From a virus: 34,762 bases of DNA. The translations under genes and the position numbers were made by a program. Of the stretch, positions 1 through 34,762 are shown piece after piece. The notes beneath the pieces were generated by a model. It did not search any database and had not been told where the DNA came from. It was given only the letters and a program-made list of their open reading frames with translations. Location: the IMG/VR virus record IMGVR_UViG_3300025120_007152, positions 1-34,762 of that record, one strand, 5' to 3'. Position 1 is the first letter of the stretch. Every line of letters starts with the position of its first letter.

Positions 1-60
1 ATCGAAGCCTACTGCATAAGGCGTTAGTTTATTAATGTCGAGGGTTGTTAATCTATTCAT
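1..60 (-). CDS. Hsp20-family small heat-shock protein, N-terminus only
   Basis: Only the first 20 codons lie in the window; the rest is beyond the left edge. The translation (MNRLTTLDINKLTPYAVGFD) resembles the start of IbpA/Hsp20 proteins, which typically read '...RSAVGFDRLF'. T4-like cyanophages and pelagiphages often carry an hsp20 gene, thought to act as an ATP-independent holdase for virion or host proteins. A clear ribosome binding site (AAAGGAG) lies 7 nt before the ATG. A long gene-poor stretch precedes it. The call rests on a short match, so other proteins with a similar N-terminus cannot be excluded. Confidence 0.6.
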   Translation of the reverse strand, partial: MNRLTTLDINKLTPYAVGFD

Positions 61-92
61 TTGCTATCTCCTTTATTAAGCAAGATTATAAA

Positions 93-156
93 TGTAGACC
101 CATCATTGGCATCTACACGTTTATTTAGTAAATTAGGAACTAACCATGGTTCCTAA
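93..156. other. Two tandem hairpins upstream of hsp20
   Basis: The first stem pairs 93-98 (TGTAGA) with 112-117 (TCTACA). The second pairs 133-140 (TTAGGAAC) with 149-156 (GTTCCTAA), 8 bp and perfect. Neither has a run of T on the 3' side in either direction, so they look more like leader structure than intrinsic terminators. Confidence 0.35.
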
Positions 157-354
157 CGAGCTTATTAAGTAGCTACCCTTTCTTATCTATGTACTTGTAT
201 TTCTTCTAACGTCTTGTTCTTATCTGTTTCGCTCTGACTGTAATCCTATTACTGTCAAGTTATTAAGTGATAGGAGGGGCTACTGATTACCCTCAACCCC
301 AAGTTCAGATCAGCTCTGTGTTACCCAGGGAGCCTAGCATAGGATAGTTAATTC

Positions 355-432
355 CTAAATCTGCATCTTCCTGTCTCCAGAATCATACAGTGCCACTACA
401 GCTACTAGCCAAGTTAATGCCTCTGTAAGCAT
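355..432 (-). CDS. Possible 25-residue leader peptide
   Basis: A 25-codon ORF begins MLTEALTWLVAVVALYDSGD and sits in the long leader ahead of hsp20. An AAGGA ribosome binding site lies 4 nt before its ATG, about 45 nt downstream of the predicted start of the 483-511 promoter. The first 15 residues are hydrophobic. It may be a small membrane peptide, a translated leader that regulates the downstream gene, or chance. I know no homologue. Confidence 0.25.
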   Translation of the reverse strand: MLTEALTWLVAVVALYDSGDRKMQI

Positions 433-482
433 CGTTTCCTTGCACTATCTAGTAAAGACCGCTAAATCTTTGCTATGTACTT

Positions 483-511
483 AATATAGTATAGATCAAC
501 TGCGAAGTCAA
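483..511 (-). promoter_or_regulatory. Sigma70-like promoter upstream of the hsp20 leader
   Basis: On the minus strand TTGACT (506-511), a 17-nt spacer, then TATATT (483-488). It lies just after the bS21 stop codon and would drive leftward transcription into the long leader and hsp20. It has the same TTGAC-N17-TAnnnT layout as seven other promoters in the window. Confidence 0.6.
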
Positions 512-517
512 CCTTTT

Positions 518-757
518 TTACAAATTATTTTTATTTTTTTCTTGTTCTTTTAACCAACGTTTACGAGCTTGTGCTTTTTCTCTTCGTTTAACAGCACTAG
601 GCTTCTCATAAAATTCTTTTTTACGCATATCTTTAATAACGCCTTCTGTATTTACTAACTTTTTTAATCTTCTTAATGCTCTAGTGACGTCATTATTTCT
701 TACTTCGACATATAATCCACTCTTAGATATCTCGTCGCTTTTATGATATTTCCTCAT
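518..757 (-). CDS. rpsU: Ribosomal protein bS21 (phage-encoded)
   Basis: This 79-residue protein matches bacterial bS21, which is 71 residues in E. coli. Shared signatures are 'DVTRALRRLKKL' (E. coli 'DVALRRFKR'), a 'GVIKDMRKKEFYEKPS' stretch against 'GVLAEVRRREFYEKPT', and a very basic, Lys/Arg-rich helical tail. bS21 sits on the 30S platform beside the anti-Shine-Dalgarno end of 16S rRNA and affects mRNA selection. Its ATG overlaps the infC stop as ATGA, so the two are probably translationally coupled. Phage bS21 genes are known from marine and other metagenomic phages, where replacing host bS21 has been proposed. No obvious terminator follows; the hsp20 promoter begins within a few bases of the stop. 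Confidence 0.93.
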   Translation of the reverse strand: MRKYHKSDEISKSGLYVEVRNNDVTRALRRLKKLVNTEGVIKDMRKKEFYEKPSAVKRREKAQARKRWLKEQEKNKNNL

Positions 758-1290
758 TCTTTCCTCATCAATACACCTATCATTCGGTTACCGTTAATGC
801 TAGGTTTTGTTTCCCAATCACAAGTTTCAATAAATTCAACAATGCGATCCATTATTTCGAAACCAACTTGCTTGTTGGCATTTTCTCTACCTTTGTATCT
901 AATAACACATTTTACTTTGTTATTCTTTTCTAAGAAACGTTTTATGTTATTACACTTTGTCTCAAAATCATGTTGATCAATGCCTAATCTAAATTGCATT
1001 TCTTTAACTATGATTTGACTTTCACGTTGCTTTTTAGCCGCTTCTTTTTCTTTACGTTTTAGTTCGTAGAAGTATTTATTAGCATTTAAAAGTTTAGCAA
1101 TAGCTGGCTTAGCTGATGCATTTATTAGTACCAAGTCTGTATTTTGTTTTTCCGCTAGTCGTAATGCATCATCTTTGCTCATTACACCTAGTTGTCCTTG
1201 CTCTCCAATTACTCTCAATTCACGAAAAATAATTGCGGCGTTTACCTGACGATTGTCAGATTCCCTTCTGGGTTGTTTAAACTGTCTCAA
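754..1290 (-). CDS. infC: Translation initiation factor IF-3 (phage-encoded)
   Basis: This 178-residue protein spans both IF-3 domains (E. coli IF-3 has 180). The N-domain runs to about residue 75, with 'LGVMSKDDALRLAEKQNTDL' matching '[20 protein letters not shown]' and an 'AKPAIAKLLNANKYFYE' helix start. A Lys-rich linker follows ('ELKRKEKEAAKKQ'). The C-domain has 'VKEMQFRLGIDQHDFETK', 'IRYKGREN' and a final 'GVLMRK'. IF-3 binds the 30S subunit, keeps it apart from 50S, and rejects non-AUG starts and leaderless messages. The start is TTG: the first in-frame ATG is far inside the N-domain. The start overlaps the upstream gene by 14 nt and bS21 follows by ATGA overlap. A non-AUG start recalls bacterial infC, whose AUU start gives IF-3 autoregulation; whether that applies here is inference. 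Confidence 0.93.
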   Translation of the reverse strand: MRQFKQPRRESDNRQVNAAIIFRELRVIGEQGQLGVMSKDDALRLAEKQNTDLVLINASAKPAIAKLLNANKYFYELKRKEKEAAKKQRESQIIVKEMQFRLGIDQHDFETKCNNIKRFLEKNNKVKCVIRYKGRENANKQVGFEIMDRIVEFIETCDWETKPSINGNRMIGVLMRKE

Positions 1291-1699
1291 AACTGTCCAA
1301 CATAATATCTGCGTACTCCTCTATGTTTTTGTACAAATGATAGTCTGGCATTGTATTTAAAAGTTTAGCCACACTCTTTCTAGTTTTATCTACTATAAAA
1401 ATAGTCTTATTTAAATTTTGAGACATAGCACATACTAAACCTAGTTCAGTTAAATTATCTAAGTCAACGTATACAGTATCGCTAAATCTCATCATACTAA
1501 TTATCCAGGCACAATTTTTATCATCAACTTTGCCTCCTGGATGACAAAGTGTAATAGTTACTGTTTTAAATAAATTTTCGTACAGAGCTTCTATATCGTG
1601 AACAAACTCTTCATTACTACTTAGTACAGTTATAATTGGTCCGTTATCCGGAAGTATCATATCTGGCGGAGTAACAGTGTAAATAGGGTTTTCCCTCAT
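1277..1699 (-). CDS. Unknown 140-residue protein upstream of infC
   Basis: I do not recognise this protein with confidence. It looks like a small alpha/beta fold: 'GPIITVLSS' is an early beta strand, 'AWIISMMRFSDTVYVDLD' a central strand pair, and 'LTELGLVCAMSQNLNKTIFIVD' a helix and strand. The last resembles the acidic helix of nucleoside deoxyribosyltransferase-like proteins ('E.G.A...KPV'), a weak resemblance only. Its ATG overlaps the upstream membrane protein by ATGA, and its last 14 nt overlap the IF-3 start, so it belongs to the same transcription unit. No signal peptide or membrane helix is seen. Confidence 0.7.
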   Translation of the reverse strand: MRENPIYTVTPPDMILPDNGPIITVLSSNEEFVHDIEALYENLFKTVTITLCHPGGKVDDKNCAWIISMMRFSDTVYVDLDNLTELGLVCAMSQNLNKTIFIVDKTRKSVAKLLNTMPDYHLYKNIEEYADIMLDSFETV

Positions 1700-3537
1700 T
1701 GGGTACTATTGTCCTCTTTATTTTTGATTGTTACTTTTTTAATTTTACGGTTAGCCGCTAATCTGCCATCCGGTGAATATAATTTCATATTAGTTCTAGA
1801 ACTAAGTTCATCATCTGTTAATTCAATATCGTCTCTAGTATCAGTATATGGGTTATAGTCTTCAATGTCAACCTGTTTTTCAATACCAAGCTCTTTTGCT
1901 ACTTCTTCTAATGTTTCAGGATCAGCTTTAGCTAATAGTTCTTCTACTCCATCATCATCCGATGTGTATTCTTCCTCGAGCACTTGGTCATCAACATCTT
2001 CGAACTTTTCACCTTGGAGGGCTTCTTCCATTTGGGCGTCTGGATCTTTTTCCTCTTCCTCAATAGGTTGGATAACAGCCTCATGTTTATTGGATAACTT
2101 ATCATTTCGTCTCCATTCAAATGTGTATTGACTTGCAATAAGCAATAGTACTGCTAGTGGATCAAATACAAATATAATTGTAATAATAACCCAACGCACT
2201 GCCTGTTCTAGTATATCTCTATCTGCTTCTTCATATATAAATTCTGCAATATATTTGATAGGACCTACTTCAGCTTCTAGTTTTCTATACTCTGCTTCTA
2301 TAGTATACTTTTCCTCTGTTAGTGTGTCAATCTCTGTGTTAGCAGTTTTAATTCTAGCATTTTGTTCGTCGATAATTGTGTCAACATCTGCACCACCATC
2401 AACTTTAATTTTCTCTCTTAACTGTTGAATAAGTGTTTGACTTGCTTTCACATTATCATCAGCACTCTTTCTAATACGGCTTATTTCATCTCTTGCAGTA
2501 GTTACAATAGGAGACTCAGCTGAACGTACTGTGTCTATCTTTTCTAACATTTGCACTTCTCTGGTTTTAAGTGCTGGTATTTGATTACTTCTAATGTCTT
2601 TTACAACACCACTTAATCTTGTTCTTTCCTCGTCAACAGTCGATTTTGCTTCTGCTCTAAGTTGACTTATTTGGTCATTGATTCCGTTTATAACTAATTT
2701 CTGTTGTTCAATCCATGCATTAGCACTGGCTCTTGTTCTTGGGCCTACACTACCATCAGCTACACTTCCTATTGTTGTTTGTGCTTGTTTTACTTGTTCA
2801 CGTTCACCGCTTGCAATTTGACCTTCAACTTTTACTATAGTTGCTTGTATATTAGCAACTTGATCCAACAGCGGTTGTACTGCACTGTTGTCCACTTTGA
2901 GTCCAGCTATTTTCTCTTCGTATTCTTTTGCACTTGTTTCTAATCGGACTATCTCATCTTTAATGTTCGTTAGCTGGTCTTCGTAGGGTTTAGTTCTATC
3001 ACTGTCTACACTTCTTGTATCAGCTATAATTTTTTGTTGTTCATCTATTGCAGGCTGTATTCTAGTATAGGCTGTGTCAATACGGGCTTGTTCTTTTTCT
3101 ATTTGTGCATTTATATCATCATTACGATTGCCTGTACTTGTTTCAGCTTTTACAATCTTTTCTTCTGCACGAACAATTTGTGATCCTAGTCGTGCTATCT
3201 CAGTTTCAATTCTACCTAAGTTTTCTACACTTTCAATACTAGCACTGGTCTGTTCAATATGTGCTTTACTAAGGAAGCCAAATATACCCATGCTTGTAAT
3301 AAACATTAATACTAGCACCGCCACACTTAGATAGTACTTTAACCACCAAGCGGCTCGCTTCCAATGCTTGTGTAACCATACTGCGGTTACCAACTTGCCT
3401 ATTTCTAATGCACCACCCATAACCATAATAGGTATAGCGGCGGCGGCAAAAATCGCCACAAGTCCAGCGATACTATAATATATTGCTACTGCTGAAATTG
3501 ATAAGGCTGTTATAAAAACTAATACACCTAAAAACAT
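1696..3537 (-). CDS. Large membrane-anchored coiled-coil protein
   Basis: The 613-residue protein opens with about three membrane helices (roughly residues 3-21, 24-43 and 68-89). A long Glu/Lys/Gln/Arg-rich coiled-coil region runs from about 95 to 440, followed by a further hydrophobic helix pair near 448-472 ('IITIIFVFDPLAVLLLIA') and an acidic tail of about 138 residues. The N-terminus, ending 'TSMGIFGFLSKAH', is of a type I recall in many T4-like cyanophages, where its function is unknown. It could act at the host inner membrane during adsorption, lysis control or virion assembly. Its ATG follows directly after the nuclease gene stop (TAA-ATG) with a GGAG site inside that gene. Confidence 0.85.
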   Translation of the reverse strand: MFLGVLVFITALSISAVAIYYSIAGLVAIFAAAAIPIMVMGGALEIGKLVTAVWLHKHWKRAAWWLKYYLSVAVLVLMFITSMGIFGFLSKAHIEQTSASIESVENLGRIETEIARLGSQIVRAEEKIVKAETSTGNRNDDINAQIEKEQARIDTAYTRIQPAIDEQQKIIADTRSVDSDRTKPYEDQLTNIKDEIVRLETSAKEYEEKIAGLKVDNSAVQPLLDQVANIQATIVKVEGQIASGEREQVKQAQTTIGSVADGSVGPRTRASANAWIEQQKLVINGINDQISQLRAEAKSTVDEERTRLSGVVKDIRSNQIPALKTREVQMLEKIDTVRSAESPIVTTARDEISRIRKSADDNVKASQTLIQQLREKIKVDGGADVDTIIDEQNARIKTANTEIDTLTEEKYTIEAEYRKLEAEVGPIKYIAEFIYEEADRDILEQAVRWVIITIIFVFDPLAVLLLIASQYTFEWRRNDKLSNKHEAVIQPIEEEEKDPDAQMEEALQGEKFEDVDDQVLEEEYTSDDDGVEELLAKADPETLEEVAKELGIEKQVDIEDYNPYTDTRDDIELTDDELSSRTNMKLYSPDGRLAANRKIKKVTIKNKEDNSTQ

Positions 3538-3885
3538 TTATTCTCCGAACTGTTCTGCAAACCCTAACTCAATGAGTTTTTTATTAATATCGGTTTTGCT
3601 TCCATCGGGTGCTGACTTAGATAGCTTACCCATGATTCTTCCGGCTTTACCTCGTTTGTTTAACAATGTTTCACAGACAAATTCGTTGCCTAGTAACTCT
3701 GTTAGTTTATTTTTACTGTCAATCGCACTTGTTCTTACTGCTTCGTCTGTGCTTCTAACATCTTTTACATTAACACCATACAGTTTTATTCTTTGTCTGA
3801 TAGTCACATTAAAACCTAAGTCAATGATTGCATCTACTGTATTTCCGTCTATCACTCTTATTGTACTGCATTGGTATGTATACAT
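3538..3885 (-). CDS. Staphylococcal-nuclease (thermonuclease) homologue
   Basis: The 115-residue protein has an SNase-type OB fold. It opens with 'VIDGNTVDAIIDLGFNV', the usual 'v.DGDTv.v..d.G', then 'RQRIKLYGVNVKDVRS' in place of 'r.RL.giDTPE', and 'KAGRIMGKL' in place of 'KYGRGLAYI'. The family makes Ca-dependent cuts in DNA and RNA. The Glu of the DTPE motif (E43 in S. aureus nuclease), the proposed general base, is replaced by Asp, while the Arg of the 'GR' motif is kept. Activity may therefore be reduced or altered. A GATAAATA late promoter (3910-3917) and an AAAGGA site precede the ATG, so it is probably expressed late. It heads a run of closely packed genes ending with bS21. Confidence 0.85.
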   Translation of the reverse strand: MYTYQCSTIRVIDGNTVDAIIDLGFNVTIRQRIKLYGVNVKDVRSTDEAVRTSAIDSKNKLTELLGNEFVCETLLNKRGKAGRIMGKLSKSAPDGSKTDINKKLIELGFAEQFGE

Positions 3886-3908
3886 GCAAATTCCTTTATT
3901 CGTTTATA

Positions 3909-4625
3909 CTATTTATCGGAATTTGCCCTGGATCGTTGCTGATTTGCAAGCCAATCCTTTGCTATACGACTACTAGGTGCTTGATTAGCGAAAGCTCTAA
4001 TTGCTTTTTCTACGTTATCAAAATTTTCTTTGCGTTCCGGATCTTCTAATCCACCGCTATTATCTATTACATGAAAGTTTCCTGCGCCAAATATTTGTTG
4101 GAACTTCATAATATTTGATTGTACTTGAGCCCACATTTTACTAACAACTTCACTTGGTAGTTGTCTAGCTCTCTTTTTATTGCGTTCTTGTGCTACATCT
4201 TCATTTGTATTTACAAACAACATCATAGTGTCATAACCTAAACTTTTTAAGTTATCACTTTGCTTTTTTACTTTTGCTGGGTCTTTGCCTGTGCCATCTA
4301 TAATAACACCAAGTCTACCATCCAAGTGACTTGCTTCTTTACTCATAGTAACTGCTTTGGCACGATTACGAATTTCTTGTCCTCTGTCACTGTACACTTG
4401 GTCAGGATCTTTTAGGTCAAGTTCTGGTTCTGCTTTTTTGGCTAGATATTCATAAATGTCATCACTGTTGATCATTTTTAGACCATACTGTGATCCACCC
4501 AAAAGTGTGCGGGCCACATAGCTTTTTCCACTACCTGGTCCGCCAGCAAGAAATATTGCTTTAAAAATTTGAGGATCATTTGGACCCTCATTTATATTAG
4601 ACTGAATTACTTCACTGATTAACAT
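3909..4625 (-). CDS. P-loop kinase, zeta-toxin / polynucleotide-kinase type
   Basis: The 238-residue protein has a Walker A motif GGPGSGKS at residues 28-35, an 'INSDD' acidic motif near 52-56, and 'VIIDGTGKD' in mid-protein. This order is typical of zeta-toxin and polynucleotide-kinase-like phosphotransferases. A basic helix ('ERNKKRARQ') probably forms the lid. The substrate is unknown: nucleic-acid 5' ends, nucleosides or a UDP-sugar are all possible. Residues 1-13 (MLISEVIQSNINE, then G) resemble a T4 capsid-targeting peptide ending in an IxE cleavage site. A CATAAATA late promoter ends exactly 5 nt before the ATG and there is no ribosome binding site, so the message should be leaderless. 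Confidence 0.82.
   Translation of the reverse strand: MLISEVIQSNINEGPNDPQIFKAIFLAGGPGSGKSYVARTLLGGSQYGLKMINSDDIYEYLAKKAEPELDLKDPDQVYSDRGQEIRNRAKAVTMSKEASHLDGRLGVIIDGTGKDPAKVKKQSDNLKSLGYDTMMLFVNTNEDVAQERNKKRARQLPSEVVSKMWAQVQSNIMKFQQIFGAGNFHVIDNSGGLEDPERKENFDNVEKAIRAFANQAPSSRIAKDWLANQQRSRANSDK
3910..3917 (-). promoter_or_regulatory. Late promoter GATAAATA for the nuclease-to-bS21 run
   Basis: The box lies 24 nt upstream of the ATG at 3885, with AAAGGA between. It overlaps the 3' end of the P-loop kinase gene. If active, infC and rpsU would be transcribed late from here. Confidence 0.65.
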
Positions 4626-4630
4626 GCATA

Positions 4631-4638
4631 TATTTATG
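4631..4638 (-). promoter_or_regulatory. Late promoter CATAAATA, leaderless geometry, for the P-loop kinase
   Basis: The box is followed by TATGC and the ATG at 4625 (5-nt gap). No ribosome binding site fits. The late transcription start would fall on the A of ATG. Confidence 0.72.
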
Positions 4639-5277
4639 TTAATCCCAACGGTAAAAAATATGAGCTCCTATTCTACCTATATGGTTCATGCCTCTATCTC
4701 TAGCCCAACGTGGCTTAACATATGTTGCATGATAGTGTGTTGCACCTTCTGTAATGCCTCTATACTTGTCACTGTATATTATAGCGCCAGCTACATATTG
4801 TGCTTGAGCCCACCCTGTTTCGTCAGCAGGATTGTCGCTTTTTCCATCACAGTACCAACTAAATTGACATAGGTGCCTAATAGGGTTGTATTCACGATCT
4901 TCTTCAGGTAAGTCCGGGTCTTGTTTAGTTTTCCAACTTTCTTTAACAGGGCCTTGTGTTATAACTTCACAAATAGTATTTGGATATCTATCATCATGGA
5001 CTCGATTCAAAACTACATCTGCAACTGCATATTGTCCTGCTAGATTATCACTACGACTTTCGTAATAGATATTCAGTGCCATACACATTGCTTGTTCATC
5101 GTTACCTATTAGTTGTGGTGTCCGATCTTCTATTAACTCTACATCAGTACCTGTTGTTACTGCTTGAGCCATACTACCTGCTTTACCTTCTTCCATCAAC
5201 GACATTGTGAAAAAAGCAAAAAGTATTAGTATGCTTAAATTTAAACTTACTGCCATTAATTTTATTGCTTTATGCAT
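4639..5277 (-). CDS. SleB-type cell-wall hydrolase (probable endolysin)
   Basis: The 212-residue protein has the Hydrolase_2/SleB fold. 'ALNIYYESRSDNLAGQYAV' carries the catalytic Glu at about residue 73, followed by 'VLNRVHDDRYPNTICEVI', 'CQFSWYCDG' and 'GATHYHATYVKPRWA'. The family are lytic transglycosylases or amidase-like peptidoglycan hydrolases. Residues 6-28 form one uncharged hydrophobic stretch after two Lys residues, so it probably reaches the periplasm by a signal-anchor (SAR-like) or signal peptide without a separate holin pathway. A GTGAGG site sits before the ATG. A CTAAATA box (5290s), a variant of the late motif, lies upstream. It most likely lyses the host at the end of infection. 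Confidence 0.88.
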   Translation of the reverse strand: MHKAIKLMAVSLNLSILILFAFFTMSLMEEGKAGSMAQAVTTGTDVELIEDRTPQLIGNDEQAMCMALNIYYESRSDNLAGQYAVADVVLNRVHDDRYPNTICEVITQGPVKESWKTKQDPDLPEEDREYNPIRHLCQFSWYCDGKSDNPADETGWAQAQYVAGAIIYSDKYRGITEGATHYHATYVKPRWARDRGMNHIGRIGAHIFYRWD

Positions 5278-5307
5278 ATTTGCCTCACTTACTCATTATT
5301 ATTTAGG

Positions 5308-5532
5308 TTACAGTTCGCCAAAAATGATTCGTTCTTTTACTTTACCTGTATCGTCTACAAAATCAACTGAACCATCTTTGACATCTCCACGTTGCTTCAA
5401 ACCATGTTTATTTTTTGTTAATTGTTTCATGTGTTTGACAGCCTTAGTTTTGTCTCCAAAGAGATCACAACTTTTGGTTTTTACACCTCCGTAATTATTA
5501 TAAAAAACTGATTCAACTTCGTATGTAGCCAT
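5308..5532 (-). CDS. Small unknown protein, 74 residues
   Basis: It begins MATYEVESVFYNNYGGVKTK. I chose the ATG at 5532 rather than one four codons earlier because AAAGGA sits about 12 nt before it and would be too close to the earlier one. The protein is charged and probably soluble ('KHMKQLTKNKHGLKQRG'), with no recognised domain. It lies downstream of two small early-type genes and upstream of the lysin. Function unknown. Confidence 0.65.
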   Translation of the reverse strand: MATYEVESVFYNNYGGVKTKSCDLFGDKTKAVKHMKQLTKNKHGLKQRGDVKDGSVDFVDDTGKVKERIIFGEL

Positions 5533-5570
5533 AATATATACCATCCTTTGTATATAATATAATACTTCAG

Positions 5571-5759
5571 TTACGAAATGTCAAGTTCGAATTGATAGTC
5601 TGGAGCATTTTCTGCTTCGAACTGTTCTACGATTGCCTTCTTTTGGGCAATCATATTCTCTAGCGAATATACTGCCATTCGCTTTTCATCACTTGCACCT
5701 TCTGTCAAGTTAATGATTGCACCTTCAAGTATTTCGATGTCTTGGATTAAATCGTTCAT
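5571..5759 (-). CDS. Small unknown helical protein, 62 residues
   Basis: It begins MNDLIQDIEILEGAIINLTE and is mostly helical and acidic, with heptad-like spacing that suggests a short coiled coil. The ATG overlaps the upstream stop (TAATG), so it is translationally coupled to the 127-residue gene before it. The pair lies behind the sigma70 promoter at 6173-6201, which suggests early expression. No family recognised. Confidence 0.65.
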   Translation of the reverse strand: MNDLIQDIEILEGAIINLTEGASDEKRMAVYSLENMIAQKKAIVEQFEAENAPDYQFELDIS

Positions 5760-6139
5760 TATGCAGCCTCTAATTCTAATATACCAGTTTCAGCACTAGG
5801 AACAAGGTTCAACTTAATGCCCTGTTCTTTGGCGGCATCTAGTATAACTTTTTCAAAAGCAGGTTCAACCATTTCTTTTACCTGGTCCCAGTTACCTGCG
5901 TAGTAACCGTTGTTTCCGTAGTATTCTGGAAGTGCAAGGTCATGTTTTTTAAGTTTAAGGACTTTTAACTGTTTGCCTCGGTTACCAAGTCCGTTATTGA
6001 ATATATCATATACAACATTTTGAGCAGTTCTAAATCTTTCTAAACATCTATTTTTGTTGATGTTTGGAACTGATCCTTGCATCGGAATCATTTCATTTAA
6101 AGCGTTTATAACTGTCTCTAAATTACTGTTGGTCCACAT
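5759..6139 (-). CDS. Unknown protein, 126 residues, early operon
   Basis: The chosen ATG (MWTNSNLETVINALNEM) lies 6 nt after a GGAG site; a TTG two codons upstream lies too close to that site. The protein is soluble and mixed helical, with a basic central patch ('GKQLKVLKLKKHDL'). No domain recognised. It is the first gene after promoter 6173-6201, whose downstream 51 bp is duplicated exactly in front of the 6966-7172 gene. That suggests co-regulated early takeover genes. Confidence 0.68.
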   Translation of the reverse strand: MWTNSNLETVINALNEMIPMQGSVPNINKNRCLERFRTAQNVVYDIFNNGLGNRGKQLKVLKLKKHDLALPEYYGNNGYYAGNWDQVKEMVEPAFEKVILDAAKEQGIKLNLVPSAETGILELEAA

Positions 6140-6140
6140 A

Positions 6141-6191
6141 TTCAACTCCTTGTTTGTTTAACTTATACATACACTATAACACCAAGATGTC
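6141..6191. repeat. 51-bp perfect direct repeat, copy 1 (promoter and leader)
   Basis: This 51-bp stretch is identical to 7174-7224. Read on the minus strand it covers part of the promoter spacer, the TATAGT -10 box, the leader and the AAGGAG ribosome binding site. The copies differ upstream, around the -35 box, and downstream in the coding sequence. Confidence 0.95.
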
Positions 6192-6201
6192 TTGTTGTCA
6201 A
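6173..6201 (-). promoter_or_regulatory. Sigma70-like promoter for 5759-6139
   Basis: TTGACA (6196-6201), a 17-nt spacer, and TATAGT (6173-6178) on the minus strand. The spacer contains CATCTTG, shared in position with the promoters at 7206 and 7935 and nearly with that at 6929. The bidirectional terminator at 6203-6232 lies immediately upstream, isolating this promoter from the previous gene. Confidence 0.8.
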
Positions 6202-6202
6202 C

Positions 6203-6232
6203 AAAAAAGACGCCATTAAGACGTCTTTTTTT
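6203..6232. terminator. Bidirectional intrinsic terminator
   Basis: A perfect 10-bp stem pairs 6203-6212 (AAAAAAGACG) with 6222-6231 (CGTCTTTTTT) around a 9-nt loop. It has T-runs on the 3' side in both orientations. It would stop leftward transcripts from the 6248-6499 gene just before the next promoter. Confidence 0.82.
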
Positions 6233-6247
6233 ATCTTTTTTTGCATA

Positions 6248-6499
6248 TTATTCTATGCCTTTATTAGACTTCCATACACGATATTTGGCTTCTGACCATA
6301 TTATTGTAGCTACCATAACAATACCAAACGGTAATCCAAAAGTCAATATCCCGTATAGTTCTGCTTCAACTTTTCCAACACCATTTTGTGTATAGATCCA
6401 TTGAAATCCATTTATCATGCCAAATATAACAGCAATGATTACCATCCATTTGACTAAAATTTTTGTTGCTTCTACAACGGTTTGCATTGTTTCACTCAT
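6248..6499 (-). CDS. Small two-helix membrane protein
   Basis: The 83-residue protein has two predicted membrane helices, about residues 15-35 ('LVKWMVIIAVIFGMINGFQW') and 48-68 ('YGILTFGLPFGIVMVATIIW'), with a short basic C-terminal tail. Size and topology would fit a holin, superinfection-exclusion protein or other envelope modifier, but no family is recognised. An AGAAGGAA site precedes the ATG. The gene is followed by the strong terminator at 6203-6232. Confidence 0.68.
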   Translation of the reverse strand: MSETMQTVVEATKILVKWMVIIAVIFGMINGFQWIYTQNGVGKVEAELYGILTFGLPFGIVMVATIIWSEAKYRVWKSNKGIE

Positions 6500-6523
6500 A
6501 TTATCATTCCTTCTGTTGAGCGG

Positions 6524-6538
6524 GGCATCATTGCCCGG
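6524..6538. other. GC-rich hairpin in intergenic region
   Basis: GGGCA and TGCCC pair around a 4-nt loop in an otherwise AT-rich gap between 6499 and 6574. No T-run follows on the minus strand, so it may be a processing or stability element rather than a terminator. Confidence 0.35.
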
Positions 6539-6573
6539 GTAAAAAATTTCCTCCCAAAAATACTCTCCCGTTT

Positions 6574-6903
6574 TTAAATTGCTTCAAAGCCGCACATTGC
6601 AACTTTGTACTTGGTAGTTCCTACCAACATTTGGTCACCCATTGAAGTTGACCGTAGGCCCATTCCGCCTTCGTTTAGTGGGGCCATTACAGTAACAGCA
6701 TCGTTATAATCGCCATTTTCCATACCGTCTTCGAAAGTTTTTTCTTTACGGCTCCAACTACCCATTACATTGTTTGTCCAGCGGTATGCATATTCTAAAC
6801 ATTCATTTGTAGTACCGAACGCTGAGATTTCTTCTGGTACATCAACAAATGCTACTGTACGTGGTGTATCTTCGAACGCTGTATGGATTACTGCTACTTG
6901 CAT
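6574..6903 (-). CDS. Unknown protein, 109 residues, early gene
   Basis: It begins MQVAVIHTAFEDTPRTVAFV and appears soluble with a beta-rich start. A 'YAYRWTNNVMGSWSRK' patch and a glycine/methionine-rich segment near residues 76-92 stand out. An AAGGAG site precedes the ATG. Its own sigma70 promoter lies at 6929-6957, so early expression is likely. No family recognised. Confidence 0.68.
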   Translation of the reverse strand: MQVAVIHTAFEDTPRTVAFVDVPEEISAFGTTNECLEYAYRWTNNVMGSWSRKEKTFEDGMENGDYNDAVTVMAPLNEGGMGLRSTSMGDQMLVGTTKYKVAMCGFEAI

Positions 6904-6928
6904 CTTTATCTCCTTATTAACTACTTAC

Positions 6929-6957
6929 AGTATACGTTCAAGACGTCATACTGTCAA
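6929..6957 (-). promoter_or_regulatory. Sigma70-like promoter for 6574-6903
   Basis: TTGACA (6952-6957), 17-nt spacer, TATACT (6929-6934) on the minus strand. The spacer starts GTATGACGTCTTG, almost the same as that of the 7206-7234 promoter (GTATGACATCTTG). Confidence 0.8.
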
Positions 6958-6965
6958 CCTTTTTC

Positions 6966-7172
6966 TTATATTAAATCGAAAGCATATTCGCCCTGTATTG
7001 GTCCGTTAACTTCAACTTTAACATGATCTGCAACTACTTCATTAATTGCATCAATTACGTCACTAACTTCATCTTCTGTTACAGAAGCAAACAAGCATCC
7101 ACAAACAAAGTTTGGATCACTATTGGGAAGTTCTTCAGTAACTTTCTCAATCACAACACGTTCTAAACCCAT
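6966..7172 (-). CDS. Small unknown protein, 68 residues, early gene
   Basis: It begins MGLERVVIEKVTEELPNSDP. The ATG was chosen because GGAG lies 6 nt upstream; a TTG two codons earlier is too close. It is an acidic alpha/beta protein with 'FVCGCLFASV' and 'VSDVIDAINEVVADHVKVEV'. Two Cys in CGC might bind metal, but no family is recognised. Its leader and promoter share the 51-bp repeat with the 5759-6139 gene. Confidence 0.66.
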   Translation of the reverse strand: MGLERVVIEKVTEELPNSDPNFVCGCLFASVTEDEVSDVIDAINEVVADHVKVEVNGPIQGEYAFDLI

Positions 7173-7173
7173 T

Positions 7174-7224
7174 TTCAACTCCTTGTTTGTTTAACTTATA
7201 CATACACTATAACACCAAGATGTC
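7174..7224. repeat. 51-bp perfect direct repeat, copy 2 (promoter and leader)
   Basis: Identical to 6141-6191 over 51 bp. It covers most of the spacer, the -10 box, the leader and the ribosome binding site of the 6966-7172 gene. It points to recent duplication or strong gene conversion of a promoter cassette. Confidence 0.95.
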
Positions 7225-7234
7225 ATACTGTCAA
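7206..7234 (-). promoter_or_regulatory. Sigma70-like promoter for 6966-7172
   Basis: TTGACA (7229-7234), 17-nt spacer, TATAGT (7206-7211) on the minus strand. It follows the end of the 7231-7569 gene directly; the -35 box overlaps its stop region. Confidence 0.8.
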
Positions 7235-7569
7235 GTGTTTTTTGGAGGTTTTGTTGTGAAATCTAAATTAAAATCATCGCCCGCTATTAGATCATCTATA
7301 CTATATTCTACTGTATATGTTTTGCTGGTATCTATATTTTTAATATCTGCGAACAGTCTATCTAATGCTTCGTCTGTCCAATTACTACCAGTATCTACAT
7401 CAGTGTATATAACATTTTGAAACTTTTTCCATTCATAGTAGTTTTGGATATCAATTGGATCGCAAGGATCATATCCTTCGGCTACCATATCTTCTAATAG
7501 TGCAGTATCATGTAGTCCACTTTTACGTTTAGCTCGCTCTACATCAAAATTAAATATTTCTGCTGTCAT
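7231..7569 (-). CDS. Unknown acidic protein, 112 residues
   Basis: It begins MTAEIFNFDVERAKRKSGLH and is soluble and strongly acidic over its second half ('DEALDRLFADIKNIDTSK'). No domain recognised. The ATG overlaps the stop of the preceding gene, so both belong to the unit driven by promoter 7935-7963. Strongly acidic small early phage proteins are sometimes DNA mimics or inhibitors of host enzymes, but nothing here shows that specifically. Confidence 0.68.
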   Translation of the reverse strand: MTAEIFNFDVERAKRKSGLHDTALLEDMVAEGYDPCDPIDIQNYYEWKKFQNVIYTDVDTGSNWTDEALDRLFADIKNIDTSKTYTVEYSIDDLIAGDDFNLDFTTKPPKNT

Positions 7570-7859
7570 TAGTCACACTCCGGAAACTTTTTTCTTACCA
7601 GTTGATGAATTGGTTCAAAATGACCATTCATGTGTTCAGCTACATATAATTTGGGTTCTTGTGTTCCCCATTTAAATATAGCAGTTTTTGCCATATTAAA
7701 TATCTCTCGCTTGTTAGCATTTATTAGTGTATCAGCGGGGTTGTCATCATCTATTTCATCCAGATAACGCATTGCAAATGTTGCAATATCTTCTACACTT
7801 AATGGGACCTCTACTTTTGCCAAGATCTTTCTACCATCGCCAGTGTCTGTTGACCTCAT
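7569..7859 (-). CDS. Unknown protein, 96 residues, early gene
   Basis: It begins MRSTDTGDGRKILAKVEVPL and has a helical core ('VEDIATFAMRYLDEIDDDN', 'ANKREIFNMAKTAIFKWG'). It ends with a Cys near the terminus. An AAAGG site precedes the ATG, about 75 nt downstream of promoter 7935-7963. No family recognised. Confidence 0.66.
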   Translation of the reverse strand: MRSTDTGDGRKILAKVEVPLSVEDIATFAMRYLDEIDDDNPADTLINANKREIFNMAKTAIFKWGTQEPKLYVAEHMNGHFEPIHQLVRKKFPECD

Positions 7860-7920
7860 TGTTTTGCCTTTCTATTGCCTATGTTAGTATTCGATGTGCC
7901 ATGACATCTCTCCATTCATT

Positions 7921-7934
7921 CTTACTATAGTAAG
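7921..7934. promoter_or_regulatory. 14-bp perfect palindrome at the transcription start (operator candidate)
   Basis: CTTACTATAGTAAG is a perfect palindrome directly downstream of the -10 box of promoter 7935-7963 and covers the expected start site. Such a position suits a repressor operator; it could also be a short RNA stem at the 5' end. Confidence 0.45.
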
Positions 7935-7963
7935 AGTTTATGGCAAGATGACTCGATTGTCAA
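7935..7963 (-). promoter_or_regulatory. Sigma70-like promoter for the 7231-7859 genes
   Basis: TTGACA (7958-7963), 17-nt spacer containing CATCTTG, TAAACT (7935-7940) on the minus strand. It lies just after the terminator that ends the tail-protein transcript. Confidence 0.72.
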
Positions 7964-7974
7964 GCGAAAAAGAC

Positions 7975-7993
7975 AAAAAAGATTATCTTTCTT
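7975..7993 (-). terminator. Probable intrinsic terminator after the large tail protein
   Basis: On the minus strand AAGAAAGA pairs with TCTTTTTT around TAA, and more T-rich sequence follows. The stem is AT-rich with a tight loop. The position, directly after the 8007-10550 gene and before an early promoter, supports the call. Confidence 0.5.
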
Positions 7994-8003
7994 CTTGACA
8001 CAG

Positions 8004-8011
8004 TATTTATG
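8004..8011 (-). promoter_or_regulatory. Isolated CATAAATA late-promoter box
   Basis: The box CATAAATA overlaps the stop codon of the large structural gene and has no late gene directly after it. The terminator at 7975-7993 follows within 30 nt. It may be fortuitous, since it is formed by the stop codon TAA. Confidence 0.25.
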
Positions 8012-10550
8012 CTTCAATAAAGGTAATTGCCGCACTCCAAGTAACACTTTTACCTGCTGAGCCTTTAGCTCTTATACGGAATTGGTTTGCAATAACTTCT
8101 GCATTAACATTCCAACCAGTATATGCTACAGTCCAATTTGTAGCGTCCTGATCTGGACTTAAATTATTATTGGGGTATCCGCCACTGATAACATTATTTG
8201 CAGTATAAGTGTTAAGATCGTGTTCAACAGTATCGCCTGGATTATAACTTGCCATTGCGTCCCAAGTAGCTACACCCAAGTCTGCGGTGCCGCCTCTTTG
8301 ATAATCTAGTTTAATAGGAGTGCCAACTAAACTTAAATTACCAGCAACGTTAGTTACTAAACCTTCTACTTTAAATGCTTGTTTTTCACCTGTTGTTGCT
8401 ACACCCAATGCTCTTACTTCAAAGAACCTAGTTTTATTACTAGCTGGTTCTGGTGTAGTACCGTTAAATTGTAATACAGTTGCAGTACCATCTGTTGTAC
8501 TAAGAGGATCACTTGGTACTCCTCCCATATTTGATATATCTACAGTTGTTGCAGTATTTGTTATTGTTATAGTACCATCTGTACTTGTTATACTTTTAAA
8601 AGCAAAATTATCGCCTGTTCTAGCGTCGAACACTCCAGTACCAGTACCAACATTACTTGCTGTAATACTATCTGCAATAGTAATTTCGTTAGTTCCTTCT
8701 GTAACTGTTATACCTGTACTACCTATAACGGATCTAAAGTTTAGTTGTTGTCCACTTTGACCTGCAAATACATTACTACCGGATCCTAAATTTGCACCAC
8801 TTGCTCCAGCGGCACCATTGAGTAAATTTTTCCAAGTTCCTGTGTCGCCATAATATGCTTCAATTTGATCGGTATCCGAATTGTAACGCATTTCGCCGAC
8901 TTCTGTTTGAGGTCTTTGTGAAGTTGTACCAACTGGTATTTTAATTGCGGCTGTACCCGGTATCCTAGTATTTTCTTCTAATTCAATTTTAATGTCACCA
9001 CCAACGCCATCTGCATTAGTGACTTTAATTTGTCCAGAAGTTTGTTCAACTTTTCTTGCTCTACTTACTCCAGCATCTTTAACAATTAATCCACTTCCGG
9101 ATTCAAGATTAAGGTTATTTAAGAAATCAAATAGTGTACTGGTTGCTTGTTGATAATCTGCTAAAGTACCTGTATCGCTTAAACTTGGATCTCTCCTTGT
9201 GAATACAGTAAGTATATCAGTACGAATAACAATGTCGTTTATGTTTGTTGTTAGTGAATTTTGTGCCGCTTCACTGCTTACAAGAAAGAGTGTATTACTA
9301 CTGCCGTTAAAATTTTGTATAACTGTTGTACCACTAACCGAAGACCCAGCTCCACTAAAATTAGTTGTATCTGTTATAAAACCGCCTGCGTTGTGACCAG
9401 GACTATTAGGAATAGTAGGAGTTGATCCTTCACTAGCTTCAGTTTCACGTTGTTGAAAATTTTGTGTAAATCCAATTACATTTCCGCAGTAATCGTATAC
9501 AGGAGTTTGAGAATCTACATTGGGCTGTGGATCATCATTTCTTAATAATATATCTAATAATTCTTGGTCAAGTAATACGCTAAAGATATTAGGAAATTCT
9601 ATTGTTTCATCTCCAAATACTCTGTTATTGTTCGTATCATATTGGTGACCTGATTGCGGAGATGTAGTACTATGTCCTTTTGAATACTGTACTGGATATC
9701 CACCTAATCTATCATATAAACTTTTGAGTTGACTTACAAGCCTAGCATTACCAGCAATACCACCGCTACCACTATTATGTAGTACTCCAACTTCACTATT
9801 ACAATTAGCATCAGGTGTTGCAAATTGACTGCCACCTCTGGAGAAGCTACCGCCTATATCATTTTCAAAACTAATTAAATTACTAATAGTACTCTTAATA
9901 CTTTTAATATCGTTTTTAAATATATCTATCTCAGATGCAAGTAAATCACCACTTGTAATTCTACCTATGTTATCTGCAAGTCTACCAAGTATTCCGCCAT
10001 TGAATACATTAGTATTAAAACTGCCGTCTGCACTAATACATGCACACATATCATTAGTTGCAATAGAACCAATATCATCTGTAATTGCTTTACCAGCACC
10101 AAGGAAACTGCCCATAGCACGTTCCAACATGTTGGGAATAGCAATAGGATCAACTGGTGTTTTACAAAAGTTAATCATGTTTGCTACATTTTGTGCTTCA
10201 CCTAATACACCATTTAATCTACCAAGTACATTATCTAACTTGGTATGATCCATAAATGATTCTACCCCATCTTGTAATTCGTTTAGTGCATCTCTGAGAT
10301 CACCTTGTATGTTTGGTAGATTAAGTAATGCGGCAATATTAGTATGTAAACACAGTTGTACATTAGGTAACTTAACTCCGTTACCAGATAATAATCCACA
10401 TAATAATTCTCTAAGTGTAAAACTGTATTCAGCACTTACAACACCTCTAAAAGCATCTGTTCCTGATGCTTTTGTTCCACTTAGATGATGTCTAGTATCT
10501 AAATAATCATTGGCACTTTGTAAGCCAGCTTTAAAATCTTTAAAACTCAT
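8007..10550 (-). CDS. Large virion structural protein, tail-fibre or baseplate type
   Basis: The 847-residue protein has two parts. The first 360 or so residues, such as 'LRELLCGLLSGNGVKLPNVQ' and 'IPNMLERAMGSFLGAGKAI', resemble structural proteins I recall from T4-like cyanophages. The rest is Thr/Ser/Gly/Asn-rich, with beta-repeat character ('VGTGTGVFDARTG', 'TDGTITITNTATTVDIS') and a collar-like 'TQRPQTEVGEMRYNSDTDQI' segment often seen near fibre tips. It probably forms part of the baseplate or a fibre that contacts the host. Its ATG overlaps the PAAR gene end by 4 nt, so the two are coupled. The exact virion position is not known. Confidence 0.83.
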   Translation of the reverse strand: MSFKDFKAGLQSANDYLDTRHHLSGTKASGTDAFRGVVSAEYSFTLRELLCGLLSGNGVKLPNVQLCLHTNIAALLNLPNIQGDLRDALNELQDGVESFMDHTKLDNVLGRLNGVLGEAQNVANMINFCKTPVDPIAIPNMLERAMGSFLGAGKAITDDIGSIATNDMCACISADGSFNTNVFNGGILGRLADNIGRITSGDLLASEIDIFKNDIKSIKSTISNLISFENDIGGSFSRGGSQFATPDANCNSEVGVLHNSGSGGIAGNARLVSQLKSLYDRLGGYPVQYSKGHSTTSPQSGHQYDTNNNRVFGDETIEFPNIFSVLLDQELLDILLRNDDPQPNVDSQTPVYDYCGNVIGFTQNFQQRETEASEGSTPTIPNSPGHNAGGFITDTTNFSGAGSSVSGTTVIQNFNGSSNTLFLVSSEAAQNSLTTNINDIVIRTDILTVFTRRDPSLSDTGTLADYQQATSTLFDFLNNLNLESGSGLIVKDAGVSRARKVEQTSGQIKVTNADGVGGDIKIELEENTRIPGTAAIKIPVGTTSQRPQTEVGEMRYNSDTDQIEAYYGDTGTWKNLLNGAAGASGANLGSGSNVFAGQSGQQLNFRSVIGSTGITVTEGTNEITIADSITASNVGTGTGVFDARTGDNFAFKSITSTDGTITITNTATTVDISNMGGVPSDPLSTTDGTATVLQFNGTTPEPASNKTRFFEVRALGVATTGEKQAFKVEGLVTNVAGNLSLVGTPIKLDYQRGGTADLGVATWDAMASYNPGDTVEHDLNTYTANNVISGGYPNNNLSPDQDATNWTVAYTGWNVNAEVIANQFRIRAKGSAGKSVTWSAAITFIEA

Positions 10551-10852
10551 TGTACTGTTTGCCCCCCGCCTGCTCTGACATTTGGACTAGCACTACTAGC
10601 ATTTGGTCCACAATGTGGCGGTATAGGACATAAACTATCCGGACCAGCAGGATCTCCATTGAGTATAACTGGACGATTTTCAACTCTAACTTTACCAACA
10701 GTGTCGGTTGCTCGTAATGGGCCGCCGCCATGGGTGTTTGGATCAGCGTCTATACTGACCCATCTGTTGTTTGCTCTTACTGTATTTTGTTGGGCGACAG
10801 TTGTTGCACCGCAAATTCTACTATCACCTTGTCTATGAACATATCTTGCCAT
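10547..10852 (-). CDS. PAAR-like tail-tip protein
   Basis: The 101-residue Gly/Pro/Cys-rich protein resembles PAAR-repeat spike tips such as T4 gp5.4. It has 'RQGDSRICGATT' near the N-terminus, 'VENRPVILNGDPAGPDSLCP', 'PPHCGPNASSASPNV' and a glycine-rich end. PAAR proteins sharpen the central tail spike and often bind a metal through His and Cys. A perfect TATAAATA late promoter ends exactly 5 nt before the ATG. There is no Shine-Dalgarno site, so the message is predicted to be leaderless. The following structural gene overlaps its stop, so both are probably made late. Confidence 0.8.
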   Translation of the reverse strand: MARYVHRQGDSRICGATTVAQQNTVRANNRWVSIDADPNTHGGGPLRATDTVGKVRVENRPVILNGDPAGPDSLCPIPPHCGPNASSASPNVRAGGGQTVQ

Positions 10853-10857
10853 GCAAG

Positions 10858-10865
10858 TATTTATA
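10858..10865 (-). promoter_or_regulatory. Late promoter TATAAATA for the PAAR gene (leaderless geometry)
   Basis: The box matches the T4 late consensus exactly. The 5-nt gap CTTGC separates it from the ATG at 10852. In T4, the box spans about -13 to -6, which would put +1 on the A of the start codon. Confidence 0.75.
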
Positions 10866-11211
10866 AAAGTCCTGTGAGCTTTTCTGTATCTGACCTATCT
10901 GGCAGTGCAATACCAGTAGAACCTTTCATATACACATCACTAATGCCCTTAGATGGCTTATACATAGCAACGATTTGATCTTGACTAACTGTAACTGGGT
11001 CACTACTTTTTACATCCATACTCATTAGCCATGGAATAAGCATTGCTTGACCGTTTTGTGGGTTTAGTGTTAGTACTGTTGGTTTTATGATGTGTAAAAT
11101 TTTATCACCATATACTGAGTCAAAGTTGTCAAATCTTGCTACTACTTCCTCACCTGTACTTAATTTTATGCCTACAATATCATTCTTTTTATAACTGGAT
11201 GTCACCAACAT
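10861..11211 (-). CDS. Sm-like-fold protein of unknown role
   Basis: The 116-residue protein begins with a segment like an Sm1 motif: 'YKKNDIVGIKLSTGEEVVARFDNF'-type beta strands with Gly and acidic residues placed as in LSm/Hfq folds. A longer C-terminal half follows ('QAMLIPWLMSMDVK'). Related small genes occur in cyanophages near the tail and nrd genes, with no known function. It might bind RNA, but the second Sm motif is not clear. I chose the ATG at 11211 because TAGGAGAA lies 6-7 nt ahead. It overlaps the end of the glutaredoxin gene by 23 nt. Confidence 0.6.
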   Translation of the reverse strand: MLVTSSYKKNDIVGIKLSTGEEVVARFDNFDSVYGDKILHIIKPTVLTLNPQNGQAMLIPWLMSMDVKSSDPVTVSQDQIVAMYKPSKGISDVYMKGSTGIALPDRSDTEKLTGLL

Positions 11212-11461
11212 CAATTTCTCCTATGAGTTCTCTTACCATTTTTGGATCCATACGAACAAGTGCTTGCCCACCTCCTGCTACCAGTAGTTTTCCATTATTA
11301 TAAATTTGAGGCATAGTTCTATGCCCTTCACTTATCAAAAACTCTCTAGCTTCAAGATTGGTATCCACTCGTATTTCTTCGTATTCGAATCCGTTTGTTT
11401 CAAGGTATTGTTTAGCCATTGTGCAATAATGACACAATGGCTTACTATATACTGTAATCAC
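11189..11461 (-). CDS. grx: Glutaredoxin
   Basis: The 90-residue protein has the glutaredoxin fold: 'MITVYSKPLCHYCTMAKQYL' with a CHYC redox motif at residues 10-13, a 'TMPQIYNNGKLLVAGG' cis-Pro and GSH-binding loop, and a C-terminal helix. It should supply electrons to the phage ribonucleotide reductase, as T4 NrdC does. The start is GTG, overlapping the nrdB stop as GTGA. Gene order nrdA-nrdB-grx in one transcription unit supports the role. Full family length. Confidence 0.93.
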   Translation of the reverse strand: MITVYSKPLCHYCTMAKQYLETNGFEYEEIRVDTNLEAREFLISEGHRTMPQIYNNGKLLVAGGGQALVRMDPKMVRELIGEIDVGDIQL

Positions 11462-12585
11462 AATTTCATCCCTTGGAATGTGCTACCGTTAACATCTTGC
11501 TTAGTGCCGCCAATAACGTAACTACTAATCTCAGTTTCTTGTGGTGCTACTTGTACTTCTGCGCCTGCAATCCACTTTTGTGTCCAAGGTAAAGGATTAC
11601 TTACACCTTTGTATGGACTTTCAAGTCCAACTGCCGTCATACGTTTATTAGCAGTCCATTCAACATATTCACCCAATAGTTGTGCATTTAGTCCAATCAT
11701 TGATCCGTCCTTAAACAAATAGTCTGCCCAGGCTTTCTCTTGGTCCACTGCATCTACAAATAGTTGCACCATTTCGTCCCGAGTTTCTTCTTGGATACGA
11801 GCAAAGTCGGGATCATCTTTGGGCATCAGTTTTAGTAATGTTTGGGTACTACCCAAATGTACATTCTCATCTCTACAAATAAGTTTAATAATCTTAGCAT
11901 TGCCTTCCATCTTTTTAAGTTCAGCAAATGCCCAGCTACATGCAAATGATACATAAAAGCGAACACCTTCAAGAATGTTTACACTCATCATTGCTTTCCA
12001 AATTAGCTTTTTAAGATCGTACAGATCAACTTTAATTTTCTTACCGTTAACTGTATGTGTACCTTCACCTAGTAGGTTGTACCACATGCCCATTTCAATA
12101 AGATCATCATAGTGCTTGCTAATATCGCCTGCACAATCCATAATCTCACTAATATCCATCATACCATCAAAGATAATACTAGGATTTGAATACACATTAC
12201 GAATAATATGTGTGTAACTACGACTGTGAATAGTTTCGTTAAATGTCCATGTTGTTACCCAATTTTCAAGTTCGGGTAAACTTACCAGTGGATTGAAACT
12301 GTCTGCAGGAGCTCGACCTTGAACACTGTCCAATAAGATCTGGCGTTTTAAGTTACTTGTAAAAATATGTTGTTCGTGGTCTGTCAACTCTTTAAAGTCT
12401 TTTGCATCACGCAACACATCTACTTCTTCGGGTCTCCAAAAGAAACCCAACTGTTTGTCAGTTAGTTTGTCAAACTGACGATACTTCAAAGTATCATAGC
12501 GTTGAATATCAACGCCTCCGTTCGGATCTAGGAACATTAAACTTTCGAGGTGCTTGTTCCGTTGATTTGCATTTAATACACTCAT
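11458..12585 (-). CDS. nrdB: Ribonucleotide reductase class Ia, small subunit
   Basis: The 375-residue protein aligns along its length with E. coli NrdB (376). The di-iron ligands are all present (D86, E117, H120, E206, E240, H243), as is the radical tyrosine Y124. Key blocks are 'FFWRPEEVDVLRD', 'ETIHSRSYTHIIRN', 'LLGEGTHTVNGK' and 'CRDENVHLGSTQ'. The C-terminal tail that docks to NrdA is present. With NrdA it makes deoxyribonucleotides for phage DNA synthesis. It lies 12 nt after nrdA with an AGAGAAG site and overlaps glutaredoxin. All key residues are kept, so it is likely active. Confidence 0.97.
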   Translation of the reverse strand: MSVLNANQRNKHLESLMFLDPNGGVDIQRYDTLKYRQFDKLTDKQLGFFWRPEEVDVLRDAKDFKELTDHEQHIFTSNLKRQILLDSVQGRAPADSFNPLVSLPELENWVTTWTFNETIHSRSYTHIIRNVYSNPSIIFDGMMDISEIMDCAGDISKHYDDLIEMGMWYNLLGEGTHTVNGKKIKVDLYDLKKLIWKAMMSVNILEGVRFYVSFACSWAFAELKKMEGNAKIIKLICRDENVHLGSTQTLLKLMPKDDPDFARIQEETRDEMVQLFVDAVDQEKAWADYLFKDGSMIGLNAQLLGEYVEWTANKRMTAVGLESPYKGVSNPLPWTQKWIAGAEVQVAPQETEISSYVIGGTKQDVNGSTFQGMKL

Positions 12586-12597
12586 TGCTTCTCTTTC

Positions 12598-14901
12598 TTA
12601 TATTACACAGCTTTCGCAGTCTTCTTCTTCAAATTCATCTTCGTCTACAGTTATATTACTTGATTCATTTAATTTGTCAATATCTAATTCACCTTGTCCA
12701 TCATAGGTGTTGAAATAATACAACTGTTTACCACCGTATTTGTAGAAGATCATTAAATGTCTTAGCATTTCACTCATGCTAATCTTTTCATCTTCATAAA
12801 ATACTGGATTGTAACTAGTATTAACACTAATGCCCTGGTCAATATACTTTTGTAATACTGCCATAATTTGTAAGTATCCTTCTGGGCTTCGTTGATCCCA
12901 TAGTAATTCATACTTGTTCTTTAGCTTGTGTATACTTGGCACCACTTGTTTTAGGACACCATGTTTACTTTGCTTGACACTTACAAGACTGCGAGGTGGT
13001 TCAATGCCGTTTGTAGCATTGCTTATTTGTGCTGATGTTTCAGCTGGCATTAGTGCCATTAGTGTTGAATTTCTAATTCCTGTACGCTTTAGTTGATCTC
13101 TTAGTTCTCTCCAAGGCATACGTTCTTTGTGTGCGACTAGTTCGTCTACATCTTGTTTGTATGTTTGGTTAGGTGTAAGTCCATTATGATATTTGGTTTG
13201 ATCACTCCACAAACATGCACCTTGCTCTTCAGCTAGGTCTGCACTTGCTTTGATTAGATAGTAACTCCATGCTTCTGCAAATTCGTCAATCATTTCCAAG
13301 TTTGGTTGTGTATATGACATATTGTTTTTCGCCATCCAAAATGCCAAGTTAATAATACCAACACCCAACGGACGTCTGCCTTCTGTTGCATTTTGTGCCG
13401 CCTTTACAGGATAGTCTTGATATGTTAATAGTGCATCAAGTCCTCTAACAGCTAGTTCACAAGGCTTTGCAAATTCTTCAGGTGTTTTAATTTTACCCCA
13501 ATTGATAGCACTCAATGTACACAATGCAATTTCACCTTCTTCGTCATTGAAGTCGTTAAGAGGTTTAGTTGGCAAATCAATCTCTGCACATAGGTTGCTT
13601 TGTCTAATTGGTGCAACTTCTTCTATAAAGCTACTGTGACTATTTGCATTATCTACATTTTGTAGATAAATTCTACCTGTGTTTTTACGCTCTTCCATAA
13701 ACATACTAAACAATTCTGTTGCACCGATTGTTTTCTTGCGTAGTCTTGTATTGCGTTCTGCACGTTCGTATAGTTCTTTAAACTTGTCTTGGTCTGCAAA
13801 AAATGCTTCGTACAAACCAGGAACATCGCTAGGTGAGAATAATGTAATTTCTCCGTTGCTAATTAATCTTTCATAAAACAATTTGTTAAACTGTACACCA
13901 TAGTCCATATGACGCACACGGTTATCGTCTGTACCTTTGTTATTCTTAAGTACGAGTAGGTCTTCTACTTCATAGTGCCAGATTGGATAGTATAGTGTTG
14001 CCGCTCCGTTTCGCACTCCGCCTTGACTACAACTCCTTGTTGCACTTTGAAACATTTTGTAGAATGGTACGACTCCTGTGTGATAGGCGTCACCCTTACG
14101 AATGGGACTTCCGAGAGCCCGTATATTGCCGGCGCCGATTCCAATTCCTGCTTTTGCTGAAACATACTTAACGATGCTACTAGTAGTAGCATTGATGCTA
14201 TCAAGGCTATCGTCAGTCTCAATAAGGACGCATGACGAAAATTGGCGTTGTGGAGTTCTAACGCCAGCCATGACAGGAGTAGGAAGGCTAATATAAAATA
14301 ATGAAACTGCGTCATAATAATCCTTTACCCATTGCAATCTTGTTTCTCTCGGGTATTCAGCAAACAATGTTGCTGAGATTAGCATGTACGCCATTTGTGG
14401 AGTTTCTTTGATTATATTTGTAACACGATTTTGTACAAGATACTTGCCACGCCATTGTTCCATAGCGGCATATGTCATAGTTTCATCTCTGTCGTGTTTA
14501 AGATGCGAATTTAATTCATCCCATTCTTCGTCTGTGTAGTTTTCTAATAGACTTGAATCGTAGAATCCTTCGTCTACATTGGTCTTAATTAGTTCAAGTA
14601 TATGCCACGGATCGTATTGTCCGTAAACCATTTTGCGAAGGTGATACACAATTAGTCGTCCAGCTACCCACTGATAGTTTGGTTGTTCTTCACTAATTAA
14701 ATCTGCCGCACTTTTAATGAGTGTTTCTTGAATCTCACTACTGGTAATACCACTATAAAATTGTAAACTGCTTTTAATTTCTACTTCACTTGCACTAACA
14801 CCGTTAAGATTTTCACACGCTGAAAATACTACTTTATGCAACTTTTCTAAATCTAATGTGTCTTTATTACCATTTCGTTTGACTACTTGAATTTCACTCA
14901 T
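12598..14901 (-). CDS. nrdA: Ribonucleotide reductase class Ia, large subunit
   Basis: The 767-residue protein has an N-terminal ATP-cone (about residues 1-90), suggesting dATP inhibition as in E. coli. The barrel has the catalytic cysteines C224, C438 and C461. N436 and E440 form the 'NLCAE' motif, and Y728 and Y729 belong to the radical-transfer path. The tail ends CESCVI, giving the mobile CxxC pair that accepts electrons from glutaredoxin. Length matches E. coli NrdA (761). An AGAAGGA site precedes the ATG. No intron or homing endonuclease interrupts it, unlike some phage nrd genes. Confidence 0.97.
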   Translation of the reverse strand: MSEIQVVKRNGNKDTLDLEKLHKVVFSACENLNGVSASEVEIKSSLQFYSGITSSEIQETLIKSAADLISEEQPNYQWVAGRLIVYHLRKMVYGQYDPWHILELIKTNVDEGFYDSSLLENYTDEEWDELNSHLKHDRDETMTYAAMEQWRGKYLVQNRVTNIIKETPQMAYMLISATLFAEYPRETRLQWVKDYYDAVSLFYISLPTPVMAGVRTPQRQFSSCVLIETDDSLDSINATTSSIVKYVSAKAGIGIGAGNIRALGSPIRKGDAYHTGVVPFYKMFQSATRSCSQGGVRNGAATLYYPIWHYEVEDLLVLKNNKGTDDNRVRHMDYGVQFNKLFYERLISNGEITLFSPSDVPGLYEAFFADQDKFKELYERAERNTRLRKKTIGATELFSMFMEERKNTGRIYLQNVDNANSHSSFIEEVAPIRQSNLCAEIDLPTKPLNDFNDEEGEIALCTLSAINWGKIKTPEEFAKPCELAVRGLDALLTYQDYPVKAAQNATEGRRPLGVGIINLAFWMAKNNMSYTQPNLEMIDEFAEAWSYYLIKASADLAEEQGACLWSDQTKYHNGLTPNQTYKQDVDELVAHKERMPWRELRDQLKRTGIRNSTLMALMPAETSAQISNATNGIEPPRSLVSVKQSKHGVLKQVVPSIHKLKNKYELLWDQRSPEGYLQIMAVLQKYIDQGISVNTSYNPVFYEDEKISMSEMLRHLMIFYKYGGKQLYYFNTYDGQGELDIDKLNESSNITVDEDEFEEEDCESCVI

Positions 14902-14964
14902 TATTGTTTTTCCTTCTCATCTGTGTATCTCTGTACTTATTAACCACTTGAACCAAGTTATGTA

Positions 14965-15417
14965 TCAGCATTTGATTACGTCCGCAATTTTTTTGCGGAA
15001 GCTAATAGATATGTTTTCGGTTGGTAGTGTACTTATCGATCCGTGCTCGTAATTAAGCAGATACTTATTGTCAATCCATGCACATAATTGTTGTGTGCTA
15101 TTATTTCTATCTGTAATATACATTAACTCGTTGGGTATAGTTTCATTTGCATAATGTATTGTGTAACTCATTCCTAATGCCATACTATCTTCACAAAAGT
15201 TTCCACTGTGTAACATCTCCCATGGAGTGGGCCATGTATTACTTTCTACTGGATCGATTGTCATACTAGATATAGGAGCGGTCTTCCACCATTCTACTAC
15301 TGTCTTGCACACTTGTTCTGTATGGTTTGTATCAAGCCCCTTACGGAATTGTCTCCACAAACTAAGTCTTATACGTGGAGACTCATACCAGGCTTGATTC
15401 TTTAGTTGCTGTTCCAA
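14965..15417 (-). CDS. Conserved T4-like marine phage protein of unknown function
   Basis: The 150-residue protein opens LEQQLKNQAWYESPRIRLSL (read as Met first) and contains 'VVEWWKTAPISSMTIDP', 'TWPTPWEMLHSGNFCEDSMA' and 'ALGMSYTIHYA'. I recall proteins with the same W-rich 'WPTPWE' block in many T4-like cyanophages, unnamed, near structural genes. The start is TTG: an in-frame stop lies just upstream and no ATG is near. It overlaps the end of the fibre-like gene by 16 nt, so it is read as part of that late unit. Function unknown. Confidence 0.7.
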   Translation of the reverse strand: MEQQLKNQAWYESPRIRLSLWRQFRKGLDTNHTEQVCKTVVEWWKTAPISSMTIDPVESNTWPTPWEMLHSGNFCEDSMALGMSYTIHYANETIPNELMYITDRNNSTQQLCAWIDNKYLLNYEHGSISTLPTENISISFRKKIADVIKC

Positions 15418-16061
15418 AGTTGATATGTATATTTAAATTTTGTTATAAGGTTATCCGCATCAGTATACTGCAACTTCATTTGACCTGCTGTTGCAGTGTT
15501 CAAATTGAATGTTATACCTACTGCGGCTGTTTGGGTCATGTTGTCATCTATTGCACTAGCACTAGCACTACCGTCCCATAATATTCTAAGCCTACCAGCT
15601 CTTACACCGGCTGTACTTTCCAATGAATAATTTATAATTGCAATGTTATACAAGCTAGTATCTACAACAAAGCCAGTATCAGCATTAGTTCCATTAGCAG
15701 GTAAACTAATTTCACTTGGAATTGTAACATCACTAACAATATCTACTTCGCTATTAAATCCAACAGTAATTGCACCAGTAGGAGCACTTGCAAAAGTTAT
15801 TGTTGTACCTGCAATCGTAAATGTACTAGCGTTAACAGGACTACCTGCAACTGATACTGTTGTTATATTTGGTTTACTTAGTGAAAGAGGCAACGTAAAA
15901 TCAGTTAGTACACCATTTCCAGTACCAACATTTACTACATCATTACCAATAAAAAGACGTCTACTGTCTTTTGCATATCCTAATTCGCCTGGGTCTAGCA
16001 CAGGCAAGTCAGTAAAATTACCTTGTCTGACCCTTATCTTGCTTATTCTTGTTGTTGCCAT
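15402..16061 (-). CDS. Fibre-like virion structural protein
   Basis: The 219-residue protein starts 'ISKIRVRQGNFTDLPVLDPG' and 'ELGYAKDSRRLFIGND', a module common at the start of phage tail fibres and head decorations. The rest is Thr/Ala/Val-rich beta sequence ('TVSVAGSPVNASTFTIAG'). It probably forms a short fibre or an appendage on the tail or capsid. A CATAAATA late promoter (16080-16087) and an AGGAG site precede the ATG, so this gene has a normal leader, unlike several other late genes here. Confidence 0.75.
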   Translation of the reverse strand: MATTRISKIRVRQGNFTDLPVLDPGELGYAKDSRRLFIGNDVVNVGTGNGVLTDFTLPLSLSKPNITTVSVAGSPVNASTFTIAGTTITFASAPTGAITVGFNSEVDIVSDVTIPSEISLPANGTNADTGFVVDTSLYNIAIINYSLESTAGVRAGRLRILWDGSASASAIDDNMTQTAAVGITFNLNTATAGQMKLQYTDADNLITKFKYTYQLWNSN

Positions 16062-16079
16062 CTTTCGCTCCTGATACAG

Positions 16080-16087
16080 TATTTATG
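16080..16087 (-). promoter_or_regulatory. Late promoter CATAAATA for the fibre-like gene
   Basis: The box lies 18 nt upstream of the ATG at 16061, and an AGGAG site lies between. It overlaps the stop codon of the upstream exonuclease gene. Confidence 0.7.
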
Positions 16088-16748
16088 ACAAGTTGTAGAA
16101 CTCTTCGACTCTCCGAGCCCATTTTTCTGTCCAATGTTCAAATTCATCTGGCCCTACTTCCCATAGTTGCCAATTGCAATCTCTACTACACATAAAAATT
16201 GCCGCATGTTTAATATCTGTTCCAAATACTTCATTGTGTGCCATGCCATATGCCGCGGCTTGCATAAAGTAATCGTCGATCCATTCACGCTTTTTAGGTT
16301 TGTTAGTTTGTTTAAAATCCATAATACAATGATTGCCTTTGTATATGCCCACTAGGTCTGTAGTACCTGCATATAATCCTGGATAGCACAAGTTTACTTC
16401 ACTGCCCCAAACTTCTTGGATATCGGGTTCTACATTCTTAATAACAGTTTCTGCCATCATCTTAGCTTGTAACATATTAGTACCTGTGTATTCCTTATTA
16501 AGGCTCCATGATTCTAACATGTTGTGCATAATTGTGCCTACGTTTGCGGCTTCAGTTACAATTTCCTGTGCTTTCTTTTCACCTACACGCTTTTTCCAAG
16601 CATTAAGATGTGTCATGTCTTTAGTCTTGCTGAGTATAGTTGTTACACTAGGCACAGGCTCGCCATAAGGATTTTCGTAGAGGCGTTTACCGCCTACACT
16701 TTTTCGTTTAAATTCTTCATACTTGTAGGGTGTAGTAATTTTTAACAT
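16083..16748 (-). CDS. PD-(D/E)XK exonuclease, RecB/MGME1-like
   Basis: The 221-residue protein has RecB-family nuclease motifs in order: 'NVGTIMHNMLE' (the GxxxH motif), 'GLYAGTTDLVGIY' with the first acid, 'CIMDFKQTNKPK' (the D-x-K core), and 'YFMQAAAYGMAHNE' (the QxxxY motif). It resembles the small exonucleases in T4-like cyanophages, and may process recombination or replication intermediates or degrade host DNA. A sigma70 promoter (16755-16783) ends exactly 6 nt before the ATG and no ribosome binding site is present, so its mRNA should be leaderless and early. Confidence 0.87.
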   Translation of the reverse strand: MLKITTPYKYEEFKRKSVGGKRLYENPYGEPVPSVTTILSKTKDMTHLNAWKKRVGEKKAQEIVTEAANVGTIMHNMLESWSLNKEYTGTNMLQAKMMAETVIKNVEPDIQEVWGSEVNLCYPGLYAGTTDLVGIYKGNHCIMDFKQTNKPKKREWIDDYFMQAAAYGMAHNEVFGTDIKHAAIFMCSRDCNWQLWEVGPDEFEHWTEKWARRVEEFYNLS

Positions 16749-16754
16749 AGTGTT

Positions 16755-16783
16755 AATATAGCACCAGTCTAATTAGTTGTCAA
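16755..16783 (-). promoter_or_regulatory. Sigma70-like promoter with leaderless geometry for the exonuclease
   Basis: TTGACA (16778-16783), 17-nt spacer, TATATT (16755-16760), then 6 nt (AACACT) and ATG. The usual +1 lies 7 nt after the -10 box, which is the A of the start codon. Confidence 0.8.
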
Positions 16784-16884
16784 TGCCAACTTTGCCATCT
16801 TGGATCAAAATAAGCTAAAATTATAGAAAGTATAATACAAACAATCGTAGCTTGCTGGTTCCCACTAAGTGAGCTCCATAACAT
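16780..16884 (-). CDS. Possible 34-residue single-pass membrane protein
   Basis: The ORF starts MLWSSLSGNQQATIVCIILS and then has a hydrophobic helix of about 17 residues ('ATIVCIILSIILAYF') and a Trp-rich end. It fits neatly between the stop of the 16892-17512 gene, 7 nt upstream, and the exonuclease promoter, whose -35 box overlaps its stop. There is no clear ribosome binding site. Small membrane peptides of this type are common in T4-like phages. Confidence 0.42.
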   Translation of the reverse strand: MLWSSLSGNQQATIVCIILSIILAYFDPRWQSWH

Positions 16885-16891
16885 TACAAAT

Positions 16892-17512
16892 TTAATATGT
16901 TATCTGCCATTTAATTGTTTTACCTGTGGTAACATTTTTTAAACGTTCGATGGTATAACCTAAGTTTTTAAAGTATAGTTCAACTTGATTCATTTGATCT
17001 GTTTTTGCTCTATCTTGTGTACTACCATCCCATGTAGTAAAGTAAGCAACACTCAAAGGGTTAGTTGCTGTACTAGTTGCGGCTGTTAAACCTAAGTCTG
17101 TATTAGCAGTGCCTGCTCCTACAACAAATGTCCATGTAGTTGCCGCTGGTGCAGTATATGTTAACACAAGATTGTCGCTGGCATTTTTACTTGCTACCAA
17201 TCCTGGTACAGCCGCATCATTGATGTCAGCTATAACTGCATTTAAACTAAGTCCAGTTGTTCCTAGTGTAACTGTTTGTCCACCAAGTATTACAGTTGGT
17301 GTTGCAGTAATAGTTGGATTAGCAACACTACCTGTTACTACAATAGTTGGTGTGCTTTCGGTCATTGTAGTTCCATCACTAATAGTTGTTTCATATAAAC
17401 CATTTCCTGCATCTGTGATTACTTGTTTCATAATAGCTTGTGTCTCATTAAAGATAGTAAGGTCAGCTCTTGCTATAGTTCTTGCTTGTGTTTTATTAAT
17501 AGTATAGCTCAT
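16892..17512 (-). CDS. Virion structural protein with Thr/Ala-rich beta region
   Basis: The 206-residue protein has an N-terminal helical part ('INKTQARTIARADLTIFNET') and a Thr/Val/Ala-rich middle with repeating strands ('TPTIVVTGSVANPTITATP'). A C-terminal 'MNQVELYFKNLGYTIERLKN' helix and a terminal strand follow. The composition is that of phage appendage or neck proteins. Its ATG overlaps the preceding gene by 4 nt. It is probably expressed late with the 17.5-19.1 kb genes. No named family. Confidence 0.65.
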   Translation of the reverse strand: MSYTINKTQARTIARADLTIFNETQAIMKQVITDAGNGLYETTISDGTTMTESTPTIVVTGSVANPTITATPTVILGGQTVTLGTTGLSLNAVIADINDAAVPGLVASKNASDNLVLTYTAPAATTWTFVVGAGTANTDLGLTAATSTATNPLSVAYFTTWDGSTQDRAKTDQMNQVELYFKNLGYTIERLKNVTTGKTIKWQITY

Positions 17513-17823
17513 TTATTCATATCCTTACTAATTTGTTTTTTTGCCATTTTTGATACAGTGTCATCTTCTGGATCAGCGTCGGAACGGGGTAACGCTGTAT
17601 CCAGTGTGATGTCTTTCTTGTTAGCTGAGCCAACACTAGTAATAGTTGCTAATAAATCCATTAGACTAGTAATATCTATACTGTGTCCAATGGCACGAAG
17701 TTTTGCTAAAACCATGTTTGTTGGTATTTTAAATTTACCATTAGCTTTTGCCCTAGTGATCATTTCCTCTAGGTCATTTAAAATATCGCTCTGATCTTCG
17801 CATATAACTTCGTTAATTAACAT
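17509..17823 (-). CDS. Small conserved protein with capsid-targeting-like start
   Basis: The 104-residue protein begins MLINEVICEDQSDILNDLEE, similar in pattern to the starts of the P-loop kinase, ligase-like and other genes here. ICE at residues 7-9 fits the T4 gp21 protease consensus (I/L)xE. The rest is helical, with 'GKFKIPTNMVLAKLRAIGHS' and an acidic-to-basic tail. It overlaps the large upstream gene by one base (TAATG). Probably a head-core or other virion component; function unknown. Confidence 0.65.
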   Translation of the reverse strand: MLINEVICEDQSDILNDLEEMITRAKANGKFKIPTNMVLAKLRAIGHSIDITSLMDLLATITSVGSANKKDITLDTALPRSDADPEDDTVSKMAKKQISKDMNK

Positions 17824-19148
17824 TATTTTTTAAGCCTTGCCATACCACCAAATCTCTTTACTCCTGATCCTGCATCAGTATTTGATCCTCCATCTTGCAT
17901 ACGATTAACAAACGATTGCATAGCATCAAAGCCTTGATCACCTTTTCTTAGATCCGCAGTTCTAAGTCCACCAGTATTTGGTTTTACTGGTCTTGAGCCA
18001 CCAGTTGGTGGTGTTTGTACACCAGGTGTAAAACCTCTTTTGTTTTGCAATCTAGCATCAGGTGTTCCTTTTTTAGGTGTAAAACCTCTTTTGTTTTGCA
18101 AGTTAGCTGGTGGTACTTGTTGACCTGGAGTAAATCCTCTTTTGTTGTCTAAATTATTAATAGGTCCAAATTGTCTTGAACTTGCACTGCCTTGGGGGCC
18201 TTGGTCAGTATCGACAGTATTAATTTGGGGTTTCATCATTTTACCAGTATTAAGTGTTCTGGTATCCATTTGTTTTTGTCCATATGGATCTTTTTCTTGC
18301 AAGTCTAGTTCGCTAATAATATTAATAAAGTGCTCTTGAGACATAGTTCCGCTTTCAACCATTTTAAAGAGCTTGTCTTTACTCTCTAGGAACTTTTTTT
18401 CAGCTAACGCACCCTTCTCCATATTAGCAATAGCACTTTCGCCTTTTAGTTCTCTGCCTACTGGATTTTCTTCCCCAGCCGCGGCTTGATCGCCACCAAA
18501 TTCGTCTGCACTCATGTCGTCCATTGGAGCTTCTGGATCCATATCAGTGTCGCTCATACCCATTTCAGTTGGAGCAGGCGCCGCTGGTTGTTCACCTCTA
18601 GCTGTTAATGTTGCATTTTCCAATGCATCTTTTGCACTTTTCATTTGGTCTAGCAATGCACCCAATGCGCCATCTGCGGCGGCATTATATGCTTCAGCTA
18701 CTTCAAATCCAACCTGCTGTTTCATTGCATCTACGATTGGCATAAGTTTTTGTACTTGCATTTCTGCTACATCTTCTACCATTTTTTGCATTTCGTCAAC
18801 TAGTTCTTGTGCGGCTAGTAATACTTCTGCTTGATCCAAATCAGCTTCCATTACTGTGCTTTCTTTGGTTTTCATATGCTTGCCGTCAGATCTAGCTGGT
18901 GCAAGTTCTGTAATATATGTTTTAAGTTGATGTTGAATCAACCCTAGTTTGTTGTACTGTGGATTTTCCCAGTACTTGAGATCGCTCTCTTTAATTGATT
19001 GTATTTTAGCATTTGTTGTTGACAACATTCTGTTAAGAGATTCAAAATTCATAGACGATAGGTCAACCTCATGGTCAAACGTGTCGGCTAAGATTTTGTT
19101 TAACTTCTTAACACTATGTTGTGCTGAGTTTAAATCATTTAGATACAT
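17823..19148 (-). CDS. Virion structural or head-core protein with NKRGFTP repeats
   Basis: The 441-residue protein begins MYLNDLNSAQHSVKKLNKIL, a type of start I recall from a structural protein of T4-like cyanophages. Residues about 100-190 form helical, coiled-coil-like sequence rich in Met, Gln and Glu. An acidic Met/Asp-rich stretch follows ('DTDMDPEAPMDDMSADEFGG'). The C-terminal third has three tandem copies of LxNKRGFTP at 17-residue spacing and a basic end. The composition resembles scaffold or core proteins. A perfect TATAAATA late promoter (19172-19179) and an AAAGGAACGGG leader precede the ATG. Confidence 0.75.
   Translation of the reverse strand: MYLNDLNSAQHSVKKLNKILADTFDHEVDLSSMNFESLNRMLSTTNAKIQSIKESDLKYWENPQYNKLGLIQHQLKTYITELAPARSDGKHMKTKESTVMEADLDQAEVLLAAQELVDEMQKMVEDVAEMQVQKLMPIVDAMKQQVGFEVAEAYNAAADGALGALLDQMKSAKDALENATLTARGEQPAAPAPTEMGMSDTDMDPEAPMDDMSADEFGGDQAAAGEENPVGRELKGESAIANMEKGALAEKKFLESKDKLFKMVESGTMSQEHFINIISELDLQEKDPYGQKQMDTRTLNTGKMMKPQINTVDTDQGPQGSASSRQFGPINNLDNKRGFTPGQQVPPANLQNKRGFTPKKGTPDARLQNKRGFTPGVQTPPTGGSRPVKPNTGGLRTADLRKGDQGFDAMQSFVNRMQDGGSNTDAGSGVKRFGGMARLKK
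18025..18152. repeat. Three tandem repeats encoding the NKRGFTP motif
   Basis: About 26-bp units recur at 18025, 18076 and 18127, that is every 51 bp (17 codons). The first two units are identical and the third has several substitutions. They encode (D/Q)NKRGFTP followed by a variable Pro/Gly/Lys-rich linker. Confidence 0.9.
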
Positions 19149-19171
19149 TGTATATTCCCGTTCCTTTAATG

Positions 19172-19179
19172 TATTTATA
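19172..19179 (-). promoter_or_regulatory. Late promoter TATAAATA for the 441-residue structural gene
   Basis: It matches the T4 late consensus exactly, 23 nt before the ATG at 19148, with a ribosome binding site between. It lies inside the 3' end of the preceding gene. Confidence 0.75.
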
Positions 19180-19636
19180 GCTTTTGCATTATTTTAGACT
19201 TTGCTTCTGCCATCTTACGTTTGGCATTGCTCATCTTAGCTAACATAACGTCCTCGTTAATTTTAACCTTAGCTTTGCTTTTAAACATGTACACTTCATA
19301 TAACGCATTGTTATATTGCATGTCTGCTTTTTCGATATCGTTTGCTTTTTGAGACTTATTACCTAATAGATTCTTAACGATACCCATTGCACTTTCAAAT
19401 AGTGCAATATCTTTGTGTAATAATTCATTGTGTTCATATATATTGTAAAAATTTTTTCTTTTGTCAGCAAATTTCTTTTGAACTACATCAATGCGAAACT
19501 GTTGTACACTCACACTGTTTTCCTGTGTCTGTTGTGTCATTGCTACTCGTAAATCTACATCTGTGTTAGCACGTTCATTTAGTTGTTTGGAAGTTTTATC
19601 AAAAGTATTGATAATATCGTATAGTCTTGGTTTCAT
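19175..19636 (-). CDS. Helical coiled-coil protein, 153 residues
   Basis: It begins MKPRLYDIINTFDKTSKQLN and is almost wholly helical, with many Lys, Gln and Asn and a basic end ('NAKRKMAEAKSKIMQKL'). The N-terminus could be another capsid-targeting-like peptide (QLNE at residues 18-21). A GTGAGG site precedes the ATG. It probably is a virion core or assembly protein. No family recognised. Confidence 0.66.
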   Translation of the reverse strand: MKPRLYDIINTFDKTSKQLNERANTDVDLRVAMTQQTQENSVSVQQFRIDVVQKKFADKRKNFYNIYEHNELLHKDIALFESAMGIVKNLLGNKSQKANDIEKADMQYNNALYEVYMFKSKAKVKINEDVMLAKMSNAKRKMAEAKSKIMQKL

Positions 19637-19638
19637 AA

Positions 19639-19863
19639 TTACCTCACAAAGTTATTGATATTAAGTTTATACGCCACGTCTTTACCATTAATTGTTTTGT
19701 CTAAGACGCCTCTGCCTACTAATGTTTGTGCAATATATTGTTCTCTCTCACTAAGATTCGTTTGTTCTAACAATTCAACTCCGTCGAACTTTTCTTCAAT
19801 AAACTTGTTCTCTCTCACATTGATCCAAGTATAAAGTCCACCTTTAGTTATCATTGCTCTCAT
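19639..19863 (-). CDS. Small protein with possible winged-helix fold
   Basis: The 74-residue protein begins MRAMITKGGLYTWINVRENK. The centre ('LSEREQYIAQTLVGRGVLDK') followed by 'GKDVAYKLNIN' looks like a helix-turn-helix with a wing, but this is a weak structural impression. Its ATG overlaps the upstream stop (ATGA) and it lies 2 nt before the next gene. Small winged-helix proteins can be regulators or DNA-end binding components. Confidence 0.6.
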   Translation of the reverse strand: MRAMITKGGLYTWINVRENKFIEEKFDGVELLEQTNLSEREQYIAQTLVGRGVLDKTINGKDVAYKLNINNFVR

Positions 19864-20132
19864 GACTGTTGCTCCGGTGCTTGTGCTTGTTGTGGATTGA
19901 GTATTCTTTGTGGAAGTCCGGTTGCTATTTTTGTTCCAAGTCTATTAGCACGTCTAGTTTGTGATTTTACTCTTATATTAGCTTCTCTACCTTGATCCAA
20001 AGTTTTGTTATTTGTACGTTTAGTAGCATTTTGCATATCAGAAGTGGTTTGTCTAGTAGCGGCAACGTTACCGCCGGGTCTAACTCCATATCCTTCATCT
20101 ACTTGTGAGTCATCGAATTCATATAATCTCAT
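19860..20132 (-). CDS. Basic Gln/Asn/Arg-rich protein with capsid-targeting-like start
   Basis: The 90-residue protein begins MRLYEFDDSQVDEGYGVRPG. An acidic N-terminal peptide ending VDE|G fits a gp21-type cleavage site if valine replaces Leu/Ile. The rest is strongly basic and low in hydrophobics ('IRVKSQTRRANRLGTKIATG'). It may bind packaged DNA after cleavage. It overlaps its neighbours on both sides by 4 nt. No family recognised. Confidence 0.62.
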   Translation of the reverse strand: MRLYEFDDSQVDEGYGVRPGGNVAATRQTTSDMQNATKRTNNKTLDQGREANIRVKSQTRRANRLGTKIATGLPQRILNPQQAQAPEQQS

Positions 20133-20422
20133 TTTCTCTTCCTCGGTTTGTTTAGACGTTTTAATGCTCTACTAACAGGATTAAACTTTTTAGTTCTATT
20201 TGCTTTACGAGCTATACGCTTGCCCATACGAGCTTTGGTCTTTTTTAATACCATACGTTTTTTAATATCAATTGGCATGCCGCATTGCCCCGGCTTGCTT
20301 ACTAGTCTACCAGCTCGTTGACCAACTACACATCGATATTTACGAGTAAGTTTGTTTCCTTTTCTCGCCCATACCAATACAGCTTCAACCACATTAGTGC
20401 TATCTAATTCATTTAAATTCAT
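20129..20422 (-). CDS. Very basic small protein, possible packaged DNA-binding protein
   Basis: The 97-residue protein is acidic only in its first 13 residues (MNLNELDSTNVVE, then A). After that it is dominated by Lys and Arg ('DIKKRMVLKKTKARMGKRIA', 'RKANRTKKFNP', 'RALKRLNKPRKRK'). A 'CVVGQRAGRLVSKPGQCG' segment with two Cys may fold around a metal. I recall similar proteins in cyanophages. After removal of the first 13 residues it would be an ideal DNA-condensing internal protein. A TATAAATA late promoter ends 5 nt before the ATG, so the mRNA is predicted to be leaderless. Confidence 0.7.
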   Translation of the reverse strand: MNLNELDSTNVVEAVLVWARKGNKLTRKYRCVVGQRAGRLVSKPGQCGMPIDIKKRMVLKKTKARMGKRIARKANRTKKFNPVSRALKRLNKPRKRK

Positions 20423-20427
20423 AATAG

Positions 20428-20435
20428 TATTTATA
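20428..20435 (-). promoter_or_regulatory. Late promoter TATAAATA, leaderless geometry, for 20129-20422
   Basis: It matches the T4 consensus exactly and is followed by CTATT and the ATG at 20422. The 5-nt spacing puts the expected +1 on the A of ATG. Confidence 0.75.
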
Positions 20436-20441
20436 CGGAAA

Positions 20442-20717
20442 TTAATTCATCAACAATACAATGATTGTTGAAAGGATACCTGCTACGACAGTAGCCGCGG
20501 CACCCAACATTATTTTATTTGTTGATTGATGATTCTTAACATTTTCATCGTGCATTGAACGCATTTCAGTGTGAAGGTCTTTAACTGCCTTCTCTACATT
20601 TTCCAAACGTGTTTCCAATCCCTTGTACCTTTCTGCACAAAGATCAACGTGGGCTTCTAAATTTGTACGCTCTAGCGTAGTAGTTCCATTTGACATAAAT
20701 TTTACATTTTCTTTCAT
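20442..20717 (-). CDS. Coiled-coil protein with C-terminal membrane helix (XhlA-like)
   Basis: The 91-residue protein has a heptad-rich middle ('ERYKGLETRLENVEKAVKDL') and one C-terminal hydrophobic helix (about residues 69-90, 'IMLGAAATVVAGILSTIIVL'). This layout is like XhlA/haemolysin-type proteins, which help holin-endolysin lysis, but the sequence alone does not prove it. A Met at residue 8 (20696) is a possible alternative start; neither has a strong ribosome binding site. A hairpin at 20763-20784 lies upstream. Confidence 0.66.
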   Translation of the reverse strand: MKENVKFMSNGTTTLERTNLEAHVDLCAERYKGLETRLENVEKAVKDLHTEMRSMHDENVKNHQSTNKIMLGAAATVVAGILSTIIVLLMN

Positions 20718-20762
20718 CTTATCGTTAAGACGTTCAGTTTAGTATTTTTTGCCTTTTGATAT

Positions 20763-20784
20763 CGGAGGCTAGTGACTAACTCCG
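20763..20784. other. Hairpin upstream of the XhlA-like gene
   Basis: CGGAG (20763-20767) pairs with CTCCG (20780-20784), and an inner TAGT/ACTA can extend the stem. No T-run follows in either direction. It sits in the only gap of about 100 nt in this late block and may be a processing site or weak attenuator. Confidence 0.35.
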
Positions 20785-20825
20785 TATATGCCTAATTGTG
20801 CCTAAGTTATTGCTTGTACATATAT

Positions 20826-21248
20826 TTAGTACTGTCCAGCATAGCTTTTAAAATATAAGTTAATTAAATTAGGGTCCGATGTTTCAAAAAATCCTGTAGA
20901 TGTGTCGTTAGTTTCTTCTAATCCAGTGTATATTGCTACTCCATCTGCATCTTTAAACAAATGATGCATCTTATTGTTATTATAAGCAAAAACATCACTA
21001 TGCTCTATACTAAAGTCAAATTTCCATACTGTATGTAGTCCTTGATAACGCTTTCCGAACTCATAATTTACTATATCTTGTGCCATTTCAACCGTTACTT
21101 GAATATCCAACGGCTGACTGCGAATACCTATTGTTTGGATAAGTGTATTTAAATTTTGTTGTTGTAGAAATGCACCTTTGTTTTTAGTAATTTTACTTTC
21201 ATTGGTGTTAGTAATATCTACTAGTGTATAAGCTGTATAATAAAGCAT
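20826..21248 (-). CDS. Conserved phage protein, 140 residues, probably structural
   Basis: The protein begins MLYYTAYTLVDITNTNESKI. 'GAFLQQQNLNTLIQTIGIRSQP' resembles a protein I recall in many T4-like cyanophages, without a known function. Its second half ('LHTVWKFDFSIEHSDVFA') is beta-rich. The ATG directly abuts the stop of the upstream gene. Its location in the late block suggests a virion role. Confidence 0.66.
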   Translation of the reverse strand: MLYYTAYTLVDITNTNESKITKNKGAFLQQQNLNTLIQTIGIRSQPLDIQVTVEMAQDIVNYEFGKRYQGLHTVWKFDFSIEHSDVFAYNNNKMHHLFKDADGVAIYTGLEETNDTSTGFFETSDPNLINLYFKSYAGQY

Positions 21249-22088
21249 CTAGTATTTGTCTTTAAGACGCCAGCTACCTCTATCTAATTTAGATGTATCT
21301 CCAAACGAACCGCCTTTAGCAATTTGCTTACCAAGATAGAATCCGCCAGCAATAGCCGCCGCTCCTGTAGCAATTTTAGCTAATGTATCTGATCCACGCA
21401 TTCTAGGACGTTCTGCATTGTGTGCACCTTTGACCATAAGTCCTTGTGATCTACCTAAGTCTCTGATATAACTGTATAACTCGCTACGCAATGCCTTGGT
21501 TCGATAAAACTGACTCATTCTTGTTATTACTAGTTGTTTTTGCATTTTGTTTAGTCTAGGCCAATCTTGGACTAATCTTCTAATGCTTCTGTAGTTGCTA
21601 CTTTTAATATCTAAATCACGTTCTAATCTCATAAAAAATGCGCCGGCGCCAATAACTGGTTTGCCAGCTTTTATAGTATTCAAATATGCTTTAATTTTTA
21701 CATCATTCAAATTAATTCTACCTAGTTGCATTTCATTTTTATCACCTGCATTAGGCATGTTATTTTTTATACTTGAAAGTGCAACATGTAAATCATTACC
21801 ACTTTGTCTATAGTTGTTAAAGTTTCCAGTTTGCATCGTTCTTGTAGCATATGCCGCCGCGGCAGGTGCCATATCATATTCATTACTCATAATATATAAT
21901 GCTAGCATATTCATAAATGCAAAGTCTGCCATATCTCTAGCATTGGTGCCTTCAACTCTTTGTTTAGTTCTAAACATTTTACTTTCGTTTAGATCACTTA
22001 TAAAACTATATTGTGACTTCGGTTCTTGTGGCATTTCGTGTCCGCCTTCTATTGCCGACCATTGTTGTAATGTGTACTTGTTTTCCAT
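21249..22088 (-). CDS. Unknown protein with Ala/Gly-rich C-terminal membrane helix
   Basis: I chose the ATG at 22088 (MENKYTLQQWSAIEGGHEMP) rather than an earlier one because the late promoter GATAAATA ends 5 nt before it, so transcripts should begin there. The 279-residue protein is helical and basic in the middle ('SIRRLVQDWPRLNKMQKQLV') and has one hydrophobic helix near the C-terminus ('LAKIATGAAAIAGGFYLGKQ'). It might be an internal virion protein that enters the membrane during DNA entry, but no family is recognised. Confidence 0.7.
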   Translation of the reverse strand: MENKYTLQQWSAIEGGHEMPQEPKSQYSFISDLNESKMFRTKQRVEGTNARDMADFAFMNMLALYIMSNEYDMAPAAAAYATRTMQTGNFNNYRQSGNDLHVALSSIKNNMPNAGDKNEMQLGRINLNDVKIKAYLNTIKAGKPVIGAGAFFMRLERDLDIKSSNYRSIRRLVQDWPRLNKMQKQLVITRMSQFYRTKALRSELYSYIRDLGRSQGLMVKGAHNAERPRMRGSDTLAKIATGAAAIAGGFYLGKQIAKGGSFGDTSKLDRGSWRLKDKY

Positions 22089-22092
22089 AATA

Positions 22093-22602
22093 TTATTTAT
22101 CGTTCCTATGAGCCCAATACAAATATTCATTGAACCATTGTTGTGTTTGTTCTCCACATCTTTGTAAGAACATATCCCAAGGCATTGTTACTGTACCATC
22201 TGGATCTATAAACATAGGATTATCTCCTTGCATAATTAAATTTCCGTATGTAGCATCTCTATGATAGAATACAGGCTGATTTGCATCTACATATGTTTTG
22301 CCTATAAAATCAAAGAAACTTTTTACTACTGTATTTCTGTGTACCACACATATATTCCACAACTGATCTTTTGTTACTTGTGTTCTATATTGTTGCCAAG
22401 TTATGCCTTCTACTTTATCCATTACGATAATACCATCTTCGAAACTGTGTACTTTTACGCACCATGGATTATCTAGCTGAAAACGTTTGTAAGTCTCAAA
22501 GTTGAATGCATCAGGTTTAGTTTTTTTAACAATGTACTTACCATCATCATAAACTTCTCTATGTTCTTTTTTGTGTATTAGTTTAATTGGGTGTCCATCT
22601 AT
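22093..22602 (-). CDS. APH/choline-kinase-like protein kinase fold without a standard start codon
   Basis: The open frame runs from 22611 to 22093. It has a catalytic loop 'YHRDATYGNLIM' and metal-binding 'FIDPDG', as in aminoglycoside/choline kinase-like enzymes. Ahead of the first ATG (22420-22422) lies a credible N-lobe of about 60 residues: 'YIVKKTKPDAFNFETYKRFQ' (Lys and Glu) and the hinge 'GIIVMDKVEG'. No ATG, GTG or TTG exists in frame before that ATG. Candidates are ATA at 22600-22602, ATT at 22585-22587, or a +1 frameshift from the overlapping ligase-like gene. I give the ATA start. If only the ATG at 22422 is used, the N-lobe and ATP-binding Lys are lost. Confidence 0.65.
   Translation of the reverse strand: MDGHPIKLIHKKEHREVYDDGKYIVKKTKPDAFNFETYKRFQLDNPWCVKVHSFEDGIIVMDKVEGITWQQYRTQVTKDQLWNICVVHRNTVVKSFFDFIGKTYVDANQPVFYHRDATYGNLIMQGDNPMFIDPDGTVTMPWDMFLQRCGEQTQQWFNEYLYWAHRNDK
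22094..22101 (-). promoter_or_regulatory. Late promoter GATAAATA, leaderless geometry, for 21249-22088
   Basis: The box is followed by ATATT and the ATG at 22088 (5-nt gap). It overlaps the stop codon of the kinase frame. Confidence 0.7.
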
Positions 22603-23659
22603 GTCTAGGAACTAGTTTAATTTTATCCCTAGTAGCAACATAGCCTTCTCCGCCACGTTCGCCGCCTGTACTAGCAGTAACATCAGCGCCTGAGTTATCT
22701 AGTTGGTCTATTAAATTGTTTTTAATATTTTGTGTTTTAACAACAAGATCCAATATAGCATTCAGACCTTTGTCGTCACCTGCCATAAGTTTTGCTTGCT
22801 GTCCTTGGCTGACCTTGCTGGTTTTTAGCCAATCATAAAATCCTGTCCTGAGTTGGTCTAACTTACCTTGTTTGGTCATTTGGTTAACATAGTTATAGAG
22901 TATTGCATCTTTTCTACTCAGTCCCTGTTCCGGCTTTAACCAATTGTCTATTATTTGTGCGTTCGCATTTGCCGTACTAACTATATCCTGAACTGCACTT
23001 GTATCAACTTTGGGTTGATGTGTTACATATGTTTGTCCTAGTACAACTACCGCATTACTATTGATACTCTTAGTGTCTTTGATCGGAGTACCTGTCTTAT
23101 CTCCAAATGCATCATGGTATGTGTGTACTACTACACCTAGTGTACTGCCCGCTATACGCTTGCCTAACGCACTTGCAGGGTCAACAGTGTATGTAACTTT
23201 GTTAGGTGTAAACTGTAAGCCCGATTGTGAGCTTGTTACGGGCTTGCGTGGAGTATACAGTAGATCACCGTATACATAGCCTTTCATATCAGCTGGTGTA
23301 TTAGCTTCTAGTATCTCAAACACACCTGACATTTCTCCAGCAAAATCTTTACGCCAGTCTTCGCCTTTGCCTGTGTTCATAATAAAGTCTTGTAGCTCTC
23401 CGCTACTGGTTGTTTTGTTTTTGCCCCAACCATTTTTACCAGTCATTACAAAAGTGCCGTCGGGCTCACGTCCCCAAAATATAGTTGGATTACCGTCCCA
23501 TTTGATACTAACGTCTTTGGAATCTTGTCCTAATCTTGTGAGTATTTCAGCGGCTTTCAATGCACCTCTACTACCTTCAAAGGTAACAAGGTCTTCTAAA
23601 TGATTGTACTCTCTGCCTTTACTGGTAGTAGCTTCTGTAAGGAATTGATTGGCTCTCAT
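22583..23659 (-). CDS. Ligase-like covalent nucleotidyltransferase with capsid-targeting-like start
   Basis: The 358-residue protein shows, in order, motifs of the ATP-dependent ligase/capping superfamily: KWDG at 53-56 (motif I, the adenylated Lys), YGDLLY at 130-135 (motif III), 'GVVVHTYHD' near 175-183 (IIIa), EGYV at 338-341 (IV) and KIK at 346-348 (V). The spacing from IIIa to IV is long because of a helical insert (about 220-325). No OB domain follows motif V. The N-terminus MRANQFLTEA closely mimics the T4 capsid-targeting peptide MKTYQEFIAEA, with cleavage expected after LTE. The stop overlaps the kinase frame, and the ATG overlaps the upstream nucleotidyltransferase. Similar unnamed proteins occur in T4-like phages. 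Confidence 0.68.
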   Translation of the reverse strand: MRANQFLTEATTSKGREYNHLEDLVTFEGSRGALKAAEILTRLGQDSKDVSIKWDGNPTIFWGREPDGTFVMTGKNGWGKNKTTSSGELQDFIMNTGKGEDWRKDFAGEMSGVFEILEANTPADMKGYVYGDLLYTPRKPVTSSQSGLQFTPNKVTYTVDPASALGKRIAGSTLGVVVHTYHDAFGDKTGTPIKDTKSINSNAVVVLGQTYVTHQPKVDTSAVQDIVSTANANAQIIDNWLKPEQGLSRKDAILYNYVNQMTKQGKLDQLRTGFYDWLKTSKVSQGQQAKLMAGDDKGLNAILDLVVKTQNIKNNLIDQLDNSGADVTASTGGERGGEGYVATRDKIKLVPRHRWTPN

Positions 23660-24444
23660 TAGTCAAGCTCTTTCCAATTTGGATCACTACGCAAATCTGC
23701 TAGCAATGCATCACCTTTTTCTTTACCCAATGCCGCCATTATAGCTTCGACACTGCCTATATCTTTTCCTGAGGCATTAGGGCCTAATAATGTTTTTGCT
23801 ATTTGATCAATATTGTCTGTTACAAGATCAGCTTTTTTACCATTCGCATCTCTATTAAACAGTCCTTGGTAAGGTGACCATAACATGTTTTGATTTTTAG
23901 CTAATTTAGCGAGTGTAATCATTTTGTTTACACCTTTGAATTTGCTACCTTGTGGAATAGTATGTGTATGAAACTGTGCCGCATTTTGTGCATTAGGCAC
24001 TATCATAATATCAACCTGATGTGTATGATCGCCCATTGGTACTTCTACATGCACACTAGTACCACTTTGTCCTGTATTAAATCCTGCTAGGTCAAATACT
24101 TGTCTTAGCTTTTTTCTAATAACTGGATCTTTTTGATCTTCCATATTAAAGTGTTGCTTTAGTTGATCCAGATCAACTATCATATCTAAGTCTCCACTTA
24201 CTTTACCTGGTGTGGGTGTTGCACCCGATCCAATAGGTATAGCAGTACTACCTGTTTTTGTCAACACATTATTAATACTTTTCATAATGCCAGGAATCAT
24301 TTTGTGATCGAAGCTTATACTATTTGGGAAGATATTACCACCTTCTTTAAGTTTTTTAATTAAGCTAGAACCTTTGGATCTAGTTAAACGACTTCCACGT
24401 TTTTTACGTTTCTTGTTTCCGCCTAGTATATCTGCTATTCTCAT
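23659..24444 (-). CDS. Polymerase-beta-type nucleotidyltransferase
   Basis: The 261-residue protein carries the fold's signature: 'IPIGSGATPTPGKVSGDLDM' with GS at 72-73 and DLD at 85-87, then the third acid in 'HQVDIMIVP' (D145). All three metal-binding acids are present, so it may be active, adding nucleotides to an RNA or small-molecule hydroxyl. The first 25 residues are basic ('GGNKKRKKRGSRLTRSKG'). It ends one base into the ligase-like gene and its start overlaps the 79-residue gene by 4 nt, so all are coupled. The substrate is not known; tRNA 3' ends are one option. Confidence 0.78.
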   Translation of the reverse strand: MRIADILGGNKKRKKRGSRLTRSKGSSLIKKLKEGGNIFPNSISFDHKMIPGIMKSINNVLTKTGSTAIPIGSGATPTPGKVSGDLDMIVDLDQLKQHFNMEDQKDPVIRKKLRQVFDLAGFNTGQSGTSVHVEVPMGDHTHQVDIMIVPNAQNAAQFHTHTIPQGSKFKGVNKMITLAKLAKNQNMLWSPYQGLFNRDANGKKADLVTDNIDQIAKTLLGPNASGKDIGSVEAIMAALGKEKGDALLADLRSDPNWKELD

Positions 24445-24680
24445 TCTACTTTTCCAATACCTCGAGCGAATTTTTTAGGATCTTTTGTTCTGATAGCATT
24501 AATCAAACGTTTGTTTAAATCAGCCGCTGTTTCTACATCGAAACTTTCGTTGATTAGACTAATTAAATTTATAGCAGTTTGAATAACTTGTTGTCCATTG
24601 GACTCAACAATATGCTTAGTATCTCGTTTAGGAGACATTGCATTAATTTCTTCCAAAATTGATCTTGTTTTACGCTTCAT
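24441..24680 (-). CDS. Small protein heading the nucleotidyltransferase-ligase-kinase cassette
   Basis: The 79-residue protein begins MKRKTRSILEEINAMSPKRD. ILEE at residues 8-11 could be a gp21-type cleavage site. The remainder is helical and ends 'KFARGIGKVE'. A CTAAATA box near 24690, a variant of the late motif, lies 8 nt before the ATG. It overlaps the nucleotidyltransferase start by 4 nt, so it may be a partner or a cleaved core peptide. Confidence 0.64.
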   Translation of the reverse strand: MKRKTRSILEEINAMSPKRDTKHIVESNGQQVIQTAINLISLINESFDVETAADLNKRLINAIRTKDPKKFARGIGKVE

Positions 24681-24691
24681 ATCAATAGTAT

Positions 24692-24835
24692 TTAGTAAAT
24701 ATCATTGCTGGAGTATTGGTGATCAGCACTTATGGCAATAGCAGGGTAATGATAATGAACATAGGATCCGTTAACAATAAGAGCAAAATCATCAATGGCA
24801 AGCAAACACAAATTACAGGCAATATATAGGCTCAT
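24692..24835 (-). CDS. Small ORF, 47 residues, coupled to the ORF before it
   Basis: It begins MSLYIACNLCLLAIDDFALI, with a hydrophobic first half and a Tyr/His-rich second half ('GSYVHYHYPAIAISADHQY'). Its ATG overlaps the stop of the 33-codon ORF as ATGA. That ORF in turn overlaps the GNAT-like gene as ATGA. Together the two exactly fill the space to the late cassette. No homologue recognised. Confidence 0.48.
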   Translation of the reverse strand: MSLYIACNLCLLAIDDFALIVNGSYVHYHYPAIAISADHQYSSNDIY

Positions 24836-24933
24836 AATAATGACTCAAATTTTATACACAGTGTTTGTTGTTCAACATCAGAAATAATAAAAGATAAGGT
24901 ACACGGCACCTTTACTTCAGCACATTTCTTCAT
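24832..24933 (-). CDS. Small ORF, 33 residues, coupled to the GNAT-like gene
   Basis: It begins MKKCAEVKVPCTLSFIISDV. Its ATG overlaps the GNAT-like stop and its stop overlaps the next ATG, each as ATGA, the usual junction in this genome. Two Cys lie 7 residues apart. Function unknown; reality is supported only by the coupling pattern. Confidence 0.42.
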   Translation of the reverse strand: MKKCAEVKVPCTLSFIISDVEQQTLCIKFESLL

Positions 24934-25367
24934 ACAGGTACACCAAATATTTCATTGTCATCTATTATATATTCAAAGTTTTGGCATGTATCTGATCGAC
25001 TTATTCTTGTGGCTCCGTTTCTAATATGAAACTTGCTTGCCATTTCTGTTAATGGGCTTAAGGTTACAAGTCTATATACACCTTGTTTACCTTTCATTAA
25101 GTCAGCTAATTTATTTACAATGGCTCTCCCTGCGCCTTTTTTACTACTCCATACAGTATATGCTACTGCGACGGAGCCTGTTTCGTTTTGGTATTTTTCT
25201 AATTCTTGTTCTGTTGTTGGTACATGTGTGCAATAACATACACAAATTACTGCTGATAAATCATCTAGAACATATACCTGTTTGCCTGGACCTATCTTAG
25301 GAATATGTAGACGTACTGGATCACTGTCAAGTATATCCAGCTCATTTATACTAATTAATCTAATCAC
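24930..25367 (-). CDS. GNAT-like acetyltransferase-fold protein
   Basis: The 145-residue protein has the core of a GNAT fold: a central 'GSVAVAYTVWSSKKGAGRAI' with a GAG-type acyl-CoA loop and following helix ('VNKLADLM'). 'YRLVTLSPLTEMASKFHIRN' then 'GATRIS' matches the usual 'A..fY...GF' segment. It could acylate a host protein, small molecule or RNA. The start is GTG, sharing one base with the helicase stop (TAGTG), so it is coupled to gp41. No classic R-x-x-G-x-G motif, so activity is uncertain. Confidence 0.65.
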   Translation of the reverse strand: MIRLISINELDILDSDPVRLHIPKIGPGKQVYVLDDLSAVICVCYCTHVPTTEQELEKYQNETGSVAVAYTVWSSKKGAGRAIVNKLADLMKGKQGVYRLVTLSPLTEMASKFHIRNGATRISRSDTCQNFEYIIDDNEIFGVPV

Positions 25368-26758
25368 TACTCGCTCTTTCTCAACAAACTTTTAAGTCTA
25401 TCTGTTGCATCTATTTGTGGATTTGCATCCATATTATTCTCAGTTACGCTTTCGCCTGCTGGTGCAACACTACTCTTTGTTTTTAGTTTTTGATATATGC
25501 TAGTTGTACTAGTATCATCTTGTTCACTTTCGTCTAAATCTTCGATCTTCAAACTGTCCATGTTAAATGCTAAGTCTAGTTTACTACCAACACCACTACT
25601 ACTTCTAGTTTTCATAAATTGTATTTGTACTCTACCACGCTCTCGCATAGCTCTACTGCTAAAGATACCAATTAAATTATCTGCTGTATTGATCTTACTA
25701 ATACCACCTGCAATGTGGCTGTGGTCAAATTCAATTTCATCAACTGCACTACGATTCAACTGCGAAGCTGTAACAAATAGTATTCCTAATTCAGTTGCTA
25801 AGTTTCTAAGTTCTTCACTAACAAACTTGTCTTTAATAAATTGATCGCTTGGATTAACTTTTACTGTAACTGGCATCATAAGATCCAAATAGTCGACCAG
25901 TAGTGCATCAACATGCAAGTTGTGTTGTATCTGATATTCTCTCATATATGCTTTGATGTCATTAACAGTAGTACCATTCTTCATTTGTATTACTTGCAAT
26001 TTGCCTGCTTTCTTACTAGCCATCTTAACACGCAATTCCACATCACTGCTATTCTTCATTACATCTTTAGTACTCATACCTGTGAGCATAGCATCCAGTC
26101 TCATAGCACATAATTCTTCACTAAGTTCCAAACTAATGTACACTACGTTCTTGCCTTGCAATGCCCAGTTCAGTGCCAAGTTCTGCATAAACAAACTCTT
26201 ACCACTGCCACTACCACCTGCAAAGATGTTTAGTTCGCCTGGATTAAAGCCACCATACAGTACTCTATCAAATGTATCCCACCCACTACTGTTCTGTCCT
26301 CTATTATCTTTAATTGCTTGAATACGTCCTGCAGGATCATCCCAATAGTTTGTACCAAAGTTTTTAGCAAGTCCGATCTCTGTTGCCGCTTTAATAATAC
26401 CTTCTACTGTTCCATACTCTTTGTTCTCAAGTTTATCTGCACTTTCAAGTATTGCCGCTTCTAGTGCTTTGTGTCTACAGAATTGTTCAAAGTTATCCAT
26501 AAACCAATTTTTATGTTCTACTGTCAGCTTATCACGCACATCAGATATTTCAACACCAGCAACACCTTTGACCTGTTCTAACATGGGAACATCGTTATAT
26601 TCATCTGCATGTTTTTTTACAAAGTCCACAGTATCTCTAAACTGCCTATCAAAGTAACTGCTTTCTAAGATAGCATTACAACGTACAAATAGATCCTTGT
26701 CTGCCAACAAGAATTCTAAGTACAGTTTCTGTAAGTCTGGTGTATAATCTTCGCTCAT
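25367..26758 (-). CDS. gp41: Replicative DNA helicase, DnaB/T4 gp41 type
   Basis: The 463-residue protein has a small N-terminal helical domain, then a RecA-like core with Walker A GGSGSGKS at 181-188 and Walker B 'ALLVDYLDLM' near 287. It also has 'ASQLNRSAVDE' and arginine-finger-type 'MKTRSSSGVG' near the end. T4 gp41 is a 475-residue hexameric 5'-3' helicase working with gp61 primase on the lagging strand. The AAAGGA site and its place directly after primase support this. The acidic tail ('DLDESEQDDTST') is typical of marine T4-like homologues. Confidence 0.93.
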   Translation of the reverse strand: MSEDYTPDLQKLYLEFLLADKDLFVRCNAILESSYFDRQFRDTVDFVKKHADEYNDVPMLEQVKGVAGVEISDVRDKLTVEHKNWFMDNFEQFCRHKALEAAILESADKLENKEYGTVEGIIKAATEIGLAKNFGTNYWDDPAGRIQAIKDNRGQNSSGWDTFDRVLYGGFNPGELNIFAGGSGSGKSLFMQNLALNWALQGKNVVYISLELSEELCAMRLDAMLTGMSTKDVMKNSSDVELRVKMASKKAGKLQVIQMKNGTTVNDIKAYMREYQIQHNLHVDALLVDYLDLMMPVTVKVNPSDQFIKDKFVSEELRNLATELGILFVTASQLNRSAVDEIEFDHSHIAGGISKINTADNLIGIFSSRAMRERGRVQIQFMKTRSSSGVGSKLDLAFNMDSLKIEDLDESEQDDTSTTSIYQKLKTKSSVAPAGESVTENNMDANPQIDATDRLKSLLRKSE

Positions 26759-26775
26759 AATATTCCTTTATTATA

Positions 26776-27819
26776 CTACCTGCATCTTGTTTTCGCAAGT
26801 ATTTTAATTTTTGTTGCATTTGTTTCTGTGCTTTCTAGCACACTCTTAACCGTAAATAATCTTCCATATCTTATTACTGCATCACTGGCATCTTTAATAT
26901 CTTTTTCCCAAGGAGGAAAACTTACTGCCCAGCCTCGTTTTACTGCTACATTTACAGTATCCATGCCACTGTTATCAAAGTCTGGCAATAACACTATTTG
27001 TTTATCCAAATCTTCAATAATTTTACATTGTGTACTGTTTGGAGTGTTTCCAGCTAGTGCAACTCCTCCCATTTGTAATGCATCCAACTGTCCTTCTGTT
27101 ACAACAACTGTATCATGTGTTTCCTGTGCAACTAAGTTGTATACAAAATTCTTAGGCATATTATTGTAGTACTTGGGCATTGCTTCAGGTCTATTCTCAG
27201 GACACCATCTTGCTGTGTAACCAACAATTTTTCTTGTTGGGCCTTGTCTACCCCAGTCTTTATAATAAAATGGAAGTATAACTCTATTTGCAAAATGCAT
27301 GTGTGGTGACCAATGCCAGTCCTCACAAAAGTCTAGTCCTCTTTTCATAACATATGTACATGCTAGTGCTAGTTTTTCTAATTGTTTCTTGTCCAACTGA
27401 TCTATAGGATATTCACCAATACGATAACTGTTTGGAGGAAGTTCAACCGCGGGCCAATCTATTTTTATTTTTTCTTCTACTTGTTTTTCTATATACTGTC
27501 CAGCAATATTACCTGCTTCTTGCTCTCGCAAAAGTTCAAAGTTAATGCGTTGTATGTCACTTTCATCTGTACCAAATACTTTAAGTAAATCTGCTAGCTT
27601 TCCAGCTATACGTCTACCATCTCTCCAACCAGTTTTAAATCCACAGTTAAAACAGTTGTATTGAAATTGGTCATCGTGGAACATTATGCCTCCACGTTTG
27701 CGTTTATCTGGGCTATGCCCGCGAGTAGCACACATTGGACAGTTACCACTAACCCAACCGCTAGGAGTTTGCTTCCAACCACCAGGCATTTGCTGACGAA
27801 TAAAGTCTAATACTATCAT
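26776..27819 (-). CDS. gp61: DNA primase, T4 gp61 type
   Basis: The 347-residue protein has an N-terminal zinc ribbon with CPMC at 27-30 and CFNC at 56-59, for template recognition. A toprim core follows, with 'VVVTEGQLDALQMGG' (the catalytic Glu) and 'VLLPDFDNSGMDTV' (the DxD motif). T4 gp61 is 342 residues. It makes RNA primers with the gp41 helicase, the next gene. The sigma70 promoter at 27826-27854 ends exactly 6 nt before the ATG, with no ribosome binding site, so the primase message should be leaderless and early. Confidence 0.92.
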   Translation of the reverse strand: MIVLDFIRQQMPGGWKQTPSGWVSGNCPMCATRGHSPDKRKRGGIMFHDDQFQYNCFNCGFKTGWRDGRRIAGKLADLLKVFGTDESDIQRINFELLREQEAGNIAGQYIEKQVEEKIKIDWPAVELPPNSYRIGEYPIDQLDKKQLEKLALACTYVMKRGLDFCEDWHWSPHMHFANRVILPFYYKDWGRQGPTRKIVGYTARWCPENRPEAMPKYYNNMPKNFVYNLVAQETHDTVVVTEGQLDALQMGGVALAGNTPNSTQCKIIEDLDKQIVLLPDFDNSGMDTVNVAVKRGWAVSFPPWEKDIKDASDAVIRYGRLFTVKSVLESTETNATKIKILAKTRCR

Positions 27820-27825
27820 GTTTTA

Positions 27826-27854
27826 ATATTAACTTCTATAAACGACTTTGTCAA
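27826..27854 (-). promoter_or_regulatory. Sigma70-like promoter with leaderless geometry for primase
   Basis: TTGACA (27849-27854), 17-nt spacer, TAATAT (27826-27831), then TAAAAC and ATG. The 6-nt gap puts +1 on the A of ATG. The promoter lies inside the 3' end of the structural gene. Confidence 0.78.
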
Positions 27855-28605
27855 GTGTTCCTGTATTAGCTGGATCAGGTGTATGTACAAATCTAACATA
27901 AGTGTACATACCAATAAATGTATGATAATCAACTGCGGTACTAGCACTAATTGTATAGCTTTGCCCTGAGATATCAAAAAAGTCAGCGTCACTGGGTTGT
28001 AAACTCAGTGTACCTTGCATTTTGTATACACCTGTATAGTTTGTATAATGTACTTGTATAGTGTTTAATCCACTTTTACTATTGTTAAGCACAGGGCCTT
28101 CAAATCTACCACTAAAACGATCATCACCATTTGGAGTAAAACTACTGTCTGTTTCACTAGGTCTAGGTCCAGGTATATTGCCTTCTTTAACATCTATTGC
28201 AAAAGTAATTCTACTGTTCTGATCACTATTAACCGCATAGCTACCATTTTGGTTTGCTACCTTGTATGTAATTACCATATCATAGAGTTTGGCATCCAAT
28301 TGGTCAGTTATACTATTATCTAATCTTAATAGCAACTCTCCCTTGTCATAATCTATGGGTTGCAGATTTTTTGTAAAGAGTGTTGTCTTAGCTAATCTAT
28401 CAATAAGAGTAGCTGTATAAGTTTTGTTGTGTATTGACTGAGGTTTTCTATCAGTATCTTTAGCAAAAAATTCTATATCAATGTTAAGTCCTTTATAGAC
28501 TACTAAATTTCTTGCATGTGTAGGGCCATAGTAAGTAGTTCCCGTTCTAGTTGGTACTAAAATCTCTGCTCTTTGGTTATATTGGTATATTGACGTACTG
28601 CTCAT
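27829..28605 (-). CDS. Virion structural protein, beta-sandwich rich
   Basis: I chose the ATG at 28605 (MSSTSIYQYNQRAEILVPTR), which has an AAGGA site and a late promoter upstream, over an ATG 18 codons earlier. The 258-residue protein is Asp/Thr/Tyr-rich and beta-like. 'YKGLNIDIEFFAKDTDRKPQ' and 'TYTATLIDR' resemble the N-terminal domain of baseplate or receptor-binding proteins ('qGd...i.f.l.d..g'). A second beta domain ends the protein. It likely belongs to the tail or baseplate. Confidence 0.7.
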   Translation of the reverse strand: MSSTSIYQYNQRAEILVPTRTGTTYYGPTHARNLVVYKGLNIDIEFFAKDTDRKPQSIHNKTYTATLIDRLAKTTLFTKNLQPIDYDKGELLLRLDNSITDQLDAKLYDMVITYKVANQNGSYAVNSDQNSRITFAIDVKEGNIPGPRPSETDSSFTPNGDDRFSGRFEGPVLNNSKSGLNTIQVHYTNYTGVYKMQGTLSLQPSDADFFDISGQSYTISASTAVDYHTFIGMYTYVRFVHTPDPANTGTLDKVVYRS

Positions 28606-28625
28606 AATGTTCAAATCCTTACTAG

Positions 28626-28633
28626 TATTTATT
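28626..28633 (-). promoter_or_regulatory. Late promoter AATAAATA for the 27829-28605 structural gene
   Basis: The box lies 20 nt upstream of the ATG at 28605 with AAGGA between. It is in the short divergent gap between the two genes. Confidence 0.7.
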
Positions 28634-28648
28634 AGACTAAGTACTACG

Positions 28649-29029
28649 ATGACAAACATTCCTAAGAAATATCAAGAGCTATTAGACCAGTTTCCATTCT
28701 TAACATTAATCTTGTATGGTGGTAACGAATATGTTGGTATCATACAGAATATGGATAACAACTTAGCTAGTATGTATAACTTTAACAGTATTAAAGATAG
28801 TACAGACAAAAAACAATTTTTAGAACTTGGAGAAGAATGGTGGTGGGGTACCAATAGAATGATACCTATCAATATTATTTTTAAAACAAGTTTTGAGAAA
28901 TATAGAACTTGTCTACTTACTTTTAGTATTAAAGATTTTCAAGTATTACATGGTCCAACTATTAGCTTAAACAATATTATACAAAAAAGAGTTAAGCGGA
29001 GAAATATCCAACTAGTTCGCAGACTGTAA
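28649..29029 (+). CDS. Conserved unknown protein, the only rightward gene
   Basis: The 126-residue protein begins MTNIPKKYQELLDQFPFLTL and contains 'LYGGNEYVGIIQNMDNNLAS', 'FLELGEEWWWGTNRMIPINI' and 'HGPTISLNNIIQKRVKRRNI'. I recall similar proteins with the WWW and 'GPT.SLN...QKR.KRR' blocks in T4-like cyanophages, without known function. The basic end suggests nucleic-acid or ribosome contact. An ATG 14 codons upstream is possible but would overlap the opposite leader. No clear ribosome binding site is seen. The last 18 nt overlap the mini-DnaE gene antisense. Confidence 0.75.
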   Translation: MTNIPKKYQELLDQFPFLTLILYGGNEYVGIIQNMDNNLASMYNFNSIKDSTDKKQFLELGEEWWWGTNRMIPINIIFKTSFEKYRTCLLTFSIKDFQVLHGPTISLNNIIQKRVKRRNIQLVRRL

Positions 29030-29590
29030 TTGTTCACATAGTAAATTCATGTGTATAACTACAACCATTGCGTAACTAATTGCATGGGCTTTCTTAAAGT
29101 AGTAAGCCTTATTGTCTCTTATTGGTTTTACCCAAACTTCTTTCATTATCGTTGGCCACCCTTTGTCTTGTAGATGACGTTTGGCTGGTCTGATGATCGC
29201 TAGTGTCGCCGCTAATTGTTCTACCGACTGCGGCTTCAATCGTTTCAACAGACCGTCGTGTCCTGACACATGAAAGACTTTTTCTACGAAGTCTTCGTGG
29301 GTTAACAACTCCCATATTGGTTCCCTTTCCATTAATTCTGCGAGATGATCGTCATCTCTAATATCTTTGTATATGCTAACGTTCAACAAATCTAATTTAA
29401 AAAATTCGTGTTCGTCAGCTTCTGTGTGTTCAACAGTACAAATGTTGGTAAAAGGATTGCTTGGTACCCTGTGAAAATATACACCTGTATTATGCTTGCG
29501 TTGCTTTAACTTAGCTGGCGTATGTTTGAACAATTCTAATGCTTGTGCTCTATCTGCAAAATCTATATCAATATCCGGTAAACTAGACAT
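29012..29590 (-). CDS. Miniature DnaE-like protein with polymerase active-site motifs
   Basis: The 192-residue protein carries, in the DnaE order, PDIDIDF at 5-11 (the two catalytic acids), 'FFKLDLLNVS' (D67 against the third acid in 'KFDFLGL'), 'VFHVSGHDGLLKRLKPQSVE' and 'LAIIRPAKR' (against 'VFQLES.G...LIKRLQP' and 'LVALFRPGPL'), and 'FKKAHAISYAM' (against 'FNKSHAVAYAL'). Bacterial DnaE is about 1,160 residues; the PHP, fingers and OB parts are missing. I recall similar short proteins in T4-like cyanophages. It could be an inactive mimic, a clamp or DNA binder, or a tiny polymerase. The chosen start at 29590 has GGAACAGAGG ahead and overlaps the 2OG gene. Confidence 0.8.
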   Translation of the reverse strand: MSSLPDIDIDFADRAQALELFKHTPAKLKQRKHNTGVYFHRVPSNPFTNICTVEHTEADEHEFFKLDLLNVSIYKDIRDDDHLAELMEREPIWELLTHEDFVEKVFHVSGHDGLLKRLKPQSVEQLAATLAIIRPAKRHLQDKGWPTIMKEVWVKPIRDNKAYYFKKAHAISYAMVVVIHMNLLCEQLQSAN

Positions 29591-30200
29591 CCTCTGTTCC
29601 TTGTTGTTCTTTGTAGTATGTAGAATGAAAGTTAAATGAAATACTAACTCGTTCTTCATCTGTGTTATTTGCTTCGACGCTGTGCCTTACCCAACTTGGA
29701 AATACAATTAGTTTACCTGTTTCACTTGGATAATGCCAAGTTACTGCATTAAAATGATTATAACCATTCCGCTGTGGAGGCAAATAGTGTTCTGCTCCGT
29801 CAGTACGTTCAATTGAAAATCCTCCCATTTCAGGACTACAGTAAGGATAGTATACTCCGCTTAACAACGAGCCTGGATGACAATGTGGATAATTATACGC
29901 TCCTTTGCCATTTATAATATACCAAATGTTACCTAATTCAACTCCCCCAAGTTGCGTATTCTTTGCACAATCATCAACGTGTTCTGTAATTGTGTTTACA
30001 AGATGTATAAATGCCTGATTATCACTGCCTGCTATTTCCTGACTATGGTATCCATTACGATTACTTCTAAACAATCCATCTTCGTCTTGTTCTCTAAAAC
30101 TATTGCCGTATTTTACTAGTTCCTCGTTATCAATACCTTCTAGCGTTACATTCCAAATAATGCTAGGAAACCACATATCCATATGCATCTTATTTTCCAT
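29583..30200 (-). CDS. 2OG-Fe(II) oxygenase
   Basis: The 205-residue protein resembles the 2OG-FeII_Oxy_5 type found often in marine phages: 'YNYPHCHPGSLLSGVYY' (HxH at 106-108), 'LIVFPSWVRHSVEAN' (distal His, H173) and 'ERVSISFNF' (the 2-oxoglutarate-binding Arg, R184). The enzymes use 2-oxoglutarate and iron to hydroxylate a substrate, here unknown. Its start overlaps the zinc-finger gene by 11 nt and its end overlaps the mini-DnaE gene. Confidence 0.87.
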   Translation of the reverse strand: MENKMHMDMWFPSIIWNVTLEGIDNEELVKYGNSFREQDEDGLFRSNRNGYHSQEIAGSDNQAFIHLVNTITEHVDDCAKNTQLGGVELGNIWYIINGKGAYNYPHCHPGSLLSGVYYPYCSPEMGGFSIERTDGAEHYLPPQRNGYNHFNAVTWHYPSETGKLIVFPSWVRHSVEANNTDEERVSISFNFHSTYYKEQQGTEDV

Positions 30201-30894
30201 CTATCATCTCCTCTACAAAATTTGCATCATGTGGATTTAGCTGTCTTTTCTTACCCCAATAGTCAGCATCAATACAATTTGCAATTCTAGTCATACATTC
30301 AGCTGGCATTGTTTCTAATGCAGTTTGTGCCCTGTTACTACTAATAAGTAGCCATGGACTAATCTTTCCCATTTCAACCCAATCAGCAATTAAGTATCCA
30401 CTGGCACTTTCCCAAAATGTTTCAAAGTATTCTGTTGCACTTGCGTGTTCTACAAAACGTTCCAATGCACGTTCTACACTTTCACGTTTACAATGATCTT
30501 GTACAAACAACAAATACATTTTATCAGTGGGCCAATCTTTTAGTTTGGCTTTGTTCTTAATAAGCCAACGTGTAAACTGTTCTTGGTCAATAACTTTGGT
30601 GTTCAAACAATATGAACCAAACTTTACAAAAGCTGTATAATATTGACTGTCTACAAAGTCTTTATATTCTTTGGGTTTACTTTGCATTTCAATTCTATAA
30701 AACAAATCATAACTAGCAAATCCAACCAAGACATCTTGGCTATCTTTGTTTTGCCAACGTCTTTTCTTTTCACAACTATGCGCCAACAGAGTGCTTTCTC
30801 TTTGAAAACTCTTCTTGCAATATTCACATTTAAAAGTGTTTTTGCTCAATTGAACGCTTCCTACTGCACTTAGCACTTGCTGTACTGTTGTCAT
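30190..30894 (-). CDS. C2H2-type zinc-finger protein, unknown function
   Basis: The 234-residue protein has one zinc finger near the start: C23, C26, H39 and C41 in 'FKCEYCKKSFQRESTLLAHS'. The rest is helical, Trp/Tyr/Phe-rich ('DVLVGFASYDLFYRIEMQSK') with basic patches. I recall a similar zinc-finger protein in T4-like cyanophages without a known role. It may bind DNA or RNA. Its ATG overlaps the stop of the small membrane gene. Confidence 0.75.
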   Translation of the reverse strand: MTTVQQVLSAVGSVQLSKNTFKCEYCKKSFQRESTLLAHSCEKKRRWQNKDSQDVLVGFASYDLFYRIEMQSKPKEYKDFVDSQYYTAFVKFGSYCLNTKVIDQEQFTRWLIKNKAKLKDWPTDKMYLLFVQDHCKRESVERALERFVEHASATEYFETFWESASGYLIADWVEMGKISPWLLISSNRAQTALETMPAECMTRIANCIDADYWGKKRQLNPHDANFVEEMIDGK

Positions 30895-31058
30895 TTGAAC
30901 TTTTTATCCACAGCTTTTTTACCCACATACAAAATTGCTATCACAAATACTATAACAGTTAGTACCAATGATTCCATAGCTAGGTCTCCTTGACTAGCAT
31001 CAATTTCAATACCTTTTTCAGATATTGCAATTCTACAATTTTCGCATTGTTCATTCAT
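30891..31058 (-). CDS. Small single-pass membrane protein with CxxC
   Basis: The 55-residue protein begins MNEQCENCRIAISEKGIEID and has one hydrophobic helix near 30-46 ('LVLTVIVFVIAILYVG') followed by a basic end. Both its ends overlap neighbours as ATGA, as real genes here do. An internal ATG at residue 28 has a strong GGAG site 8 nt ahead, so a 28-residue form (just the membrane helix) may be made too. Confidence 0.6.
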   Translation of the reverse strand: MNEQCENCRIAISEKGIEIDASQGDLAMESLVLTVIVFVIAILYVGKKAVDKKFK

Positions 31059-31525
31059 TTTTTAAATAACTCTTTGATATGTTTTTTGTCCATACCCATT
31101 TCTTCTGCTAGGTCTTTAAAATTTTGGACATCATTTGTACTTACCAATAATTCTAGTTCGTCGTCATTATAAGTTGGATAAAGTTCTTGTAACCATTTGA
31201 GTAGTTTGCCTTGTTTACCTTTTTTCTGTTTGCTAGGAGGTATCCAAGGATGAAACTGACTAGTACCTAACCCAATACACTGTAACAACTTGTGTTGTAG
31301 TTGAGGCTCATGTCTTAAGATGTTATAGTGTTTGTTTACAAGCTCATTGGTTAGAGCCAAATAATGATACTCAATGTCAGAATTCTTAGACTCTACTGCA
31401 CTGGTATAACGCATTAGTATCCAAATGCCTATCTTCTTTTGTTCTTCTTCAGTCAAGCTATCCCACCAACCGCTATCACGTTGGTCTATTGCTCTCATCT
31501 CTTCTTTGATACTAAGTTTATTCAT
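31055..31525 (-). CDS. Unknown helical protein, 156 residues
   Basis: I chose the ATG at 31525 (MNKLSIKEEMRAIDQRDSGW) with ATAGGAA ahead over one 17 codons earlier. The protein is mostly helical; 'HPWIPPSKQKKGKQGKLLKW' and 'LYPTYNDDELELLVS' stand out. A role like T4 gp62 (clamp-loader small subunit) crossed my mind because of size and a Lys/Trp patch, but I cannot support it. Its stop overlaps the small membrane gene start and its start overlaps the 67-residue gene by 8 nt. Confidence 0.68.
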   Translation of the reverse strand: MNKLSIKEEMRAIDQRDSGWWDSLTEEEQKKIGIWILMRYTSAVESKNSDIEYHYLALTNELVNKHYNILRHEPQLQHKLLQCIGLGTSQFHPWIPPSKQKKGKQGKLLKWLQELYPTYNDDELELLVSTNDVQNFKDLAEEMGMDKKHIKELFKK

Positions 31526-31721
31526 TATTCCTATCCGGATCACCATAAGGCATACGTTTAAATATTTCAGTAACATATTCCATTCTTATATCTTCTGCCA
31601 TTTTAGCAGTAAATCCAAAGTGTTCTATCAATGGTGTAATGTAATCAATGTTTTTGTTTTTATCTATTCGTTTTACTGAATCCATAAAATCTGATATTTC
31701 AGGTGTTAATTCTACTACCAT
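31518..31721 (-). CDS. Small unknown protein, 67 residues
   Basis: It begins MVVELTPEISDFMDSVKRID and is helical and soluble, with 'YITPLIEHFGFTAKMAEDIR' in the middle. It sits between overlapping genes on both sides. The arrangement (small gene, then the 156-residue gene) may be one functional unit. No family recognised. Confidence 0.66.
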   Translation of the reverse strand: MVVELTPEISDFMDSVKRIDKNKNIDYITPLIEHFGFTAKMAEDIRMEYVTEIFKRMPYGDPDRNNE

Positions 31722-31924
31722 AATTCTAATACCCTTCCGTTACCTACTATTATAAAGCCACATGTACAAATATGCAAGACAATCCAGAAGGTTCTAAATA
31801 ATAATGCTTTGTGTACATCACTTTGGGTAATAGGCAAAAACTCTGGCTTGTCGTCATCATCGAGCCCAACAGGCATGCCCACTGTTCTCGCCCACAATTT
31901 AAGCCATCGTCTTTGCCCTCTCAT
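31715..31924 (-). CDS. Small single-pass membrane protein, 69 residues
   Basis: It begins MRGQRRWLKLWARTVGMPVG, basic and Trp-rich, and has one membrane helix near residues 43-60 ('TFWIVLHICTCGFIIVGN'). I recall similar short proteins in T4-like marine phages. It shares one base with the stop of the 58-residue basic gene (TAATG) and overlaps the next by 7 nt. Function unknown. Confidence 0.68.
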   Translation of the reverse strand: MRGQRRWLKLWARTVGMPVGLDDDDKPEFLPITQSDVHKALLFRTFWIVLHICTCGFIIVGNGRVLELW

Positions 31925-32100
31925 TACATTGCGTTCTTACGTTCTTGAATTTCAGCACGTCGACTTTTTGTCAACTTACCTAAGTCTCCTAATGCTCCAC
32001 GAGCACGGGTTGCGGCAGTTTTAGTACTTTTGCCTTCCCATGTTTCGTGCTCTTTAAGATATGTTTCGTATGCTTGTACGATTTGTTCATGTAATGTCAT
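31924..32100 (-). CDS. Small basic helical protein, 58 residues
   Basis: The translation begins MTLHEQIVQAYETYLKEHET and contains 'STKTAATRARGALGDLGKLT' and 'KSRRAEIQERK'. I recall related 'AAGTRARKALG.IGKLTK.RR' proteins in T4-like cyanophages, sometimes considered DNA-binding. An AAAGGAG site lies 7 nt before the ATG and its stop shares a base with the next ATG. High confidence that it is a real gene, little on its role. Confidence 0.8.
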   Translation of the reverse strand: MTLHEQIVQAYETYLKEHETWEGKSTKTAATRARGALGDLGKLTKSRRAEIQERKNAM

Positions 32101-32114
32101 TTAATTCTCCTTTA

Positions 32115-32618
32115 TTACCATAAATCCTCTGTACTCAGTACATCGGGAATCTTGTTTGTTTCCTTAACAAAATATATGCACGGACTATCTTTTGTTTCTA
32201 ATAACGGCACTGCTAATATATGTCCAAACTTTAGTTTAGGAAAGTACCATTTTACTTCTTGATATATGTTTACTATTTCTATTTCTGCAAATGTTGGAAG
32301 AAATCCTGTCAACGGATTAAAAATAAATGCTTTAAAACCTCTATCATTTAAACTTGTTATAGGTAATACTTCTGGATCTCCTATACTAGGATCACATACA
32401 ATTAAACTCCAATCCAATGGTACTTTTACTTGTAGTTGACCAACTTGTAGTACAGCCGCAGGACTATTAAAACTTTCTAAGAACACCAACGGAACAAAAA
32501 TATAATCGGCTTCCTTAGGGTTGCTATAATCTAAAACACAGTATCGTATATCTTCTATTTCTTCAGGAACAAAATCTAAGTCATATGATTCGTTCTCTAC
32601 TGTTAATATTTTTGTCAT
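32115..32618 (-). CDS. Conserved T4-like marine phage protein, 167 residues
   Basis: It begins MTKILTVENESYDLDFVPEE. 'VKVPLDWSLIVCDPSIGDPE', 'LNDRGFKAFIFNPLTGFLPT' and 'KWYFPKLKFGHILAVPL' are blocks I recall from a widely conserved unnamed cyanophage protein. It is beta-rich with no membrane helix. The ATG overlaps the UvsW stop as ATGA, so the two are translated together. The consistent link to UvsW suggests a role in replication or recombination. Confidence 0.75.
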   Translation of the reverse strand: MTKILTVENESYDLDFVPEEIEDIRYCVLDYSNPKEADYIFVPLVFLESFNSPAAVLQVGQLQVKVPLDWSLIVCDPSIGDPEVLPITSLNDRGFKAFIFNPLTGFLPTFAEIEIVNIYQEVKWYFPKLKFGHILAVPLLETKDSPCIYFVKETNKIPDVLSTEDLW

Positions 32619-34069
32619 TTATAATTCACCTTTTCAATATGAAAGGGATACTTGGCTTCTCGATAAAATTTCTTTCGCTCAGTCAAATGTCTCTTGCTAA
32701 ATTTTGCACTACTGGTTATATCCCATATTTGTACATGGTCTTTATCCTGTGCTTTTCTTATGCCTCTTCCTATACTTTGTATAACTCTAACAAAACTTTT
32801 GCCGGGCTCCACAAGGACCAAGTTAAAGATACGGGGAATATTAATTCCCACACTAGCAACTCCGTATGTTGCTACAATAATTTTATTGTTTGTATCGCTA
32901 ACTTCGTCGTACTCTTCTTTTCTGTTTTTACTTTTCATACTACCACTTACAAATACAGTGTCTTCGCCTAAACGTTCTACTAAGCCTTCTCCTGCTTTAA
33001 TACGGTCCACTAGTACAAGTGTATTACCTGCTAGTGCCATTTTTTGTATCATCTCAGCCATATAGTCCAGTCTGTCTTTATTAGTTGTAAGATACGTTAG
33101 TTCACTTTGATAGTCTCCGTAACTAACGCTGTCTTGCAGTTGTAGCACATTAACATCACAGTTGGCTAGTACACCCATGTCTTGTAGTTCATGAGCACTC
33201 AGACTGTTTACTACTTCCCCTAAACTAACTTCTAAACTTAATCGTTCATGGTCTGCTTTGGGTATTGTACCTGTTAGCCCCCAACGAATTGGAATATTAG
33301 AGAATGCACCAGTTAGCAATTTCTTTAATACGTCTGCCTTAGCCTGATGAACTTCGTCTACCATAACACATACAACACCCTCCGCAAAATCGTGTAACCC
33401 ACTGTCGCTCAGTCCGTCTCTGAATCTTTTTTCCAAAACATTTAAACTCTGCCAAGTACATATGGTATGAGTTCGCCCCAACTCTTTTCTATCACCGAAA
33501 TAGACTCCTACATCAAGTCCCAAGTTTATATAATCAGCTTCGGTTTGCGTTACCAAATCCTTATTGGGTACTATGACTATCGTTCGACCATAGGGTTCAC
33601 ACTTGTAACTCAGTGCCGCGGTAATTAGTGTTTTACCTGCACCGGTTGCTATCTCCTGCAAACAATGTGGAGTTTCCAGGAATTGATTTATAACTGCTAC
33701 TTGATAGTCACGCAATACTATTGGTTCGCCAGCGGCTGGATGTTTAGGGGGCCACACTCGATCAGAGAACAACGCCTCAGTTACTAAATCAAATTGAAAA
33801 CTATGTGGTTCTCTCTCGTCCTCTATATCAATTGAATATCCTTCTTCTTCGAGTACGGGGAGGATAAAAGGTAAACAATTTACAAATGTCATACCACCCA
33901 TGGTAAAATATCCTACACATCCATCCCATCTGCCTAACTTGTATGCTGGCACATGAAATGCATAAGGTAAGAAAAACTTGAGTTTCTTTTCAAGTTTACG
34001 GCGAGTAGTTAAAGCCAAGCCTTCAAACTTACAGTTGACTTCATCTTTGAGAATCAGTTTTGTTTTCAT
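32615..34069 (-). CDS. uvsW: UvsW-type SF2 helicase
   Basis: The 484-residue protein resembles T4 UvsW (503). A small N-terminal domain ('RRKLEKKLKFFLPYAFHVPA') precedes the helicase core, with motif I ATGAGKT at 141-147, motif II DEVH at 238-241, motif III 'LTGTIP', and motif VI 'QSIGRGIRKAQDKDH'. UvsW unwinds branched DNA and R-loops and helps switch T4 from origin- to recombination-dependent replication. A sigma70 promoter (34076-34104) ends 6 nt before the ATG, with no ribosome binding site, so its mRNA should be leaderless. Confidence 0.94.
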   Translation of the reverse strand: MKTKLILKDEVNCKFEGLALTTRRKLEKKLKFFLPYAFHVPAYKLGRWDGCVGYFTMGGMTFVNCLPFILPVLEEEGYSIDIEDEREPHSFQFDLVTEALFSDRVWPPKHPAAGEPIVLRDYQVAVINQFLETPHCLQEIATGAGKTLITAALSYKCEPYGRTIVIVPNKDLVTQTEADYINLGLDVGVYFGDRKELGRTHTICTWQSLNVLEKRFRDGLSDSGLHDFAEGVVCVMVDEVHQAKADVLKKLLTGAFSNIPIRWGLTGTIPKADHERLSLEVSLGEVVNSLSAHELQDMGVLANCDVNVLQLQDSVSYGDYQSELTYLTTNKDRLDYMAEMIQKMALAGNTLVLVDRIKAGEGLVERLGEDTVFVSGSMKSKNRKEEYDEVSDTNNKIIVATYGVASVGINIPRIFNLVLVEPGKSFVRVIQSIGRGIRKAQDKDHVQIWDITSSAKFSKRHLTERKKFYREAKYPFHIEKVNYK

Positions 34070-34075
34070 ATTTTA

Positions 34076-34104
34076 ATTGTATGCTCTAAGTTGACGTTTG
34101 TCAA
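34076..34104 (-). promoter_or_regulatory. Sigma70-like promoter with leaderless geometry for uvsW
   Basis: TTGACA (34099-34104), 17-nt spacer, TACAAT (34076-34081), then TAAAAT and ATG. The 6-nt gap puts +1 on the A of ATG. The -35 box overlaps the stop of the preceding small coiled-coil gene. Confidence 0.82.
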
Positions 34105-34271
34105 TAGCTAGGTAAACTTGCTTTTGATTGAAGATTGTTAGCGTGATTTTCCATTAGTTGCAGTCGATGTTTTAGTTCACCAATCTCTTCTTTAAGTTTT
34201 GCAATTTCTTCGTCTTTTGTTTTTAGTTCTGCTAGCCCTCGGTACCCGTACTCTGTATAACCATCTTCCAT
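34101..34271 (-). CDS. Short coiled-coil protein, 56 residues
   Basis: It begins MEDGYTEYGYRGLAELKTKD and then has regular heptads of Leu/Ile with Lys and Glu ('EIAKLKEEIGELKHRLQLME'). An AGGGAAAG site precedes the ATG. The gene lies 8 nt after the oxygenase stop. It may dimerise and act as an adaptor; no family recognised. Confidence 0.68.
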   Translation of the reverse strand: MEDGYTEYGYRGLAELKTKDEEIAKLKEEIGELKHRLQLMENHANNLQSKASLPSY

Positions 34272-34279
34272 ATCTTTCC

Positions 34280-34762
34280 CTATCTATAAAAGTTTGCTGA
34301 TAAACAACGCCTAACGTGATCTGTCTCATTTTGATTGACTCCATGTTCCATCCAACCTGGAAATAATATTAACTTTCGATCTTTGGGAGGTATAGATATT
34401 AAATTTCCCCGTTCTGCTGTAAAGGGAACAAATCTTGCAGGTGAATGCTCACAAAAATAAAAGTCTCCATCCATACCGTTAGATGAAAGATAGTATGCCA
34501 TCGAAATCATCGAGGCTCCATGATGATGCTGAACTGCATAATCGCCTTTATGATATTGGGTGATCCAACTACTGCGACCAGATATATCCATACCTACTCC
34601 CATACCATCACAAAAAGCTGTTATATGGTGACCTAATTCTTCATGTAATTCATCTAGTTCAAACTCGCTGATTACATCAGAACCAAAACTTGGTTTATTA
34701 AATTTTTTACTAACATTCATGCCATGTGCTTTACTAGTCAATGGTACTTGTCCCCATTCTAT
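34280..34762 (-). CDS. 2OG-Fe(II) oxygenase, 5' end beyond the window
   Basis: The open frame continues to the right edge, so the N-terminus is missing; the visible part starts IEWGQVPLTSKAHGMNVSKK. It has 'YHKGDYAVQHHHGASMISMA' (iron-binding His), 'LILFPGWMEHGVNQNETDHV' (distal His) and 'RRCLSANFYR' (2-oxoglutarate-binding Arg). It differs clearly from the other oxygenase in the window, which carries 'YPHCHPGS', so the two are not a recent duplicate. Substrate unknown. Confidence 0.83.
   Translation of the reverse strand: MEWGQVPLTSKAHGMNVSKKFNKPSFGSDVISEFELDELHEELGHHITAFCDGMGVGMDISGRSSWITQYHKGDYAVQHHHGASMISMAYYLSSNGMDGDFYFCEHSPARFVPFTAERGNLISIPPKDRKLILFPGWMEHGVNQNETDHVRRCLSANFYR

Follow-up and report, generated by a model that had tools for sequence, protein, structure and literature searches.

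How can a protein of 192 residues carry the catalytic motifs of the bacterial DNA polymerase III alpha subunit (DnaE), an enzyme of 1160 residues? The question is raised by an open reading frame (ORF) in the window, by which we mean the whole stretch of 34,762 nucleotides of virus record IMGVR_UViG_3300025120_007152 that was analyzed. Our answer to the puzzle of so small a polymerase is that the protein is half of one. We estimate at roughly 70% the probability that it represents the C-terminal half, with the metal-binding residues, of a minimal C-family (DnaE-type) polymerase that lacks a thumb and consists of two chains assembling without splicing. The split itself and the fold are well supported.

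The gene and its active-site residues

The ORF is intact on the minus strand and its boundaries are exact, while the plus strand of the same interval contains many stops. Its ATG and the stop codon of the 2OG-Fe oxygenase gene lying upstream overlap by 8 bp (ATGTCTAG). The gene and its key codons are:

29012..29590, minus strand: phrog_11778 gene (192 codons and a stop) for the C-half of a split minimal Pol III alpha
29567..29575, minus strand: D6-I7-D8 codons, encoding the metal ligands of the DxD motif (D401 and D403 in E. coli)
29390..29398, minus strand: codons of K65-L66-D67, with the third catalytic Asp (E. coli K553, D555)
29084..29086, minus strand: H169 codon (the residue corresponds to H760, the steric gate)

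Residues 6-188 of the protein match positions 8-195 of the 197 in the phrog_11778 profile ("DNA polymerase") at 3.3e-61. The DnaE motifs that a sequence-only reading had recognized in a protein one sixth the size of the enzyme are indeed present in DnaE order, and they are not chance resemblances. PDIDIDF corresponds to E. coli DnaE residues 400-406, KHNTG to position 510 (K510-H511), KLDLL to 553, VFHVSG to 608, IIRPAK to 638 and FKKAHAISYA to 756-765 (FNKSHSAAYA). Matches outside the family are weaker: the 192-residue protein reaches 1.3e-10 with phrog_405 (full-size phage DnaE) and 3e-4 with TIGR00594, and in a PDB sequence search DnaE appears at E 0.06 at best. When the C-half family is compared by hhalign to the single E. 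coli DnaE sequence, only a weak local match results (E 2.6e-3, probability 12%), a consequence of long deletions that interrupt the alignment and of the limited depth of the family (Neff 2.5). Structural alignment, described below, is clearer than this profile-profile comparison.

Vaisman et al. 2021 (PMC8485763) name D401, D403 and D555 as the active-site triad of E. coli Pol III alpha and H760, which does not vary among Pol III alpha proteins, as its presumptive steric gate. All three catalytic aspartates are kept as D6, D8 and D67, as had been proposed, and relatives do not lose them: they are present in 84/84 of the non-redundant relatives (<90% identity) that formed the conservation set. 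D10, H33, G36, K65, R134, P135, K137, K167 and H169 are equally invariant in this set. The constancy of the steric-gate histidine H169 argues for the use of dNTPs. With a dN/dS of 0.07-0.12 against near relatives, the ORF is a real gene under constraint.

A second protein with the missing part of the palm

In E. coli DnaE numbering, the chain runs from position 397 to about 784. Compared to the bacterial enzymes (E. coli NP_414726, Taq 2HPI/3E0D, M. tuberculosis 5LEW) it shares the order of the motifs, the DxD, the third aspartate, the KxD and RP motifs, the F-K-x-H steric-gate helix and the predicted fold of the palm and some of the fingers. What it lacks is considerable. The thumb, between the DxD and the KHAGG strand, is reduced from about 100 residues to about 20, and the stretch of fingers from RPGP (640) to FNKSH (756) from about 116 to about 30. 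The LRRAMGKK fingers motif is gone, so triphosphate binding must differ. The PHP, HhH, OB, clamp-binding and C-terminal parts are absent as well, and the clamp-binding motif QADMF (920-924) lies far beyond the retained region. Without a thumb, it is difficult to imagine the protein acting as an ordinary polymerase. The first palm segment is also missing, and with it the nucleotide-binding loop GRGS (E. coli 361-364), which is part of the nucleotidyltransferase signature. The C-half contains no GS motif upstream of the DxD that would give a single-chain arrangement of the Pol-beta type; in the relatives just 1-18 residues precede the DxD.

A Pfam PF07733 search in phages carrying the C-half revealed a second protein of about 166-185 residues (in 4/4 of the first-tested isolates and in two large contigs). 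This N-half is phrog_11127 (2e-50); it matches the first third of PF07733 only and stops directly after FLN/EFL, and its GxGRGS motif is invariant in 74/74 N-halves. By tblastn it was found alongside the C-half in 58 of the 60 listed records, and an HMM search added Vibrio 2.275.O (59/60). The sole record without it is a 109-kb partial genome from a genus with genomes of about 346 kb. Both halves also occur together in the genomes G001, G003 and G036. The two genes are located about 14-224 kb apart (record coordinates). No N-half was found within the 34.8-kb window, itself a fragment, and we infer that the phage from which the window derives would encode it elsewhere. In a tree of C-halves, with modest support, carriers of the N-half are placed on several sides of the window's clade.

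We modeled each half separately with AlphaFold2 on family alignments and compared the models with the PDB using VIA-align and Foldseek. The C-half model (pLDDT 89.9, pTM 0.81) aligns over residues 1-191 to E. coli DnaE 397-784, Taq 458-838 and M. tuberculosis 416-811. Its best structural match has a Z of 9.2 (rmsd 4.3 over 187); the top 14 VIA-align rows are all DnaE or PolC (Z 5.9-9.2) and the next, unrelated row drops to Z 3.5. For the N-half (pLDDT 84.9, pTM 0.68), residues 74-187 align to E. coli DnaE 279-393, Taq 296-455 and M. tuberculosis 307-413; the matches to DnaE and PolC reach Z 8.0-12.4, with a best rmsd of 2.4 over 98, against 3.0 for the next unrelated row. Foldseek E-values are weak on their own (at best 7e-3 for the C-half and 9e-3 for the N-half). 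The two models, built independently, together cover DnaE 279-784, with a seam of three residues and no overlap, and the same holds for the DnaE of all three species. The sequence-only reading had called for a structure prediction compared to the DnaE palm; the C-half model follows palm and fingers (397-784), with the thumb and most of the fingers missing.

Given that the family B polymerase of MIJ3, one of these phages, carries inteins (PMC6892783), it matters whether the halves could be joined by a split intein. The N-half ends 29-31 residues past GRGS, at EFL, and the C-half starts 1-18 residues before the DxD; neither chain has room for an intein half, which rules this out. As a consequence the pair, if associated, would be joined non-covalently. 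Natural fusions of the halves are not present among 202 C-half and 111 N-half ORFs.

Two further N-half matches, from Staphylococcus phage Kay and Tenacibaculum phage Larrie, come without a C-half and proved to be ordinary DnaE in one or two pieces. In Larrie (ON950054, L389:1646-5226) an ordinary DnaE is divided near the same seam (FLN / PDIDSDF) into adjacent ORFs of 515 and 676 aa. The first of these has a tail of about 55 aa past FLN, possibly an intein half or a remnant.

Distribution, neighborhood and earlier descriptions

The C-half is present in 63 public phage records, some of which are GenBank and RefSeq copies of one genome; carriers include RaK2-like and PA5oct-like phages, Atu_ph07, Phosso, SCTP-2, XacN1 and Vibrio 2.275.O. 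More than 570 IMG/VR stretches encode relatives of nearly constant length. The window protein is 46-50% identical to the C-halves of Atu_ph07 and Phosso. Five matches in a genome collection concern contigs of metagenome-assembled bacterial or archaeal genomes (L383-L387: Neomarinimicrobiota, Rickettsiales, Pacearchaeota and others). Since one such contig (G036:C57) holds both halves, 213 kb apart, these are most likely mis-binned jumbo phages rather than cellular carriers.

The neighbors conserved around the C-half gene are:

25367..26758, minus strand: gp41/DnaB-like replicative helicase
26776..27819, minus strand: gp61-like DNA primase
28607..29029, plus strand: phrog_11637, convergent
30190..30894, minus strand: zinc-finger-like protein, phrog_11058
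32615..34069, minus strand: UvsW-like helicase

The order UvsW, (phrog_11058), C-half, convergent small ORF, virion protein, gp61 primase, gp41 helicase is common, with insertions, to the window, Phosso, Atu_ph07, RaK2, PAC2, Vibrio 2.275.O and SCTP-2. The phrog_11058 gene adjoins the C-half in the window as well as in relatives, and its product may be an additional component. Immediately upstream of the C-half the window has the 2OG-Fe(II) oxygenase (29583-30200); in other phages this slot holds other genes (for example a deformylase-like gene in L271-L273), which suggests that genes are exchanged at this position. The window also encodes the ribonucleotide reductase subunits NrdA and NrdB (phrog_84 and phrog_86, 11458-14901), as do phages that make their own dNTPs.

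A family B polymerase is encoded in 7/7 isolates tested and in G001 and G003, and was not found on the 34.8-kb window fragment. In the four IMG/VR contigs that show both, the N-half and the family B gene lie about 23-32 kb apart, a proximity that fits the absence of both from fragments such as the window.

About two dozen C-half loci encode, near gp41, another C-family protein: a PHP-less DnaE core of about 548 aa in a single chain (phrog_405-like, in marine phages). Its positions are:

L272:3488-5131, minus strand: DnaE core of about 548 aa
L271:2406-4049, minus strand: DnaE core of about 548 aa
L324-L382: further loci with this core

This core resembles the split protein in its C-family palm with DxD and KxD, carries a loop of the GSAG type and sits just downstream of gp41 in C-half phages; it differs in being one chain, in having a thumb, albeit a short one, and in the YRRAFAKK motif of its fingers. 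The window has no such gene next to gp41. On the six contigs with the core that were searched (41-108 kb) neither a separate N-half nor a family B polymerase gene was found. The single-chain core may stand in for the split enzyme or act alongside it.

A split minimal Pol III alpha has been described from sequence in group 2.2 jumbo phages (Iyer et al. 2021, Viruses 13:63, PMC7824862); its C-half corresponds to PHROG 11778 and its N-half to 11127. By profile (3e-61) the window protein belongs to the same family, of which it is an environmental member. The division into an NTP-binding and a Mg2+/template-binding protein, encoded by distant genes, is the same, and the family B background is likewise found in the window's relatives. 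Other reports touch on single elements: one half was noted as truncated in CBB (PMC5259590), a predicted Pol III alpha was listed for Atu_ph07 (PMC6102473), and PF07733 serves as a marker of a marine jumbo phage cluster (PMC9123017). Our literature search found no experimental test of the activity or interaction of a split Pol III alpha. To the account of Iyer et al. we add the exact seam, conservation per residue, the steric gate, co-occurrence counts and the exclusion of an intein.

Proposed mechanism and competing explanations

In the mechanism that we propose, the three aspartates that bind metal, the strand with the KxD motif, fingers of reduced length and the FKKAHA helix, on which the steric-gate histidine sits, would come from the C-half. 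The N-half (phrog_11127) would add the GRGS nucleotide-binding loop together with the first part of the palm. Non-covalent association of the two would rebuild the palm active site. Because the thumb, PHP, OB and clamp-binding parts are absent, such a pair would be expected to make short stretches of DNA in a poorly processive (distributive) manner, beside the family B replicase of the phage. The pair might serve to fill gaps or extend primers close to the gp41/gp61 primosome, or else act in recombination linked to UvsW. A more far-reaching idea, which we regard as possible but doubtful, is that a palm split over two genes tens to hundreds of kb apart, its thumb lost, constitutes a distinct enzyme for short-patch or end-adding synthesis that works alongside a replisome of family B; two unrelated polymerase families would then divide the labor.

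The main rival is that the halves form a non-templated nucleotidyltransferase, adding nucleotides to an end of DNA or RNA or to a protein. This would account for the loss of the thumb: it is the parts holding primer and template (the thumb and most of the fingers) that have disappeared, whereas the catalytic residues are kept. Nevertheless two elements that contact the dNTP in DnaE, the FKKAHA helix and the histidine of the steric gate, are invariant, and across distant phages the gene is grouped with those for primase, helicase and UvsW, which renders this alternative unlikely. We judge it quite improbable that the protein is instead a catalytically silent decoy or regulator of the host replisome or clamp, as the sequence-only reading had suggested. 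The protein is small, resembles the host DnaE and has no known activity; however, the clamp-binding (QADMF) and tau-binding C-terminal parts of DnaE lie outside what was retained, metal ligands, KxD and steric gate are unexpectedly invariant for a decoy in 84 diverse relatives, and the protein co-occurs with a partner bearing the complementary half of the active site.

The same reading had also considered a minimal enzyme acting on its own, or a primase-like activity. Three aspartates in one chain and a confident single-chain model would agree with a stand-alone polymerase or primase, yet the chain starts past the GS/GRGS loop and a second small protein with that loop is present in essentially every complete genome; the primase variant finds no support, a gp61-like primase being encoded nearby. 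We therefore consider a stand-alone enzyme very improbable. That only short motifs match the full DnaE could finally point to a decaying fragment of such a gene or to an assembly artefact, but an intact ORF, a dN/dS of about 0.1, near-constant length among the more than 570 environmental relatives and the preserved gene order effectively rule this out.

The two-chain polymerase that we favor bears on the question whether small forms of C-family polymerases are reduced or ancestral. If the pair works, it would show how little of a C-family polymerase is required for catalysis, and that a palm active site can be assembled from two separately encoded chains. It would also mean that some common marine and enteric jumbo phages use polymerases of family B and of family C alongside each other.
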